A stretch of 64,000 nt of DNA from Methanohalophilus mahii DSM 5219 (GTDB lineage Archaea > Halobacteriota > Methanosarcinia > Methanosarcinales > Methanosarcinaceae). The stretch lies in the NCBI RefSeq assembly GCF_000025865.1, contig NC_014002.1:248001-312000 (forward strand), in the 5' to 3' direction. Shown piece after piece: positions 1 through 64,000 of the stretch. The translations under genes and the position numbers were made by a program. The first letter of the stretch is position 1, and every line of letters starts with the position of its first letter. Below the pieces are notes generated by a model. That model did not search any database. It was not told the origin of the DNA and was given only the letters and a program-made list of their open reading frames with translations.

Positions 1-218
1 ATCTCGTTTGCTATCAGTACCTTTGAACCCACGCCATCGGTGGCCATTGCCAGGGCAAAATCCCCGAAATCCATCAGGCCCGCATAATGGCCGATACTTG
101 TCATCGGGGCACCCAGGCCTTCCCTGGTGTAGGTCATATCGCCTGTGAGATTGCCTATGGTGGATTCTTCCTGATGAATGTCAACTCCTGAATCGGCGTA
201 GGTAAGTTTTTTGTCCAT
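1..218 (-). CDS. purM: Phosphoribosylformylglycinamidine cyclo-ligase, N-terminal part
   Basis: This is the first 72 codons of a minus-strand gene that runs off the left edge of the window. The product closes the imidazole ring of 5-aminoimidazole ribonucleotide in purine synthesis. The visible N-terminus has the PurM opening (ADSGVDIHQEE) and the ATP-binding stretch MATDGVGSKV near residues 58-67. The start is the ATG at 218-216. It lies 14 bases downstream of the aspartate kinase stop, so the two are probably cotranscribed. The remainder of the gene is outside the window. Confidence 0.9.
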   Translation of the reverse strand, partial: MDKKLTYADSGVDIHQEESTIGNLTGDMTYTREGLGAPMTSIGHYAGLMDFGDFALAMATDGVGSKVLIANE

Positions 219-232
219 TGTATCCCTCTGTT

Positions 233-1627
233 TTAAGTTCCAAGTTCAAACTCATGGTTTAACAGGCGTACTGCCTCTTCAGCTTCATCGGAACTGACCA
301 CGAATGAAATATTGTGCTGGGAAGACCCCTGGCTGATCATGATAACATTTATTTTTTCCTTGCCCAGTGTGCTGAATACCCTACCTGCCACACCGGGTAT
401 TCCATCCATGCCGGCACCGACAACCGCTATCACACAGATGTCCCGATCGCAGGCCACTTCTCCTATTACGTCCCGGTTCATCTCGGATTTCAGAGAAGCT
501 ACAGCATCTTCCAGATGAGCCTCATCCACAACGAATGACATGTTTGCTTCCGAGGAACTCTGGCTTATCATTATAATGTTAACTCCTGCCTTGGCGAGTG
601 TGGAAAATACCCTGGCGGCTGTACCGATTGCACCGACCATACCTGCCCCGGAGATGTTTATTGCAGCGACCGACCGTATCAGGGTTACGGCTTTTACTAC
701 ATCCTTGCGAAGCCGCTGGTCTGAAACAATCAAGGTTCCTTCAAATTCAGGATCAAATGTATTTTTCACCCGCACGGGTATCCCATGCTTTATCGCAGGT
801 TCAATTGTACGGGGATGAAGTACCTTTGCGCCGAAATAGGACAGTTCCATTGCTTCTATATAGGATATCTGGGGTATCGGACGTGCATTGGGGACTATTC
901 TGGGGTCACTGGTCATTATGCCGTGTACTTCTTTCCACAACCAGATCTCGTCAGCATCGATGCCAGCCCCTATGATTGAAGCGGTGAAATCCGAGCCACT
1001 GCGTCCCAGGGTTGTAATTATTCCTTCTTCATTCTCTGCGATAAAACCGGTAACTATAGGAACCTGTGTAGCAACGACCTTTTTCAGTATATTACCAACA
1101 CTTTCATAGGTTTTTTCGAAGGGTCTGGCACAACCATATTCACTGTTGGTTACAATACCGGCCTCCCCACCGGTAAATGAACTGGAATCAATTCCCTGGC
1201 TTTGCACAGCTCCACTAACAACAGGAGCTGCAAGTCTTTCCCCATAGGAGGATATGTAATCGATGGAACGCGGGGAGAGTTCACCCAGATAGCAGATACC
1301 AATGAGTGCTTTTTCAAGCTCATCGATAAGAGCATCGATAGTGCGGATTGTTTCATCGGCAATCCCTGCATCATCGATAGCAATCTCTATTGCATCATAG
1401 TGTTTTTTTGCAAGGTCTGCCATAAATTCCTTTACCTGGGAAACCTTGCCTTTATGGGACGCATCAATACCTATTTCCATCAGCCCGTCGGTGACTCCAC
1501 CAAGAGCCGAGGTCACTGCCACAATTTCGTGACCCTGTTCCCTGTAGTCTTTCAGTAATTCTGCGACATGGCGGATTTTATCCCCTTTTTCAATGGATGT
1601 CCCGCCGAATTTCATTACATATCTCAT
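233..1627 (-). CDS. lysC: Aspartate kinase
   Basis: The product phosphorylates aspartate, the first step toward lysine, threonine, methionine and isoleucine. The kinase motif KFGGTS is at residues 6-11 and the kinase domain fills roughly residues 1-300. Two ACT regulatory domains follow from about 315 to 464, visible as two repeats that each contain VNIIMISQ- or INVIMISQ-type strands. These domains normally bind the end-product amino acid. The length of 464 residues is typical. It ends in TAA. A TATA-like sequence on the minus strand at 1685-1692 is suitably placed for its promoter. purM follows directly downstream. Confidence 0.95.
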   Translation of the reverse strand: MRYVMKFGGTSIEKGDKIRHVAELLKDYREQGHEIVAVTSALGGVTDGLMEIGIDASHKGKVSQVKEFMADLAKKHYDAIEIAIDDAGIADETIRTIDALIDELEKALIGICYLGELSPRSIDYISSYGERLAAPVVSGAVQSQGIDSSSFTGGEAGIVTNSEYGCARPFEKTYESVGNILKKVVATQVPIVTGFIAENEEGIITTLGRSGSDFTASIIGAGIDADEIWLWKEVHGIMTSDPRIVPNARPIPQISYIEAMELSYFGAKVLHPRTIEPAIKHGIPVRVKNTFDPEFEGTLIVSDQRLRKDVVKAVTLIRSVAAINISGAGMVGAIGTAARVFSTLAKAGVNIIMISQSSSEANMSFVVDEAHLEDAVASLKSEMNRDVIGEVACDRDICVIAVVGAGMDGIPGVAGRVFSTLGKEKINVIMISQGSSQHNISFVVSSDEAEEAVRLLNHEFELGT

Positions 1628-1697
1628 AATAGTATCACGTTATTGGATGATTTGTGAATTCTGGCTGTTATAAGGGAAGAGGCGCATATAAATATTG

Positions 1698-2870
1698 TCA
1701 CCCCTTCCTGCACCACATCCATGCTCCCAGAAGTATGAATATAGCAAAAAATGCGCCCGGTGCGGGAACTTTTTCCAGTGCACTGGCAGTTTCATTGATC
1801 TTATCAGCAGCATTCTCAGCAGCAGAGCTTATATTTTGTGCCTTTTCAATAATATCTTCGCCCTGCTCCTCATCCTCACCTTTTCCCAGCGTATCTCCCA
1901 CTTTTAATGTGGCAGATTCAGTGACTACTCCCTCTTCGGAAGTAACTGCCTTTATTTCTATGTTGTATTCACCTCTGGATAATTTTTCTATGTCGGCAGA
2001 ATAGGTACCTTCATCAAGGTTCTGTCTTGTGTCAATGAGGTCTCCTTCCAGATACACTTCTACGGTGTCTGCATCCCCATTTAGCGTGTAGTATATTGTA
2101 ATTTGTTCGTTCCCTGGATTCTCTGCTGGAACATCAATCTCGATTTGTATTCCTTCCCCTATGTCTGCATCGGTCCTCTGGACCACGTTTTCCAGAAATA
2201 CAACGTCACTATCCTCGCCTTCAAATATGCTTCCTACCTTTCCCATAAAAATTGTCATAATCCGGTCGCCACTTGTACGGGTATAAGCAAAAACATCTTC
2301 CTCCCCCATATTTTCCTCTTCTTTTACGACATTCCCGTTTTTCCTGAGTGTAATAGTAACCGTATTTTCGTCAAGGTTGGAAGCTTCAATGGTGTAATCT
2401 TTTTTGAGTTCCACTTCCGAACCGATACCCACGGAGACAGTTTTGTCCAGGATCAAGTAATTATTCAGATCAATTGCCGGGTCACGATATTGTTTGATCA
2501 GGATTTTAGAAGATGTTTGCCCATTTTCTTTTTTGGTGCCCTGCAGGCTGAAATTGAATATCAGGTAGTCAGTTTCTTCATCGTCTTCGTCCTCTATGGT
2601 TCTCACGTACCTGAACGGATTATTCTCTTTGACAAAACCCTCCTTGACCTTTTCTTCGTCCAGATAGAGCTTGAGCCAGAGTTCCCCATTGTCACTGTTC
2701 ACATCGACAATGTCAGCTGTGTATCCCTGTTCCAATTCGATTTCATCTCCGATTGAAACTATGGTTTCAGCGTATTGGATTTGTTCCTCCGTTTCTTCTG
2801 CAGCACTGGTAAAACCACAGAAGATTGTGAATACACAAATGACGGCAATTGCAAAACGTATATATTTCAT
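1698..2870 (-). CDS. Secreted, C-terminally anchored surface protein (S-layer-domain-like)
   Basis: This 390-residue protein starts with a clear signal peptide (hydrophobic residues 5-22, ending near FTSAAEE). Two similar beta-rich segments follow (about 35-135 and 145-235), each opening with a phrase like VSIGDEIEL or VSVGIGSEVEL, which resembles the duplicated S-layer-associated domain of Methanosarcinales. A third region (about 245-330) looks like an immunoglobulin-type fold. After an acidic linker, the C-terminus is a membrane segment (FFAIFILLGAWMW) followed by CRKG, preceded by VPAPGA. Such a tail fits a membrane anchor or sorting signal. The function is structural by inference; the exact family was not confirmed. 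Confidence 0.6.
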   Translation of the reverse strand: MKYIRFAIAVICVFTIFCGFTSAAEETEEQIQYAETIVSIGDEIELEQGYTADIVDVNSDNGELWLKLYLDEEKVKEGFVKENNPFRYVRTIEDEDDEETDYLIFNFSLQGTKKENGQTSSKILIKQYRDPAIDLNNYLILDKTVSVGIGSEVELKKDYTIEASNLDENTVTITLRKNGNVVKEEENMGEEDVFAYTRTSGDRIMTIFMGKVGSIFEGEDSDVVFLENVVQRTDADIGEGIQIEIDVPAENPGNEQITIYYTLNGDADTVEVYLEGDLIDTRQNLDEGTYSADIEKLSRGEYNIEIKAVTSEEGVVTESATLKVGDTLGKGEDEEQGEDIIEKAQNISSAAENAADKINETASALEKVPAPGAFFAIFILLGAWMWCRKG

Positions 2871-2955
2871 TAGTCCTCACCCTCGTATGATTATATTTTT
2901 AATTGTCCTATGAATAATTGGCAGTTTTGTATTTAAAAAGATGGCAGGTGTTTGT

Positions 2956-4140
2956 ATGAAACATATTGTATTAATTGGTGACGGAATGGCAGATTATCCT
3001 ATTAAGGAACTTGGAGACAAAACTGTATTAGAAGCTGCGGATACTCCTCACATGGACCGTATGGCACTGGAGGGAATAAATGGACTGGCTACCAATGTTC
3101 CGGATGGGATGCCCGCAGGTAGTGATGTGGCTAATATGTCCGTTCTTGGTTATGATCCTGCCAAACATTATTCGGGACGTGCTCCTTTAGAAGCAGCAAG
3201 TATGGGTATTGAGCTGGATAAAAATGATGTTGCTTTCCGTTGTAACCTGATAACAATTGAAAATGGCGATATACTGGATCACAGTGCAGGTCATATTTCC
3301 ACTGAAGAAGCAAGTCAATTAATGCAGGCAATTGAGGATGAACTGGGTGGGGATGTCCATTTTTATCCTGGGATAAGTTATCGCCACCTTATGGTTGCCC
3401 AATTTGGTGCGGATGCTGTCTGTACACCTCCTCATGATGTGGTTGAGGAACCGGCTTTAGATCACATGCCTCGGGGTGATTCTGCAGAAAAACTCCAGGA
3501 ATTGATCAGGGCTTCTTGGAATATCCTTTCCGAGCATCCTGTGAATAAAAAACGCATTGAAGAAGGAAAGAGACCTGCCAATTCCATATGGTTATGGGGT
3601 CAGGGTTATGCTCCTTCGATGCCTTCTTTTGAAGAAATGTACGGATTAAAAGCAGCTGTAATATCTGCAGTCGACCTTATCAAGGGCCTAGGTATCTGTG
3701 AAGGAATGGATGTAATTGAAGTTCCCGGTGCTACCGGATATCTTGATACAAATTATGTGGGTAAGGCAGAATACGCTCTTGAATCCCTGAAAGATCATGA
3801 CATTGTTTTTGTCCATGTAGAAGCTCCGGATGAAGCGGGACATATGGGTAGTCTGGAGGCCAAGATACAGGCAGTTGAGGACTTTGATTCCAAAGTAGTG
3901 GGTACCATCCTTGAAGGAATAGAAAAACTGTCTGAAGAATGTACTGTACTTGTCCTTCCCGATCATCCGACACCGATTGCAGTAAGGACCCATACTCCTG
4001 ATCCTGTACCATTTGTGATTTATCCATCTTTCAATCGGGATGCCGATATTGTCAAAACTTACTCAGAAGATGCAGCTACAGATGGTATTCTTTCAACTGT
4101 CAGGGGTTGCGACCTGATACGTACCATGCTTTCCCTTTGA
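2956..4140 (+). CDS. apgM: 2,3-bisphosphoglycerate-independent phosphoglycerate mutase, archaeal type
   Basis: The product interconverts 3- and 2-phosphoglycerate in gluconeogenesis and glycolysis. It belongs to the alkaline-phosphatase superfamily: IGDGMADYP near the N-terminus supplies a metal ligand, GSDVANMS near residue 56 holds the active-site serine, and DEAGHMG and LPDHPTP supply further metal ligands. An ATG at 2941 is in frame, but AGGTG seven bases before the ATG at 2956 and family N-termini ([10 protein letters not shown]) favour the latter, giving 394 residues. It is transcribed divergently from the surface-protein gene, with an AT-rich promoter region between them. Confidence 0.95.
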
Positions 4141-4182
4141 ATTCCCGTAATCTTTTTATAGAAGTAAAAAGAGACAATATTC

Positions 4183-4207
4183 TGTTATTTCCACAAAAGG
4201 AATAACA
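4183..4207 (+). promoter_or_regulatory. Inverted repeat in the Hsp20 leader
   Basis: TGTTATTTCC (4183-4192) and GGAATAACA (4199-4207) form an imperfect inverted repeat with one unpaired base. A TATA-like element, CTTTTTATA, lies near 4152-4160, so the repeat falls about where transcription should start and just before the ribosome-binding site GGAG. It could be a heat-shock repressor operator or a 5'-UTR hairpin. The role is inferred from position only. Confidence 0.4.
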
Positions 4208-4220
4208 GGAGTGGTATAAA

Positions 4221-4685
4221 ATGAAAAGAGGATTAATGCGCAGGGGAAATTCACCTTCAGTAAGCAGATGGGATCCATTCGATGAGATAAAACAGACACA
4301 GGATTATCTTAACGACCTGTTCAGGGAATTCTTACCTTCAGTACAATGGAAGGGTGGTGAGACGATGTCTCCCCTTGTAGATGTCCAGGAGAAGGATGAG
4401 TCAGTAGTGGTAACCACAGACCTTCCGGGTGTCAATAAGGAGGATGTGGACATCCGTGTATCCGAGGGTATGATTGAGATCAGTGCAGCATGTAAAAAGG
4501 AAGAAGAGAAAGAGGAAGAAGGTTACTTCCAGAAAGAGCGCAGGTATTCAAGTTTCTCCAGAGCGGTCTCTTTACCGGCTTCTGTGACTGAGGAAGGTGC
4601 CACAGCCAAACTTGAGGAAGGGGTGCTGACAGTCACATTACCAAAAACCAAAGAAGCTGAAAAGCCAAAGGTCCCAATCGAATAA
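4221..4685 (+). CDS. Small heat shock protein, Hsp20/alpha-crystallin family
   Basis: This 154-residue ATP-independent chaperone holds unfolding proteins in solution. The alpha-crystallin domain spans about residues 48-145, opening with SPLVDVQEKDE and containing DLPGVNKEDV and the closing LEEGVLTVTLPK. The C-terminal KPKVPIE resembles the I-X-I/V oligomerisation tail. The ribosome-binding site is AGGAGTG, seven bases upstream of the ATG. The gene stands alone, with its own promoter and a strong terminator. Confidence 0.95.
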   Translation: MKRGLMRRGNSPSVSRWDPFDEIKQTQDYLNDLFREFLPSVQWKGGETMSPLVDVQEKDESVVVTTDLPGVNKEDVDIRVSEGMIEISAACKKEEEKEEEGYFQKERRYSSFSRAVSLPASVTEEGATAKLEEGVLTVTLPKTKEAEKPKVPIE

Positions 4686-4704
4686 ATTAGTTAAATGTGA
4701 TATT

Positions 4705-4740
4705 ACCTCTCTGCAGGTTGCAGGGAGGTTTCATTTTTTT
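4705..4740 (+). terminator. Stem-loop and T-tract after hsp20
   Basis: An 11-base-pair stem (arms 4705-4715 and 4719-4729, one G-T pair, loop GGT) is followed by TTTCATTTTTTT. It sits 20 bases after the hsp20 stop and probably ends that transcript. Confidence 0.7.
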
Positions 4741-4867
4741 GCGGCATCAGTTAAGTTTTGTCCTCATACTTTGCTCGGTGGGGGTAACTCTCATCATCGC
4801 CGCAGGTTACTATATAGGGCTAGTATTATTTATGAGCTGCTGTATTTTCCTGTGGAGTTGAAAAAAG

Positions 4868-5629
4868 GTGAGGATGGAAGCCTTTACTGTTGATGATATA
4901 CCTCTGATAAAACCTGGTGACGACATTGCGGCCATTATATGTCAGCGTGTCGGGCTGGAAGATGGCGATGTGCTGGTTATTGCTTCTACCATAATTGCAA
5001 AAGCCGAGAATGAACTGTTTTCCCTTGACAATATCACGCCCTCTGCCCGGGCAATTGGGATTGGTAAAAAGGATGGTAAAGACCCGCGGCTTGTACAGGC
5101 TGTACTGGACAGATGCAGTGAGTGTTTTGTCGAATCTCCTGTAATGCTTGTACAATCCGACAGGGCACATGTATGCATCAATTCAGGAGTGGATGATTCC
5201 AATGTCGAGAATGATTTACTTGCCGATCTTCCCCGGGACGCGGATGCCAGTGCCAGAATCATAGGTGAGAGAGTTGAAGAGATTACAGGTTGCAGGGTTG
5301 CTGTTGTGGTAACTGATACCAATGGCAGGGCTTTCAGACTGGGCCAGACAGGGGTTGCAATAGGGCTGTACCATGCCACACCCATTTATTACTGGAGAGG
5401 TAAAAAGGATCTTTTCGGCTATGAAATGCAGATCAGTGAAGAGGCGGTTGCCGATGAAGTGGCAGCTGCTGCAAACCTGCTGATGGGGGAGGGTAGTGGA
5501 GGTAATCCGGTAGTTGTTGTACGGGGCACATCCCTGTTTACCGGGGGAAAGACATCTGCCTGCCAGCTGTACAGGCCGGACAATATGGATATCATCAAGA
5601 AGGCCTTACGCATTTTCAAGGAGTCTTGA
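4868..5629 (+). CDS. cofE: Coenzyme F420:L-glutamate ligase
   Basis: The product adds gamma-linked glutamates to F420-0, the GTP-dependent last step in making the hydride carrier used throughout methanogenesis. The sequence matches CofE over its whole length of about 250 residues, including IPLIKPGDDI, the TDTNGRAFRLGQ core and VVVVRGTS near the C-terminus. The start is either GTG at 4868 or ATG at 4874; both have a GGAG- or GGTG-like sequence nearby. Its 3' end overlaps the convergent deaminase gene by 24 bases. Confidence 0.95.
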   Translation: MRMEAFTVDDIPLIKPGDDIAAIICQRVGLEDGDVLVIASTIIAKAENELFSLDNITPSARAIGIGKKDGKDPRLVQAVLDRCSECFVESPVMLVQSDRAHVCINSGVDDSNVENDLLADLPRDADASARIIGERVEEITGCRVAVVVTDTNGRAFRLGQTGVAIGLYHATPIYYWRGKKDLFGYEMQISEEAVADEVAAAANLLMGEGSGGNPVVVVRGTSLFTGGKTSACQLYRPDNMDIIKKALRIFKES

Positions 5630-6076
5630 TACAGGCAGGTTTATTATCTCCACTCCTGCATCATTAAAGAAATCCAGAGCATCAGTATCCGGATATGATG
5701 TCAGGTAAACTACACGTTTAATCCGGGAATTGATTATCATTTTGGTACACAGGATGCAGGGTTGGTGTGTACAGTAGAGAGTTGCCCCTTCGATCCCCGC
5801 TCCATGCAGTGCTGCCTGGATAATGGCATTCTGTTCGGCATGTACTGCCCGGCATTTCTCATGACGTGTTCCTGATTCGATATTGTTTTTTTGCCGGATA
5901 CATCCGATATCCAGACAGTGTTCCATATTACTTGGGGCTCCGTTGTAACCTGTGGAAAGGATTTGTTTATCCCGCACGATAACCGCTCCCACCCGATTGC
6001 GAAGACATGTGGACCTTTTGGCTATTACAGTAGCGATCTCAAGAAAATATTCGTCAACAGATGGTCTGTATGGCAT
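5606..6076 (-). CDS. Deoxycytidylate (dCMP) deaminase family protein
   Basis: This 156-residue zinc enzyme has the cytidine/deoxycytidylate deaminase signature: HAEQNAI supplies the zinc histidine and catalytic glutamate, and PCILC supplies the two zinc cysteines. It probably converts dCMP to dUMP for thymidylate synthesis. The N-terminal RPSVDEYFLEIA and TGYNGAPS are typical of ComEB-type dCMP deaminases. The gene converges with cofE and is divergent from secF. Confidence 0.85.
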   Translation of the reverse strand: MPYRPSVDEYFLEIATVIAKRSTCLRNRVGAVIVRDKQILSTGYNGAPSNMEHCLDIGCIRQKNNIESGTRHEKCRAVHAEQNAIIQAALHGAGIEGATLYCTHQPCILCTKMIINSRIKRVVYLTSYPDTDALDFFNDAGVEIINLPVSRLLENA

Positions 6077-6186
6077 GCCTGCAAAGTTGGTGTGGGGATG
6101 TATATATTAATTGCTAATGATACTTCCTGAGAAAATATTCTATGTAAAGTATGATAAACAGTAGAATCTTTTTATCATGGTTGTTG

Positions 6187-6229
6187 CTTTATAAATACAC
6201 TTTTGAAAGAAAACAGTTTATATAATATT
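6187..6229 (+). promoter_or_regulatory. Likely promoter of the secF-secD-rfcS-elp3 operon
   Basis: Two TATA-like elements, CTTTATAAATAC (near 6189-6200) and GTTTATATAATA (near 6217-6228), precede secF by about 70-110 bases. Either could give a 5' leader of 45-85 bases. No clear leader structure was recognised. Confidence 0.45.
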
Positions 6230-6298
6230 ATAGTATGCATTGATGCAAGATTACATCCACAGCGGCATTTAATTCCACATTACTGGAGCATAAAAATC

Positions 6299-7195
6299 AT
6301 GTCATTAATTATTGGTAAATTTGACAATTTCATAAAAAGCCATACTGACAGGCAAATTATGGCAATACCAATTGCAATATTTGTGATTGCTTTATTCATT
6401 ATGGGTTTTACCTATTTCACTTCGGGGGCACCCGTAAACCTGGGTATGGAGTTTAAGGGTGGAACAATGATTTCCTTCCAGACGGATGAAAGTACCGGGG
6501 AACTGGAGTCAAACTATATGGATTATCCTCTTGTAGATATCCGCAAAACCGGTGATAGAGCAGTTCTCCAATTTGGACCCATGGAGAATAACATACAAAC
6601 AGAAGTTGAAAAACATGTCACTTCGACTTATTCCTCTGTAGAAATCCAGCAGGTCGGAGCTATCTACGGGAAAGACCTGCAGTTGCAGGCTCTCCAGGCT
6701 TTACTCCTTTCACTCCTTGGTATGTCAGCAGTGATTTTTTTGATCTTCCGCAATTTTATACCTTCTCTAGCAGTGATCATTTCTTCAATATCTGATATCT
6801 GTATAGCAGCTGCACTAATGACCCTTGCAGGAGTTGAACTTTCTCTGGGGACGGTGGCAGCACTTTTGATGATAATTGGTTATTCTGTGGATAGTGATGT
6901 TTTGCTCACGACACGTATGTTTAAACGTCGAGGTTCTCCAAATGAAAAAATATCTCTTGCCATGCATACCGGACTTACGATGACTTCCACAACTCTTGCT
7001 GCAGTTGTTGCAATGTATTTGGTTTCGACTTATTCCTATGTATTGATTCCTTCACTATCGCAAATGACTCTCCTTTCTGACATTTCGATTGTGTTGATAT
7101 TCGGTCTGCTTGCCGATGTTATAAACACCTGGCTTCTAAACACAGGTATCATTAGATGGTATTCAAAGAGGAATCCAAAGGAGATGAAGTCATGA
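6299..7195 (+). CDS. secF: Protein translocase subunit SecF
   Basis: SecF is a membrane protein that works with SecD to drive late steps of protein export through SecYEG. The 298-residue protein has one N-terminal membrane helix (about 22-43), a large extracytoplasmic loop with LGMEFKGGTMIS, and five C-terminal helices with the RND-type segment IGYSVDSDVLLTTRMFK. The frame is open upstream to 6203, but the ATG at 6299 (MSLIIGKFDNF) fits the family and leaves a normal promoter region. The stop overlaps the secD start (ATGA). Confidence 0.93.
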   Translation: MSLIIGKFDNFIKSHTDRQIMAIPIAIFVIALFIMGFTYFTSGAPVNLGMEFKGGTMISFQTDESTGELESNYMDYPLVDIRKTGDRAVLQFGPMENNIQTEVEKHVTSTYSSVEIQQVGAIYGKDLQLQALQALLLSLLGMSAVIFLIFRNFIPSLAVIISSISDICIAAALMTLAGVELSLGTVAALLMIIGYSVDSDVLLTTRMFKRRGSPNEKISLAMHTGLTMTSTTLAAVVAMYLVSTYSYVLIPSLSQMTLLSDISIVLIFGLLADVINTWLLNTGIIRWYSKRNPKEMKS

Positions 7196-8880
7196 GTGAA
7201 GAAAAGCCAAAAGGCCTTTTAAGTGATTGGAGGGTACGCATCTTTATCATTGCCATGTTGCTTTCTCTGATCGCAATCCAACCATGGTACTCATCAGACG
7301 ATGGTTTCGACTCCAATCTTAATTATGGTCTTGATCTGGAAGGGGGCTCCTGGCTTCAGTTAAGCCTTCAGGGAGCTGTGATTCAGGCAGATGTGGATGA
7401 AGGTCTGACAGCGAGTGCAATTATCGAAAATCTTATAGATTCTACTGTAAAAGTCAAAAATGTAGTGCCAACTTCGGACCAATCAAGATTATCCATTGTA
7501 TTGGAAACAGAAGGGGAGATCACTCAATCATACCTGAACCTACTGGGATTTAGTGATTCATCTATAACCCAGAGGGGTGACACCTATGAAATTACAATTT
7601 ATACAACCAAGCAACAATTAATATCCACATACCTTTCTGAGGAATTTGGTTCCGAAGTGGTACCTTATGCGACTCCTGATGGAATTGAGTATGAAATAAG
7701 AACCAAAGCAGACCAGCAAACAGTTGAAAGTTTGCTTGCAGATGTCAATGGTTCACTACTTACTGATGAAGACGGTAATAAAATCTACAGGCAGGGTGTA
7801 CGTACAGAGACAAGGGATCTTACGGTGGATATTCTCAGTGAAAAATTCAATGCCCTGGGTCTGAGAGACATACCTGTGCGTACTGTGGGTGATGACTACA
7901 TACTGATTGATTTTGCAGGCGTGGATCTGACCACTGCTAAAGAAATTGCACAGCAACCAGGCAAATTTGAAATACGAATGCAGGTTGAGGGCAATAATAC
8001 AAGGCATGTACTTTATGGAGATTCCATATCCAGTGTAGGTATCCCGTCTCAACAAGACGGTCAGTGGTACACTCCATTCACACTTAGCAGGGAAGGTGCA
8101 GTGGCCTTGCAGCAGGTAGCTATAGAAACAGGCGCTGTGAATGATCCCAACTCTCATTGGCTTTATATGTATCTGGACGATGAAGAAGTGTATGGTGCAC
8201 CTCTTAGCCCATCAGCTGCATCCTCTTTACGTACTAATCCAATTGCTTCCTGGCAGGCATCCACTGGTGCTGATGAAGATAGCAAGGCTCAAGCCGAGCA
8301 GCTCCAGATACACCTGCGTGCGGGAGCCCTTCCGGTCAATGTGGAGCTAATGGGTTCCGGACAGGTGGATGCTTCGCTGGGAGATCAGTTTAAGATGCAG
8401 GCGATCATTGCCGGCCTTCTTTCAATGCTTGCGGTTGCCGGTGTGGTCTTCAGGCGTTATGGTAAAAAACAGATTCTTGTACCGATGGTAGCAACTTCTG
8501 TCAGTGAAGTGATTATGATACTGGGTTTTGCCGCAGCTGTGGGATGGCAGCTTGACCTTCCAAGCATTGCCGGTATAATAGCTGTGATAGGTACAGGTAT
8601 TGATCACCTTGTGATAATTACCGATGAGGTGCTCTATGAGGGCAAATTACCTCCCACCAAGGTCTATCTTTCAAGAATATCCCGGGCTTTCAGCATAATC
8701 TTTGCAGCAGCTGCAACCACGATTATTGCAATGTCACCTCTGGTTGTCATGGGATTTGGGGCCCTGAAAGGTTTCGCTATAACTACCATTGTCGGTGTAT
8801 TGATCGGTGTACTTATTGCCCGGCCGGTATACGGTAAGGTGATAAAAGAAGCACTTCAGGAAAACGGAGTGGAGCAATGA
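7192..8880 (+). CDS. secD: Protein translocase subunit SecD
   Basis: This is the partner of SecF in the archaeal export-assisting complex. The 562-residue protein begins with a membrane helix (about 13-30), then the conserved LNYGLDLEGGSWLQL, a large extracytoplasmic P1-type region, and five C-terminal helices with the typical GTGIDHLVIITDE. The start at ATG 7192 overlaps the secF stop, so the two are translationally coupled. Its own stop overlaps the next gene's ATG by four bases. Confidence 0.95.
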   Translation: MSEEKPKGLLSDWRVRIFIIAMLLSLIAIQPWYSSDDGFDSNLNYGLDLEGGSWLQLSLQGAVIQADVDEGLTASAIIENLIDSTVKVKNVVPTSDQSRLSIVLETEGEITQSYLNLLGFSDSSITQRGDTYEITIYTTKQQLISTYLSEEFGSEVVPYATPDGIEYEIRTKADQQTVESLLADVNGSLLTDEDGNKIYRQGVRTETRDLTVDILSEKFNALGLRDIPVRTVGDDYILIDFAGVDLTTAKEIAQQPGKFEIRMQVEGNNTRHVLYGDSISSVGIPSQQDGQWYTPFTLSREGAVALQQVAIETGAVNDPNSHWLYMYLDDEEVYGAPLSPSAASSLRTNPIASWQASTGADEDSKAQAEQLQIHLRAGALPVNVELMGSGQVDASLGDQFKMQAIIAGLLSMLAVAGVVFRRYGKKQILVPMVATSVSEVIMILGFAAAVGWQLDLPSIAGIIAVIGTGIDHLVIITDEVLYEGKLPPTKVYLSRISRAFSIIFAAAATTIIAMSPLVVMGFGALKGFAITTIVGVLIGVLIARPVYGKVIKEALQENGVEQ

Positions 8881-9908
8881 AAGATCTCTGGACATTGAAA
8901 TACAGGCCACAGGAACTGGGTGATTTTGTAGGCAATGAAAAGGCAGTATCGATAATGCAACATCTGGTATCTGCCGGGAAATTGCCACACCTTGTAATCC
9001 ACGGGCCTGCAGGAAGTGGAAAAGCCTCTGCTGTATTTGCCCTTGCAAGAGGCATCTATGGTGATAATTTTGAGCACAACTTCACCTATTTCAATGCCTC
9101 GGATTTTTTCGACCAAGGTAAACGTTATCTTGTAAGGGACAAGCGTTTTGTGCGTATTCTGGGTACGGACGATCCCAAAAAGATCAGATCAAGTGTAATT
9201 TCAATATTTAAGGACCTGGTAAATGAATATGCCAGTATGGGTTCAATTGATGCGGATTATAAGATTATCTTTGTCGATAGTGCGGAATCCCTCAATGAAA
9301 GCGCCCAGCATGCCCTGCGTCGGATCATGGAACGCTACAGTCGCACCTGCAGGTTCATCTTTTCCACAACCCAACCCTCAAGACTTATCTCCCCTCTGCG
9401 TTCCCGTGGCTTGCAATTATTTTTCACCTACGTGTCGGATGAAGAACTCGTAAGTTTCCTTGGTAGTGTTGCTGATAGTGAGGGTCTTGCTTATGACCCG
9501 GAGGCCCTTGGAGGTCTTGCACGTCATTGTAAGGGAAATGTAGACTGTGCCCTGCGGCTTCTCCAGTCTGCAGCTCTGCAACACTCTGGAAAAAAACTAT
9601 CTGCAGACATAATTTTTGAAGTAGTAATGGAAGATGTACCCGCGGGTATTTCTTCCCTTCAGGAAGCTATCTCAGCTGCGGATTTTCCCCGGGCACGTAA
9701 AGCGATTGATAAAATGCTTATTGAAGAAGGCATGTCAGGAGTGGAAATTGTCAGGCATTTGCATCGGGTTGTGAGTGATGCCGGTGAATCTCCCGCAATC
9801 CTTGCCCGGATCCTGTTGAAGATCGCTGATGCCGATCTGAATGTCAGGAGTGCCGCTAACGACAGGATACATCTTGAAAGACTGGTCACGGAGATGGCCA
9901 ATGTCTGA
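8877..9908 (+). CDS. Replication factor C small-subunit paralogue
   Basis: This AAA+ clamp-loader-type protein of 343 residues opens with WTLKYRPQELGDFVGNE, the RFC box. The P-loop is intact (GPAGSGKAS, near residues 43-51), but the Walker B motif reads FVDSAES instead of a DEAD-type motif, and the SRC motif reads SRG (PLRSRG). This fits the second, divergent small subunit known in Methanosarcinales RFC complexes, which load the PCNA clamp. Its own ATPase activity is doubtful. It sits between secD and elp3 with overlaps at both ends. Confidence 0.82.
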   Translation: MKDLWTLKYRPQELGDFVGNEKAVSIMQHLVSAGKLPHLVIHGPAGSGKASAVFALARGIYGDNFEHNFTYFNASDFFDQGKRYLVRDKRFVRILGTDDPKKIRSSVISIFKDLVNEYASMGSIDADYKIIFVDSAESLNESAQHALRRIMERYSRTCRFIFSTTQPSRLISPLRSRGLQLFFTYVSDEELVSFLGSVADSEGLAYDPEALGGLARHCKGNVDCALRLLQSAALQHSGKKLSADIIFEVVMEDVPAGISSLQEAISAADFPRARKAIDKMLIEEGMSGVEIVRHLHRVVSDAGESPAILARILLKIADADLNVRSAANDRIHLERLVTEMANV

Positions 9909-11532
9909 TGAGAGTGATTTTGCTAAAGCCTGCAGGAAACTTGTTGAACTGGTTCTTGAAGATTCCACATTGGATAAGGTGCAGTTCAACAGGGAAAAGC
10001 TGAACATCAGCAGGCAATATGGCCTGTCAACGCTGCCTCGTAATTCCGATGTCATAGCCGCTGCCTCTGATAGTGAAAAGGAATCTGTGCGCGGCCTTCT
10101 GCGGCGTAAACCTGTAAGGACAATATCCGGTGTGGCGGTTATTGCGGTCATGACATCTCCCGCACCCTGTCCTCACGGTGTCTGTGTGCCCTGCCCCGGT
10201 GGTCCTGCATCTTCTTTTGTTTCCCCTCAGAGTTATATGGGAAGGGAGCCTGCCGCCATGCGGGGCATACAGTATGAGTATGACCCCTACAGGATAGTGC
10301 ATGCACGCCTGAAACAGTTGCAGGAAATCGGGCACGAAGTTGATAAGGCAGAACTTATAGTCATGGGCGGTACATTCACCTCCCGCAATCTGGATTACCA
10401 GGAATGGTTCACCAAACGTTGTCTTGAAGCGATGAATGATTTTAAGGGACACCAATGGCGGGATAGCGTCCATAATGTTTACGGCTATATTCCTATTGAA
10501 GATGTACAGGAGGCCAATGAGAGTTCTGCGGTTCGCAACATCGGTATAACATATGAAACACGCCCGGACTGGACATCTCCTGTGGAGGTGGACCGGCTTC
10601 TGAATTTTGGTGCTACAAAAGTGGAGATCGGAGTGCAAAGTGTATATGATTTTGTACTTTCAAGGATGCGTCGGGGCCATTCAGTTGCCGATACCGCCGA
10701 GGCCAACCGCATATTGCGCGATAGTGGCCTGAAAGTAGGTTTCCATATGATGCCTCGTCTGCCGGGTTCGGATAATGAGCGGGACATGCGGGGTTTTAAA
10801 AAACTGTTCAGTGATTCGCGTTTCATGCCGGATTTCCTGAAGATCTATCCAACTCTCGTAACTGAAGGTACAGAGCTTGAAAAAATGTGGAGGGCAGGAA
10901 AGTACGATCCCCTCTATGATGAAGAAGCTGTGGAACTGCTTGCTGATATAAAAGCAATACTTCCTAAATGGGTGCGGCTGCAACGTATCCAGCGGGATAT
11001 TCCTGCACAGCAGATATTGGCCGGTGTGAAAAAGAGTAATATTCGCCAGCTTGCAGGCCAGCAACTTATGCAAAAAGGTGGCAAATGCAGTTGTATACGT
11101 TGCAGGGAAGTTGGTCATAATATCCTGAAAGAAAGGCCACCTTCAATAGAAGATATTGAATTTATGGTGCAATCCTATTTTTCCTGTGGTGGGCAGGAAC
11201 ATTTCCTTTCGTTTGAAGATGTCAGCCAGGATATCCTGATTGGTTTTTTGCGTTTGAGATTTCCGAACAAGCCACATCGACCGGAACTTGAGAATTCGGC
11301 TCTTGTACGGGAGCTACATGTTTATGGTTCAATGGTTGCTGTGGGTGGATTTGCAAAGGGCCATGACTGGCAGCATAGGGGTTATGGTCTCAGGTTGATT
11401 TCAGAGGCTGAGAATATGGCAAAAGATGCTGGCTTTGAAAAACTCAGTATTATCAGTGGGATCGGGGTGCGTGAATATTATCGGAAACTGGGGTATATTC
11501 TGGAAGGTCCCTATATGGTAAAATATCTTTAA
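9901..11532 (+). CDS. elp3: tRNA uridine-34 carboxymethyl-transferring enzyme Elp3
   Basis: Elp3 modifies the wobble uridine of tRNAs using radical SAM chemistry and an acetyl-CoA-derived group. In archaea it acts without the other Elongator subunits. The radical-SAM cysteines are in APCPHGVCVPCPGGP (near residues 85-99), and a GNAT acetyltransferase domain occupies about 410-543, with the acetyl-CoA loop near HDWQHRGYGLRL. A cysteine cluster (CSCIRC) lies between. The ATG at 9901, eight bases inside the rfc gene, gives 543 residues. It is the last gene of the secF operon. Confidence 0.95.
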   Translation: MSDESDFAKACRKLVELVLEDSTLDKVQFNREKLNISRQYGLSTLPRNSDVIAAASDSEKESVRGLLRRKPVRTISGVAVIAVMTSPAPCPHGVCVPCPGGPASSFVSPQSYMGREPAAMRGIQYEYDPYRIVHARLKQLQEIGHEVDKAELIVMGGTFTSRNLDYQEWFTKRCLEAMNDFKGHQWRDSVHNVYGYIPIEDVQEANESSAVRNIGITYETRPDWTSPVEVDRLLNFGATKVEIGVQSVYDFVLSRMRRGHSVADTAEANRILRDSGLKVGFHMMPRLPGSDNERDMRGFKKLFSDSRFMPDFLKIYPTLVTEGTELEKMWRAGKYDPLYDEEAVELLADIKAILPKWVRLQRIQRDIPAQQILAGVKKSNIRQLAGQQLMQKGGKCSCIRCREVGHNILKERPPSIEDIEFMVQSYFSCGGQEHFLSFEDVSQDILIGFLRLRFPNKPHRPELENSALVRELHVYGSMVAVGGFAKGHDWQHRGYGLRLISEAENMAKDAGFEKLSIISGIGVREYYRKLGYILEGPYMVKYL

Positions 11533-11618
11533 TTCATTTCTGTGCATACTGTACTTTTTTATAGTTTTAGGGAAATACGGTATTACTGTAATACTAGTAT
11601 ACAATTTACGGTGGCTAT

Positions 11619-11960
11619 ATGGTTTCAGAAGTTGAAATGAACAATATTCTTGTAGCTTTGAATGAAATCAATGATAAGATCGACAGGCTGTTATTCCAGC
11701 AGGATTCATCTTCTCATGCTTCTCAGGAAGACGGTCTAGATGAGCTCGATGTGATGACGCTTCTTTCCCTGCCGGATCATTTGCGCACGACAGCTACCGT
11801 CTTATTTGAGATGGGAACTGCAACCGCTGCACAGATTTCGGAAAAAACATCAAAGGAAAGAGCGGTTGAAAGCAATTATCTCAATCAGCTTGTACGTATG
11901 GGTCATGTACATAAGTACAGAAATGGCAGGAAAGTCTTTTTTACAATTCTATCTACATAA
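11619..11960 (+). CDS. Small winged-helix DNA-binding protein
   Basis: This 113-residue protein has a coiled N-terminal part (residues 1-30, LNEINDKIDRLLFQ) and a winged-helix domain from about 45 to the end (LPDHLRTTATVLFEMG, then AAQISEKTSKERAVES as recognition region, then a basic wing HKYRNGRKVFF). It is likely a transcription regulator, probably dimerising through the N-terminus. Its target is unknown. It precedes the ParA-like gene with a 194-base gap that holds an inverted repeat. Confidence 0.65.
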   Translation: MVSEVEMNNILVALNEINDKIDRLLFQQDSSSHASQEDGLDELDVMTLLSLPDHLRTTATVLFEMGTATAAQISEKTSKERAVESNYLNQLVRMGHVHKYRNGRKVFFTILST

Positions 11961-11990
11961 AATGTATATAATGAAGTGAAGAAAAATTTA

Positions 11991-12011
11991 TATTAATCAA
12001 TCTGATTAATA
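11991..12011. repeat. Perfect inverted repeat upstream of the ParA-like gene
   Basis: TATTAATCA (11991-11999) and TGATTAATA (12003-12011) are perfect inverted arms around ATC. The repeat lies 30 bases after the winged-helix gene and 144 bases before the ATPase gene. It could bind the winged-helix protein encoded next to it, or be a weak terminator. There is no T-tract, which favours an operator. Confidence 0.4.
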
Positions 12012-12154
12012 TTCATCAGGACAATTAATCTATAACACATCTTCATAATGGAGATTAGGCTTCTATACTTAAAAACAAAAGGTATTTCCGTCAGGAATTG
12101 GGGTCATTGTTCCTAATTTATGATTGATGGTGGTATATTTAATAAGTAATTAAT

Positions 12155-12913
12155 ATGTGGGCAAATCAAATGAAAGGTACGTTTACAATTGCAGTCCACT
12201 CTCCACGTGGGGGGACGGGGAAAACAAGTGTTGCCATAAATCTTGCTTGTGCTTATGCAAAAGAAGGTAAGAATGTATGCTTGCTTGATATGGATCTGAA
12301 ATCTCCCAGCGCATTCAATGGCATGTTCCCTTCTTCAGGTAAGTGGATAAATGATATCCTTGATCACAAAAAAAACATACGTGAAGTAATAGTGGACGGT
12401 TCAAAAAGCATTTCTTCACGGGCCCGTTTCTATGTAGGTTACTCTAATCCTGAAATTTCTGCTATCAGGGAATTTTCTTCAAAGGACAGGAAATGGCAAT
12501 CAGATGCACTCAAAGCATTGATTCAATCCAAAAAAAATCTTCGAAAGGAAGGTTTTGACGTTGTGATTATGGATACAAGTCCCGGGGTGGATTTCACATC
12601 GGCAAATGTTGTGGCAAGCAGTGATTATGTCCTGATGGTAGTAAAACCCAATGAGTACTGTCTCACAAACATAAAGCAGGCAATTGATGGAATCTATACT
12701 CCTTTGGGTAAAAAATGTGGGATTGTGGAAAACATGTGCCTTAATGGACAATCATTGCAAATGGGTGAAAAATATGGAGTGCCTGTGCTCTCTTCTATTC
12801 CATGCATGTGTGAGGTGTCCCTACAGGGTCTATCCAAAATATTTACTGTTGAAGAACCTTCCCATCCCTTTTCCAGTGCTATTGATAGGTTGAAGAATAG
12901 TATCAATTATTGA
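12155..12913 (+). CDS. ParA/MinD-family ATPase
   Basis: This 252-residue cytoplasmic P-loop ATPase belongs to the partition/septum-site family. The deviant Walker A region reads HSPRGGTGKTS, in which the usual signature lysine (KGGxGKT) is arginine while the second lysine is kept. The A' and B motifs are DMDLKSP and VVIMDTSPG. The family positions cargo such as chromosomes or protein complexes, or acts in signalling. The cargo here is not evident, as no ParB or parS was seen. The start is ATG 12155 or ATG 12170. Confidence 0.75.
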   Translation: MWANQMKGTFTIAVHSPRGGTGKTSVAINLACAYAKEGKNVCLLDMDLKSPSAFNGMFPSSGKWINDILDHKKNIREVIVDGSKSISSRARFYVGYSNPEISAIREFSSKDRKWQSDALKALIQSKKNLRKEGFDVVIMDTSPGVDFTSANVVASSDYVLMVVKPNEYCLTNIKQAIDGIYTPLGKKCGIVENMCLNGQSLQMGEKYGVPVLSSIPCMCEVSLQGLSKIFTVEEPSHPFSSAIDRLKNSINY

Positions 12914-12914
12914 T

Positions 12915-13721
12915 TCATTTTTCTTTTTCAATTATATCTTTTACTTCGCTATTGATATAATCCATTACATCTTTGACCTTGTGTTCTTCTTTTTCGTTCA
13001 GCACACTTGCATTTGCTTTCAGCAGGTTGATCCATACGATGAAAGCATAGAATATAAGGGCTGATATAGTCGCAACTAATATCCTTTCGAGTGGGTAAAT
13101 AAATATTACCTCTTTATACATACTGCTTCCAAGGTCGAAAATGAAGAGCGCTGACAGGCTTCCTGCAAGATGATCTGTGGAGACTGCAAGCAGTGAACAT
13201 GCAAAAAGATACATATATCCCTTGTTTTTGGAAATAAATGATATTTTATTTTCTATTCTGGTAAAGTTCAGGAAAAATGTAATGGATAATATGTGCAACC
13301 AGGGATAATAAAAAACCTCTCTGCCCACACTCGTTGCAAACCAGGCTGCGATTAACAGGGATGGCAGAATGACTGCTTTATTTTTCTTTCCCATTATTGC
13401 CAGTCCCGCTACAAAGGAGGCACTTGCAAGGAATAGTGGGCTTATGAGATAGAATGAGTTATTGAATATGATATCAACATTTACTATACGATATGCTGAA
13501 ATCGCCGCAACGGACACAATAGCCCCATATATTGGGCCAAGAAGCAGTCCATTTAGTGTGCCGAAAATCAGTGTGGAACTAATTTTCGCATTCTCAACTC
13601 CTAAAACACCCTGTATGCCAGGAAGCCAGATGGCAAAGTATGTTGCAACAAAAGTGATCAATAGATGCAATTTTTTTATCTTTTTGTCGCCCGATATAAT
13701 GGCATAGGTTTTCTGCAGCAC
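12915..13721 (-). CDS. Multi-pass membrane protein, possibly an ECF transporter S component
   Basis: This 268-residue protein has about seven predicted membrane helices (starting near residues 19-37 and 48-75) and a charged C-terminal tail of about 40 residues. The pattern with GTLNGLLLGPIYGAIVSVAA resembles substrate-binding S components of energy-coupling-factor vitamin transporters, but no A/T components lie nearby. It converges with the ParA-like gene (one base apart) and diverges from fae-hps. The substrate is unknown. Confidence 0.5.
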   Translation of the reverse strand: MLQKTYAIISGDKKIKKLHLLITFVATYFAIWLPGIQGVLGVENAKISSTLIFGTLNGLLLGPIYGAIVSVAAISAYRIVNVDIIFNNSFYLISPLFLASASFVAGLAIMGKKNKAVILPSLLIAAWFATSVGREVFYYPWLHILSITFFLNFTRIENKISFISKNKGYMYLFACSLLAVSTDHLAGSLSALFIFDLGSSMYKEVIFIYPLERILVATISALIFYAFIVWINLLKANASVLNEKEEHKVKDVMDYINSEVKDIIEKEK

Positions 13722-13828
13722 AAATCATTATAATTTGTCCAAAAAATAAATAATTATGTATATACGGTTTGAGTTTCTTTCATCAGAAATCATATATATG
13801 TTCATTCCAATCTAGCAGCTGATCGAGC

Positions 13829-15007
13829 ATGATGTTAATTGGAGAAGCACTTATAGGCGAGGAACCCGAACTCGCACATATTGATCTTATGATCGGTGAT
13901 AAGGAAGGACCTGTTGGGCAGGCCTTTGCTACCGGTATGACTCAGTTATCCGCAGGACACACTCCCCTGCTTTCTGTGATCAGGCCTAACCTACCCACAA
14001 AACCTTCCACACTCATCGTTCCCAAGGTGACGGTAAAGAATATGGACCAGGCATCCCAGATATTTGGTCCTGCACAGGCAGCGGTTTCAAAAGCGGTTGC
14101 AGATGCCGTGGAAGAAGGCATTGTACCCAAAGAAAAAGCCGATGATCTTGTGATCGTGGCCAGTGTATTCATACACCCTCAGGCTTTGGATTATAATCGC
14201 ATCTACAGGTATAATTACGGTGCGACCAAACTTGCACTGAAAAGGGCAATGGAGAATTTCCCTGCCGTAGATACTGTACTGGATGAAAAGGACAAAGGTT
14301 CCCATGCAGTTATGGGATTCAAAGTTTCCAGACTATGGGACCCTCCATACCTGCAGGTAGCACTGGATAATCCAAACCTGGAAGCAGTGCTCAATGTTGT
14401 AAGACAGCTGCCCAAGAGTGACCATCTTATCCTTGAAGCAGGAACTCCTCTGATCAAACGTTACGGTGTGGATGTAATCACCAAACTGCGTGAAGTCAAA
14501 CCTGATGCTTTCATCGTGGCTGACCTGAAGACCCTGGATACCGGTAACCTTGAGGCACGTATGGTTGCAGATGCCACAGCTGATGCAATCGTGGTTTCCG
14601 CCCTTGCACCGATACCAACTCTTGAAAAGGCAATCTCAGAGGCTCACAAGACAGGAATCTATGCGGTAATGGATACTCTCAATCAGCCTGACCCAATGGC
14701 TGTGCTTAAGGAACTCAATGAGCTTCCGGATGTTGTGGAACTTCACCGTGCCATAGATGTAGAGGATACTGCATATGCCTGGGGCAGTATTGATGCAATC
14801 AAGGAACTGTCCCCGAAGATCCTTGTGGCAGTTGCTGGTGGTGTGCGTGTGCATACAATCCCTGATGCTCTTAAGGCAGGTGCGGATATTCTTGTTGTCG
14901 GACGTGCAATTACCAATTCCAAGGATATACGCCAGTCTGCAGAACAGTTCGTCGAAGGCCTGAACAAGCCAGAGATAGACCAGTTCAGGGTAATGACTGA
15001 TTTCTGA
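13829..15007 (+). CDS. fae-hps: Bifunctional formaldehyde-activating enzyme / 3-hexulose-6-phosphate synthase
   Basis: This is a fusion of two formaldehyde-handling enzymes. Residues 1-160 are Fae ([20 protein letters not shown]), which condenses formaldehyde with tetrahydromethanopterin. Residues about 165-392 are the orotidine-decarboxylase-like Hps barrel ([22 protein letters not shown]). In methanogens the Hps direction mainly makes ribulose-5-phosphate for nucleotide synthesis, releasing formaldehyde that Fae captures. The length of 392 is normal. Start is one of two adjacent ATGs (13829, 13832). A TATA-like CATATATATG lies at 13791-13800. tpiA follows after 10 bases. Confidence 0.96.
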
Positions 15008-15017
15008 GGAGATTTCC

Positions 15018-15686
15018 ATGGACTCGCCCCTGATAGTTGTGAACTTCAAAACCTATGCACAGGGTACAGGTGAGGCAGCAGTAGGAATTGCTACTGCCTG
15101 CAGGGATGTCGCAGAAGAAGCGGGAGTGACCATAGGTGTCGCTCCCCAGCTCTGTGATATCTACAGGGTGTCTTCTCAGGTGGATGTACCTGTCTATGCC
15201 CAGCACGTGGATGGTGTTTCACCGGGTAGCAATACCGGCCATGTGATGGCCTCCTGTGTACAACAGGCAGGGGCGGTGGGATCTCTCATCAATCATTCCG
15301 AACGCAGGCTCAACTTGGCAGACATTGAGGCATCGGTGCGTGCAGCCCGGGCTGAAGGCCTGACCACCATTGTGTGCACCAATAATATTCCCACAACAGC
15401 AGCAGCTGCAGCCCTTGATCCGGAATATGTTGCGGTGGAACCCCCTGAACTCATCGGAACCGGTGTACCGGTTTCCCAGGCTGACCCGGATGTCGTGAGG
15501 GGCTCGGTTGAAGCTGTAAAAAAAATAAATCCTGATGTTCAGGTTTTGTGTGGGGCGGGTATATCCCGGGGAGAAGATCTAATAGCCGCAATGGAGCTTG
15601 GTTCCGTAGGCGTTCTGCTTGCATCAGGCATAGTAAAGGCAGAAGATCCCAGGTCAGCCCTGGAAGATCTTGTCAGCCAGCTTTAA
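15018..15686 (+). CDS. tpiA: Triosephosphate isomerase, archaeal short form
   Basis: The enzyme interconverts dihydroxyacetone phosphate and glyceraldehyde-3-phosphate. At 222 residues it is the compact archaeal type. Catalytic residues are visible: lysine in VVNFKTYA, histidine in INHSERRL, glutamate in AVEPPELIGTG. The ribosome-binding site GAGGAG precedes the ATG at 15018. It is probably cotranscribed with fae-hps, linking sugar phosphates with pentose supply. It overlaps the convergent membrane protein by four bases. Confidence 0.95.
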   Translation: MDSPLIVVNFKTYAQGTGEAAVGIATACRDVAEEAGVTIGVAPQLCDIYRVSSQVDVPVYAQHVDGVSPGSNTGHVMASCVQQAGAVGSLINHSERRLNLADIEASVRAARAEGLTTIVCTNNIPTTAAAAALDPEYVAVEPPELIGTGVPVSQADPDVVRGSVEAVKKINPDVQVLCGAGISRGEDLIAAMELGSVGVLLASGIVKAEDPRSALEDLVSQL

Positions 15687-16006
15687 AAACCCAGTTGCCA
15701 CCATGCAATAAACAGAAGCATTGTGGCTATTCCTAATTTTAATCCCATTGAAAGTTCTATGTTGAAATACCTGATTATCATATTTGATATCCCGATGGGT
15801 GGCGGGGATATGAGAAGGGCTGCAATAAAGAGGGCAATGCCTGGAATGTAGTTATTATCAACAATGATCAGGTATAATCCCAGGAGTCCGAGATATATGC
15901 CCAGTCCTGCTACCAGAAGCAGTCCCATTTTGTAAAACCTGAGGTATTCGGTAATATCTTTCCCGAAAAGAGCTTTCCCTCCACTTTTTTGTGTTTGCTT
16001 TTTCAA
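15683..16006 (-). CDS. Small membrane protein of unknown function
   Basis: This 107-residue protein has a basic N-terminus (KKQTQKSGGKALFGKD) and three hydrophobic segments (about 28-50, 54-70, 85-105). It resembles uncharacterised small membrane proteins of Methanosarcinales; no functional motif was recognised. It is separated from the upstream tyrA stop by 57 bases on the same strand, so it may be the last gene of the aromatic amino acid operon. Confidence 0.55.
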   Translation of the reverse strand: MKKQTQKSGGKALFGKDITEYLRFYKMGLLLVAGLGIYLGLLGLYLIIVDNNYIPGIALFIAALLISPPPIGISNMIIRYFNIELSMGLKLGIATMLLFIAWWQLGF

Positions 16007-16063
16007 CCTATCACCCTGTGCTATCTCCGATAGGTTATGTGGCTGCTGGCATAAATAATTGCT

Positions 16064-17371
16064 TTACTTGCGCAGTGTACATCCCATGCCTTCCAGTAAC
16101 TCTTCCATTTCCCTGTGTATTTCGGCGGCATCCAGGTCCCCGCGTATTTTCAAACGGAAGGTTGCAGTTGGCCCCTTTTTGTGCAGATATGTATCGATCG
16201 TTTCGACCTTTACCCCTTCTATGCGACAATCCAGGATTTGTTGTATTGTAAAAGGTTTGGCTGACTGGGGAACGAAAACAGAGATGTCACGCAGGATTGG
16301 TTTGAGTTTATTCTCTTTCCAGTGGTTCAGTTCATCTGCTGACAGGATTCTTATGTTACCTATTTTGAGTTGCAGTTCTTTTTTTCCCTCTTTAAGGGTT
16401 ACATTATTTGAAGTAACCCTTTTCACAATTCCGACATGTGTCTTTCTGGAATATATATGCAAAAGTCCTTTTTCATGACCTGTGGAGTGTACGAGTTCCT
16501 CGAATTCGGCTACCTTGCTGTTTATAAGTTTGTCCGATCTACGTAAGGCGGAGGCTGTGTCACCAAAATGGAGGGCTGCTGCTTTCATTTCTTCACAGAA
16601 TTGCCCTGTATCATGGGAACGTACCATTGAAGAAAAATGTCTGCATTGCTCTATGAAGATGTCATGTACGCGGATAACTTCAGGATTTTCCATCTGTATC
16701 AGGGCATAAAGTTCGGGGTTTTGCCCCAGGATACGTCCCACAAAGTCCAGCATAATATCATATACCGGACTCATGAAACGCCGGGAACCTTTCACATCAA
16801 AATCCAGTTTTTGCATAGTTGCACCAATTGTAATGTAGGCAAAATGGGTGAGTCCCTGCACAATGGATACAAAGTGGTCATGTTCATCGGGAGTTATGAC
16901 TTCTATACTCGCCTCTTCTTCACTTAAGAGGTTGAATATATGGTCAAACCATTGATCACACCTGCCCTCTACCGGGGTAAGGATAAAGGTCTGGCCCTGC
17001 AGGGAGGGAATGGAAGGTCCAAACATTGGATGGGTTCCCAGAAATTCTACATTTTCAGGAACATATTTTTTCATGGCCTCAACAGGTTTTTTTTTCAACG
17101 ATGTCAGGTCCATGAGCAAACTCCCCTTTTTCATTTTAGGGGCAGTCTGTGCTATGATGGTGGGTGTTATGTTGATTGGTACTGAAATTATCACAATGTC
17201 ACATGTCGGAATAACAATGTCAGGCTCAGCTGTAAAATGCACACCGAGTCTTTCGGCAACTTCCGATTTTCCGCCGCGGCCACTGAGCCATACTTCATAA
17301 CCACGTTTTTTGAAAAAGTTTGCAAACCACTGGCCCATTTCCCCGGTACCACCGATGATGAGTATTTTCAA
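16064..17371 (-). CDS. tyrA: Prephenate dehydrogenase with extra C-terminal domain
   Basis: The enzyme oxidatively decarboxylates prephenate to 4-hydroxyphenylpyruvate for tyrosine. The NAD-binding motif GGTGEMG is at residues 7-13, and GTHPMFGPS and the helical C-terminal dehydrogenase region follow to about residue 285. Residues 290-435 add a segment including HVGIVKRVTSNNVTL and a final fold resembling an ACT-type regulatory domain. At 435 residues it is longer than a minimal dehydrogenase. The start overlaps the aroE stop by four bases. Confidence 0.88.
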   Translation of the reverse strand: MKILIIGGTGEMGQWFANFFKKRGYEVWLSGRGGKSEVAERLGVHFTAEPDIVIPTCDIVIISVPINITPTIIAQTAPKMKKGSLLMDLTSLKKKPVEAMKKYVPENVEFLGTHPMFGPSIPSLQGQTFILTPVEGRCDQWFDHIFNLLSEEEASIEVITPDEHDHFVSIVQGLTHFAYITIGATMQKLDFDVKGSRRFMSPVYDIMLDFVGRILGQNPELYALIQMENPEVIRVHDIFIEQCRHFSSMVRSHDTGQFCEEMKAAALHFGDTASALRRSDKLINSKVAEFEELVHSTGHEKGLLHIYSRKTHVGIVKRVTSNNVTLKEGKKELQLKIGNIRILSADELNHWKENKLKPILRDISVFVPQSAKPFTIQQILDCRIEGVKVETIDTYLHKKGPTATFRLKIRGDLDAAEIHREMEELLEGMGCTLRK

Positions 17372-18174
17372 CCCAGCCCCTCCAGTACGGCGTTGCGCAT
17401 TACTTCTACGGGTGGTTTTTGACCGGTCCAGATACGAAATGCTTCAGCTCCCTGGTGGACCAACATTGCAACCCCGCCAATCGGTTTGGCTCCTGCAAGT
17501 TCTGCCTGATGCAGCAGTTTTGTCTGCAGGGGGTTGTAAACTATGTCAAAAACAGCCAGACCCGGATGCAGTATATCCCGGCTGGCAATGGTTGAATCAA
17601 TATGGGGGTGCATTCCTGCGGATGTGGCATTGATCAGTATGTCACTGTCTTGCAGCAGCTCTTTTAGATTCTCTAGCCCTGCATGGCTGCAACCAACATC
17701 CTCTGCAAGAACCTCTGCCTTTTCAGGGGTGCGGTTTGCAATTGTTACACCAGCTCCCTTCTCCGCAAAGTGGAAGGCAATTGCACGGGCTGCACCCCCG
17801 GCACCGACAAGAACTACGTTAGAGGCATTTATTCCCACTCCCGCTTCAAGCAGAGCCATTTCAGCTCCCAGCCCATCGGTGTTGTGTCCCCGTATCCCAT
17901 CATTGAAGGATACAGTGTTGACAGCCCCTATCCTGCGGGCCAGTGTATCAGGGTTTGTAAATTCTAATGCTTTTTCTTTATGGGGAACTGTGATATTGAG
18001 ACCGCCAAAACCCATTGCTTGTGCTCCAAGGATAGCATTTTTGAGATATTTGTGCCTTACCCTGAATGCATGGTATTCACAATCCATTTCCAGTTCCCTG
18101 AAAGCTGCATTGTGCATTGCCGGGGAGAGGGAATGTTCTATCGGATCACCCAGTACACCGAATACTTTTTTCAT
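17368..18174 (-). CDS. aroE: Shikimate dehydrogenase
   Basis: The enzyme reduces 3-dehydroshikimate to shikimate with NADPH. The substrate motif HSLSPAMHN is near residues 13-21, the catalytic lysine is in ITVPHKEKA, and the NADP motif GAGGAARA is near residues 125-132. At 268 residues it is a standard single-domain AroE. It overlaps tyrA downstream and aroD upstream by four bases each. Confidence 0.96.
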   Translation of the reverse strand: MKKVFGVLGDPIEHSLSPAMHNAAFRELEMDCEYHAFRVRHKYLKNAILGAQAMGFGGLNITVPHKEKALEFTNPDTLARRIGAVNTVSFNDGIRGHNTDGLGAEMALLEAGVGINASNVVLVGAGGAARAIAFHFAEKGAGVTIANRTPEKAEVLAEDVGCSHAGLENLKELLQDSDILINATSAGMHPHIDSTIASRDILHPGLAVFDIVYNPLQTKLLHQAELAGAKPIGGVAMLVHQGAEAFRIWTGQKPPVEVMRNAVLEGLG

Positions 18175-18872
18175 ACGGTAGTCTCCAGAGCCCTTTTAAG
18201 CTGGTCTATTCTGATCTGTCCCGGAGCGACCGGTTTTTCCACGCAGCCGTAGGTCAGTAATGAACCGTACCTGCAGGCAACAACCCTGCTGTGACGTCCC
18301 AACTCCCCCATAGCGATTACACAAACTTCTCCCCTTGCCTGCAATGCAGCATGGAAAAGCTCCAGTATATCTTCGGGTTTTTGGGGCATGACTGCGAGTT
18401 TGGCAATGTCGGCTCCCTTATCCGTACATTCATTGAGAATAGCAACCATATCTTTTTCAGGAGGTGTGGTCTCAAAGAAATGGGAGGACATTATTACCTT
18501 TGTACCCTGTGATTTTGCCTCCTCTACAAGTCGATTTCGAAGGCAATCGGTACATTTGCGTTCGATATCGATCATATCCACATAAGGAATCAAGTCTTCC
18601 AGCAGGGTGATTCTTTGCTCTTCTGTTCCCTGCCAGCTGCCGCCCTCTGTATGTACACGATTGGTTGCAATACGAGGTACTCCACCCTGCTGATCCAGCA
18701 AGTCAAACAATTTCTTTGCCTGCACAGCCTCTTTTATTTCAAGAAAATCCAGCCTGATTTCCAGGATATCCGCCCCAAGCACTTTGGCGATGCGTGCCTG
18801 TAAAAGAGGGTCGCTGTCAATGGATGCGACAATTTTTACATCTTTTCCGGCGACAAAACCTGTCATGTTCAT
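18171..18872 (-). CDS. aroD: 3-dehydroquinate dehydratase, type I
   Basis: The enzyme dehydrates 3-dehydroquinate to 3-dehydroshikimate through a Schiff base. Its family marks are EIRLDFLE (substrate), the catalytic histidine in MSSHFFETTP and the Schiff-base lysine in DIAKLAVMP. The length of 233 residues is normal. It overlaps aroE and the 3-dehydroquinate synthase gene by four bases each, so translation is coupled. Confidence 0.95.
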   Translation of the reverse strand: MNMTGFVAGKDVKIVASIDSDPLLQARIAKVLGADILEIRLDFLEIKEAVQAKKLFDLLDQQGGVPRIATNRVHTEGGSWQGTEEQRITLLEDLIPYVDMIDIERKCTDCLRNRLVEEAKSQGTKVIMSSHFFETTPPEKDMVAILNECTDKGADIAKLAVMPQKPEDILELFHAALQARGEVCVIAMGELGRHSRVVACRYGSLLTYGCVEKPVAPGQIRIDQLKRALETTV

Positions 18873-20011
18873 TTCTCTATGATTGTTTCCTGGACTTTCA
18901 TCCCGAAATGCCTTCCAGTATCTTCCATATGCACCAGCACCTCGTCTCCTTCCTTCAGGGAGGCTATGGATACTGGTTCTTTACTGGTTGAAACCAGTTT
19001 TATTGTTTCTGCGTTCTGGAGGATGTTTTTCACGGTCTTGCCGTCTTTGGATTGGGCCTCCACAAGCATCAGGGGGCGGCGTTCGATCTTCACCCTGCCC
19101 ACAATTCCCTTACGTTGCTGGCCCTCTGTATTGACAATAGTTACTTCATCGCCTGCTTCCAGCTCGGACAGGTATCTTGTCTTATCTCCGACCTTAACAT
19201 AAGCATGAACTGCTCCGGCATTTACCCTGAATGGTCTGGATGCTACATAGGGACTTTCTTCGGATTCAGAATGCACAAGGAACATGCCGGCTGATTGGGA
19301 GCCCACAAGCATTCCTTCCCCTCTTTCCATCAGGTTACAGGTATCCACGCAAACCCTGTCGCCCATTCCGACAGGCTCTATCCTGGTGATGGTGGCAGGT
19401 ACAAGATCAATACCCTCTACACCTGCTTCTTCTGCAAGTTTTACTGTTTTCTTCAGGGTGTCGGGATTTGCGGTATCCAGCAGGACGCCATCGGACCCAT
19501 GCTCCATGGTCTCCAGAGCAAGTTTTGCCTCATCGGCGTCTCTGACACCGGATATTATATTCACTTCCTTTTCCTGGAGTTGTGCTATGAGGTTTTCCAG
19601 AGGGATGACTTTCCAGTCTGTACCGATAGCGATAAGGTAGTCACATTCAGTCCCAATCGCAGCGGCAAATTTCTCATATTTCTTGTCCTGGATTACTACA
19701 AGGGCAGCTATACTCTTTTTCTGGCGTCTCAATGTTGCCAGCTGTTCAAAGTCCCGGGAGTTGCTCATGTCCACAGGTAATGGAAGTGTCCCGTCGCCTT
19801 CTCCTCCGCGACCGATAACGATTATGTCTGCAGCAGTATCCGCATTATCGGTAAATGCAGCAATTTTGATGTCTCCAAGTTCTTTTGTTTTATCTACATC
19901 TTCTGCCTCTACCAGAACACAGTCGGCACCTGATTCCAGGCCACCTGTTATACGTTCTTTCTTATCTTCCCAATCGCCTTCATCGGCACGTATCCATACC
20001 TGCTTTTTCAT
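18869..20011 (-). CDS. 3-dehydroquinate synthase II (archaeal AroB')
   Basis: In archaea lacking DAHP synthase, this NAD-dependent enzyme deaminates and cyclises 2-amino-3,7-dideoxy-heptulosonate to 3-dehydroquinate. The 380-residue sequence matches that family over its length, with VWIRADEGDWEDKK at the N-terminus, VCVDTCNLMERGEGMLVGS in the middle and a C-terminal beta-rich domain with KEGDEVLVHMEDTGRHFG. It follows the partner synthase gene by nine bases. Confidence 0.93.
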   Translation of the reverse strand: MKKQVWIRADEGDWEDKKERITGGLESGADCVLVEAEDVDKTKELGDIKIAAFTDNADTAADIIVIGRGGEGDGTLPLPVDMSNSRDFEQLATLRRQKKSIAALVVIQDKKYEKFAAAIGTECDYLIAIGTDWKVIPLENLIAQLQEKEVNIISGVRDADEAKLALETMEHGSDGVLLDTANPDTLKKTVKLAEEAGVEGIDLVPATITRIEPVGMGDRVCVDTCNLMERGEGMLVGSQSAGMFLVHSESEESPYVASRPFRVNAGAVHAYVKVGDKTRYLSELEAGDEVTIVNTEGQQRKGIVGRVKIERRPLMLVEAQSKDGKTVKNILQNAETIKLVSTSKEPVSIASLKEGDEVLVHMEDTGRHFGMKVQETIIEK

Positions 20012-20020
20012 TTTGTATCC

Positions 20021-20818
20021 TCACTGAAGTTGCTTGAGGGCTTCATCCACAGTTTGATTATTGTGTGCAATCTCTGTGATTGCCTGAGTCATCCGGGTAG
20101 GGCTTGGGTGCTGGAACACATTCCTCCCAATGGCAACACCACGGGCACCCGCATCCATTGCTTCACGGATCATTTCCAGGAATTCCCTGTCAGTGTTTGT
20201 CTTTGGCCCACCTGCAATTACTACGGGTACAGGGCAACCTTCAACAACCCTGGAGAAACTTTCAATGTCTCCGGTGTAGACGGTCTTGATCACATCAGCT
20301 CCAAGTTCAGCTCCTACTCGGGCAGCGTGGGCTACCATCTGTGGGTCCCTGGGGTTTGTGACCTTTCTGCCCCGGGGGTACATCATAGCAATCAGGGGTA
20401 TTCCCCAGTAATCACACTGTCTACCTATGTGACCCAGTATCTTAAGTTGTTCGGATTCGGTTTCCGATCCTACATTGATGTGTACGGATACGGCATCTGC
20501 TCCCATGCGGGATGCTTCCTCTACGGTACAGACCAGCACTTTGTCATTGGGATCAGGTCCCAGTGAAGTTGATGCACTCATATGGAGTATGAGTCCTACA
20601 TCATGGCCATATCCTCTATGACCGTGGAGGATCATGCCTTTTTGCATAAGTACTGCATTGGCTCCCCCTTCAGCAACACTATTTATGGAATCTGCTATGT
20701 TGATCAGTCCCTTTATTGGACCATCTGTGATTCCGTGGTCCATAGGTATGATAACCATATTCCTGCTGTCTCTGTCCATTATTCTTTCAATTCGAATTTG
20801 TTTTCCTATTTCTGGCAT
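20021..20818 (-). CDS. 2-amino-3,7-dideoxy-D-threo-hept-6-ulosonate synthase (archaeal AroA')
   Basis: This class I aldolase-type enzyme starts the archaeal shikimate route by joining a methylglyoxal-derived sugar phosphate to aspartate semialdehyde. The 265-residue protein has the barrel motifs [11 protein letters not shown] and the Schiff-base lysine in [10 protein letters not shown]. It is first in the five-gene operon that ends in tyrA. A ribosome-binding site GAGGGG precedes its ATG, and a TATA-like AATTATAAATAG lies near 20870-20881 on the minus strand. Confidence 0.94.
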
Positions 20819-20974
20819 ATTACCCCTCTCTGAATATCATGTTAGTATGTGACATGGTATCACCTAACTCTATTTATAATTTTCCCTTTTATTTTCTATA
20901 AGCGTTTGCTTATATAAAAAAAGTTGATATTTTGCCGGATTAAGCTTATATATGCAGTTCTCCTTCTGGCAGAT
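20819..20974. promoter_or_regulatory. Divergent promoter region, aromatic operon and guaAA
   Basis: This 156-base region holds a minus-strand TATA-like element near 20870-20881, about 55 bases before the aromatic operon's first ATG. A plus-strand element, CTTATATAAAAAA, at 20909-20921 is suited to start guaAA about 30 bases before its ATG. No operator could be assigned with confidence. Confidence 0.5.
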
Positions 20975-21550
20975 ATGGAAGAGTTGAGAATTCTTGTAAT
21001 CAATAATCACGGACAATTCTGTCACCTTATTCACAGGACCGTAAGGGATCTTGATATGGATACAAGTATTGTTCCCAACACAACTCCGGTTGAGGAGATC
21101 CTTGCCGAAAAACCGCATGGATTGATCTTTAGTGGCGGTCCTTCTCTGGAAAGAGGAGGTCTATGTGAGGAATACGCAAAAGAACTGGATATTCCTATTC
21201 TTGGTATATGCCTGGGTCACCAGCTCATCGCACATGCCTATGGAGGGTCTACAGGAGCCGGCAGCCATGGCGGATATGCTGCCGTTGACGTAGAGGTTGT
21301 GGAGGAGGATGATATTCTCAAGGGCCTTGGTCCCCGCATTTCTACCTGGGCTTCACATGGGGATGAGGTTACAGAGTTGCCAACAGGTTTTCTAAAACTT
21401 GCCCGCTCTGATATATGCGCTATCGAAGCGATGAAACATCCGGACAAACCGCTGTACGGTATCCAGTGGCACCCTGAGGTTGCACATACGGACAAAGGAG
21501 AAGAATTATTCATGAATTTCTTCGAGGTCTGCGCAAATTATAATAAATGA
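20975..21550 (+). CDS. guaAA: GMP synthase, glutamine amidotransferase subunit
   Basis: The subunit releases ammonia from glutamine and passes it to the separate GuaAB ATP-pyrophosphatase subunit to convert XMP to GMP. Class I amidotransferase residues are present: the nucleophilic cysteine in LGICLGHQ and the His-Glu pair in QWHPEV. The frame is open to 20924, but the ATG at 20975 ([15 protein letters not shown]) fits the family and leaves room for the promoter, giving 191 residues. Split GMP synthase is usual in methanogens; GuaAB is not in the window. Confidence 0.94.
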
Positions 21551-21566
21551 AAGTCTTACTTGACCT

Positions 21567-22394
21567 TTACTTATTTTCATAGGTCTTCTGTAGCAGCAGG
21601 GCATCTTGTTCTAGATTTGGACTCTCACAAATCACAAGTCCCTGGGCCCTGAAGTCCTTCAATGCCTGCATGAGTTCTGAAAAATTGAGGTCTGATTCCT
21701 CGAGCACAAGGTGGTTCTTTTCTCCTTTGTCGGTATACTCGATTCCCGAAATATGCATGTGCATATTTCTCAGGCCTTCCTTGCCCAGATATTCCTCGAC
21801 CTTTTCCAGCACTGCACTGAATTCTGCATAGCTGTTTTCCTCACCTTTTGAGCGGGCGTGCAAATGGGCAAAATCGATGCATGGCATGACACCTTCAATA
21901 CTTGCTGAAAGGGCAAGGGTTTCTTCCAGATTGCCAAACTGGCTGGGTTTACCCGTGGTTTCCGGACGCAGGGTCGCATTTATTCCCTCATCTTCAAGTT
22001 GGCCTGCAAGTTCTTCCAGCAGGCTTTCCACTTTTGAAAAAACGGTGTTCCCATTTTGTTCATGATAGTAGGCTGGATGAAAGACTATTGAGCCGGCTCC
22101 ACAGATATTGCCTATGTAGGCAGAATCATAGATGCGTTTGATGCTGGCCTGGATTTTTTCTTCTTCTTTTGAATTCAGGTTTATGTAGTAGGGTGCATGT
22201 ACACTCAGGGAAATGCCTGTTTTGCGGGCTGTATCTGCGATTTTTTCCGCAGTTGGTTCTTTCATGCGCACTCCCCGTACAAATTCCAGTTCCATACAAC
22301 CCAGACCGAGTTCTTTTACCCGCCGTACCCCACCTTCACTTCCCCTGCCTTTGGCACTAAGAGGTGTCCCGGCAGTACCGAAAAGAAGGGACAA
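21567..22394 (-). CDS. Endonuclease IV-like TIM-barrel protein
   Basis: This 275-residue protein belongs to the AP-endonuclease/xylose-isomerase-like barrel family. Metal-ligand candidates are visible in order: SVHAPYYINL, SIVFHPAYYH, LRPETTGK, CIDFAHLHAR, MHMHISG and ICESPNLE. That arrangement matches Nfo-type endonuclease IV, which cuts DNA at abasic sites. It directly precedes (two-base spacing) the end of the small acidic protein gene on the same strand. The repair role is inferred from the family. Confidence 0.78.
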   Translation of the reverse strand: MSLLFGTAGTPLSAKGRGSEGGVRRVKELGLGCMELEFVRGVRMKEPTAEKIADTARKTGISLSVHAPYYINLNSKEEEKIQASIKRIYDSAYIGNICGAGSIVFHPAYYHEQNGNTVFSKVESLLEELAGQLEDEGINATLRPETTGKPSQFGNLEETLALSASIEGVMPCIDFAHLHARSKGEENSYAEFSAVLEKVEEYLGKEGLRNMHMHISGIEYTDKGEKNHLVLEESDLNFSELMQALKDFRAQGLVICESPNLEQDALLLQKTYENK

Positions 22395-22395
22395 T

Positions 22396-22725
22396 TCAGA
22401 TCATCCCCAACTTGTCCTTGAGTTCTTCCAGCTTTTCGGGTGAAAATCCTTCAAGAACGCTGAAAAAAGAATCCATATCCTCGTCTTCCAGTCCCCTGAC
22501 ATCCTCTTTTCCCTCAATTGCAAGGTCTGCCAGGTATTCCACATCTGCACGGTCCAGTTTTTCCAGACGATTGCGGAAATCTTCTCCTGATTCGGCAAAA
22601 CGATGGGAAATCGGCCTGAGAATAAAGGGATAGGGATGTCCCATCTGTGAAATGTTGTTTCCGCCGGCTTCGGGGGCAAGTTTGTTGAAAATATCCATGT
22701 CTCTGTCTGTAAATTCTCGTCCCAT
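22396..22725 (-). CDS. Conserved small acidic protein of unknown function
   Basis: This 109-residue, highly charged, mostly helical protein has no membrane segment or cysteine cluster. Recognisable phrases are NNISQMGHPYPFILRPISHRF and a repetitive acidic C-terminal half (DVRGLEDEDMDSFF). It lies between coaD (upstream, 24 bases) and the endonuclease IV-like gene (downstream), all minus strand, and is probably cotranscribed with both. No function can be given. Confidence 0.6.
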   Translation of the reverse strand: MGREFTDRDMDIFNKLAPEAGGNNISQMGHPYPFILRPISHRFAESGEDFRNRLEKLDRADVEYLADLAIEGKEDVRGLEDEDMDSFFSVLEGFSPEKLEELKDKLGMI

Positions 22726-22749
22726 GCAGGAAAATAAGATATTTTTCCT

Positions 22750-23217
22750 TTAAAGCTTTCCTCTCAGGCGACCGTGTATATCGATCTCACCTTCTGATAT
22801 CCGGGTCGATGATATGGGCTTTTCATCCTCTGCCATGACATAGTCAATTTTGATAATTTCAAGTTGTTCTAGTCCATCCTGCCTGCGGAGTTTGTTTATT
22901 TTTTCTGCCACAGAATATGTTTCCGGGGATACCACAATATATCTGTAATCACCATTGACGGTGGTACCAAAAGGATCTTCCAGTTTTTCGATCTGGTAAT
23001 TTTTATCAGGAATGTTTAGGCTGGCAATATAATCTTCAAGCTGGCTGCGACGTGTAGCATAGGAGGGTATGTTCCTGTCCTTTTTCTATGCCATCGAGTC
23101 GGATGTGAGGCCGATGTCAAGTAAATCTCCCGCAGCGATCTCAAAGGCCCTGCGAAGAAGTTTACGATGGCCGTCATGGAGGTATTCGAAGGTGCCTCCT
23201 ACAGCAGTTTTTGGCAT
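22750..23217 (-). CDS. coaD: Phosphopantetheine adenylyltransferase with in-frame amber codon (probable pyrrolysine, residue 44)
   Basis: The enzyme adenylylates 4'-phosphopantetheine, the penultimate step of coenzyme A synthesis. Read from the ATG at 23217, the frame gives [17 protein letters not shown], with the nucleotidyltransferase HDGH motif at residues 14-17, then [13 protein letters not shown] follows at 23088-23086 (codon 44), and the frame continues as [20 protein letters not shown] and ISSTRIS (residues 135-141) to a TAA at 22750. Total is 155 residues, normal for the archaeal family. No frameshift is needed. The amber replaces a residue in a variable, often basic stretch after LTSD-x-M. 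Since pylT and pylSBCD lie in this window, UAG is likely decoded as pyrrolysine. Premature stopping would leave 43 residues, and no ribosome-binding site supports a restart at the in-frame GTG (22935). Confidence 0.88.
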
Positions 23218-23259
23218 AGTTTGTGTGAGGTTTTCCCGGTTGATAAATATTTGTAAATA

Positions 23260-23282
23260 TTAGTTGCATACGCAACAACTAA
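23260..23282. promoter_or_regulatory. Candidate MarR operator between coaD and marR
   Basis: TTAGTTG (23260-23266) and CAACTAA (23276-23282) are inverted. Inside lies a second symmetric element, GTTGC-ATAC-GCAAC (23263-23276). It sits just downstream of an AT-rich TATA-like stretch (23245-23260) and 26 bases before the marR ATG, a usual position for autorepression by MarR proteins. It could also affect the divergent coaD gene. Confidence 0.55.
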
Positions 23283-23307
23283 ATAACTCCAATTTCATCC
23301 ACCGGCT

Positions 23308-23748
23308 ATGAATGAGGACGAGCACGTGCACAGTTTTGGGGCAATGATTGCCTGCCTTCACCGGCAGAATCTGCGTTACCTTTCGCAGGAACTGGAAATA
23401 TATGGGATAGGAGGCGGGCAATTCAGGTTTTTGCTTGCTCTGTACCACGTTGAAGGGATTCGTCCGGAGGAATTATCCCGCATGCTGATGGTCAACCGGG
23501 CCACCGCCACTAGGGCACTGAAAAGACTAGAGGAAGCGGGTTATGTACGGCGGACCCCGGATCCAAAAGACAGACGTGCATTGGTGGTCAACCTTACAGA
23601 GGAAGGCCACCGTATGCATCGTTTTATCCGACAGCTTTCACAAAAAAGAAGCGAATGCATGCTTGCTGGTTTTTCAGAAGAGGAAAAAACCCTATTCAGG
23701 AATTTGCTGGAGAAAGCCATTTCCAATTGTGTGAGGGCGTGTAAGTGA
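23308..23748 (+). CDS. MarR-family transcription regulator
   Basis: This 146-residue winged-helix protein has recognition region EELSRMLMVNRATATRALKR, then the wing YVRRTPDPKDRRALVV that is the MarR hallmark. It probably represses its own operon with the MATE exporter gene, whose GTG start overlaps its stop (GTGA). Typical ligands for the family are phenolic or other small toxic compounds; the ligand here is unknown. Confidence 0.9.
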   Translation: MNEDEHVHSFGAMIACLHRQNLRYLSQELEIYGIGGGQFRFLLALYHVEGIRPEELSRMLMVNRATATRALKRLEEAGYVRRTPDPKDRRALVVNLTEEGHRMHRFIRQLSQKRSECMLAGFSEEEKTLFRNLLEKAISNCVRACK

Positions 23749-25103
23749 AGGAGCAAAGCCGTGCCCTCGGGGTGGAAAGTGTCGGAAAGCTCCTCTTCAG
23801 GCTTTCAGCGCCTGCCACTGTGGGTATGGTTGTTATGGGACTGTACAATATAGTGGATACTATTTTTGTCGGCCGCGCTCTGGGCGGGGAAAGTGTCCAG
23901 GGGATTGGTGGTATTGCTGTCAGTTTCCCTGTAATAATGATAGCGATGGCTGTTTCCCTGGCAATCGGTCTGGGTGGTTCTTCCATAATTTCCCGCCGGC
24001 TGGGTGGCGATGATCTGGAAGGTGCGGAACGTACCTTTGGTAATATGGTCGGCCTGTCTCTCTCACTGGGATTTCTGGTTTTTATCTTTGGGTCTTTTTT
24101 TATTGTGCCCATCCTCAAAGCCTTCGGAGCAACACCGACGATATTACCCTTTGCCAGGGACTATTTACAAATTATACTTTATGGTACTCCTTTAATCACA
24201 TTTTCCCAGGCTATCAATAATGTGGTGAGGTCTGAAGGCAATGCCAAAGTCGCTATGTATACTATGCTTATAGGAGCCGGCCTTAACATATTACTTGATC
24301 CCATCCTGATATTTGGTCTTGACATGGGTATCAGGGGGGCTGCGGCTGCAACTGTCATCTCCCAGTTTGCCACAACAATATTTCTGGTACATTATTTCCT
24401 GTCGGGTAAAAGCAGCCTGCAATTCCATACTGGCTTTATGAGACCGGATATGGAAATAATCAAAGAAATGGTTGCAATAGGCGCATCTCCCTTTGCACGT
24501 AACTCTTCCACAAGTGCTATAGTGGTTGTTGTGAATAATATCCTGGCATTGTATGGGGGTGACGTCTCTATTGCAATTTATGGTATCTTTAACCGCATGC
24601 TTATGTTTTCTTTTATGCCGATGATAGGGTTGTTACAGGGTATGCAGCCGATAATCGGATTTAATTATGGCGCACATAACTTTGAAAGGGTAAGAGAAAC
24701 GTTGCGCATCTGTGTGCTAATTTCATCTGTGATTGCAGTGGCAGCCTTTTTGCTGTTGTTCTTCTTCGGATCTAACCTGTTTTCGATTTTCACAACAGAT
24801 GCAACTCTTATAAAGGAAGGTACAGATGCTACGAAGATCATGGTCCTTGCGATACCACTGCTTGGTATCCAGTTTGTGAGTGGTGGTATGTATCAGGCAC
24901 TGGGAAAAGCACGGCCATCTTTCATCCTTTCAACAGCCAGGCAGGTGTTTTTGCTTCCCCTTGTACTCGTTTTGCCCTGGTTTTTTGATACTACCGGTGT
25001 GTGGATAGCGTTTCCGGTTTCGGATCTTCTGGCAGTTCTGCTTGCAGTTTATATGTTCATGAAAGAATACAGGTTACTTGAATGGAGAGCATCGGTTTCC
25101 TGA
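23745..25103 (+). CDS. MATE-family efflux transporter
   Basis: This 452-residue, twelve-helix membrane protein exports drugs or metabolites in exchange for cations. MATE-family features include [19 protein letters not shown] near residues 17-36, [13 protein letters not shown], and a repeated second half with [16 protein letters not shown]. The GTG start overlaps the marR stop by four bases, so the two are translationally coupled. The substrate cannot be inferred. Confidence 0.92.
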
Positions 25104-25206
25104 ATACTTTCAATTCGCTTTGGCTACATATAAATACGTTCAGGAGGATAGCATCATAATACAGTGTACAAGAGGGAAAACCAGTGCACCTAAAGGAGTA
25201 TCAGAT

Positions 25207-26184
25207 ATGAGTGAGATTTTGCTTGAAGAACTTGATCATGTGGGGCCGGCAACAGCCCAGAAATTGAATGATGCGGGGTATAATAGTGTTGAAGCAGTTG
25301 CAGTTGCTTCTCCCTCCGAACTTGTGGCAACTGCCGAGATCGGTGAATCCACAGCTGCCAAGATCATAAGTGCTGCGCGCAGTGCAGCCGATATAGGTGG
25401 TTTCGAAACAGGAGATTTCGTGATGCAGAGGCGCATGGAAGTGGGCAAACTCCGCACGGGTTGCGAAGAATTCGATGAATTGATGGGTGGTGGGATAGAG
25501 ACTCAATCAATCACCGAGATGTATGGGGAATTTGGTTCGGGTAAGACCCAGATTGCCCACCAGCTTGCTGTGAATACCCAACTGCCAAAGGAAATGGGCG
25601 GACTTGACGGTTCGGTCATAATTATAGACACAGAGAACACTTTTCGGCCTGAACGTATAGAACATATGGTTGCAGGCCTATCTCATAAATTTGAACAGGA
25701 TTTTGATCCGGCCGAGTTTTTGAAAAATATACATGTGGCAAGGGCTTACAATTCCAACCACCAGATTCTTCTTGTAGATGCAGCAACTGAGATGGCCAAC
25801 AAACTCAAAAATACGGATAAACCGGTCAGGCTGGTTATAGTGGATTCCCTTACGGCTCACTTCAGGGCAGAATATGTCGGCAGGGGAACGCTGGCTGACA
25901 GGCAGCAGAAACTGAATAAACATCTGCATGATTTGCAACGTTTTGGTGATCTCAACAATGCTTCTGTGATAGTTACCAATCAGGTAATGTCCAAACCGGA
26001 TGCATTCTTTGGTGATCCAACCCGTCCGATTGGCGGCCATATTCTGGGCCATACTGCCACTTTCAGACTCTATATACGCAAATCCAAAGGAGATAAGAGG
26101 ATCGTGAAACTCGTGGATTCGCCCTGCTTGCCCGATGGAGAAGCGGTTGCATGTATTACCACAGATGGCCTCTGTGATGCCTGA
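25207..26184 (+). CDS. radA: DNA repair and recombination protein RadA
   Basis: RadA is the archaeal RecA/Rad51 recombinase that forms filaments on single-stranded DNA and catalyses strand exchange. Residues 1-65 are a helix-hairpin-helix domain ([18 protein letters not shown]), followed by the ATPase with Walker [10 protein letters not shown] near residue 105, Walker [13 protein letters not shown], and the loop regions to 325. The frame is open to 25078, but the ATG at 25207 starts the family-typical N-terminus. It has its own upstream region after the MATE gene. Confidence 0.97.
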
Positions 26185-26217
26185 GAAAAATTATTTCATC
26201 AAATATGCATATTGTCC

Positions 26218-26901
26218 ATGATGAAATTCAAAGCACTTGCAATAGATATTGACGGCACAATCACTTACAGTGATCGCCGTCTTCATTTTTTGGCAGCAGA
26301 ACATCTGAGGAATCTGGGTATTCCGGTAGTTCTTGCCACAGGAAATGTGCTCTGCTATGCTGCAGCAACTTCCAAGCTTATAGGACTTGGAGGTAAAGTT
26401 ATCTCTGAAAACGGAGGTGTCATATCCACAGGATTTGATACCAATCCTCATATTTCTGAAAGTATGGAGGAATGTGAAAAAGCATTTTCCTATCTTTCCA
26501 ATCGTTTTGACCTGATTCGGCTTGATGGTGACCTGAGAAAAACGGAAATCGCCCTGAGACGCAATGTCAATGCAGATGATTTACAGGCAAGTCTTGAAGG
26601 AGCAGGATTTTATATAGAAGTTATTGACACCCAGTTTGCCCTGCATATAAAAAGCAAAAAGGTCAACAAGGGCACAGGTCTCGAAAAAATGGCATCCCTT
26701 ATGGACCTGGACGTTTCAGATTTTATTGCAATAGGCGACTCCGTAAATGACCGGGAAATGTTCGAGGTGGCGGGCTATGGAATCGCTGTAGACAATGCCG
26801 ACCCCGGGCTGAAGTTGATTGCGGATCATGTGACCTCCATGTCCTTTGGGGAAGGTACCGTGGAGGCCCTGCAAATATTATGCCGGAGAGACTTCTTTTA
26901 A
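26218..26901 (+). CDS. Phosphoglycolate phosphatase, archaeal HAD type
   Basis: This haloacid-dehalogenase-superfamily phosphatase of about 227 residues has motif I DIDGTITYSD, a threonine motif in LATGNVLCY, and motif IV GDSVNDREMF. The cap domain type matches the archaeal phosphoglycolate phosphatase / sucrose-phosphatase-like group. It clears phosphoglycolate from DNA repair or oxidative side reactions. Starts at ATG 26218 and 26221 are both possible. It overlaps the convergent PRC-barrel gene by four bases. Confidence 0.85.
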   Translation: MMKFKALAIDIDGTITYSDRRLHFLAAEHLRNLGIPVVLATGNVLCYAAATSKLIGLGGKVISENGGVISTGFDTNPHISESMEECEKAFSYLSNRFDLIRLDGDLRKTEIALRRNVNADDLQASLEGAGFYIEVIDTQFALHIKSKKVNKGTGLEKMASLMDLDVSDFIAIGDSVNDREMFEVAGYGIAVDNADPGLKLIADHVTSMSFGEGTVEALQILCRRDFF

Positions 26902-27155
26902 TCAAGATTGGTGGCTATCTGTTTATCCACAACAATATAATCCTTGATTGAGCGTACTGCTTTGAAGGGTATCTTCAAAAACTGGCCATCGGTAACATAT
27001 TTAGATGTGTCAAGCCCAATGTCGGGTTTGACCATCAGGTCTTCAAGCTTACCGGTTTTGACTTCCATTACTATATTGTCGAGTATACCAATTTCTGTTC
27101 CGTCTGTTGTCATGACCTGTTTATTGGATAGGTTCTTTGCAAATACCTTTGGCAT
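26898..27155 (-). CDS. PRC-barrel domain protein
   Basis: This 85-residue single-domain protein (VMTTDGTEIGILDNIVM, then FLKIPFKAVRSIKDYIVVD) matches archaeal stand-alone PRC-barrels, small beta-barrels related to those in RimM and photosynthetic reaction centres. Recent work on archaeal PRC-barrels links some of them to cell division; that role is not shown here. The ribosome-binding site AGGAGG precedes the ATG. It lies 17 bases downstream of cdc48, likely in the same transcript. Confidence 0.82.
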   Translation of the reverse strand: MPKVFAKNLSNKQVMTTDGTEIGILDNIVMEVKTGKLEDLMVKPDIGLDTSKYVTDGQFLKIPFKAVRSIKDYIVVDKQIATNLD

Positions 27156-27172
27156 TCTAATTAACCTCCTTT

Positions 27173-29404
27173 TTAAATATATCCTGCAAATGATCCTGCA
27201 TCTGTCTTGCGGATTGATCCGCCTTTTAGTTTTTCCTGAACCCGGTTGTAGAAGTCGATCATGTCCTCATTGACCGTTGGTTTTACTTTTTCCATAGCTG
27301 AAAGGAAATGCCTTTTACTTACCTTTTCATTATCGAAATCTTCTCTCAGGGATAACATTGCTGCCTCCCTGCATATAGATTCTATATCAGATCCAACGTA
27401 GCCTTCAGTCATTGTGGCAAGTTCCCTTATGTCAACATCGCTATCCAGGGGTATACCCATTGTGTGAATCCGGAATATTTTTTCCCTGCCCTCTGCGAGT
27501 GCGGCTCCGACCATTACAAGCCTGTCAAACCTTCCTGATCGCAGTAATGCCGGGTCAATAAGGTCAGGTCTGTTGGTGGCCGCAATGACAACCACTTCAT
27601 TCAGGGGTTCAAGTCCATCCATCTCGGTAAGCATCTGATTTACCACCTGTTCTGAGACACGGCTACCTACATCACTACCCCCTTGCCTTGTCGAAGAGAT
27701 TGCATCGATCTCATCAAAGAATATTATACAGGGCGCAACCTGTCGTGCTTTTTTGAAAGTATCACGAATTGCTTTTTCAGATTCCCCTACGTATTTGGAC
27801 AATATCTGGGGTCCTTTGACACTGATGAAATTGGCATTGGCTTCGTTTGCCACAGCTTGGGCAAGCAGAGTTTTACCTGTTCCTGGAGGTCCATATAAAA
27901 GTATTCCTGTAGGGGGTTTGATTCCCATCTGGCTGATTTTATCGGGCCATTTAAGCGGCCATTCGACTGCTTCGCTGATGTCCTGTCTGGCCAGATCAAG
28001 CCCGCCAATATCATCCCATCCCACAGACGGTATTTCGACCATAACTTCCCTCATTGCCGAGGGTTCAATCTCCTTCAGGGCTTCCTCGAAGTCATCGGGC
28101 GTGACTTCCAGTTTTTCGAGTATTTCCTGTGGAATTTCCTCTTCGTCGAGATTGATGTCGGGAAGTAATCTCCTAAGTGCCCGCATTGATGCTTCCTGTA
28201 CAAGGGCTAATAGGTCGGCTCCCACAAAACCCTGGGTATATTCTGCCAGATGTTCAAAATATTCTTCATCGATATTTTCGTTCAGTGGCATTCCGCGGGT
28301 GTGGATCTGGAGTATTTCGAGCCGGTCTTCACTATCGGGAACTCCGATCTCGATTTCCCTGTCAAATCTGCCCGGGCGGCGCAGGGCCGGGTCAATAGAA
28401 TCAAGCCTGTTTGTGGCTGCAATTACAACTACCTGTTTACGTTCATCCATTCCGTCCATCAGGGTGAGAAGCTGGGCAACGACCCTTCTCTCGACTTCTC
28501 CGGTCACGTCTTCCCTTTTTGGTGCAATTGAATCGATTTCGTCAACAAATATTATTGAAGGGGCATTCTCCGCAGCTTCATCAAATATTTTTCGCAGCCT
28601 TTCCTCACTTTCCCCGTAGTATTTTCCCATTATTTCCGGGCCGGCAATGTTGATGAAATAGGCGTTAGATTCGCTGGCTACTGCTCTTGCTATCAGGGTT
28701 TTCCCTGTACCCGGCGGTCCATAGAGAATAACGCCCTTTGGGGGATCTATATTAAGACGCAGGAAGAGCTCGTGATGTTTCAACGGTAGTTCTATCATTT
28801 CACGTACCCGTTGAATTTCGGTTCTAAGCCCGCCGATATCTTCGTAGTTTATACCTCTGGCAGCTCCCTCATAACCCACTACAGGTTTCTGCTGGAGCTG
28901 GATCTGCGTATTTTCATTGATGATAAGTATGCCATCAGATGGTTCCGTGTCAACGGCTATTAGAGGAATGGCCTGACTGCCCGGGGTAGTTTGTCCCATT
29001 GAACTGATTATAGGAATAATGTCACCTTTTACAAAGGGACGTTTCAGAATGTTATGTTTGATCACCGCACTTGTGTTGTCACCAAACTCCATGACGATTC
29101 CTTCAGGGGGTGCAAGGAGTATCTTTTCTGCAGGTATTGGTTCTGCCTTACTAAGTGTTATCCTCTCACCGATTCCCACTTCTGCATTCTGTCTTGTATA
29201 ACCATCTATACGGGCAATTCCCTGTCCCCAATCCTGCCTGTCAGCACGCCATACTTTTGCCGTAGTTTGGCGCTTTCCTTCGATGAGGACAATGTCTCCG
29301 GGGGAAAGCTGCAGGCTCAGGAGGGTACTCGGATCAAGCCGTATTATACCCCTGCCAAAATCGATAGGATGTGCTTTCTCCACTTTTATCTGTAACTCTT
29401 CCAT
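27173..29404 (-). CDS. Cdc48/VAT-type AAA+ ATPase
   Basis: This 743-residue hexameric unfoldase extracts and unfolds proteins for degradation or remodelling. The N-terminal double-psi-barrel domain occupies about 1-190. Two AAA+ modules follow, each with GPPGTGKT and a Walker B of IIFVDEID or IIFFDEID type. The last residues are AGSFAGYI, close to but not a strict HbYX proteasome-docking tail, because a glycine precedes the tyrosine. The PRC-barrel gene follows directly downstream. Confidence 0.96.
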
Positions 29405-29580
29405 TTAGTTCATCCCGAAAATATGTTGTACTGATATGTCTATCATTATTAAATTCCCAAATGATATATATTTATGGTACTGCCCTCGTTTTTCCTTCTT
29501 GCAAAGGTTTGATATAGGGGAAGTGTGTTTATTATTTGTGCCTTCTAGAAAGGCTAACTTAAATAAGGAAGTGTATTAGT

Positions 29581-29784
29581 TTGTTCGAACGTGTTGAATC
29601 AAGTGCTCCGGTAGAATCTGGAGAAACCTACGATGTTGTGATTGAAGATATTGCCAAGAAAGGCGACGGAATAGCTCGTATTGACGGGTTTGTCATTTTT
29701 GTGCCCGAAACAGAAGTGGGCGATGAACTTTCAATTAAAGTAACCAAAGTCCTTTCGAAATTCGCTTTTGGAGAAGTAGTCTGA
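29581..29784 (+). CDS. TRAM-domain protein (RNA-binding)
   Basis: This 67-residue protein consists almost wholly of a TRAM domain: YDVVIEDIAKKGDGIARIDG, FVIFVPETEVGD and KVTKVLSKFAFGEVV. Methanogen stand-alone TRAM proteins bind RNA and act as cold-responsive chaperones. The start is TTG at 29581, with only a weak GGA 13 bases upstream, so a leaderless or weakly initiated message is possible; a TATA-like CTTAAATA lies near 29557-29564. A terminator hairpin follows. Confidence 0.88.
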   Translation: MFERVESSAPVESGETYDVVIEDIAKKGDGIARIDGFVIFVPETEVGDELSIKVTKVLSKFAFGEVV

Positions 29785-29803
29785 AATTTCTATTTCACAA
29801 ACC

Positions 29804-29833
29804 GACAGGCAACTGCCTGTCACCTATTTTTTA
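29804..29833 (+). terminator. Terminator hairpin after the TRAM gene
   Basis: GACAGGCA (29804-29811) and TGCCTGTC (29814-29821) form a perfect stem, followed by ACCTATTTTTTAC. It begins 20 bases after the TRAM stop. Confidence 0.7.
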
Positions 29834-29904
29834 CGTTGTTTTATTGAAGGGAATGTTTCAGGTTTTGTCTTTTTTGCAAATCAATAAGTTTGCATACTTA
29901 ATTC

Positions 29905-29932
29905 CATAAAAAGAAATACAGGCTTGAGCCTG
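29905..29932 (-). terminator. Terminator hairpin after the 59-residue gene
   Basis: CAGGCT (29919-29924) and AGCCTG (29927-29932) are perfect inverted arms. On the minus strand the hairpin is followed by TATTTCTTTTTA. It begins nine bases after the stop of the small minus-strand gene at 29941, supporting that gene as real and separately terminated. Confidence 0.6.
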
Positions 29933-29940
29933 CTTGAATT

Positions 29941-30120
29941 TTATTTTTCTTCCCAGACAGCTATGATTTTGTCGATGGCTATATGGGTGTATTTATTATC
30001 TTTATTTATTGTCAGCACGCCGTCTGCGCATGCTTCCACGGTCCCCTTAAAAGTGTCGGGTCCGCCACAATAGATATCAAGTTCGGTTCCAAGATAATGT
30101 TCTACTATAAAAGATTGCAT
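29941..30120 (-). CDS. Small conserved-looking protein, 59 residues
   Basis: The frame from ATG 30120 to TAA 29941 encodes a protein beginning MQSFIVEHYLGTELDIYCGG and ending AIDKIIAVWEEK. It reads as a small beta-barrel, possibly Sm-like: a short strand pattern with FKGTVEACADGVLTIN. A very strong ribosome-binding site, GGAGGT, lies seven bases before the ATG, and a terminator hairpin lies just after the stop. I recall similar uncharacterised proteins in methanogens. No function can be assigned. Confidence 0.72.
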   Translation of the reverse strand: MQSFIVEHYLGTELDIYCGGPDTFKGTVEACADGVLTINKDNKYTHIAIDKIIAVWEEK

Positions 30121-30301
30121 GAATTGACCTCCTTTTTAATAATTAACCTATGTTTTGAATGTTAATATTTTTTGCGGGCTTAAAGGGTAGTTCTTACCTA
30201 AATTGTTGATCGTCCTGCTCTTACTTGAAATATGGAGCTTACGGTCAGCTACCTAAAATATATATATAAGTCTTCGCATATTGAAAACCGGTAGGTCGGA
30301 T

Positions 30302-31348
30302 ATGTATTCTTTCATCCAGCTTTTGCTCTCTGAGATTATATCCAGTTTCAGCGGGCAATGGCTGTCTCAATATATGATGACAATTGTAATGATTCCATTA
30401 TTATTTCTTATGGTTACTGCAGGGTATGTTCTTTTTGTGCCTGTCGAAAACAGGCGTCCTGAATTCAGCAGTATGAAAGGATTTTTTCATTTTGTGGTGG
30501 ATGTTGTTATTTATGCCATTCCCATGCTAATTGTTTATGCACTTGTGCATATGCAAACAACTGCTGCCACATTACTTGGAGTTCCGGCAAACCAGAATTA
30601 TGCCCACTATATCATGATCCTGGAAGGTGATGTAGTAAGCCTTATTCAGGAAATAGCAACTCCTCTGTTAACTTATGCAAGCGGGTTTTTTTACCTTTTA
30701 ATGTTTCCTTTTTTATTGACATTCACATTTCTGCTGCTGGTTTACCTGCAAAGGCACAAAGCTGTTCAGGAATTTGTGGTGGCTTTCATTCTGATTTATC
30801 TGCTGGCATTTCCGTTCTACATATTATTCCCGGTTCATGTGACCGGTTATACTCTTTCAGGTGTCAGCCCGCTTCTCTATAATTTGAGTCCCTTCATAGC
30901 CGAAGGTGTGCGTATTGTGGATCCTGATCTCAATAATTGTTTCCCGAGTCTCCACACGGCTCTTTCGGTAATGGCTATGATAATGGTCCTGCATAATGTG
31001 AAATCACGCAGATATCAGGCTTTTGCCGTTATTACCACAGCAGCAATTCTTTTCACAATTCTCTATCTGGGGATACACTGGCTGAGTGACCTTGTAGGAG
31101 GTACATTGCTTGCTATTGTATGCTGTCTAATTGCTTTTCGCTACAGTGAGCATTTATTTTCCATCTATCGCTGGATTGTGGCCATGCTCTCCTGGAAATT
31201 AAAAGGTCCGGCACTGCCCTGCGTGGGGTGTAACAGGCGTATCAATTTTGATTCGGTTATGCAATGTGATTATTGCGGCACTGAATATAATATTAAAGGA
31301 CGTGTGTTTTCATTGTTAAAACGCTTCAGAAAGCGTTTTTCTCCGTAA
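30302..31348 (+). CDS. PAP2-family membrane phosphatase with C-terminal zinc ribbon
   Basis: This 348-residue protein has six or more membrane helices and the PAP2 motifs FPSLHTALS and YLGIHWLSDLVGG, which supply the catalytic histidines of lipid phosphatases and phosphotransferases. The arrangement is closest to the inositolphosphotransferase (Aur1-like) subgroup. The C-terminal cytosolic tail carries four cysteines (CVGCNRR, then CDYCGTEY) typical of a zinc ribbon, an unusual addition. ATG 30302 is preferred over the in-frame TTG at 30281. It likely acts on isoprenoid or lipid phosphates. Confidence 0.8.
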   Translation: MYSFIQLLLSEIISSFSGQWLSQYMMTIVMIPLLFLMVTAGYVLFVPVENRRPEFSSMKGFFHFVVDVVIYAIPMLIVYALVHMQTTAATLLGVPANQNYAHYIMILEGDVVSLIQEIATPLLTYASGFFYLLMFPFLLTFTFLLLVYLQRHKAVQEFVVAFILIYLLAFPFYILFPVHVTGYTLSGVSPLLYNLSPFIAEGVRIVDPDLNNCFPSLHTALSVMAMIMVLHNVKSRRYQAFAVITTAAILFTILYLGIHWLSDLVGGTLLAIVCCLIAFRYSEHLFSIYRWIVAMLSWKLKGPALPCVGCNRRINFDSVMQCDYCGTEYNIKGRVFSLLKRFRKRFSP

Positions 31349-31353
31349 CTATA

Positions 31354-32391
31354 TTATTTTAGAAGTTCGTCGACTTCAACTGTGTCCTTGAGTATCTTGA
31401 AGCTCACAAACCCGCCGACAAGCAGATTCAGGTAGAATGTCAGTGCTCTCCATGCCACCACAACGATTCCCAGCACATAAGTGGGCACAAAAACGGAAAA
31501 AAGTGTGGTTGCCCCAATCTCCGCCACTCCGCTGGAACCTGGTGTTGCGGGTATGATTACCACGATCATCAGCAAAACCTGGGCTGCATAAACAATGATT
31601 GCCGAAGGATACTGGTTCAGGCCCATGAGGAGGACGGGCAACATGGAAAATTCAATGAACCAGAATGCAAATGTAAATAATATTCCTGCTAACAGCCCCC
31701 ATCTTCCCTCTTTTAGAAAGACAAAGATACTGTAATGGAATTCTTCTAATTCAGTATCCACTTTTTCGGAGATTTTACAGAAGACGTGTTTTTTATCGTC
31801 TCCAAAGAGTCTGCTGCACTTATTTACTACCCACTGGAGAAATCTGCGTGTGTAATGGGGTTTCCAGATTGCATATAGAAGTATTGCAAGTATGAAAAAT
31901 AAGAATAATTGACCAAACATAAGTAAACTGTCTAGTTTGCCGCCTCCTAGTACTTCTCCAAAGAGGGATAGTGCAAAGGGTGCGGCTGTCAATATTATTA
32001 TAGCGTCCAGGACCCTTTCGCCAAGTACGACTGCAGTGGCACTTCCTACAGGCATTCGGTCTTTCTGTAAGAGGTGTATTCTCAGGGGCTCTCCTCCCAC
32101 GGATGAAGGTGTCATAGATGCAAGAAAAGAACTTGAAGTAACGATTTCAAAAGATTTTTTTATACTGACATGATATCCCAATGCACCAGCCATCATTTTT
32201 GTTCGTATACTCCACATGACAAACCCCATCATATGGATACTTGCAGCGGCAAGGAGGTATAGTGGACGGATATTGTACAGGCTTTCTGTGGTCTTGGGGT
32301 CGATAGTGTAAATGAATACACCGACCATAGTTATGATACTGATAATGAAAGAAACAGCAAGCCATTTTGCGAACTTATTCATCCTGTGCAC
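31354..32391 (-). CDS. Lysylphosphatidylglycerol synthase/flippase-type membrane protein (UPF0104)
   Basis: This 345-residue, eight-helix membrane protein has the typical sequence SFLASMTPSSVGGEPLRIHLLQKD followed by a conserved central glutamate helix (ALVLGERVLDAIII-like, here VVLGERVLDAI) and IPATPGSSGVAEIG. Family members include the AglD-related and lipid-flipping domains of cell-envelope enzymes. It converges with the PAP2 gene and follows a glycosyltransferase gene, suggesting a shared role in envelope lipid or glycan assembly. Confidence 0.82.
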   Translation of the reverse strand: MHRMNKFAKWLAVSFIISIITMVGVFIYTIDPKTTESLYNIRPLYLLAAASIHMMGFVMWSIRTKMMAGALGYHVSIKKSFEIVTSSSFLASMTPSSVGGEPLRIHLLQKDRMPVGSATAVVLGERVLDAIIILTAAPFALSLFGEVLGGGKLDSLLMFGQLFLFFILAILLYAIWKPHYTRRFLQWVVNKCSRLFGDDKKHVFCKISEKVDTELEEFHYSIFVFLKEGRWGLLAGILFTFAFWFIEFSMLPVLLMGLNQYPSAIIVYAAQVLLMIVVIIPATPGSSGVAEIGATTLFSVFVPTYVLGIVVVAWRALTFYLNLLVGGFVSFKILKDTVEVDELLK

Positions 32392-32412
32392 CTAATATTT
32401 TTTGCTGGATGC

Positions 32413-32444
32413 CATGCTGATAACGATTCTAATGAATCAGCATG
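32413..32444. repeat. Perfect inverted repeat between glycosyltransferase and flippase genes
   Basis: CATGCTGAT (32413-32421) and ATCAGCATG (32436-32444) are perfect nine-base arms with a 14-base spacer. The repeat lies in the 85-base gap, 22 bases before the flippase ATG. No T-tract follows on the minus strand, so it is more likely an operator or leader hairpin than a terminator. Confidence 0.4.
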
Positions 32445-32476
32445 CAGAGGCTATTCTCTAGATGTATATCAGACAT

Positions 32477-33613
32477 TTATAATCTTTGGCATGCTATCTC
32501 TTCGAGTATCTTTCTCAGTTTTTCAGGTCCGTTCATTTCACCGGCAATTTTTTTCATTTGTTCGGTTTTATTCCGGTATTTGCCTTTTACAGCTTCTCTG
32601 ACAGCTTCGAGTATTTCAGAAGACGAGGCTTTGTAATCCATCTGCTTTCCGCATCCTTTAGCTTCAAGTCCCTCTGCGTTATTTTGCTGTTCACTGTGTT
32701 CCCTGTCGGGGAATGACAACATTGGCACACCATAGGCAAGAGCCTCCATCATGGTTGTATGGCCGCCTGGAGCAATTGCCAGGTCGCAGCTTTTAAGGTA
32801 AGGAAACTGGTCGGGAATAAATGGTAGAAGTTCTGCATTATCAGGAAGGTGAGGTAGCTCTTCTCTGTCAAGACCCGGGCCGGAGAGTAACGTATAGTTT
32901 ATAGTGCTGTCCATACTGGCAGCTTCGATTATTCTGCGAAAAATAGGTGCCCTGTAACCAAACCCTCCTATAAGGGAAAGTACATGAGGTCTGGGCAAAT
33001 CCTGTGCTCTTACATCTTCATAATTTCTGGCAGGCAGAGGCCCTGTGTATTCCACTTTTGGAATCGTTTCATCCTCAAAATTGAGGTTTAGAGCACAGAT
33101 TGTATTGGGTTGTGGATAATCGGGTATGATTGTCCTGTCCACGCGTTTGAAAATCCCGTTGTAGAACTTTTTTGCAACTATCCCCATACCCTGAAACAAA
33201 TAATTTTCCTGAAAGAATATTTCCATATTGGATTGGTTTACCATCAATGCAACAGGTACCTTCCTTCTCAGGGCTGCTATAGTTCCAAGATAATAACTGT
33301 CCGAAAGAATTACATCCGGTTTCTCTTCATTAACAAGACTTTGAACATCGAAAAGGCCGGGTAACTGTCCCAACTTGATACTTTCCTTTATGGATTCCCC
33401 GAGGTTAAGAGAGCCCTTTTCTCCCACAAGACGAATTTCGGGAGGTATCTCTTTTACGTTCATACCATGTTCAGCCAGAAACTGTGCGGAATAGCCATAA
33501 GCACCACAGGTAACCTCATGTCCTGCCCTGGATAATTCCCTTCCCGCTGCAAGGCACCTGCCTGTATGACCAAGCCCTTCTCCGCAAACAAATATGAGTA
33601 TCTTGAGTGACAT
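32477..33613 (-). CDS. Glycosyltransferase, MJ1255/VC2487-like
   Basis: This 378-residue GT-B fold protein resembles MurG and UDP-glycosyltransferases: N-terminal FVCGEGLGHTGRCLAAGREL and C-terminal nucleotide-sugar site IAPGGHTTMMEALAYGVPML. It probably transfers a sugar to a lipid or glycan acceptor at the membrane. It is upstream of the flippase-type gene on the same strand. The donor and acceptor are unknown. Confidence 0.83.
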   Translation of the reverse strand: MSLKILIFVCGEGLGHTGRCLAAGRELSRAGHEVTCGAYGYSAQFLAEHGMNVKEIPPEIRLVGEKGSLNLGESIKESIKLGQLPGLFDVQSLVNEEKPDVILSDSYYLGTIAALRRKVPVALMVNQSNMEIFFQENYLFQGMGIVAKKFYNGIFKRVDRTIIPDYPQPNTICALNLNFEDETIPKVEYTGPLPARNYEDVRAQDLPRPHVLSLIGGFGYRAPIFRRIIEAASMDSTINYTLLSGPGLDREELPHLPDNAELLPFIPDQFPYLKSCDLAIAPGGHTTMMEALAYGVPMLSFPDREHSEQQNNAEGLEAKGCGKQMDYKASSSEILEAVREAVKGKYRNKTEQMKKIAGEMNGPEKLRKILEEIACQRL

Positions 33614-33659
33614 ATTTATTGTTCTTTTTTATTGATATATACTCAATTAATGTTATTCT

Positions 33660-34080
33660 TCACAATTTTTCCGCAGGTGGTGTTGTATTGAGTTTGACAT
33701 ACTTGACACCTTTCAGGGATATAAGATTTTCATCAAGTTTCTTTATACTCTCCCCGTCCCCGTCAAAGATTATGATTTCCATACAGTTTTCAGGGTCAAG
33801 ATGGATGAATTGAAGTTTTAATTATATCTGTGTAACCATGTTGTGCATCTGCAATGGCATTGGACAAACCCCTTTTTGTGTGATCATAAATCAGGGTTAT
33901 AGTGCCAACTCTTCTGCCACTGATATCGCCCATCCATTCATGATAATTTATATAGCTTCGAATAGCATCCCTTATTCCTTCAGACCGGGATGAGTAACCA
34001 CGCTGTTCTATGATGGAATCAAATTTTTCCAGCAGGTTATTGGGGAGGGAAACTCCGATTCGCATAAGTTCTTGTTCCAT
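33660..34080 (-). pseudogene. nikR: Nickel-responsive regulator NikR, frameshifted
   Basis: The N-terminal 92 codons (ATG 34080 to 33805) encode a ribbon-helix-helix domain ([20 protein letters not shown]) and the start of the nickel-binding domain ([15 protein letters not shown]). The frame then runs into PS and a stop at 33796. A shifted frame from 33803 to the TGA at 33660 continues as [18 protein letters not shown] and KGVKYVKLN, the rest of NikR. Only one base (33804) lies between the two frames where one codon is expected, so two bases appear to be missing, exactly within the H-x-H nickel site. The joined length of about 140 residues is normal. The cause is a real mutation or a sequencing error. 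Confidence 0.85.
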
Positions 34081-34216
34081 GTTATCACCTTGATTTCAAT
34101 AGTCTTACATATTAATAATATTTTGTGTTACTTTAGCTTACTATATATTATGCTATATGTAAACGGTGTGATAGATTTATATTGGATTTTGTGTATCTGT
34201 AAGGGGAGGAGATTGC

Positions 34217-34948
34217 ATGATGTCTGATATTCAGATCAAAGATGAATTATACTCAGGAAAGGCCAAGACCATCTATACAACAAATGATCCGGAAGTATTT
34301 GTATCCCATTTCAGGGACAGTCTTACCGCTTTTGATGGCAAGAAGAAAAGTGAGGCTGAAAAAAAGGGTTATTACAATGCCCAGATATCTCGCAAATTGT
34401 TCGAGATGCTTGAGGATGAGGGTATAAATACCCATTATCTTGGGATGTTTGACGATGAACGGATGCTTGTGGAAAAAGTGGAGATCATTCCTATTGAGGT
34501 AATTCCGCGCAACATAGCTGCCGGTTCTATTACCCGTAAATATCCCTTCAATGAAGGGGACGAGTTCAAAGAACCCGTACTTGTGATGGACTATAAGAGC
34601 GATGAATATGGGGATCCCATGCTGAACGAGGATATAGCCATTGCCCTGGGGATAGCCACAAGTGAGGATATTGCAAAAATCCGTGAACTTGCCATGAATA
34701 TCAATTCCATTCTCACAACTTATATGGAAAAACAGGGCCTTTTGCTCGTTGATTTCAAACTTGAGTTTGGTTGGGCAAACGGTGAAATTGTCCTTGCCGA
34801 TGAGATATCCTGTGATACCTGTCGTTTCTGGGATGCAGGTACCCGTGAATCCCTGGACAAGGATGTATTCAGGTTTAACAAGGGTGATGTTTCCGGAACC
34901 TATGAAAAATTGGCACGCCGCCTTGTACCCGAAATATTTGAAAATTAA
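34217..34948 (+). CDS. purC: Phosphoribosylaminoimidazole-succinocarboxamide synthase
   Basis: The enzyme joins aspartate to CAIR with ATP in purine synthesis. The 243-residue protein shows SAICAR synthetase motifs: [10 protein letters not shown] near the N-terminus, [18 protein letters not shown], and [14 protein letters not shown]. The ribosome-binding site GGGGAGGAG precedes two adjacent ATGs (34217 and 34220). It is divergent from the nikR remnant and stands alone. Confidence 0.96.
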
Positions 34949-35106
34949 ACTGTAAACATCATTGTTGGCAGGCTGTTGGATGCATGTTTTCAGTCCTGTC
35001 GTATATGTAAGCGGTTGTCTTCATCAAATCTGTCAGGTTTCAGGCGGCCGCTACATTCAATTTCTTTTTCTAAAAACATTTACTGATGTAGAATTGCTGT
35101 GAATGC

Positions 35107-36324
35107 TTATGGCAAAAAACGTGATAGCGTTGTTTGCTCCTTTACATAAGGCAGGAGTTTGGATTTATCTCTCCACTGGTAGAAGGGTGTATTGATGCGT
35201 GTCTTCATATTCATCAATGCCTCTTCCAGGGTTTCAAAAGAATACGGCTCTGTTGAAAGGGCATTACGTGCTGCTTCTCTGACTACCCATACACCCAGTG
35301 GTGCCCAGTAATCAGGAGTGATTTCCCTGATTGCAAATACTGCAGCCTGTTTTCTTATACTTTTAAGTTTTTCCAGGACCGGCAGACGGGCTGCATAATA
35401 TCCTCCTGCCAGGGGGGAGTATCCTTTCTTCCCGGAGGTTCCTTCCATGTCCTGCCCGATCCAGGCTTTGTCTGCAGACCACACCGTACGTGCCATCCAC
35501 AATTCCAGCAGTTCAAAAGAATAACTCCTGGGTATCAACAGTATTTCAAAATGGTTTCCAAGGCTCCCTCCGCTGTATAGTTGTATATCCTTTATTTCGG
35601 GGTAATCCAGTAAATCCTTTGTCAATTCTTTGCCCACCATATCATCTGTGGCGGTAATTGCCCAGCGTGTGGGGACAAGTTTTCTTTCCTGTCCGAGCAA
35701 ACCGATGGAAAGAAGCCGGGTTATATGTTCACAGCCAATATTATGGCCATAAAGTTCCAGGGCAGCATCAGTGGCCTTTACATCGTTATCATAGGTCAGG
35801 TAGTCAACTTTATCGGGAACTTTTGGATTTTCTGAAATTTCAAAACGTTCCATTTTCCCGGCCGGTCCCATCGGTGTCAGTACACCATCGAATTTTTGGG
35901 CAGGTTTTAAGGGTTTGCTGAGCAGCACTTCTGTATCCACAGGTTTGCGTGAAAGTGCCATTTCCTGAGCTTTTTCTATCAGGCGACCTTTTTCAAATTG
36001 TTTTACTTTGACAGTAGTGTTAGCCCTTACCAGCTGACACCTTTTTTGTATGATATCGTCAATTCCCATGCCAAGTAGCGCATGAGGGTCCTCCAGTTTT
36101 GCAGCTTCATCGCTTTCCAGTAAAGGAGGTATCATGGGTCCGGCGCTTATCTCGGGATAGCCATACCTGCCAACAAATATAGCAGGAGGAGATGCTCCAA
36201 AAATCGTTTTTCCCCCTTGCTTTTGAGGGGAATATTTAGCGGTGGCCCTGAATTTTTCAAGTATGGGACACCGCGTTCTTCCACAAAGTCCCTTTCCTTT
36301 ACATTCAATACACTGCGTTTTCAA
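35107..36324 (-). CDS. Nre-family DNA repair protein
   Basis: Archaeal Nre proteins act in repair of alkylated or UV-damaged DNA and bind PCNA. This 405-residue protein starts with a cysteine-rich zinc motif (CIECKGKGLCGRTRCP), then the conserved FGASPPAIFVGRYGYP and the C-terminal domain (SLGNHFEILLIPRSYSFELL). It ends in EQTTLSRFLP, close to the PCNA-interacting QxxLxxFF motif. Its start overlaps the upstream regulator gene by four bases. Confidence 0.88.
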   Translation of the reverse strand: MKTQCIECKGKGLCGRTRCPILEKFRATAKYSPQKQGGKTIFGASPPAIFVGRYGYPEISAGPMIPPLLESDEAAKLEDPHALLGMGIDDIIQKRCQLVRANTTVKVKQFEKGRLIEKAQEMALSRKPVDTEVLLSKPLKPAQKFDGVLTPMGPAGKMERFEISENPKVPDKVDYLTYDNDVKATDAALELYGHNIGCEHITRLLSIGLLGQERKLVPTRWAITATDDMVGKELTKDLLDYPEIKDIQLYSGGSLGNHFEILLIPRSYSFELLELWMARTVWSADKAWIGQDMEGTSGKKGYSPLAGGYYAARLPVLEKLKSIRKQAAVFAIREITPDYWAPLGVWVVREAARNALSTEPYSFETLEEALMNMKTRINTPFYQWRDKSKLLPYVKEQTTLSRFLP

Positions 36325-36680
36325 TCATCTTCACCGCACAGGATACAATATCCCACTTCTGGTGCATTCTTGTAAAGCCAGCCGGACTTCTGGACATGCT
36401 TGCATACTTCACACATACGTTTTACTTTTTGCTTGGGGGTTAAACCATCCGTTGCAAGGCAGAAGGCAAATTTACGGATTTCTTCATTTGTATTTTCGGA
36501 AAATCCGACTTCAGCTCCTCTTTTCTCACTTACGTACTGAGATACGGCGGCTCTTGACAGGCCCAGGAGGTTGGCCACCTGTTGCTGTGTGCACTTATGT
36601 TCATTCATAAGTTCACGCGCAAGTACGGCTCTTATGGCTGGCAATACCCTTTGCACCATTATTTCACAGGCAGGTTTCAT
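36321..36680 (-). CDS. Helix-turn-helix regulator with zinc-binding tail
   Basis: This 119-residue protein has an XRE-like helix-turn-helix (CTQQQVANLLGLSRAAVSQY, near residues 30-49) and a C-terminal four-cysteine cluster (CEVCKHV, then CILCGED) likely to bind zinc. Similar proteins occur widely in methanogens. It is translationally coupled to the Nre gene, so it may control it or its own operon. No ligand is evident. Confidence 0.78.
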   Translation of the reverse strand: MKPACEIMVQRVLPAIRAVLARELMNEHKCTQQQVANLLGLSRAAVSQYVSEKRGAEVGFSENTNEEIRKFAFCLATDGLTPKQKVKRMCEVCKHVQKSGWLYKNAPEVGYCILCGEDD

Positions 36681-36856
36681 TTAATGGTATCCTCGATGTT
36701 AGTTTTATTCAGATGACACTAAACCCTCTCTTTAATGCAGGATAAGGTGCTATATGTAACTTAAAAGACCGGCTCAAAAAAGATTTTGTGTTTCTTTCTT
36801 TTGCCGGGACAGATGTTTTTCGGATTTCTGCCATATAATTAGTCATTGAAAAAGTT

Positions 36857-37165
36857 TTAATTCTTGATCTGATCGGGAGAAAACCCTTTCTGGACCAGAA
36901 CGTCTTTCATCCTTCCAAGATGATTGCCCTGCAACTCTACGGCATTGCCACGTACTGTACCACCGCAGGCGAATTTTGATTTGAGGTATGTTGAAAGTTC
37001 ATGGAGGTCAATTTCATTGGCATCAAAACCTTCTACCACTGTAACTTCTTTTCCATACCTTCGCCTGTTTACCTTTACGGTTATTCTCTGTTGCTCCTTG
37101 GCCACTTCTTCGCAGATACACAATTCTTTTGGCAATCCGCAAACAGAGCACATTTCTGAACTCAT
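36857..37165 (-). CDS. Translation initiation factor aIF1 (SUI1 family)
   Basis: The factor promotes scanning or selection of the start codon on the 30S subunit. The 102-residue protein has an N-terminal zinc finger ([13 protein letters not shown]) and the SUI1 domain ([20 protein letters not shown], then [19 protein letters not shown]). It starts 38 bases from a perfect palindrome shared with the divergent DUF192 gene. Confidence 0.94.
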
Positions 37166-37202
37166 CTTCTGGTTTTTCCTCCGAAAATTTAGTGTTATGT
37201 TG

Positions 37203-37225
37203 TCTGTATAATTTATATACAGACG
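37203..37225. promoter_or_regulatory. Perfect 23-base palindrome in a divergent promoter
   Basis: GTCTGTATA (37203-37211) and TATACAGAC (37217-37225) are perfect arms around ATTTA. The AT-rich centre can serve as a TATA box on either strand. It lies 17 bases before the DUF192 ATG and 37 bases before the aIF1 ATG. It could be a bidirectional promoter, an operator, or both. Confidence 0.5.
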
Positions 37226-37242
37226 AATAGAAGTTAAATGCG

Positions 37243-37602
37243 ATGCTATTAAAAGTTAATGGTAAAATGATTGCAAGAGACGTTGAAATGGCCGATAATT
37301 TACTGAAAAGAACCAGGGGTCTGATGTTCAGGATGAATATCCTGCAAGATTATGCTATGTTTTTTTCTATAAACAAACCCTGCAGGTTTTCCATACATAT
37401 GCTTTTTGTTCCCTTCTTCCTGGATGTTTTTTTCCTCGATTCGAATTATCGTATAACACAAATTGAATCACTTCGCCCGTGGCTGGGTTTTACCCGCGCA
37501 AAATATGCAACCCGGTATATGGTTGAAATGCCTGCTGGTTCTGTGGAGAAGTTTGGACTTGAGGTAGGGCAGAAGATGTCTCTGGAAAATACCCATTCAT
37601 AA
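37243..37602 (+). CDS. DUF192 protein
   Basis: This 119-residue single-domain protein matches DUF192: the stretch [14 protein letters not shown], then [20 protein letters not shown] and the C-terminal [20 protein letters not shown]. No signal peptide is evident, unlike many bacterial homologues. The biochemical role of the family is not established. It is divergent from aIF1 and lies 61 bases before purL on the same strand. Confidence 0.85.
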
Positions 37603-37663
37603 GAAATGTTTATTTACATGCCCTATTTATGGGTACATCATTCCAATTTAATGAGGTTCTCAC

Positions 37664-39808
37664 ATGCTACCTGAAGATGACCTGAAGATCATTGTAGAAA
37701 AGATGGGACGGCAGCCGAATGACGTGGAGCAGGGTTGTTTTCTCAATCTCTGGAGTGAACATTGCTCCTATCGCTCCAGTGCCCCCCTGCTTAAGAGTTT
37801 TACAACTACCGGTGACCGTGTAATCATAGGTCCTGGTGATGATGCTGCAATTGTGCGTTTTGGTGATGGCTGGGTACTTGCTCTGGGTATGGAAAGCCAT
37901 AATCATCCGTCCTATGTCGATCCCTACAATGGTTCGGCTACAGGTGTGGGAGGTATTGTCCGTGATATTATCTCCATGGGTGCCCGTCCAATTGCCCTTA
38001 TGGATCCTCTCTATTTTGGCCCCCTGAACACTCCTAAGAATCTGTATCTGTTTGAGCACATTATCGAAGGCATCGGAGGGTATGGTAACTGTATAGGTGT
38101 GCCGGTTGTAAGGGGTGAAGCATTTTTTGATGAAAGCTACAGTGGCAATCCTCTGGTTAATGTTGTATGTGTGGGGCTTGCCCGGGAAGACCAGCTTGTA
38201 ACTGCCACTGCCCAAAAGGCAGGTAATAAGATCATACTTATTGGCTCCACTACCGGACGTGATGGTCTGGGGGGTGCCTCTTTTGCTTCCAGGGATCTGT
38301 CCGAAAGTGCCGAGGCAGAGGATCGGCCCAGCATCCAGATAGGCGACCCATTTACTGAAAAACTTCTTATTGAACTCTCTCTTGAAGCGGTTGCAGAAGG
38401 TGTCGTAAAATCCTGCCGTGACTTAGGAGCTGCCGGGCTTGCAGGCGCTTCCTCTGAAATGGCTTCCAAGGGTGATCTGGGTATTCATATAATTGCAGAC
38501 AGGGTGGCCCAGAGAGAAGCAGGAATGAACGCTTTTGAGATTATGATAGCAGAATCCCAGGAGCGGATCCTTTTCGAGGTGGAACCTGAAAATGTGGACT
38601 ATATGCTCCAACTTGCAGAAAAATATGATCTGAATGGGGCTGTCATCGGCGAATTGACCGAGAGACCTTATTTTACAGTTGACTTTGAAGGTAATACTGA
38701 AACGGATATTCCCATTCATCTATTAACCGAAGGTGCACCCACCTTTGAGCGTCCTTCAACGCCATTCACAGTTAAAAAAGATCCTGTGCCGGATGCAACA
38801 GGGGACCTGAAACAGGCAATTCTTGATGTACTTGCATCTCACAATGTGGCTTCAAAAGAATGGATATACCGCCAGTATGACCATGAGGTCCAGATACGGA
38901 CCGTAGCCAAACCAGGAAGTGATTCTGCTATCCAGCGAATTGTCGGTGACAGGGGCATAGCTCTTTCATGTGGATGTAATCCCAGGCATACATATCTTGA
39001 TCCTTACGAAGGAGGAAAGGGAACCCTTGCTGAAAATGCAATGAACCTTGCTGTAAAGGGTGGGCGTGGCCTGGCCCTGTTGGATTGCCTGAATTTCGGA
39101 AATCCTGAAAAGCCTGACATCTACTGGCAATTCAAGTACGCCATAAATGGACTGGCTGATGCGGCACGCGAGCTTTCCATTCCGGTGGTGGGGGGTAATG
39201 TTTCCCTGTACAACGAGAGCGAGGAGCACCAGACATCAATCCTGCCAACTCCTGCAATTGGTGTGGTGGGGGAAGTGGAGGATGTTTCCACTGTCCCATC
39301 TTCTCAATTTACAGGGACTGGTCAGTCTGTCATCCTTGTGGGAACCACAAAAGCAGAACTGGGTGGTTCGGAATACTATAATGTCAGGCGGACTCCAAAT
39401 GCAGGGGATGTCCCTCAGGTGCCGGCTGATATGGTGGATATAGTTGAGTCCCTTATCACAACAATCAGGGAAGGTAAGGTTTCTGTGTCTCACGATATTT
39501 CACATGGCGGACTTGCAGCTGCTCTTTGTGAGATGTGCGGGAATGTGGGGTTAGAAGTGGATCTCTCTGAGATTGCCGGAGATATGTCCACAGAGGCTGT
39601 GCTCTTTTCCGAATCCCACGGTAGGGCTCTCCTTGCAACAGATGATCCACATGTAGTCTCTGCACAGCTTGGCAATATCCCTCACATTGTAGTCGGTACC
39701 ACCGGAGGCGACAGTGTGAGGATTACAGTAAACACTGATCACATAGAAGTAGGTCTGGATGAGATAAAGGATGCTCGTGCTTCTCTCACCCGATTGATGA
39801 TGGAATAA
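37664..39808 (+). CDS. purL: Phosphoribosylformylglycinamidine synthase subunit PurL
   Basis: The large subunit of the ATP-dependent enzyme that converts FGAR to FGAM in purine synthesis, working with PurQ and PurS (not in the window). At 714 residues it is the stand-alone small-type PurL, with two AIRS-like halves. Motifs include [33 protein letters not shown] and the second-half [18 protein letters not shown]. It converges on sufS with a two-base gap. Confidence 0.97.
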
Positions 39809-39810
39809 AA

Positions 39811-40989
39811 TCAGGCCAGGGTGGTGATCTGCTCAACAGCTTCCACCAGGGCATCAACTTCTTCTTCGGTGTTATACAGGGCAAAGGATGCCCGCACCGT
39901 TCCTTCTATTTTCATGAAATCAATCCCTGGCATGGCACAGTGGTAACCGCTGCGCAGGCAAATCTGTCTTGTTTCATCCAGTATCATTGCCACATCATGT
40001 GGATTAAGCCCCAGGACATTGAAAGGTACAACTGCACCCCTGTCCGGAGGGCCGTATACTTCCACTCCTTCTATTTGTGCAAGTCGATATGCGGCATTTT
40101 GTGCAAGTCGTCTTTCATGTTTCTCGATGTCGCTGACACCTATTTCCTGAACATATTTCACAGCCCTGCCCAGTCCGATTCCTCCCGGAATGTTGGGTGT
40201 TCCCGCTTCAAACCTGGCAGGTGCTTCTTCCAGTTCGTAGCCGGTGGTGGTGACCGACCTTACCGCTCCTCCTCCTATAATGAGGGGCTTGATTAATTCC
40301 GGTTCTTTGATATATGTAACACCGGTTCCCTGGGGGCCCAGCAAGCCTTTATGCCCAGGGGTGGTGAAAAAATCACAATCCATCTGTTTGAGGTTCACCG
40401 GCATGTGCCCTGCTGATTGGGAACCGTCTATCAGGCAGAGGCTGCCGTGATCCCGGGCAAGTTTGCAGATGCCGTTCGCATCCTGTATAGAGCCGAAGGA
40501 ATTGGATATGTGGGTAACCGCAACAAGGCGTGTGGAAGGGCGGATATGCTGCTCCAGGGCTTCCACGGACACATGGCCTTCATTGTCCGGTTCCACAATG
40601 GTAAGTTCAACTCCCCTTTCCCTGAGTTCCATCCATGGGAGCAGGTCTGAGTGATGTTCAATCAGTGTTGTTATTATGTGGTCGCCATCCTGCCATTCTA
40701 TGCCCCGGGCTATCAGATTGAGGCCTTCGGTTGCGTTCTTGGTAAAAATGGTATTTTCTGCCGGACAGTTTAGCAAATCAGCTATTGTTTCCCTGGCATT
40801 TTCAAAATGATCAGTGGTCTGGCGGGCCAAGTGATGGGCTCCCCTTCCATGGTTTGCCGCATACTTGAAGAAATATTCTTCCATGGCCCTTACCGCCTGC
40901 ACCGGGGTCTGGGTGGTGGCGGCATTGTCCAGATAGATGTTATCCTTTAATACGGGAAAATCTGCACGTATATTCTCTACATCATACAT
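39811..40989 (-). CDS. sufS: Cysteine desulfurase, SufS/CsdA type
   Basis: This PLP enzyme of 392 residues takes sulfur from cysteine for Fe-S clusters and thio-cofactors. N-terminal YLDNAATTQTPVQAV, the PLP lysine in TTPGHKGLLGPQG and the catalytic cysteine in CLRSGYHCAMP are all present, so the enzyme looks active. Many methanogens use sulfide directly, so the sulfur-donor role needs caution. It is separated by 41 bases from a small Cys/His-rich gene upstream on the same strand. Confidence 0.92.
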   Translation of the reverse strand: MYDVENIRADFPVLKDNIYLDNAATTQTPVQAVRAMEEYFFKYAANHGRGAHHLARQTTDHFENARETIADLLNCPAENTIFTKNATEGLNLIARGIEWQDGDHIITTLIEHHSDLLPWMELRERGVELTIVEPDNEGHVSVEALEQHIRPSTRLVAVTHISNSFGSIQDANGICKLARDHGSLCLIDGSQSAGHMPVNLKQMDCDFFTTPGHKGLLGPQGTGVTYIKEPELIKPLIIGGGAVRSVTTTGYELEEAPARFEAGTPNIPGGIGLGRAVKYVQEIGVSDIEKHERRLAQNAAYRLAQIEGVEVYGPPDRGAVVPFNVLGLNPHDVAMILDETRQICLRSGYHCAMPGIDFMKIEGTVRASFALYNTEEEVDALVEAVEQITTLA

Positions 40990-41030
40990 GCAGGCAAGTT
41001 ATTGATAAAGAGTAAAATAGGTTTTGCAGA

Positions 41031-41183
41031 TTATTTGGCCTGCATCCCGCCTACCATAAAGTGGTAGAGTTCCTTATCATCTTCATTGAGTTTGCCTTCT
41101 GTATGTCCTCCGACTACTGAATGGCATTTTCCCTTCTTGTCTTCACATCCTAGAATATCATGTTTTTTCATTATAGTTGTCAT
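41031..41183 (-). CDS. Small cysteine/histidine-containing protein, 50 residues
   Basis: The frame from ATG 41183 to TAA 41031 encodes a protein beginning MTTIMKKHDILGCEDKKGKC and ending YHFMVGGMQAK, with two cysteines and four histidines (HSVVGGHTEG region). A near-perfect ribosome-binding site, AGGAGGTTA, lies just before the ATG. It is 41 bases upstream of sufS and probably cotranscribed with it, which hints at a metal or sulfur link. I do not recognise the family. Confidence 0.6.
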   Translation of the reverse strand: MTTIMKKHDILGCEDKKGKCHSVVGGHTEGKLNEDDKELYHFMVGGMQAK

Positions 41184-41389
41184 ATAGTATAACCTCCTGT
41201 CTTCTTCAATTTCAATACTCTGCCGCCATACATGACCCCTCAGGCATCAGCAGCATATTAGAATATTAAACAACTTTATAGGTGTTCTTTCTATATATAT
41301 TTGTTTGTTGATTGTTTTTGGCCGGGGTATGGAAATGAATTACATTGATGTACAATTCTCATTTTCCTTACATTTACTAATAAATTGTT

Positions 41390-41418
41390 TGTAATTGCAA
41401 TGTAATTGCCCTTGCAAT
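41390..41418. repeat. Helically phased direct repeats upstream of the YcaO gene
   Basis: TGTAATTGC occurs at 41390-41398 and 41401-41409, eleven bases apart. ATTGC (41405-41409) is also inverted as GCAAT (41414-41418). The cluster lies about 50-75 bases before the ycaO ATG and just upstream of a TATA-like CTTTTATC (41420-41428), an activator-type location. Confidence 0.4.
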
Positions 41419-41464
41419 ACCTTTTATCGTAAGGATTATTAGAGATGCAGGAGACTTCCCTTCC

Positions 41465-42745
41465 ATGCCTATCATAGACATTGATCCTTATGTAAAGTAT
41501 GCAGGAGACAGCCAGAGGGTGCTGGATGGTGAAGCAACCCTGGAAAAGGCCAGTGGAGGCCTGGACAAAATTGGTGTGACCCGTATTGCCAATATCACTG
41601 ATCTTGATCGGCTGGGTATCCCTGTATTTTCAGGCATCCGGCCCACAGCTGCGGATGGTGCCATCTCCGTTTATTCCGGTAAAGGGGTCAACCCACAGCA
41701 GGCCCGTATATCCACGATAATGGAATGCTACGAACGCTGTCTTGCAGAACGCAACGGGGTGAATGCGGACATTGACGAAAATGTAGCTGCTGATGAATTC
41801 ATGGCCACAATGGAAGAAGCTGGCGTCCATCATGACCTGATTCATCCTGAAGAATTCCTGATGCCACAACCCCTTGATTCTACTTCATTGATCGAATGGA
41901 CAGAAGGCTTTGACCTGCTTTCAGGAAATGAGGTATACGTACCTTCTAATGCTGTTTATCATCCCTATGATGCTCCGGGGATGTCCGCCCATCTTTTCCG
42001 CAGCAATACCAATGGCCTTGCATCGGGTAATGTGATGGAAGAAGCCATCCTGCACGGATTGTTGGAAGTAATTGAAAGGGATGCTCTGAGTATGGCCGAA
42101 TTCAACCGCAATCCAGGAATGGAACTTGTGCTAACTGAAGAAGACGGGCATGCCTATGAGATGCTAAAAGCCTTCAGGGACAGTGGTGTGGATATTCGTC
42201 TCTGGGTTTTGCTACATGACACCCCTGTCACAACAGTGGTCGCTGCTACGGATGATGTACAGCTGAAAGACCCAGCTCTGCTGGTCATGGGGGCGGGTTC
42301 TCATCTAAGGCCGGATATTGCTGTTATGCGTGCTATTACTGAGGCTGCACAGTCCCGTGTTGTCCAGATACACGGGGCACGTGAGGATACAACCCGGGAA
42401 GACTTGGTCCGCAAGATTGGTTATGAACGTATGAGAAGGATGAACGTTTACTGGTATGAGGAAGGTGTGGATAAGATATCCCTGGCAGATATGCAGGATA
42501 TTTCCTCCCCGACACCTGCAGGAAACATCAATACCGTTCTGTCCCATCTGGAAAAGATTGCTCGCAATGCTGTTGTTGTGGATCTGAGTCGCAGTTCTAT
42601 CAATATACCTGTAGTCAGGGTAATAATTCCCGGATTTGAGCAATACACTCTTGATCGTGAAAGGGTTGGTAAAAGGATACGGCTGGTAGGCAAAAGAAAA
42701 GGCCCTGAAAAAGAAAAACCCTGGAAACGCAGGCCAAAAGTATGA
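41465..42745 (+). CDS. ycaO: YcaO-type enzyme, methanogenesis marker protein 1 (McrA thioamidation)
   Basis: The enzyme activates the backbone amide of a glycine in methyl-CoM reductase with ATP, so that sulfide can make thioglycine. The 426-residue protein matches marker protein 1, with GVTRIANITDLDRLGIPVFSG, ARISTIMECYERCLAER (ATP-binding glutamates), EAILHGLLEVIERDA and the basic tail KKGPEKEKPWKRRPKV-like end. The tfuA start overlaps its stop by four bases, so both enzymes are made together. Confidence 0.95.
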   Translation: MPIIDIDPYVKYAGDSQRVLDGEATLEKASGGLDKIGVTRIANITDLDRLGIPVFSGIRPTAADGAISVYSGKGVNPQQARISTIMECYERCLAERNGVNADIDENVAADEFMATMEEAGVHHDLIHPEEFLMPQPLDSTSLIEWTEGFDLLSGNEVYVPSNAVYHPYDAPGMSAHLFRSNTNGLASGNVMEEAILHGLLEVIERDALSMAEFNRNPGMELVLTEEDGHAYEMLKAFRDSGVDIRLWVLLHDTPVTTVVAATDDVQLKDPALLVMGAGSHLRPDIAVMRAITEAAQSRVVQIHGAREDTTREDLVRKIGYERMRRMNVYWYEEGVDKISLADMQDISSPTPAGNINTVLSHLEKIARNAVVVDLSRSSINIPVVRVIIPGFEQYTLDRERVGKRIRLVGKRKGPEKEKPWKRRPKV

Positions 42746-43389
42746 AAACAATAGTTTTTGCCGGCACCAGTATAGGCCTTGAAGAAGCAGGAAAACTCAG
42801 TGGTGCAACCGTCCACGGCCCAGTTAAGCGCGGGGATGTTACACAGGCTGTAAAACAGGGTTATGATTTGATTGGTATCATTGATGGTATTTTTTTCCAC
42901 AGGGCTGCAGTTGGTCACAGGGAAATACTGGAAGCCCTGCGCAAAAATGTAACAATTGTTGGTGGATGTAGCATGGGAGCTTTGCGTGCATCCGAAATGG
43001 ATCGCCACGGAATGATAGGTGTGGGTAAAATCTATGAATGGTATCGCGATGGTGTTATTGAAGATGATGATGAAGTGGCGGTCACCACAAACCCTGAGAC
43101 CTATGAGTCCATTTCTGCTCCGCTTGTGAATATCCGGTGTACCTTCCTCTCTGCTATGGATGAGGGCATCATTTCGGCCGGTCAGGAGGCCTTCCTGCTG
43201 GATATTGCAAAAGCTACCCATTATTCTCTGAGGAGCTATTACGGCATAATAAAAAGTGCCCGGGACAAAGGAATGCTGGATGAGAAAACAGCAGCATTTT
43301 TACTTGATTTTTGTCGTGACAGGGAAGTCGATATCAAAAGAAAAGATGCCCTGGCGGTTCTTTCCAGAATAAAGGAGTTGAACATTTAA
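42742..43389 (+). CDS. tfuA: TfuA-domain protein, McrA thioglycine formation
   Basis: This is the partner of YcaO in thioamidating methyl-CoM reductase, thought to help deliver sulfur. The 215-residue protein has the TfuA core: IIDGIFFHRAAVGHREILEA, GGCSMGALRASEMDRHGMIG and IYEWYRDGVIEDDDEVAV. It overlaps ycaO and has a convergent DtxR-type gene two bases away. Confidence 0.95.
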   Translation: MKTIVFAGTSIGLEEAGKLSGATVHGPVKRGDVTQAVKQGYDLIGIIDGIFFHRAAVGHREILEALRKNVTIVGGCSMGALRASEMDRHGMIGVGKIYEWYRDGVIEDDDEVAVTTNPETYESISAPLVNIRCTFLSAMDEGIISAGQEAFLLDIAKATHYSLRSYYGIIKSARDKGMLDEKTAAFLLDFCRDREVDIKRKDALAVLSRIKELNI

Positions 43390-43391
43390 CT

Positions 43392-43811
43392 TTATACGTC
43401 ACAGTGGGGGTGCTCTATTTTGCCACACACTCCCATAGTCGGATGGCCCATGGTACTGCATATGGTATCGATAGCCTGAAGGGAAACAAAACTTTCAAAA
43501 CGCTTCACCTCACTGCAGGCTTCTTCAGGTGAGAGGCCATAGTTTTTGAGCATAAGGCTCAATATCCTGTGTCTGCGAATCAGAAAAGCAGCATATTCTT
43601 TCCCTTTCTCTGTAAGTCTTACTCCACGATAAGGTACATGATTGACGTATCCCTCCTCTGCAAGTTCATTGATTGTTTTGGTTGTTGTAGAAGGGTCTAC
43701 CTGAAGGTGGGCTGAAAGTTCATTGGTGCGTACATTTTCTTTTTTCTTATGAATATATTTGAGATATTCTATTTTACGTGGAGAAAGCTCAAGCCCTGTA
43801 ATCTTTTCCAT
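43392..43811 (-). CDS. DtxR/MntR-family metal-dependent regulator
   Basis: This 139-residue protein has an N-terminal winged helix (RTNELSAHLQVDPSTTTKTI) and the metal-binding dimerisation domain (FLIRRHRILSLMLKNYG, ACSEVKRFESFVS, MGHPTMGVCGKIEHPHCDV). Cysteines and histidines near the C-terminus (HPHC) may add metal ligands. No C-terminal SH3-like domain, as in MntR-type proteins. Iron or manganese sensing is likely. It is 46 bases downstream of the membrane protein gene on the same strand. Confidence 0.86.
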   Translation of the reverse strand: MEKITGLELSPRKIEYLKYIHKKKENVRTNELSAHLQVDPSTTTKTINELAEEGYVNHVPYRGVRLTEKGKEYAAFLIRRHRILSLMLKNYGLSPEEACSEVKRFESFVSLQAIDTICSTMGHPTMGVCGKIEHPHCDV

Positions 43812-43857
43812 GGTGGGAGTTTAATTAAAAATATATTTAAGTCTTATGAGGTTTTGC

Positions 43858-45156
43858 TCAGAAGACAGGTTTAACATCTGCATATATCCATACAACAAGC
43901 CCGATAATTCCCACAATAGATAATATCATCAATGTCATACGGGCTCTTTTTTCAAGTTCCAATGCACCTGCAATCCGAATGTATGTGATTTTGTTGAGTG
44001 TGCTCACAATACCGGCAATGACTGCGGTTTCGCCAGCCAGCATGTACGAAATTTCTCCTTTTACTGCAAGGGATGCCATCGAAGCTGTCACTGCCGAACT
44101 GCTGGCGACACCTCCCAGTGCAGTTACATATGTGCCATACGTTCCTGCGTACTCGTTGGCAAAAGTTGCAAAGATCTGTAATACCAAAAAGATTGCTCCA
44201 AAACGCAGTGCAGGCTTGAGAGCAAAGGGGGAACCGATGTCAAGGGTTCCTTCCATTTTCTTAGATATATTCTTGTTTTTCCAGAAAATCCCTATTACTA
44301 CCAGTATCATCAATAATTGCGGAGGTAACATATTCAGGGTGGTCTTGCCTGAATTATCTACAATCAGGGCAATTAACAGGTTACTGATGAACATGGAAAG
44401 GTTGGATAAAAGGATCCCGATGTAAAAAGCGTTTACAAACCCGGATTTTTCCTTTGCTATCGAAGCCAGGGCCGCAGTGGTGGCTTCACTGCTCACAAAT
44501 CCTCCCAACAATCCAGAATAGGATATGCCTCCTCCTGCTCCGAAGCGTTTGAGGGAAATGTAGCTGATAAATCCAATAAACATCACGAGTACGACAATAA
44601 GGATTGTAGCTTTAAGATCCACAATGCCCCATAGTTCTTCAGCAGGTACCAGGGGATACAGGATGAAAGCCACGGCAAGGAACTGCAGGCTGTTCAGGAT
44701 ATCTTCATTGGAAAGATTCTGGGCAAAAGAATGGAGGGGGCGTTTTTCAATAGTCAGGAAAGTTATTGCAACTCCACCGGCAATAGCAAAAAGGTAATTA
44801 CCGTTTGCTACCAGTATTCCCAGCAGAAAGGTGCAGAAGAGAGAAAGAGCACTTGTCATGCCCAGCTTGCCCCGCATAGTGTAGGTACGGTATATCAGGG
44901 CAATACTGCATGCTATTATCAAAACGGCCGCGGCAACTATAATATCATTACCGATTGTTTTTCCTGCAATTGTTGCCAGCATGCCTGTGACAGCAGCAAG
45001 GGCATATGTACGCACACCTGCAAAAACCGGATGTTCTGCTCTTCTATGTTCTCTTTCTATCCCGATGATTATACCTATCATCAGGGATAGGATGAGTTTT
45101 TGCAGAAAATTAAATAAAAAAGGATCAAGCCCGATGGTGGGTACAATTTCCATCAC
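43858..45156 (-). CDS. MgtC/DUF4010 membrane protein
   Basis: This 432-residue, multi-pass membrane protein has an MgtC-like N-terminal part (LILSLMIGIIIGIEREHR, then GVRTYALAAVTGMLATIAG) and a C-terminal DUF4010 half with GGFVSSEATTAALASIAKE and SSSAVTASMASLAVKGE. MgtC-type proteins relate to magnesium or pH adaptation, but the transport activity of this fusion is unproven. The adjacent DtxR regulator suggests a metal connection. It starts 34 bases after the ferritin-like gene. Confidence 0.82.
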   Translation of the reverse strand: MMEIVPTIGLDPFLFNFLQKLILSLMIGIIIGIEREHRRAEHPVFAGVRTYALAAVTGMLATIAGKTIGNDIIVAAAVLIIACSIALIYRTYTMRGKLGMTSALSLFCTFLLGILVANGNYLFAIAGGVAITFLTIEKRPLHSFAQNLSNEDILNSLQFLAVAFILYPLVPAEELWGIVDLKATILIVVLVMFIGFISYISLKRFGAGGGISYSGLLGGFVSSEATTAALASIAKEKSGFVNAFYIGILLSNLSMFISNLLIALIVDNSGKTTLNMLPPQLLMILVVIGIFWKNKNISKKMEGTLDIGSPFALKPALRFGAIFLVLQIFATFANEYAGTYGTYVTALGGVASSSAVTASMASLAVKGEISYMLAGETAVIAGIVSTLNKITYIRIAGALELEKRARMTLMILSIVGIIGLVVWIYADVKPVF

Positions 45157-45190
45157 TCCACCCCCGGATTGTTAAAGTCCTTAAGCTCCT

Positions 45191-45475
45191 TTATTTGAGA
45201 ATCTCTTCTTCAACTTCTTTCCTGCCTGCTTCCAGTTCATCCCCCTGCTCATCATCGTATTCAAGCAGCATGGTCTGGAATTCTCCTACGTGGGTCTTCT
45301 CTTCCTTTGCGATGTCCAATAGCACTGCCCGGATCTCCTCGCTGGAAGCAAGTTCGGCCATCTGTTCATAGAGGTTGATAGCATCAAGTTCGGCTATAAT
45401 GCCAGCCCTTAAGATCTCCTTATCTATGTTCTCATCCTCTACAGCATCAAGGTCAATTGGTATCTTTGATAACAT
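45191..45475 (-). CDS. Ferritin-like (rubrerythrin-type) small protein
   Basis: This 94-residue helical protein has two E-x(n)-ExxH-like metal motifs: ELDAINLYEQMA and IAKEEKTHVGEFQTML, as in half-ferritin or encapsulated-ferritin relatives that form a diiron centre at a dimer interface. The frame is open to 45535, but GGAGGA six bases before the ATG at 45475 marks the start. No encapsulin is nearby. It is the last gene of the minus-strand redox operon and may store iron or detoxify peroxide. Confidence 0.8.
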   Translation of the reverse strand: MLSKIPIDLDAVEDENIDKEILRAGIIAELDAINLYEQMAELASSEEIRAVLLDIAKEEKTHVGEFQTMLLEYDDEQGDELEAGRKEVEEEILK

Positions 45476-45531
45476 ACGTATCCTCCGATTAAACATTATA
45501 GAAATCTTAGAATATAGTTCTTGCTGTATTG

Positions 45532-46194
45532 TCATATGTCTACGGAGTATCCTGCATAAATGTATGCAAAATTTGCCGGATATTTGCGTCTGATCTCATC
45601 CTGGTGGGATGTGCAGTGTCCGGCTGCTATGTATGAAAGTTGGCCCAATTTGGCCATGTCATTGAAATCGTGTAGGCCTCCGAGTACACCTGTGACATGA
45701 CCCATTTTGGCAGCGCTGTCAATTATTCCCCCTAATCCCGGATGGGCACATCCGGTTATAATGTATAATTCATCTTCAGATTGCAGTATAAGGGATTGTT
45801 CCTTTATGCTGCTTCCCAGCTGACCGGTGGTAAAAACCCCCTTGCAGAGCTGCCGGGATCTTGTGACTTCGATAAGATGGGCACGTCTGGCTATCTCCTT
45901 TTTGAGATTTGGGGAGAATGCCTGGGGTACATAAACTTCCAGGGAAGCTGAATTATGTAATATTGCAGACAGCCCTCCTATATGGTCCCAGTGCTGGTGG
46001 GAGAGGATAAGTATGTCTATGTCTGAGGGTTTAATTCCCACTTTTTTTAGGTTTTCCAGTAGTGCGGGCCCGTTCCAACCCGTATCAAAAAGAAGCGTAG
46101 TGTCTTCCTGTTGAATCAGACAGGCAAATCCCCATCCTGCATGAAAACCTTCAGCTGCATTATTATCATAAACAACCGAAAGTTGCATATTCAA
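45532..46194 (-). CDS. MBL-fold hydrolase, Mj0301-like
   Basis: This 220-residue metallo-beta-lactamase-fold protein has the metal motif SHQHWDHIGG and a later ITGCAHPGLGG. The subgroup with AAEGFHAGWGFACLIQ near the N-terminus includes Mj0301, reported as a beta-ribofuranosylaminobenzene/dihydropterin synthase, and various uncharacterised hydrolases. Its start overlaps the DUF1847 stop by four bases. The substrate is uncertain. Confidence 0.8.
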   Translation of the reverse strand: MNMQLSVVYDNNAAEGFHAGWGFACLIQQEDTTLLFDTGWNGPALLENLKKVGIKPSDIDILILSHQHWDHIGGLSAILHNSASLEVYVPQAFSPNLKKEIARRAHLIEVTRSRQLCKGVFTTGQLGSSIKEQSLILQSEDELYIITGCAHPGLGGIIDSAAKMGHVTGVLGGLHDFNDMAKLGQLSYIAAGHCTSHQDEIRRKYPANFAYIYAGYSVDI

Positions 46195-46763
46195 TCCTCC
46201 AGATTGAATTTTTTGCGCAGGTAATAGCCGGAATAGATTGCACCTGCGGGATTGTGTGCAAGCACCCTGTCCTTGACAATCAGGGTGGTTACCGGGGCTT
46301 CACTGTTGCGGGTAAATATAATGTCATGGCCCATGCAGAGGCCAACGATGATATTGAGCTCGGTTTGTTTTTCGGCAAGTAAGAAGGCCTGTCCCTTCGG
46401 ATTACAGGTAACTTCGAATTTTTCGGGATGTATCTTTTCAAGTTCATATCTTTCCTTCGGGATACCACAGACCTTGCAGCAGGTGGAATAAACCTCGAAA
46501 TCCTTATTCAGGATTCGGGTGATAGTTGCTGCTTCATTGGCCAGTCCGATACAAAAAGCAATTCCCAGTTTCTGGTAACCCATTTTTTTGGCAAAAAGGA
46601 TGAGTTCTTCCAGCCGGGTTTTTTGCATATAATATTGCCCTTCGATAGCAGCTGCAACCTGCATACAGTCGAGGTCTTCACCGGTATATTCGATATCTTT
46701 TGCAACTCCACTGCAATCTTTCCCGTTGCGACATTCCTTATTCTGGCAGGCTGCACATTTCAT
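46191..46763 (-). CDS. DUF1847 cysteine-rich protein
   Basis: This 190-residue protein starts with a cysteine cluster (KCAACQNKECRNGKDC) and continues with GIAFCIGLANEA, CCKVCGIPKERYE and NIIVGLCMGHDIIF, characteristic of DUF1847. It likely binds metal or an Fe-S cluster and is found beside redox genes in anaerobes. The frame is open to 46808, but the ATG at 46763 begins right before the cysteine cluster and avoids overlapping the upstream ATPase gene. The function is not known. Confidence 0.82.
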   Translation of the reverse strand: MKCAACQNKECRNGKDCSGVAKDIEYTGEDLDCMQVAAAIEGQYYMQKTRLEELILFAKKMGYQKLGIAFCIGLANEAATITRILNKDFEVYSTCCKVCGIPKERYELEKIHPEKFEVTCNPKGQAFLLAEKQTELNIIVGLCMGHDIIFTRNSEAPVTTLIVKDRVLAHNPAGAIYSGYYLRKKFNLED

Positions 46764-46765
46764 GA

Positions 46766-47623
46766 TTACATCTCTTCTTTTACTCTTTCCCATACTTCTA
46801 CGACACATTTTGCAAAAGAATTGTCGGTATATTCCACAATTGTTTTTCCCTTCACCATTGCCTCGGTGGGTGTTGTATCATAGGGGATTTCACCTGCAAT
46901 TTTAATCCCTTTCTGTGTGCAGAATTTTTCTATTTCTCTTCTTTTTCTGTCGTTTATATCGGATTTGTTTATGCAAACAAGAGATGGTATATCGAAATGT
47001 TCTGCCACTTCTATCACTCTTTTAAGATCATGTATTCCGGCTACGGTGGGTTCGGTGACTACAAGGGCAATGTCCACGCCTGTAAGGGCTGCAATTACCG
47101 AACAACCGGTACCCGGTGGTCCGTCTATGATTATTGTGTCACAATTGTTTTTTGTAGATACCTCTTCGGCAATTTCCCGGACAAGTGTGACAAGTTTTCC
47201 TCCTGCTTCTTCCCCTATCCCGAGTTTGGCATGTACGAGTGGTCCGAAACGGGTTTTTGATTCATAGGCTTCCCCGCATTTATTATATTCCATTGTCACT
47301 GCGTCGGCAGGGCAGACATACTCACAGACGCCGCAACCCTCACATATGTACGGATCGATTTCGAAACCTTCCTTTATTGCCCCGAACCTGCAATGATCAA
47401 CACATATCCCGCATCCTGTACACAGTTCGGGGTGTATGATTGCGGTAGGTAATGCGGTAAAATCATGGGTTTTTATTATTTCAGGTTGCAGCAGCAGATG
47501 CATGTTGGCAGCATCGACATCACAGTCTGCAATAGTGGCATTTTCTGCAAGAGCTGCAAAGGAAGAAGTGAGGGTGGTTTTGCCGGTACCTCCTTTGCCA
47601 CTGATTACTGTGAGTTGTTTCAT
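46766..47623 (-). CDS. MinD-superfamily P-loop ATPase with inserted ferredoxin domain (second copy)
   Basis: This 285-residue protein has Walker A SGKGGTGKTT near residues 8-17 and an inserted 2[4Fe-4S] ferredoxin module at about 65-115 (CTGCGICVDHC, CEGCGVCEYVC). Related to Mrp/Nbp35-type cluster carriers, such proteins may load or shuttle Fe-S clusters in an ATP-dependent way. It is a paralogue of the adjacent upstream gene, overlapping it by four bases. Target proteins are unknown; the Fsr-like protein is a reasonable candidate. Confidence 0.88.
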   Translation of the reverse strand: MKQLTVISGKGGTGKTTLTSSFAALAENATIADCDVDAANMHLLLQPEIIKTHDFTALPTAIIHPELCTGCGICVDHCRFGAIKEGFEIDPYICEGCGVCEYVCPADAVTMEYNKCGEAYESKTRFGPLVHAKLGIGEEAGGKLVTLVREIAEEVSTKNNCDTIIIDGPPGTGCSVIAALTGVDIALVVTEPTVAGIHDLKRVIEVAEHFDIPSLVCINKSDINDRKRREIEKFCTQKGIKIAGEIPYDTTPTEAMVKGKTIVEYTDNSFAKCVVEVWERVKEEM

Positions 47624-48444
47624 CTAACGCCCTCCTTTATAGTTTCAAACATCTGCAGGAATTTTTCTTTCCATTGTGGCATTGTCTCAACAAAAGGTAT
47701 GCCCTCTGAATAAGCTTCAGCTATTCTGCGGTCATAGGGAATTTTCATTATGACAGGTAGGCCTGTTTGCTGGCAGTATTCTTCAACCCCCCCGTAGCCT
47801 ACTCCTGCACGGTTGATTATCACTCCCGCAGGAATTCTCATTTCCCGGACAACCTCCGCTGCCAGTTTCAGGTCATTGAGTCCAAAAGGTGTAGGTTCGG
47901 TAACAAGGATGCAATAGTCAGTATCTTCAACGGTTGTGATCATCGGGCATGCTGTGCCAGGGGGGGCATCCATTATTACTGTATTTTCACCCGCACAGGC
48001 CTTGAGTTCTTTTATCAGGGGTGATGCCATTGCTTCCCCTATATTCAAAATTCCCGTGTAGAACTGTCCTGAAAGGGATCGCTCTATGTCCCCTATGTTC
48101 CTTCCTGTTTCACTGATGGCATCATGGGGACAGACGAGACTACAGCCTCCACAACCGTGACAGAGATCGGGAAATACCATCACTTTTTGTGGCAGTGCTG
48201 CAAGTGCATTATAATTGCAAAAATCAGCACATTTGCCGCAATGATCGCATTTTTGCTCATCGATTACAGGAACTGGGATTGTAACTTCTTTTACTTTTTC
48301 AAGTTCGTTGTGTAAAAACAGATTGGAATTTGGCTCCTCCACATCACAGTCAAGGAAGCTGGTTTTTGGAACGGAAAGGAAGAAATTAACAGCAACTGTT
48401 GTTTTTCCAGTTCCTCCTTTGCCGCTTGCAACAGTTATTTTCAT
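47620..48444 (-). CDS. MinD-superfamily P-loop ATPase with inserted ferredoxin domain (first copy)
   Basis: This 274-residue protein has Walker A ASGKGGTGKTT at residues 5-15 and an inserted 2[4Fe-4S] ferredoxin module at about 65-110 (CDHCGKCADFC, CHGCGGCSLVC). It shares domain layout with the next gene, which it overlaps by four bases (ATGA). The start is 11 bases after the Fsr-like stop. A role in Fe-S cluster or cofactor assembly for the operon's redox proteins is inferred from family and place. Confidence 0.88.
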   Translation of the reverse strand: MKITVASGKGGTGKTTVAVNFFLSVPKTSFLDCDVEEPNSNLFLHNELEKVKEVTIPVPVIDEQKCDHCGKCADFCNYNALAALPQKVMVFPDLCHGCGGCSLVCPHDAISETGRNIGDIERSLSGQFYTGILNIGEAMASPLIKELKACAGENTVIMDAPPGTACPMITTVEDTDYCILVTEPTPFGLNDLKLAAEVVREMRIPAGVIINRAGVGYGGVEEYCQQTGLPVIMKIPYDRRIAEAYSEGIPFVETMPQWKEKFLQMFETIKEGVR

Positions 48445-48455
48445 AGTTATTCACT

Positions 48456-50372
48456 TCAGTTTTCCATGATTTCTTTGATAAGAGTTCCCTGGCCTATTTT
48501 GTCCATAATATTCCCCAATCTTTCTTTACCGGGGTTTGTGCGGTATTTTATGAATGCTCTAGCTATATCATTGATCGTCTCTATGATTTCTTCCTCGTCA
48601 CAGAATGATTTGATTAATACTCCCTCTGTAGGACGGCGTGCACCATTACCTCCTATCCATAAAGAGTAACCGCGTTTATCTTCCAGGGCAGCTTCATGGG
48701 GACATCCTCTGACACACCATCCACAATTTCCACAAAGATCCCGGTTTATAACTGCTTTTCCTCCTTCTATGGATATAGCATTAAATTTACATAGTTCGGT
48801 ACATCTTCCACAGCCAGTGCACTTTGTTTCATCAATGACAGGCATGAGCTGGCCCATTATACCTATGTCATGGTCTCTTACGCGGACACAACTATTTGGA
48901 CAGCCTGCGACACCTACTTTCATTTTATGTGGCGTCAATTTCTGGGCAAAATGCATTGTAAGTTTGTTGGCAAGTTCTTTTGTACTCACCAGGCCTTCGG
49001 GGCAATAATCCATTCCCGGGCATGCTGTAGCATATCCCATTCCGATTGTCTTCAATCCCGCGTCGTATACCTCTGCCATAAGATCATCAATGTTTCTTCC
49101 AGGCACACCTTGGATCTCGATACTTTTCCTTGCAGTCATTTCCAGTGTACCGTCACCATATTTTTCGGCAAGTTCTGCAACTTTTCCCAGATATTCGTGT
49201 GTGGTAATCCCTGAATCGGTTTTTATTTTGACAAAGTTGGTTCCATTTATTTCTGGCCTTACACCCGGATAGTCACGAACCCAGTAGTAGCTGACTTTTT
49301 TTTCTGAATCGAGACGTTTGTCAAGTTCATGACGGAACTTTCTGATTTTGAATTGTGCCAGTTCTTTTGTCATTTCAATATCTACTTCATTTGATATCTC
49401 AATATAACCCGCTTCATTTGCATCATTAAGCAATTTCAATCCTTTGGCATTGCGGGCTATCAATGTAGTCCACCCCTTTGAAGAACCGGAGCTTCCTGCA
49501 GAAATATCAGCGACCTTTGATACTGCGTCCCTGCAAATCTTACAGCCATCCCAAACACAATCCTGAAGGTCCTTCAGGGAGATTTCAATATTTTTCTCAT
49601 CCGTGGTTATAATCATTTCATCAAGTTGAATGGAATATTTTTTAATATCGTTAAGTTTGATTCCCTGTTTTTCCAGGAAATCGGATAACTTGTGATAATT
49701 GAAATTTTCCATGCAAAAGAGGCCAATTACATATTCAATTTTAGGAGTATTGGCACTTTCCCCATCCATTCCTTTTTCGACAGGGTGCACGTTAAGGCCA
49801 TTGAAATATTGCATTCTACGGACGCCATAGGTCTGACATGGAGTTCCTACGACTGCTACTTTGTTGAAATTATCTTTTTGATCCCTTAGGGCGGATAATA
49901 CAGGCACTGTTGAATATTTGGCTCCCTGGGATGAAGTTATATCTTCCCTTTCTCCAATTATGTTTGCTGCAGGTTTGGCAAAACCGGCTGTTGTTATGGC
50001 TCCGTCTATGAGCCCATTATCAATACAGTATGCAATAAGGGAAGAGACGGCTCCTCCGTCCTGTCCTTTTTTGATGAGATCCTCATCTGTTGCTCTTGCA
50101 GACACTATTTTTTCGTATTGACCCAACAAGCTGGGGGGTTTTGCCTTAAAATCAAAAGCATTAAGTGCAATCCGGGAAGCATCGGTCATTACCCGTTGGC
50201 ATACATCTTTGCATGCTCCTTCTCCATTCCTGTAGCACTCGTCTTTAAGGTGCGGTCCGTTTTCATCAAAACGTATAAGGTCATATGGACAAATAGCAGC
50301 ACATGCACCACAAAGGGTACACATGCCTGTATCTACAATATTATCTTTTAAGAACCATTTTTTATCTGCCAT
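48456..50372 (-). CDS. fsr: F420-dependent sulfite reductase-like protein (Fsr)
   Basis: Fsr combines an F420H2-oxidising domain with a siroheme sulfite reductase. Here the N-terminal ferredoxin (CTLCGACAAICP) and FrhB/FpoF-like F420 domain (GQDGGAVSSLIAYC, VVGTPCQTYGVRR) cover about 1-335. The C-terminal sulfite reductase half has the siroheme/[4Fe-4S] cysteines ACPGMDYC and GCPNSC around an inserted 2[4Fe-4S] ferredoxin (CTGCGRCTELC, CGNCGWCVRGC). At 638 residues it is full length. Known Fsr reduces sulfite to sulfide, protecting methyl-CoM reductase; methylotrophic members form a divergent group whose substrate is less certain. Confidence 0.88.
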   Translation of the reverse strand: MADKKWFLKDNIVDTGMCTLCGACAAICPYDLIRFDENGPHLKDECYRNGEGACKDVCQRVMTDASRIALNAFDFKAKPPSLLGQYEKIVSARATDEDLIKKGQDGGAVSSLIAYCIDNGLIDGAITTAGFAKPAANIIGEREDITSSQGAKYSTVPVLSALRDQKDNFNKVAVVGTPCQTYGVRRMQYFNGLNVHPVEKGMDGESANTPKIEYVIGLFCMENFNYHKLSDFLEKQGIKLNDIKKYSIQLDEMIITTDEKNIEISLKDLQDCVWDGCKICRDAVSKVADISAGSSGSSKGWTTLIARNAKGLKLLNDANEAGYIEISNEVDIEMTKELAQFKIRKFRHELDKRLDSEKKVSYYWVRDYPGVRPEINGTNFVKIKTDSGITTHEYLGKVAELAEKYGDGTLEMTARKSIEIQGVPGRNIDDLMAEVYDAGLKTIGMGYATACPGMDYCPEGLVSTKELANKLTMHFAQKLTPHKMKVGVAGCPNSCVRVRDHDIGIMGQLMPVIDETKCTGCGRCTELCKFNAISIEGGKAVINRDLCGNCGWCVRGCPHEAALEDKRGYSLWIGGNGARRPTEGVLIKSFCDEEEIIETINDIARAFIKYRTNPGKERLGNIMDKIGQGTLIKEIMEN

Positions 50373-50381
50373 ATGATCACA

Positions 50382-50747
50382 TCAGTGTTCGTGATCATGG
50401 CCACTGCAGGAGTTGTTTGCACCAGCTTGCTCGAGCCTGTCATTTTTCCAGGCTTCTATGGCATCATTTACTTTTCCCTGTGCCCCCACGAAAACTTTGA
50501 TGCTGAACTGGTCGAACATCTGAACGGCTTTCCATCCCAGGCCTCCACAGAGCATGGTTTCAACTCCTACATTTGCGAGTAATTCGGGAGGTAATCCAAC
50601 ACCGCCCATATGCTCACTGGTATTCTCCAGAACATCCACCTTTCCAGTTTCACTGTCGTATATTGTGTAATAAGGGACTTTGCCAAAGTGCTGGCCTACG
50701 GGTGAATCTATTCCACTATTCTCGGTTGCCGGTATACATACTTTCAT
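50382..50747 (-). CDS. NifX/NifB-C-type cofactor-binding protein
   Basis: This 121-residue protein of the dinitrogenase iron-molybdenum cofactor-binding family has VCIPATENSGIDSPVGQHFGKV at its start (shown here only as the family mark SPVGQHFG) and GLGWKAVQMFDQFSIKVFVG. It ends in a histidine-rich tail, SCSGHDHEH, that may bind metal. The family carries Fe-S or FeMo-co precursors, but stand-alone members occur without nitrogenase. It overlaps the following paralogue's stop and precedes the fsr gene by nine bases. Confidence 0.85.
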   Translation of the reverse strand: MKVCIPATENSGIDSPVGQHFGKVPYYTIYDSETGKVDVLENTSEHMGGVGLPPELLANVGVETMLCGGLGWKAVQMFDQFSIKVFVGAQGKVNDAIEAWKNDRLEQAGANNSCSGHDHEH

Positions 50748-51136
50748 TTTTTTCCTCCTCTTCCCTGTCCGCGACCCATACCTGCATGTGCTTTGGCAGT
50801 TGGACCTGATACTTTTCCCAGAGTTCCGTTATTATACTGTTCAATTGCTTCTTTTACTGATACGCCAGAAGTGGTTACGACTTCTATCCCTGCTGTGGAA
50901 AGGACTTCGTAGGCATTAGGTCCCACATTGCCAGTGATCAAAACATCTGCCTTCATTTTTGCGACTTCCTGGGCAGCCTGTATGCCTGCACCACCTGTAG
51001 CGCCTGCTGCAGGGTTCCCTACTGCTTCAAATTCTCCGTTCTCAGTGTCGGCAATTATGAAGTAAGGAGTTCTGCCAAAACGAGTTTCGATCTCTGAGTC
51101 CGATGTATTATTTTTGGAAGTTATACAGATTTTCAT
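50744..51136 (-). CDS. NifX/NifB-C-type cofactor-binding protein, first gene of the operon
   Basis: This 130-residue paralogue of the next gene has ETRFGRTPYFIIAD and VLITGNVGPNAYEVLSTAG, the family core, and a glycine/arginine/lysine-rich tail (MGRGQGRGGKK) rather than a histidine tail. It probably carries an Fe-S or metal cluster. It leads the eight-gene operon. Its leader can fold into a hairpin that includes the ribosome-binding site, and it overlaps the second NifX-type gene by four bases. Confidence 0.85.
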   Translation of the reverse strand: MKICITSKNNTSDSEIETRFGRTPYFIIADTENGEFEAVGNPAAGATGGAGIQAAQEVAKMKADVLITGNVGPNAYEVLSTAGIEVVTTSGVSVKEAIEQYNNGTLGKVSGPTAKAHAGMGRGQGRGGKK

Positions 51137-51140
51137 GATT

Positions 51141-51182
51141 TTTCCCTCTCAATATACTATATTAATCACATGAGAGAGGAAA
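51141..51182 (-). promoter_or_regulatory. Leader hairpin covering the ribosome-binding site of the redox operon
   Basis: On the minus strand TTTCCTCTCTCA (51182-51171) pairs with TGAGAGGGAAA (51151-51141), 11 pairs with one bulged T and a 19-base loop. The second arm contains GAGAGGG, the only ribosome-binding site before the ATG at 51136. The DNA symmetry could equally be an operator. Confidence 0.45.
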
Positions 51183-51205
51183 TACTTATAGTTTTCTCAT
51201 AAAGG

Positions 51206-51220
51206 TATTATATAAAATCT
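51206..51220 (-). promoter_or_regulatory. TATA box of the redox operon
   Basis: AGATTTTATATAATA on the minus strand lies about 70 bases before the first ATG. A start 25 bases downstream would fall near 51183, at the foot of the leader hairpin. Confidence 0.55.
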
Positions 51221-51309
51221 CTTATGCTACATTCACGTTATCTGTGTTATTTAAAGAGAATATCAGAAAAATGCTGCAGTAAAGGTAGTTACTTTTGGAA
51301 AACAAATTG

Positions 51310-51337
51310 GGATAAAAAAGAGAGAAAAAGACTGGAC
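51310..51337 (-). terminator. T-rich terminator after mtbA
   Basis: The minus strand reads CTTTTTCTCTCTTTTTTATC directly after the mtbA stop. Oligo-T tracts without a stem are common archaeal terminators. Confidence 0.55.
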
Positions 51338-52366
51338 TTAGTATGTCCAGTTCTTTGCTGCTTCGATCATTGCCTGAAGGTTCTGGGTTGGAGTCTTGCT
51401 CACAATACCGCAACCCGGTGCGAGAAGCTGTACTCCTGCATCGAGAACGTTCTTGGATTCTTCCTTGACGCCTTCGACATTGTCTTCGCCCTGGTTCCAG
51501 AGGACACTTACAGGGTCGAGGTTACCTAAGATGAGGGCCTTGTCCACATTTTCAACTGCTGCTGCAGGGTCGACATTCTGGTCTACACTGATTGCGTCTA
51601 CACCGCAGGTTTCCATGATCGCAAGTCCGTTTGTTGTGTCTCCGCAGATGTGGAGAATGGATGGTATGCCCTTCTCATGGAGTGCTTCAACAATCTTCTG
51701 GTGGAATGGAACTACGAAAGTCTTGTAGAAATCAGCACCAATAAGCTGGTAGCTGGCTGTTGGATCAATGATTGCAAATGTGTCGGCACCGTTCTCGACC
51801 TGTTTGAGGGCGTACTGGGTGCAGAACTCAGTGGTGAATTCCATGAGTTTGAGACCAAATTCCTGGTCGGTCATGATGTTCATGAACCAGGAGTCACCGT
51901 TAAGGTGCTGTGCGAGGGAGAAGGGTCCGATCATGCTGCCGATGATTGGAAGTTCGTCGCCGTATTTGTCTGAGAGGATCTTGACTGCCTCACATACGTT
52001 TCCGATCCTGCCGTCTTCGATGTTGTACCCTTCGAATTGTTCGAGATCTTCGGCCTTGCTGACAACGTGGCTGATTACGGATGGCTGCTGTTCCTTGGTA
52101 CTTGGCTTGATTCCGCATCCGAAAAATTCTGCTTCTGCTGTGATGTCGAAAGGAACACGCACTGCTTCAAATCCTACAACAGTGTGTCCTGCTTCTGCCA
52201 GTGCTGCCATTTTTACAGGGTCTTCATGAGCTTCTGGCCAGTAAGCACCTACTGCATCCATCTGTTCTACTGTTCCTGTCTGGGTGGCACAGATAGCAGG
52301 CATCCTGTCTACTTCTTTACCTTCAAATACGCGTGCTAATCTCTCTTTGGGTGTATATTCAACCAT
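51338..52366 (-). CDS. mtbA: Methylcobamide:CoM methyltransferase MtbA
   Basis: The enzyme moves the methyl group from a methylated corrinoid protein to coenzyme M, the common end of methylamine-dependent methanogenesis. The 342-residue protein is of the uroporphyrinogen-decarboxylase fold, with zinc ligands in LHICGDT and APGCGIV. MtbA (methylamine) is favoured over MtaA (methanol) because the pyrrolysine genes lie directly upstream. It has its own TATA-like AGATATATATATGC (52423-52436) and ribosome-binding site AAGGAG, so it is probably transcribed separately from pylD. Confidence 0.83.
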
Positions 52367-52507
52367 AACCTTTACTCCTTAAAACTTATTTCTATTCTAA
52401 AAGGTAATCTGGCTACGCATTTAGCATATATATATCTTTTCATGTTGAATTTTCCATTAAAAAAACGCTATCAATATACCTGTTTTTGTCTTGGGGCTCT
52501 CTTTGCC

Positions 52508-53287
52508 TTACATAACAGCATAAATCATTGAAGCCACGCCAATCATCAGAGGTTCCATTACCAGATCGATTTCGTTCTTTTTCCCGATGTCTTCAGGTAA
52601 ACCACAGGGGATTCCAGGTGTGGATACGAGGCATCTTTCTGCCACCATGCCTTCTGAGATCGTGTTGGGGTTTGGTGTAGCCTCCAGGACCATGGAAAAC
52701 TTGTGTTTTTCTTCGGGGTCATAGGGTATGATGCCCAGTTCCTTGCGCGCTTTTTCCAGAGTTTCCCGATTTGGGTCATAGGCATACACATCGAAATCCT
52801 TTTTTACAAGATGTTGTGCCCCTGCATAACCCACTCTTCCCAGGCCGATTACAAGTATATCCTTCGAATCGGCATATTTGTAACGGGAGGCAATCTCCGC
52901 GTAAACCACACCGGTGCATACATGATTGGTTGCAATTTTGCCGTTTCTCATATTATGCGCAATAAAAATGTGGTCATCTGCCATCAATATTATATCGGCA
53001 TCACTGGAAACAGCTTCATAGTACCCGGTAACATCGGGATGCTCGGTTATATCACCATCAAGACCGAAATATTCGGTTATCGTAAGCAGGGATGACGAAA
53101 AATTGCTAATGATCCCATTGCCGGAAGTTATAGGCACAATCCCTACTTTTTCTCCGTCAAGAGTGGTGCTGTATATTTGTTTGCATATGTCAGCAATGTC
53201 CATTCCGGTTGCTTTTTTGATAGTATTGTTATTGTACTCAAGCTGTTTTGTAAGTCCTTCCAGATCTTGTGGTGTAAGTAGTGCCAT
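52508..53287 (-). CDS. pylD: Pyrrolysine biosynthesis protein PylD
   Basis: The last enzyme of pyrrolysine synthesis oxidises L-lysine-N-epsilon-3R-methyl-D-ornithine with NAD so that the pyrroline ring closes. The 259-residue protein has the Rossmann motif VIGLGRVGYAGAQ near residues 147-159 and the family N-terminus MALLTPQDLEGL. A strong GGAGGA ribosome-binding site precedes the ATG. It follows pylC by 13 bases. Confidence 0.96.
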   Translation of the reverse strand: MALLTPQDLEGLTKQLEYNNNTIKKATGMDIADICKQIYSTTLDGEKVGIVPITSGNGIISNFSSSLLTITEYFGLDGDITEHPDVTGYYEAVSSDADIILMADDHIFIAHNMRNGKIATNHVCTGVVYAEIASRYKYADSKDILVIGLGRVGYAGAQHLVKKDFDVYAYDPNRETLEKARKELGIIPYDPEEKHKFSMVLEATPNPNTISEGMVAERCLVSTPGIPCGLPEDIGKKNEIDLVMEPLMIGVASMIYAVM

Positions 53288-53300
53288 ATTTATCCTCCTT

Positions 53301-54383
53301 TTACTGCTTCATATCGGATTTGATGAGTTGAATTGCTTTTTTTCTTTTGTAACACATCTCATGCCGGGTAGCGCCAGTGCATATCAGGGTATAGGTTTGT
53401 CTTTTTCCCCTGCATTTGAATATTTCCAACCCGTTTGATTCATGGAATAGCCGGTAGTCATCACCGTCTGAAAGAACATGTTCCCCAACAGGGATAAGTT
53501 TCCCATCGACTGCCATCAGGTGCTCATAGTTACATTGTTTACCAACAGGAAGAGGTTTGTTATCCTTTATTTTTCCTGCAAAACTTCCCATTAGCCATTC
53601 GAGCAGGTTTACACCACCACTGTGATATACTACGGTAGGTGTCTGGCTGGGAAAACGTGCATCAATCTCAATAACCCGGATTCCTTCGGGGGAGAGTATT
53701 GCTTCCACATCCATGATTCCTTTAAGGTATAGATTGCTGGCCAGCAGATGTGTGATCTCCCTGAAAATTGGGTCAGTCTCCATCGGGGTGACCCGATGGC
53801 AATCATGTTCCTGGTCAATATGTACCTGTGTCTGCTGACCGATCATGAAATTGTTCCCGTCTCCCACCACTTCCAGTGAAACTACTGGTCCGGGTACATA
53901 TTCTTCAATGACCATCGAATCATCAATGTTTGCCAGTTCACTGTCGTTGTCAATTATGCGTGCCCCCTTACTGCTGCTCATGCAGGGGGGTTTCACAAAA
54001 TAAGGAGGATTTTGGGGTTTTTCCGAAGGAATGGGTATATCTATCGATTTGAAATATTCCTTTGAACGTTTTTTGTCCATGCTGGTATCATAAGCGGTAA
54101 AATCGAAAAGAAGGGGGCAATGTAGTTCTGGTTCTATTTTTTTCAAAAAGAGAAGGGTGTCAAGGTTTTCATTTGTCGGGATTATAGCATCTGAGTGGCG
54201 GGATAATTCTATGAGCCTTTCCGGCCTTTCTGTAATATCAAAGCAAAAATGTTCATCCACACAATTATGTATCAGTGGCTTGTTTTTCCTGTCGACCAGA
54301 TGTACCCGAATCCCGGATTTTCTGGCAAGATAAGCCACTTCGAAGCCCTGCAGTTTGCCCCCAATCAGACATATCGTTTTCAT
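53301..54383 (-). CDS. pylC: Pyrrolysine biosynthesis protein PylC
   Basis: This ATP-grasp ligase joins 3R-methyl-D-ornithine to the epsilon-amine of lysine. The 360-residue protein starts ICLIGGKLQGFEVAYLARK and has ATP-grasp motifs YFVKPPCMSSSKGA, VIEEYVPGPVVSLEV and IEIDARFPSQTPTVVYHSGG. The ATG begins one base after the pylB amber stop, so its expression depends on ribosomes ending or passing that codon. Confidence 0.96.
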   Translation of the reverse strand: MKTICLIGGKLQGFEVAYLARKSGIRVHLVDRKNKPLIHNCVDEHFCFDITERPERLIELSRHSDAIIPTNENLDTLLFLKKIEPELHCPLLFDFTAYDTSMDKKRSKEYFKSIDIPIPSEKPQNPPYFVKPPCMSSSKGARIIDNDSELANIDDSMVIEEYVPGPVVSLEVVGDGNNFMIGQQTQVHIDQEHDCHRVTPMETDPIFREITHLLASNLYLKGIMDVEAILSPEGIRVIEIDARFPSQTPTVVYHSGGVNLLEWLMGSFAGKIKDNKPLPVGKQCNYEHLMAVDGKLIPVGEHVLSDGDDYRLFHESNGLEIFKCRGKRQTYTLICTGATRHEMCYKRKKAIQLIKSDMKQ

Positions 54384-54384
54384 T

Positions 54385-56663
<2,279 letters not shown>

Positions 56664-56753
56664 TTACTCCTGCTATAGGGGCGACTTCTGATATCTACAT
56701 TTGTTGAGGTGTCTAATTTTGCAACATATCCAGACCGTCACTTTCTATTTTAC

Positions 56754-56825
56754 TGGCGGAAACCCCGGGAATCTAACCCGGCTGAATGGATCTAGAGTCC
56801 ATTTGATCTACCTGATCAGGTTTCC
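56754..56825 (-). tRNA. pylT: tRNA-Pyl, anticodon CUA
   Basis: The 72-base sequence runs from GGAAACC at 56825 to GGTTTCCGCCA ending at 56754, so the CCA end is encoded. The anticodon CTA is at 56795-56793 in a seven-base loop CTCTAGA. The anticodon stem has six pairs (AATGGA with TCCATT), and the T arm has GCCGGGTTAGATTCCCGG. The six-pair stem and short D-loop are the unusual marks of tRNA-Pyl. It reads UAG codons. TATA-like sequence lies near 56855-56864. pylS follows 97 bases downstream, so the two are probably cotranscribed. Confidence 0.97.
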
Positions 56826-56954
56826 ACAGGATAGTCTGCTTTATTTCTTTGAATTTGTATTTAACTTTATGGGTTTATGTTGGGGAATAACAGTTTCCTA
56901 TCATAAATTATATTAATAATAAGTTCGCTGCTAAAAATTGCTTTATATAACTTC

Positions 56955-58475
56955 ATGCATCTTGAAAAACACCAATTAAAGCCGGCAGATGATAATCATA
57001 TGCTCCCCTTCAAAGAAAATATACTTGAGTTAATTCCTTCAACCCATGGCGGACTTATCCGGAAGACTTCACAACAATATTCCATTCCCCTGTCCGATAT
57101 AGTGGATTTTAGTGCCAGTTTGAATCCTCTGGGCAGCCCCTTTGATAATCCTGAATGGGGTATGGACCTGCAGGATCTGTTTGCCACTTCCTTTGAAAGA
57201 ATGGGGCAATATCCTGATAATCGCTATCTTGAATATAGAACTGCAGCGGCCTCTTTTGTAGGAGGGGGTGCAGGTGTTGTAAATGTTGTCCCCGGTAATG
57301 GTTCATCGGAAATCATCAGGCTTGTCGCCGGCTGTATTCTCAATGAAGGGGATGAGGTAATGATTCCCCAGCCTACCTTTGCTGAATATGAACAGCAATG
57401 CAGGGTGGCCGGTGCGAAAATTGTGTATTATCCGGTAGGATCCCTGCTTTCCATCTCTGCGGACGCGCTGGAATCGGTACGTATTCTTTTTGTGTGCAAT
57501 CCCAACAATCCTACCGGTAAGTTGCTTGCAAGAGAAGATGTCCTGCGCCTTGCACGGCTTTGTGCAGAAACAGATACTCTGCTTTTTGTTGATGAGGCTT
57601 TTATTGAACTATCCGATATATCAAGTACTGTAGTTGATGTTGCCATCTCTAATGATCATGTTTTCGTAATGAGGTCACTTACCAAATCATTTGCACTGCC
57701 GGGTATACGTATGGGATTTGGTGTTGCATCTGAGGCAATGGCTGAAAAATTGAATACTGCCCGTCTGCCCTGGAATATGGGTTCTCTTGCCGAAGGGGTG
57801 GGATGCGCTTTAATGGAGATGGAGGGTGGTATGGAATCACCATTCATGGATATGTCCCGCCAGAAGATAACCCAATACAGGGATTATCTCGTAGAGAGGC
57901 TGAATGATATCTATGGTTTCCATCCTCATTCAAGTTCTGTAAATTATATACTTGTGGATATCTCCGAGCTCCTTATGGATTCTGTAGAACTTACAGAAAG
58001 ACTTGCAAGACATGGTGTGCTTATCAGGGATTGCAGTTCTTTCCCGCTGATGGAAAAAGATTATATCCGTCTTGCAGTGCGGCCTCCTGAAGAAACGGAT
58101 ATACTGATTCATACTATCGGAGAGGTCCTTACAGAATCCGGCAAGGATTATGCCGAGGAAAAACTGAAGGAAACCATCAAAGATGCTTCTTGCGGATGTT
58201 CTTCAAGCCGCAATACCTGTGAGTACTATCCCTGTCATTTCGAAGGGCAGGATTGCACTTTCTGTTTCTGCCCCTTCTACCCATGCGAAGATACGCGCAC
58301 CGGGGGTAAATGGATAGATAGCACTACAGGCAGCAGGGTCTGGAGCTGTGAAGATTGTGTGCTTGTCCATAATTCGGATGTTGTGCACAAGATGCTTGAC
58401 ATTCTCATGGAGGATGGTGGTACTGACATCAGTCTCAAAAAAGCCTGGGATGAAGTGATACATGTCAGTTTATAA
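56955..58475 (+). CDS. cobD: Threonine-phosphate decarboxylase-like protein with C-terminal cysteine-rich domain
   Basis: The PLP-dependent decarboxylase makes aminopropanol phosphate for the nucleotide loop of cobamides, which methylamine metabolism needs in quantity. Residues about 30-400 are the aminotransferase fold: DFSASLNPLGSP, VDEAFIEL and the PLP lysine in SLTKSFALPG. Residues about 415-506 hold a small cysteine-rich domain (CGCSSSRNTCEYYPC, CTFCFCPFYPC, SCEDCVLVH), a known fusion in methanogens, probably metal-binding. At 506 residues it is longer than plain CobD. It diverges from pylT. Confidence 0.88.
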   Translation: MHLEKHQLKPADDNHMLPFKENILELIPSTHGGLIRKTSQQYSIPLSDIVDFSASLNPLGSPFDNPEWGMDLQDLFATSFERMGQYPDNRYLEYRTAAASFVGGGAGVVNVVPGNGSSEIIRLVAGCILNEGDEVMIPQPTFAEYEQQCRVAGAKIVYYPVGSLLSISADALESVRILFVCNPNNPTGKLLAREDVLRLARLCAETDTLLFVDEAFIELSDISSTVVDVAISNDHVFVMRSLTKSFALPGIRMGFGVASEAMAEKLNTARLPWNMGSLAEGVGCALMEMEGGMESPFMDMSRQKITQYRDYLVERLNDIYGFHPHSSSVNYILVDISELLMDSVELTERLARHGVLIRDCSSFPLMEKDYIRLAVRPPEETDILIHTIGEVLTESGKDYAEEKLKETIKDASCGCSSSRNTCEYYPCHFEGQDCTFCFCPFYPCEDTRTGGKWIDSTTGSRVWSCEDCVLVHNSDVVHKMLDILMEDGGTDISLKKAWDEVIHVSL

Positions 58476-58494
58476 TTTGTATAATTTCTAATTA

Positions 58495-60372
58495 TCAATT
58501 CGTATTCGGTTTATCCGGGATTGTGAATGTAAATGTGCTTCCCATCCCAACCTCACTTTTCAGTCCGACCTGGCCACCATGCATTTCCACTAGTTCCCTG
58601 GCAAGGGAAAGTCCCAGTCCTGTGCCCTTATATTCACTGGATTTGGCGGATTTGACCTGCTGGAAAGGTTCAAAAATTGTAGCCTGATCGGCCTCGGGTA
58701 TTCCCATGCCGGTGTCCTGGACTGCAACTTTCAATTTGTCCTTTTCTTGATTGGCAACAATTGTAATTGTTCCTTTATCCGGGGTAAACTTGGATGCATT
58801 GCTCAGCAGGTTGTACATAATCTGTTTGAATTTTTTCCTGTCAGCATACACCCTGCTATCTTCAGGAGGTAAATCCATTTGCAGGTCTATATTCTTTTTG
58901 GATATGAGAGGTTTGATCAGTATGCTGATTTCATCCAGTGCTTCATGCAGGTCAAAACTACTGTATTCAAGTTGTTTTTGTCCGGCTTCTATCTTCGAAA
59001 GATCGAGAATATCATTAATCAGGCTTAGCAGGTGACTGCCGCTTTTGGTAATGTTGGACACATATTTCTTCTGTGAGTCATTGAGTTTCCCTCTTACTTC
59101 TTTTGAAAGGATATCGGAAAACCCAATCACCGAATTTAAAGGTGTTCTCAGTTCATGACTCATGTTTGCCAGAAATTCACTTTTGGTCTGGTTTGCCTGT
59201 TCTGCAGCCTTTTTTGCTTCGATGGCATTTTCTTCGGCATTCTTGCGTTGCGAAATATCCTGAAATAGTTCCAGAATGTATGTATCTCCTTTTATGGTAA
59301 TTTCCTGTGCATTTTTCAATATAGGTTTTTTTATTCCGTTTTTGCACTTTATTGAGGTATCCATTCCCCTGAATTCTTCCTGTCCGTCTTCCCATATGGG
59401 GCACTGTTTTGAGCTGGATCCCTTTGGGCAAACAATGTCACATAGTTGTCCTACGAGTTCTTCCCTTTTATAGCCTGTAATCTCACATGTACGGTAGTTT
59501 ACATCTTTTATAATGTAATCCTGGCCTATCATCAAGATGCCACCGGGCATGTTTTCATATATAGTCTTTAACTTTTCTTCAGCTTCGACTCTTTGTGTAA
59601 TGTCATTTCCGATGGAAAGAAGGCCGGTGACTTCTCCCTCATCATTCTTTAATGCTGTGTCATACCACTCGACAATGATTTCCTTACCTTCTTTTGTGTC
59701 AATGGGGTTGACATTGCCTTTAGTAGGGTGGCCGCAAATCGCCTTTTTGAATACGGATCTGATTCTTTCCTTTTCTCTTACAGGTATGAATCTGGAAAAC
59801 CAATCGTCTCCCTTTATTTCTTTAAGTTTGTAGCCGGTGATTTTTTCCGTATGTGGGTTACAATATACTATTTTTCCCTGTCTGTCAAGAACGGTCACAA
59901 TCACTCTGGCAGTACCAATTAGACCGGTCAAGAGATCGAGTTCTTTAACCAAACTGTCTTCATTCTGTTTTTCTTCAGTGATATCCCTTATTATTCCCAT
60001 GTATCCATATATTCTGGATTTTTCTGTAAAAAGGGGTGATATTTTAATCTGACAGTAGAAAGTACTTCCATCCTTGCGTTTTCTCGAACCTTCAATCTCA
60101 TGAGCCTTTCCTGAATAGAGGTTTGAAAACATTTCTTTTTTCTGTTGTGAGGTCAGCTCTTGGTCATGGAGTATGGTTATTGGTTTGCCTTTTATTTCAG
60201 GCAGGGTCCATCCGAACATCTCTTCTGCAGATCGGTTTACGAAATTTATGGTAAAGTCAGGAGTAGTATATATTATGGCATCTGTGGAATGCTGGATCAT
60301 ATCTGCAAATATTTTTGATTTGCTTACGGGTGCATTAAATTCTAAAATATCCACATAAACCACATTACACAT
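58495..60372 (-). CDS. Multi-PAS sensor histidine kinase
   Basis: This 625-residue soluble kinase has no membrane segment. Three PAS domains cover about 20-140, 145-265 and 270-385, followed by a coiled coil, the HisKA helix with phospho-histidine motif MSHELRTPLNSVIGF (near residue 405) and an HATPase domain with GTGLGLSLARELVEMHGG (near 590). It lacks a fused receiver and no response regulator is next to it. It probably senses a cytoplasmic ligand or redox state. It ends 19 bases from the convergent cobD stop. Confidence 0.9.
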   Translation of the reverse strand: MCNVVYVDILEFNAPVSKSKIFADMIQHSTDAIIYTTPDFTINFVNRSAEEMFGWTLPEIKGKPITILHDQELTSQQKKEMFSNLYSGKAHEIEGSRKRKDGSTFYCQIKISPLFTEKSRIYGYMGIIRDITEEKQNEDSLVKELDLLTGLIGTARVIVTVLDRQGKIVYCNPHTEKITGYKLKEIKGDDWFSRFIPVREKERIRSVFKKAICGHPTKGNVNPIDTKEGKEIIVEWYDTALKNDEGEVTGLLSIGNDITQRVEAEEKLKTIYENMPGGILMIGQDYIIKDVNYRTCEITGYKREELVGQLCDIVCPKGSSSKQCPIWEDGQEEFRGMDTSIKCKNGIKKPILKNAQEITIKGDTYILELFQDISQRKNAEENAIEAKKAAEQANQTKSEFLANMSHELRTPLNSVIGFSDILSKEVRGKLNDSQKKYVSNITKSGSHLLSLINDILDLSKIEAGQKQLEYSSFDLHEALDEISILIKPLISKKNIDLQMDLPPEDSRVYADRKKFKQIMYNLLSNASKFTPDKGTITIVANQEKDKLKVAVQDTGMGIPEADQATIFEPFQQVKSAKSSEYKGTGLGLSLARELVEMHGGQVGLKSEVGMGSTFTFTIPDKPNTN

Positions 60373-60512
60373 TATTGTACTTGCAATATTTTTCTAATGT
60401 ATTTTTTGAATAAGCAAATCAGTATTGGTGGGAAAAGTATCTCTTTTTATTTATTCTTTGCGTATATTTTATTGATGTGATACAGCAATTGACTTTGCAC
60501 CTTTGCTCTTGT

Positions 60513-61196
60513 TCACAAAAGATACCAGTCATTATCGTTTTCTGAACACTCGGGGTCAATTCCCACGACTCTTCTTTCAATCCCCAATTTATCGGTGATT
60601 GCATCGGAGAGGTCCTGAAGATATCCTTTCTGGCTCAGGCTGCCGTAAATGAATCTCTTGTTGGGGCGGATGTGCTCTTCCATTGTTTTTTGTCGGGGGA
60701 CGATATTTACTTCAATATCCGTTTTCTCAAGACCCTTGAGCATCGCCTTTCTGAAGTCTCCTGTGCAGTAGGCTATCCTGTGGCCATAATTGTCACGGGT
60801 CTTCTCGAGGTATGTTGCAATTCTTTTGCTTTCCATACTTATAAAATCCCGCTTGATCTTTGCCACATTGCATTTGCCCATCATGAATTTGTAATCGGTA
60901 AAAGGATATTCAGTGTCTATTTCCCGTGGGGTTACTCCGCAGGTTCCGAAAACTACTATATGAACATCTTCGGGTTTTAGCAAATCAAAAATGATCCTGT
61001 CATACATCCTGTGGGATGGACTCGTATGATAGGGTTTTCTCATAGAACAGGGGACGAATATGCAGAATTTGCGCGTAGGGGCCTCATATTCATTGAGGAC
61101 CCACTTATTGGCACGTATCATATCCGGATGATATATTAATCTCTCTGTATCAAGCGGTTCATCGGACCTTTCATTTTCTGGTATTATTGGGGTCAC
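60513..61196 (-). CDS. Archaeosine synthase core-domain-like protein
   Basis: This 227-residue protein carries, at residues 49-62, the signature PC-x3-KPY-x2-S-x2-H (PCSMRKPYHTSPSH), which marks the core domain of archaeosine synthase ArcS, a lysine-transferring tRNA-modifying enzyme. It lacks the N-terminal TGT-like part and the C-terminal PUA domain of full-length ArcS. It may be a free-standing core that works with a separate TGT-PUA protein, or a paralogue with another role. It is divergent from the TrmB-like gene. Confidence 0.68.
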   Translation of the reverse strand: MTPIIPENERSDEPLDTERLIYHPDMIRANKWVLNEYEAPTRKFCIFVPCSMRKPYHTSPSHRMYDRIIFDLLKPEDVHIVVFGTCGVTPREIDTEYPFTDYKFMMGKCNVAKIKRDFISMESKRIATYLEKTRDNYGHRIAYCTGDFRKAMLKGLEKTDIEVNIVPRQKTMEEHIRPNKRFIYGSLSQKGYLQDLSDAITDKLGIERRVVGIDPECSENDNDWYLL

Positions 61197-61301
61197 TTGA
61201 CTACCGTTGCTGAAAAACTATATATATAATTAACGATTTGATTAGTATGGTTTTGTATAATCTGTGCAACTTTGTTTATGGGGCTTCAGGTGAGTTTTAA
61301 A

Positions 61302-61685
61302 ATGACGGGTTCAATTTCGGAAATGCTGAAAGCGAATTGTGAATGCGATGATGTTGCCAAGTGTATTCTGGGCTTAAAAGACCTGGATCTAAAGGCTTAT
61401 AAGATACTGCTTTCCAATGGTCCTCTGACAGCCGAAAAACTCGGGAAGTATCTGGATCGTGAGCGCAGTACAGCTTATCGTTCTCTCCAGAACCTGATCT
61501 CCTGCGGACTCGTTTACAGGGAAACCCATACCATTGATGTAGGGGGTTATTTTTATGAATACGTGGCTGTAAACCCTGCAGAGGTCAGGCGAATGCTTCA
61601 GGAAAGTGTTGACCAGTGGTATGATAAAGTGAGTCATCTGATTAATAAAATCGATAAGGAACTTGTAGGGGACGAAATTCCATAA
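61302..61685 (+). CDS. TrmB-like winged-helix regulator
   Basis: This 127-residue protein has a winged helix at about 35-100: LKDLDLKAYKILLSNGPLTA, ERSTAYRSLQNLISCGLV and a wing around THTIDVGGYFYEYVAV. A C-terminal helix probably dimerises. The layout is TrmB-like but without the sugar-binding domain. The ATG at 61302 (MTGSISEML) is preferred over a TTG at 61272. It may regulate the adjacent MFS gene. Confidence 0.75.
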   Translation: MTGSISEMLKANCECDDVAKCILGLKDLDLKAYKILLSNGPLTAEKLGKYLDRERSTAYRSLQNLISCGLVYRETHTIDVGGYFYEYVAVNPAEVRRMLQESVDQWYDKVSHLINKIDKELVGDEIP

Positions 61686-61898
61686 CTATCCGGATATTTA
61701 TGTAATATGTTCATTTTTGACAAAGCATCTGCTTTTTCCTGATATATCCGGAGTTGACTGGTGAATCAGGCGATACTGAGAGTATTTCCTGTTATTTTGA
61801 TTTCTTATTCCTGTATTTTGCCTGATGTTTCACTCATTTATTTATAGAAAGGCTTCTTTTGCCACTGTGTCTATTGCTTCTGCTATTTGGTGTGAATT

Positions 61899-63059
61899 AT
61901 GAAATTCAGGAAAAGTCATCTCCTGTTGCTCTGTGTCACTGCCTTTTTTGCCATGGCAGGCGGTGCAATTCTTGCGCCGGTTTTGCCTGATATGGTGGTG
62001 CCTCTTGATACAACATCCCATGAGATAGGGCTTGTTATTTCGGTATATACCATCTCCACTGCAATTTTCACTCTCATAATTGGACATTTCGTGGACCGGC
62101 TGGATCGAAAAAAAGTACTGGTTCCCTGCCTTTTGATATATGGTTTGATGGGTCTGGCGAGTTTTTTTGCCACGGATTTGCAAACCCTTCTGATTCTGAG
62201 ACTTTTGCAGGGTATGGGAGTAGCCGGAATGATGTCTCTTGCAATGTTGATTATCGGAGAAGCTTATTCTGGTAGTGAACGTTTGCATGCAATGGGTAGG
62301 GTGAGTACGACGATAGCAATTGGTATAATTGCGGCTCCTCTTATTGGAGGTGGCCTGGCAATTGCCGGCTGGAACTATCCTTTCCTGTTCTATGCTCTTT
62401 CCCTGCCCTTTGCAGTAATTATGTTCTTCCATCTGCCCGAAACAAGACTCCAAAACCTGGAAATCAATAAAAGAGGGTTACTGGATGCATTTGGTGCAAT
62501 GCGGGATTTCCGTGTGGCCTACACAATATTTCTGGTTTTTGTGACATTTTTCCTGCTTTATTCAGTGGTAGTTTATGTGCCTTTTATGCTTAAGGAATAT
62601 TTCGGATATACCGCAGATAAATCCGGAATTGTGCTTGCTTTTCAGGGAATTGCCGTTATTATTGTCGCTTCAAATGTACGCAGAATCGCCACAAAGTTTG
62701 AGATGATTTCAATGATTGGTATTGGCTTTCTCCTTGTGAGTGTTGCTATATTGTTGCTGACACAGGTGAACTCTGTACTTCCTGTCTTTGCCCTTATGTT
62801 CATTTTTGGCTGTGGCTATGGCCTTTCTCAGACAGTTATAGACGGGATGATCGTTCACATATCCCCGCCTCAGGTACGAGGGGGTGTACTTTCCATTCAT
62901 AATTCCACAAAATATGTGGGGATGAGTTTGTCTCCTGCTCTGATGGGGATGGTTTACTTTTATTTTGGACTGCAAACTGTTTTTTTGCTTGCCGGTTTAC
63001 TGGCTTTGTTTGCTGGGATTTCTGTTTATATGGTGAGAGAATGGTTTGTTGATATCTGA
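61899..63059 (+). CDS. MFS transporter
   Basis: This 386-residue protein has twelve predicted membrane helices. The MFS signature between helices 2 and 3 reads GHFVDRLDRKKVL, and RLLQGMGVAGMMSLAM and GMSLSPALMGMVYFYFG follow the drug:H+ antiporter pattern. The substrate is unknown. It is 213 bases downstream of the TrmB-like regulator; that gap holds no other recognisable feature. Confidence 0.88.
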   Translation: MKFRKSHLLLLCVTAFFAMAGGAILAPVLPDMVVPLDTTSHEIGLVISVYTISTAIFTLIIGHFVDRLDRKKVLVPCLLIYGLMGLASFFATDLQTLLILRLLQGMGVAGMMSLAMLIIGEAYSGSERLHAMGRVSTTIAIGIIAAPLIGGGLAIAGWNYPFLFYALSLPFAVIMFFHLPETRLQNLEINKRGLLDAFGAMRDFRVAYTIFLVFVTFFLLYSVVVYVPFMLKEYFGYTADKSGIVLAFQGIAVIIVASNVRRIATKFEMISMIGIGFLLVSVAILLLTQVNSVLPVFALMFIFGCGYGLSQTVIDGMIVHISPPQVRGGVLSIHNSTKYVGMSLSPALMGMVYFYFGLQTVFLLAGLLALFAGISVYMVREWFVDI

Positions 63060-63175
63060 ATTTAGTTAGGTTCGACAGTACAAATGGATATGGACTCGTT
63101 ATATTTATTAATCCAGTGAATTATTTATCATATCGATGTGCTCTGGATTTTACACTATCTTTTTGAGGAATATTC

Positions 63176-63952
63176 ATGGAGACTGATTCAGTACAGAAGA
63201 AACTGGCAGTACTTATCGATGCTGACAATGCACAACCTTCCATAGTGGAGGGACTTTTTTCGGAAATAGCCAAATACGGGATCGCAAGTGTAAAACGGAT
63301 TTACGGTGATTGGACGCGTCCCAACCTGAAAAACTGGAAGGACAGCCTGCTGGAACATTCCATCCAGCCGATGCAGCAATTCAGTTATACTTACGGGAAA
63401 AATGCCACCGACAGTTCCCTTATAATCGATGCGATGGACCTGCTTTATTCCGAGCCCCTAGATGGTTTCTGTATTGTTTCAAGTGACAGTGATTTCACAC
63501 GTCTTTCATCCAGGATAAGGGAATCTGGTCGTAAGGTCTACGGCTTCGGGGAACTCAAGACTCCAAAACCCTTTATTGCAGCCTGTGATAAGTTCATATA
63601 TACGGAAAACCTGCGTAAGGAGGAAGACATAGTAGATACAGTAGCTGAGTCACCAATGCAGGCTCCGGGGAAATGGGATACCAACCGTCTCAAAGGTGAC
63701 AGCAAGCTAGTTAAAATGCTAAGGGATGCTGTGGAAGATTCAGCTGAGGAAAGTGGCTGGGCCTTCCTGGGCAATGTGGGCAGCAATCTTGTGCAGAAAC
63801 AGCCGGATTTCGATCCTCGTAACTATGGTTACAAAAAAATGTGGGATATTTTCCGGGCAATAGATCTTTTTGATATCGATGAGGTCCGGGCGGATAATTC
63901 CAGCAATAACCGGTTGATTTACGTGAAGGATAAAAAAAGCGATGGGAAGTGA
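63176..63952 (+). CDS. NYN-domain ribonuclease with LOTUS/OST-HTH domain
   Basis: This 258-residue protein has the PIN-like NYN nuclease fold at about 10-150, with acidic metal residues in LIDADNAQPS, SSLIIDAMDLL and VSSDSDFTRL. A C-terminal OST-HTH/LOTUS domain (about 175-250, WAFLGNVGSNLVQKQPDFDP) likely binds RNA, as in LabA/MARF1-like proteins. It probably cleaves or regulates RNA. It stands alone, 116 bases after the MFS gene; the remaining 48 bases of the window show nothing further. Confidence 0.9.
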   Translation: METDSVQKKLAVLIDADNAQPSIVEGLFSEIAKYGIASVKRIYGDWTRPNLKNWKDSLLEHSIQPMQQFSYTYGKNATDSSLIIDAMDLLYSEPLDGFCIVSSDSDFTRLSSRIRESGRKVYGFGELKTPKPFIAACDKFIYTENLRKEEDIVDTVAESPMQAPGKWDTNRLKGDSKLVKMLRDAVEDSAEESGWAFLGNVGSNLVQKQPDFDPRNYGYKKMWDIFRAIDLFDIDEVRADNSSNNRLIYVKDKKSDGK

Positions 63953-64000
63953 TTTTCTTTTACAATCGCTTTCTTGAGCTGGTTTTTAGATGTTTGATAT

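Follow-up and report, generated by a model that had tools for sequence, protein, structure and literature searches.

The coaD locus and the pyrrolysine genes

The window, a 64,000-nucleotide stretch of the Methanohalophilus mahii DSM 5219 genome (NC_014002.1, positions 248,001 to 312,000), contained a coaD gene with an in-frame TAG and a pyl operon. The following features were identified, in window coordinates.

22750 to 23217, minus strand: coaD, archaeal phosphopantetheine adenylyltransferase (PPAT), 155 residues with the TAG counted as a residue
23086 to 23088, minus strand: proposed pyrrolysine (Pyl) codon, in-frame TAG at codon 44, a variable loop position
23089 to 23217, minus strand: coaD codons 1-43, encoding the HDGH nucleotide-binding motif; no amino acid difference among the 6 Methanohalophilus species compared
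22753 to 23085, minus strand: coaD codons 45-155, encoding VVSPETY and ISSTRIS; of 11 codons private to the lineage, 9 are synonymous
56754 to 56825, minus strand: pylT, tRNA-Pyl, anticodon CUA
55443 to 56657, minus strand: pylS, pyrrolysyl-tRNA synthetase (NF007083, 684 bits, cut-off 550)
54385 to 55446, minus strand: pylB (TIGR03910), with TAG as its natural end
53301 to 54383, minus strand: pylC (TIGR03909)
52508 to 53287, minus strand: pylD (TIGR03911)

The coaD frame starts at ATG, contains the TAG at codon 44 as its sole internal stop and ends at TAA. Its product matched the archaeal CoaD model NF001985 (E = 1.7e-56; 190.6 bits, cut-off 104) and contained both nucleotidylyltransferase motifs, HDGH and ISSTR. 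The PPAT structure of A. fulgidus (3do8) was also matched, by sequence (E = 1.8e-35) as well as by fold. The original prediction had placed a TAG at codon 44 (23088-23086) of a frame running without indels to 155 residues, and had named the motifs HDGH, VVSPETY and ISSTRIS; the translation agreed on each point, and alignment with the orthologs from five sister species showed no gap. Restart of translation after the TAG was considered and rejected, the in-frame candidates being only GTG 95, GTG 103 and ATG 128, which are too late for a fold.

The pyl operon (52508-56825) lies on the same strand as coaD, 29 kb away, close to the 30 kb at which a full pylT-pylSBCD set had been placed. All five parts were recognisable, and pylS, pylB, pylC and pylD each scored above the NCBIfam equivalog cut-off. 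The TAG end of pylB is also found in M. mazei, M. acetivorans and M. burtonii (PMC2933860). Read-through of this TAG (window 54265-54384) would extend PylB by 39 residues, across the start of pylC, and in the closest sister species (genome G032) the frame likewise stays open for a comparable tail of 39 residues. One aRF1 was found per genome, and a more distant relative in M. mahii is probably Pelota.

Pyl insertion is thought to be no more than Pyl-tRNA competing with the release factor, without need of an RNA signal (PMC9499178, PMC8211752). No stimulatory RNA element was found 3' of the coaD UAG, where folding was no better than in shuffled sequences (z = 0.76). In M. portucalensis, a sister species, mass spectrometry has measured Pyl at a UAG (PMC4928046), and an M. 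acetivorans reporter with an introduced UAG gave only 20-30% full-length product (PMC2933860).

Conservation and copy number of coaD

Codons 1-43 showed no amino acid change relative to the sister species. For codons 45-155, comparison with G032 gave about 19.5 synonymous changes (dS 0.34) and about 9.5 non-synonymous ones (dN 0.037), corresponding to a dN/dS of about 0.11, similar to that of other species pairs. The two private codons 3' of the TAG that were not synonymous encode conservative changes (V122I and F155L). So few non-synonymous changes would be unexpected under neutral drift along the whole branch (P = 1e-4 to 2e-3). The part of coaD after the TAG thus appears free of decay, as had been claimed from the window. 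The TAG occurs in one strain only and may postdate the branch, so that some of the downstream conservation may be older than the TAG; the conservation therefore bounds a recent loss, without excluding it.

A protein search of the whole genome with CoaD returned a single locus, with one TAG inside. Two further members of the Pfam nucleotidylyltransferase family were found, NadM and an RfaE-domain-like cytidylyltransferase, and a second CoaD, which the original prediction had named as evidence against it, was thereby ruled out in the M. mahii genome. Of the 112 family genomes, 104 contained CoaD, as did 85 of the 86 near-complete ones, and no other full-length CoaD among the matches in these 112 genomes contained an internal stop. 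Within the genus, coaD was full length in all 8 Methanohalophilus genomes; the TAG, private to M. mahii among the family genomes searched, was found in 0/7 of the others.

These data bear on the reading that coaD is a fresh pseudogene, CoA being obtained through an unrecognised enzyme or by uptake. A stop at codon 44 is what such a gene would show, but the interrupted copy encodes the sole PPAT of a genome whose near-complete relatives nearly all retain CoaD, and the substitutions beyond the TAG are mostly synonymous, with no indel.

At codon 44, the nearest species use GAG, GGG or GGT. Homologs carry G, E, K, R, Q or N at this residue (the same set without E in the remoter ones), and in the predicted structure it falls in a low-confidence loop (mean pLDDT of 73 for block 41-50) behind the short helix 40-43. 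The description of codon 44 as lying in a variable stretch was therefore borne out. An origin from AAG or CAG had also been suggested, but the codons of the near relatives do not fit it; the amber probably arose by GAG to TAG on the M. mahii lineage, with GGG as the alternative ancestor. The loop is followed by a conserved basic residue that lies near the substrate in related cytidylyltransferases, and it is therefore likely that Pyl would be tolerated at this position.

TAG as terminator and as in-frame codon

Gene ends were called by coding potential in 740 kb of the M. mahii genome (about 37% of the total). The 517 genes in this sample ended in TAA (231), TGA (281) or TAG (5). Four of the five TAG-closed frames, namely mtbB, a sensor kinase, ksgA and an NcsA-like gene, ran on in frame as coding sequence, which left pylB as the only natural TAG end among about 513 genes. 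In G032, TAG ends were found only at mtbB and pylB among 531 genes. Genuine TAG ends were commoner in both of the other genera sampled (G057, 4/60 genes; G073, 2/53 genes; Fisher P = 5e-4 and 0.024, respectively). Pyl archaea are known to avoid amber stops (PMC3941956).

Private interruptions were compared with G032 over 560 kb in contiguous blocks (472 aligned ORFs), which gave two clear cases in M. mahii, a TAG in coaD and a TAA elsewhere. Conserved genes privately interrupted by a stop are thus rare, and an excess of TAG over TAA and TGA is statistically unproven; because of this count, the argument leans instead on the scarcity of TAG ends and on ksgA. Many candidates also emerged when TAA or TGA was taken as a sense codon. 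Those inspected look like adjacent in-frame genes, and the raw counts are therefore unfit as a control.

The single-copy ksgA/rsmA gene, encoding 16S rRNA dimethyltransferase (L056:17876-18679, minus strand; genome 1057876-1058679), is privately interrupted by TAG at codon 230 of its 267. This codon is CAG or CGG in four near sister copies (CAG in the closest sister), and 37 conserved codons follow the TAG up to the normal end of the family.

Further in-frame TAGs were observed in M. mahii. An NcsA/TtuA-like tRNA thiolation paralogue (L055:18938-19852, plus strand) has TAG at codon 256, where two sisters have CAG, and 48 codons beyond it that include the C-terminal Cys motif; a second, intact NcsA/TtuA-like paralogue is encoded elsewhere in the genome. 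A PAS/histidine kinase gene (L109:16476-19169, minus strand; 897 residues) contains one in-frame TAG with 622 codons beyond it, and may be the pseudogene that a published Pyl prediction lists for M. mahii (PMC3639795). A small protein of unknown function (L107:5167-5745, minus strand; genome 65167-65745) has TAG where the sister has CAG, and its 48 further codons are more diverged. A citrate synthase gene (L090:1486-2589, minus strand) has TAG at codon 61; among the other 7 genomes of the genus it was intact in 2, decayed to fragments in 4 and not found in 1. Private in-frame TAGs were also observed in G032. One falls at codon 102 of a Trm5-like tRNA methyltransferase gene (514771-515589), where M. 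mahii has TCG; another lies about 7 codons short of the end of the MarR gene (453914-454351) that neighbours coaD in divergent orientation.

Taken with these data, the sequence makes it highly probable that coaD is working, its UAG at codon 44 being decoded as Pyl to give a full-length CoaD of 155 residues, and that the codon is a neutral, lineage-specific substitution. We infer Pyl incorporation at this UAG, its efficiency and the essentiality of the gene. The amber would be tolerated because UAG is almost vacated as a stop in the genome sampled and would generally be read as sense. In the proposed course of events, UAG would first have been nearly vacated as a terminator in M. mahii and would be decoded efficiently by Pyl-tRNA(Pyl)CUA; TAG could then have drifted into the tolerant codon 44 of coaD, with no local RNA signal required. 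CoA synthesis, and hence growth on any substrate, would in this way have come to depend on pylTSBCD, a dependence that would be a consequence of the coaD amber and not its cause.

The original prediction had preferred read-through to a fresh pseudogene, and we concur. Some ambers may mark dying genes, as the decay of the amber-bearing citrate synthase to remnants in four sisters indicates, but for coaD the fresh-pseudogene reading is weakened by the downstream selection, the presence of coaD as a single copy in nearly all complete family genomes, the near absence of TAG ends and the private amber of ksgA, and we regard it as improbable. It is slightly less probable still that the TAG came from faulty sequencing or assembly, or from a mutation limited to the sequenced culture. 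Its absence from the other genomes of the genus would agree with this, but the genome is a finished single contig (2,012,424 bp), and several other private in-frame TAGs, including that of ksgA, are present, whereas random errors would also produce TAA and TGA. Least probable of all is read-through mostly by a near-cognate tRNA (Gln, Lys or Tyr), or a regulated UAG tying CoA supply to Pyl: the accepted competition between Pyl-tRNA and release factor (PMC9499178) could let read-through shift with growth substrate, but a cognate CUA tRNA and its own synthetase are encoded, and a codon private to one species, lacking conserved context or structure, argues against selected regulation.

Beyond decoding of the coaD UAG as Pyl, we lean slightly towards a broader proposal, in which UAG has in effect been reassigned genome-wide in M. 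mahii, coaD and ksgA have since fixed UAG codons, and pylTSBCD, once an optional module for methylamine use, is required on any substrate, the organism having become naturally addicted to the 22nd amino acid. Against Pyl decoding of the coaD UAG stand the natural end of pylB at a UAG, the 20-30% full-length yield of the M. acetivorans reporter, the rarity of privately interrupted conserved genes and the lack of a structured element after the UAG.

Deletion of pylT in M. acetivorans abolished only growth on methylamines (PMC2933860). If coaD is read as proposed, M. mahii should not survive the same deletion, since it could no longer make CoA. A cultured organism would thereby make testable the old question of whether a recoded stop becomes irreversible once it has drifted into essential genes. 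Pseudogene calls based on UAG would also be unsafe in Methanohalophilus.

Comparison with known pyrrolysine proteins

Searches of the literature returned no relevant account of a Pyl residue in CoaD. Like known Pyl proteins, coaD has a single in-frame UAG where homologs have sense codons, a complete pylTSBCD set in the genome and selection downstream of the codon. The methylamine methyltransferases MtmB, MtbB and MttB have their UAG read through the same pylTSBCD machinery, for which a sister species provides mass-spectrometric evidence (PMC4928046), but their Pyl is conserved and catalytic, whereas the Pyl proposed for CoaD is private and lies in a variable loop. The coaD UAG is not conserved among orthologs, as it would be in the catalytic class; being private to one species, it would therefore be of the neutral kind known from Thg1.

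The original prediction had presented Pyl in a housekeeping enzyme as a departure from the methyltransferases; its application to coaD was supported, but its novelty was overstated in view of citrate synthase and Thg1. The citrate synthase of M. mahii (Mmah_0479), annotated as a pseudogene, was proposed to contain Pyl by the authors of the genome in 2010 (PMC3017947). It shares with coaD the genome and the amber codon, but, intact in only 2/7 of the other genus genomes, it may be dispensable, whereas coaD is full length in 8/8. On sequence grounds, the Pyl proposal for citrate synthase is weaker than that for coaD, because only fragments of the gene are left in four sister species.

M. mahii may also be compared with the archaea that, according to Kivenson et al. 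(Science, 2025), reportedly use a 'Pyl code' in which every TAG codon is sense. It fits this description by its scarce TAG terminators and by ambers scattered in ordinary genes, but differs in that pylB keeps TAG at its natural end.

A close likeness is to Thg1, the tRNA-His guanylyltransferase of Methanosarcina acetivorans, in which Pyl was observed, was dispensable for activity and was ascribed to neutral evolution (PMC2933860). Thg1 and coaD are both conserved non-methyltransferase genes with a private in-frame amber. They differ in that the Pyl of Thg1 was shown experimentally while that of CoaD is predicted from sequence, and in that CoaD, encoded by one gene copy, is a cofactor enzyme on which CoA metabolism is founded. 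Neutral Pyl residues are thus already known, and coaD would extend them to a single-copy cofactor enzyme.

Follow-up and report, generated by a model that had tools for sequence, protein, structure and literature searches.

The use of a stop codon as a level sensor is known from prfB, the gene of release factor RF2, which is autoregulated through an in-frame UGA of its own that senses how much of the factor is present; this stop lies early in the gene, and the alternative to termination is a +1 frameshift. The selenophosphate synthetase SelD/SPS2 can itself be a selenoprotein, in which selenocysteine replaces an active-site residue. For the code treated as a whole, Kivenson et al. are said to have described, in 2025, archaea in which all TAG codons are read as pyrrolysine (Pyl). 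Comparison of these systems with the pylB gene of Methanohalophilus mahii, which ends in an amber codon, brings out likeness and difference. As in prfB, a stop codon in a decoding-factor gene is proposed to serve as the sensor, but the pylB stop is terminal and the alternative is a read-through that would uncouple the next gene. As in SelD/SPS2, an enzyme that helps to make an amino acid encoded by a stop codon has that very codon in its own gene, but Pyl would be located at the old C-terminus of PylB, followed by a tail predicted to be unstructured. As in the archaea of Kivenson et al., TAG is almost absent as a stop, here in M. mahii and in the genus designated g7 below.

Coupling of neighboring genes by termination and reinitiation provides the second point of comparison. 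In Haloferax volcanii coupling is seen in a native gene pair spaced by +1, a gap of 13 nt cuts reinitiation by 60% and one of 22 nt abolishes it (PMC10666635), while the share of the Shine-Dalgarno (SD) sequence in coupling varies in Haloferax and Escherichia coli (PMC6728339). The genes pylB and pylC are arranged likewise, with stop and start one base apart on one strand, the +1 gap being among the native pairs tested there. The difference is that the pylB stop can be decoded by the product of its own pathway, so that any coupling of pylC could be graded by Pyl-tRNA.

The amber stop of pylB is itself already in print. The section "Why Use Pyl?" of Rother and Krzycki (2010; PMC2933860) treats the same codon of the same gene, from four species, as a plain UAG stop; pylB ends in TAG in M. 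mazei, M. acetivorans and M. burtonii, and in TAA in M. barkeri. The same text reports that M. acetivorans pylB works in E. coli with TAA, and that M. acetivorans decodes some UAG as Pyl, with 20–30% read-through in an amber reporter. Newly compared here is the retention of the codon against the genome trend; relative to that section, the conservation test, the genome-wide contrast and the regulatory proposal belong to the present analysis. The feedback proposal for this stop was not found in the accessible portions of the open-licence literature, including PMC3941956, PMC1242214, PMC8211752, PMC11363022, PMC8318568, PMC8225853 and PMC3017947.

The locus lies in a window of 64,000 nucleotides of M. 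mahii DSM 5219, the whole stretch of DNA that was analyzed and to which positions refer unless a genome is named. All pyl genes are on the minus strand, in the order pylT-pylS-pylB-pylC-pylD. The tRNA-Pyl gene pylT, with anticodon CTA, was located by ARAGORN (56754..56825). It is followed by pylS (55443..56657; pyrrolysyl-tRNA synthetase, 404 aa, TGA stop, above the cut-off of NCBIfam NF007083) and by pylB (54385..55446; methylornithine synthase, which acts first in pyrrolysine synthesis; 353 aa), whose GTG start overlaps the pylS end. Assignment of PylB is given by this gene order together with a score of 522.7 bits against NCBIfam TIGR03910, above the curated cut-off of 348.2, and by a match to PDB 3t7v (PylB; E 1.5e-142). 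Next come pylC (53301..54383; 3-methylornithine–lysine ligase, 360 aa, TAA stop), matching NCBIfam TIGR03909 with 447.6 bits for a cut-off of 248.3, and pylD (52508..53287; 259 aa, TAA stop, above the cut-off of NCBIfam TIGR03911), which is preceded by its own upstream AAGGAGGA, a motif identified by eye. The machinery for reading UAG as pyrrolysine (tRNA-Pyl, PylS and PylBCD) is thus present in M. mahii.

The junction reads GGA AGG TAG A ATG AAA ACG on the minus strand. The first-pass annotation had taken the stop of pylB to be TAG one base ahead of the pylC ATG, and had calculated that PylB would gain pyrrolysine plus 39 residues if charged tRNA-Pyl read this codon; direct reading of the sequence confirms the coordinates and the length of the possible extension. 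The amber stop occupies 54385..54387, the single spacer base is the A at 54384, and the pylC start occupies 54381..54383. Reading TAG as Pyl gives O354 and exactly 39 further residues, in an open frame (54268..54384, minus strand) that overlaps the 5' end of pylC and terminates at the TAA at 54265..54267, inside pylC. A possible SD-like site for pylC, GGGAAGG, was seen by eye within the pylB end (54388..54394). A hairpin is predicted at 54280–54420 (minus strand; z −1.82), pairing the pylB end with the pylC start and leaving TAG and ATG in the loop; judged by eye, its arms fail outside close Methanohalophilus species. A PYLIS-like element 3' of the pylB stop was ruled out, as positions 50000–58000 of the window gave no Rfam match and the first 100 nt downstream of the stop show no stronger folding in the genera with TAG than in the others.

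Comparison across the family defines how widely this junction occurs. We examined 111 genomes, of which 98 gave a PylB row and 95 intact rows were kept. G046, G075 and G099, with pylB frameshifted or gapped, were excluded from the tests (the pylB end of G075, identical to L153, is also TAG); the remaining 13 of the 111 gave no match (6) or weak paralogue matches only (7), and 27 further named loci, mostly duplicates of genomes already in the set, were kept out of the counts. The one-base gap is found in seven genera, g1 (Methanohalophilus), g3, g4, g5, g7 (which we take to be Methanococcoides), g12 (Methanosalsum) and g13 (Methanosarcina). Among their 51 intact genomes the pylB–pylC gap is exactly +1 without exception, and the pylB stop is TAG in 49, including 8/8 Methanohalophilus; it is TAA in the other two (G078 and G071). 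The other 44 intact rows have TGA (34), TAA (8) or TAG (2), mostly with an ATGA overlap of pylB and pylC, as in the Methanolobus-like genera, where this overlap stands in place of the amber stop.

As a tentative reading, we favor a terminal UAG of pylB that is selectively kept as a Pyl-sensitive stop and couples the output of PylC, possibly also of PylB, to charged tRNA-Pyl. When Pyl-tRNA is scarce, the release factor would win at UAG and the ribosome, one base away, would reinitiate at pylC. When it is plentiful, a share of the ribosomes would insert Pyl and cross the pylC start in the other frame. Ribosomes that decode the UAG as Pyl should no longer be available to pylC, because their next in-frame stop comes 14–42 codons past the TAG in all 51 genomes (39 in M. 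mahii). Read-through would then lower the coupling of pylC and yield a PylB with an unstructured, Pyl-containing tail; more Pyl-tRNA would mean less PylC, which amounts to negative feedback on Pyl synthesis. The codon, its position one base before pylC, its retention against the genome trend and, in one clade, a read-through frame that stays open are observed and speak for this reading; the TAA of M. barkeri and of two of the 51 genomes, and the Methanosarcina extension, which is short and shows no lowered divergence, speak against it. The read-through at this UAG, the loss of coupling and the feedback effect we infer. The broader statement, that Pyl limits its own synthesis through the last pylB codon by uncoupling pylC in up to seven methanogen genera, with this codon retained as almost every other amber stop was lost, is a shade more doubtful still.

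Coupling by termination and reinitiation is plausible for pylB–pylC because archaeal coupling works at a +1 gap (PMC10666635), and the geometry of such a pair, with the next start at +1 on the same strand, is present in 51/51 genomes. In Methanosarcina (for example at L133, L143 and L144) the pylC start one base past the pylB stop is TTG in 13/23 genomes, CTG in 5/23 and ATG in 5/23, and these weak starts fit a dependence of pylC on coupling. On the other side, pylC may not depend on termination at pylB, because it has a possible SD site of its own and the role of SD in coupling varies. The retention of the codon in nearly all relatives with this junction, in genomes where amber stops are otherwise rare, suggests that the cell may sense its own pyrrolysine through the pylB stop. 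If true, the genetic code itself would here carry a feedback loop, and the conserved amber codon between two genes of Pyl biosynthesis would be a directly testable sensor, accessible by a one-base change. M. barkeri (TAA) and M. acetivorans (TAG) offer a natural experiment. The question also matters for moving pylBCD between hosts, because the behavior of the native TAG would depend on whether Pyl is present.

One alternative holds that the tail is itself the point. UAG would be read routinely as Pyl in these TAG-poor genomes, and PylB would use Pyl and a C-terminal extension of 39–42 residues for localization, stability or partner binding, TAG being a sense codon and not a switch. We consider this unlikely, although several observations on the overlapping frame agree with it. 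Methanohalophilus, g3 and g7 form one supported clade of 20 genomes in the tree, and in all 20 the frame stays open up to a fixed position, with the first TAA or TGA at codon 39 in 8/8 Methanohalophilus and at codon 42 in 12/12 genomes of g3 and g7. For a stop to occur in this frame, pylC must have a T as third codon base ahead of a codon starting with AA or GA. Such a T is found in this clade before 0/117 AA/GA codons (pylC residues 2–38) and before 150/440 other codons (residues 2–39), and the genera with the ATGA overlap have it before 64/225 AA/GA codons at residues 2–39. By columns, 5/5 AA/GA columns are free of T, against 7/19 within the stretch in other contexts and 3/38 downstream; this column-level signal is modest, and part of the pylC 5' end is T-poor anyway. 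A Fisher test of the open frame was set aside as circular, the frame being defined by its own first stop, and we rely on the same-site comparison with the ATGA genera and on the column counts.

Synonymous divergence was measured as codon differences at identical residues, for pylC residues 2–39 relative to downstream. The ratio is 0.66–0.86 in the clade of g1, g3 and g7 (five comparisons); it is not lowered in Methanosarcina (1.02 and 1.10) or in g10, presumably a Methanolobus-like genus (0.98 and 1.00), and it is also lowered, to 0.83 on ten pairs, in g11, a genus without the amber-stop junction. The open frame and the lowered codon differences therefore point, with moderate weight, to an extension that may be translated and under constraint in the clade of g1, g3 and g7, although the frame there overlaps pylC. 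In Methanosarcina we found no sign of a translated, constrained extension, the ratios being as above and the extension only 14–23 codons long there and in the relatives of the genus, with a variable end point, which a functional tail would not predict. The same holds for the AlphaFold2 model (24 sequences, mean pLDDT 80.2), in which residues 353–393 have pLDDT <50 and the tail is predicted to be unstructured, and for its sequence, which is mostly dictated by pylC. On the favorable side, TAG is nearly absent as a true stop in g1, g3 and g7, an M. mahii MFS transporter carries an in-frame TAG at a site that is TGG in five relatives, and the M. mahii genome paper suggests Pyl in citrate synthase (PMC3017947). 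Against it, a TAA-terminated PylB is functional in E. coli, and the M. barkeri gene itself ends in TAA (PMC2933860).

A second alternative is ordinary retention, in which an old TAG stop without function, at which UAG mostly terminates, has been slow to change. Its use as a stop in Rother and Krzycki (2010; PMC2933860), the shared ancestry of the genomes and the two TAA exceptions among the 51 are in keeping with this view, which we nevertheless regard as improbable. The stops of pylS, pylC and pylD in the 51 genomes are TAA or TGA, with a single TAG among 136 readable ends. On a tree built from PylS, PylB and PylC, parsimony gives 2 changes of the pylB stop versus 9 for pylS (51 rows), 7 for pylC (50 rows) and 9 for pylD (35 rows). 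A three-state stop model was fitted to these three controls, with TAG at the root and an equilibrium share of TAG of 2%. At the fitted control rate, simulation leaves a mean of 10/51 TAG tips, and at least 49 TAG tips were reached in 0/4000 runs, so that the pylB stop is conserved beyond the neutral expectation. With the rate set to its lower confidence limit, P = 0.0003 (0.0040 with equal codon frequencies); at half of that limit P = 0.03, and at one fifth P = 0.33, which is not unusual. The 51 genomes share ancestry and belong to a small number of clades, so that the retention represents a handful of long lineages and not 49 events.

Random variation of the stop among close relatives was the outcome that, according to the first-pass annotation, would speak against a feedback device. 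From the 2 changes versus 7–9 and the simulations it follows that the stop does not vary at random, with TAG in 8/8 Methanohalophilus and in 49/51 genomes with the same junction. The selection signal shown by this comparison across genomes is that of a TAG apparently kept by selection. Of the proposed device, the conserved TAG and a plausible +1 coupling thus stand. A longer PylB and a change in PylC would be consequences of the arrangement, a functional Pyl-containing tail would explain the conservation as well, and the device is missing in many Pyl-using lineages.

The genome-wide use of TAG bears on retention as well. The counts of gene ends come from a simple ORF caller, used in place of a published gene finder, on 464 kb of the 2.01 Mb of M. 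mahii and on 60–120 kb of each other genome. Stretches of 20 kb around pylB (TAG at 16/183 ends in Methanosarcina, 4/81 in Methanohalophilus and 2/49 in g5) were not used, because they are by construction rich in the TAGs of pylB and of methylamine methyltransferases. TAG ends 6/406 called genes in M. mahii, 0/217 in g7 (three genomes), 4/215 in Methanosarcina (three genomes), 1/43 in g5 and 2/53 in g12. TAG is hence strongly disfavored in the very lineages that keep it in pylB. In g10, where pylB ends in TGA, it is present at 7/61 gene ends of the one genome sampled. Among the six M. mahii cases are pylB, what is presumably a dimethylamine methyltransferase (recognized by eye), and an MFS gene interrupted by TAG; two of the six have TGA 0–4 codons later, and one has a 61-codon extension. 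Two other TAG-ending genes, named by eye, served as controls, and both lose the codon: a Ppx/GppA-like gene with TAG in one genome keeps it in 3/29 readable ends, and an ABC ATPase, likewise with TAG in one genome, keeps it in 3/23, and in 1/5 within Methanohalophilus.

Two of the amber codons met in these counts deserve separate description. The MFS-type transporter (by eye; M. mahii G000 C1:1011158-1012297, minus strand, L117/L316) has at the site of its in-frame TAG a TGG (Trp) codon in five Methanohalophilus relatives and a Ser codon in two, so that the TAG is either decoded as Pyl or disrupts the gene. In Methanosalsum (G073, L173:9798-11051, plus strand), a gene ends in TAG and its frame continues for 330 codons into the next gene. 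We take the first of these to be hemA-like and the second hemB-like, and amber read-through would yield a fused protein.

The remaining alternative, which explains the conserved G of TAG by something other than Pyl (start-site context, RNA structure, or slow termination at UAG favoring reinitiation), has the one-base gap common to all 51 genomes, the weak Methanosarcina starts, at which context may matter, and the hairpin predicted around the M. mahii junction (z −1.82) on its side; we give it little credence, since the 12 gene pairs with a +1 gap in the gene-end samples include pylB as the only one with TAG, the other 11/11 ending in TAA or TGA, since neither the base following TAG nor the start codon is constant, and since folding downstream of the stop is no stronger in the genera with TAG (mean z −0.48 versus −0.86 in the others). 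The use of TAA or TGA by the other +1 pairs also rules out an SD reason for the pylB TAG. Retention of the TAG as pylC coding from an upstream start was ruled out too, because in several species the pylC frame is already closed three codons ahead of the start.

Outside the seven genera an amber pylB stop occurs at lower frequency. TAG was the stop in 4/5 of the first distant loci (L148–L152), but the wider sets, with TAG in 7/30 loci of Methanomassiliicoccales (L184–L213) and in 7/27 true PylB loci of bacteria (L174, L175, L177 and L214–L237), ruled out a universally amber pylB stop; these counts omit L148–L152, L176 and L178, which are repeat genomes, and L179–L183, which are not PylB. Four loci of Methanomassiliicoccales (L205, L206, L209 and L210) present, by eye, TAG, one base and an apparent pylC start, which is ATG in three and ACG in one; this junction outside Methanosarcinaceae possibly arose separately. 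In a Syntrophomonadaceae MAG (L148/L177), the pylB TAG is followed at once by TGA, so that read-through would add Pyl only.
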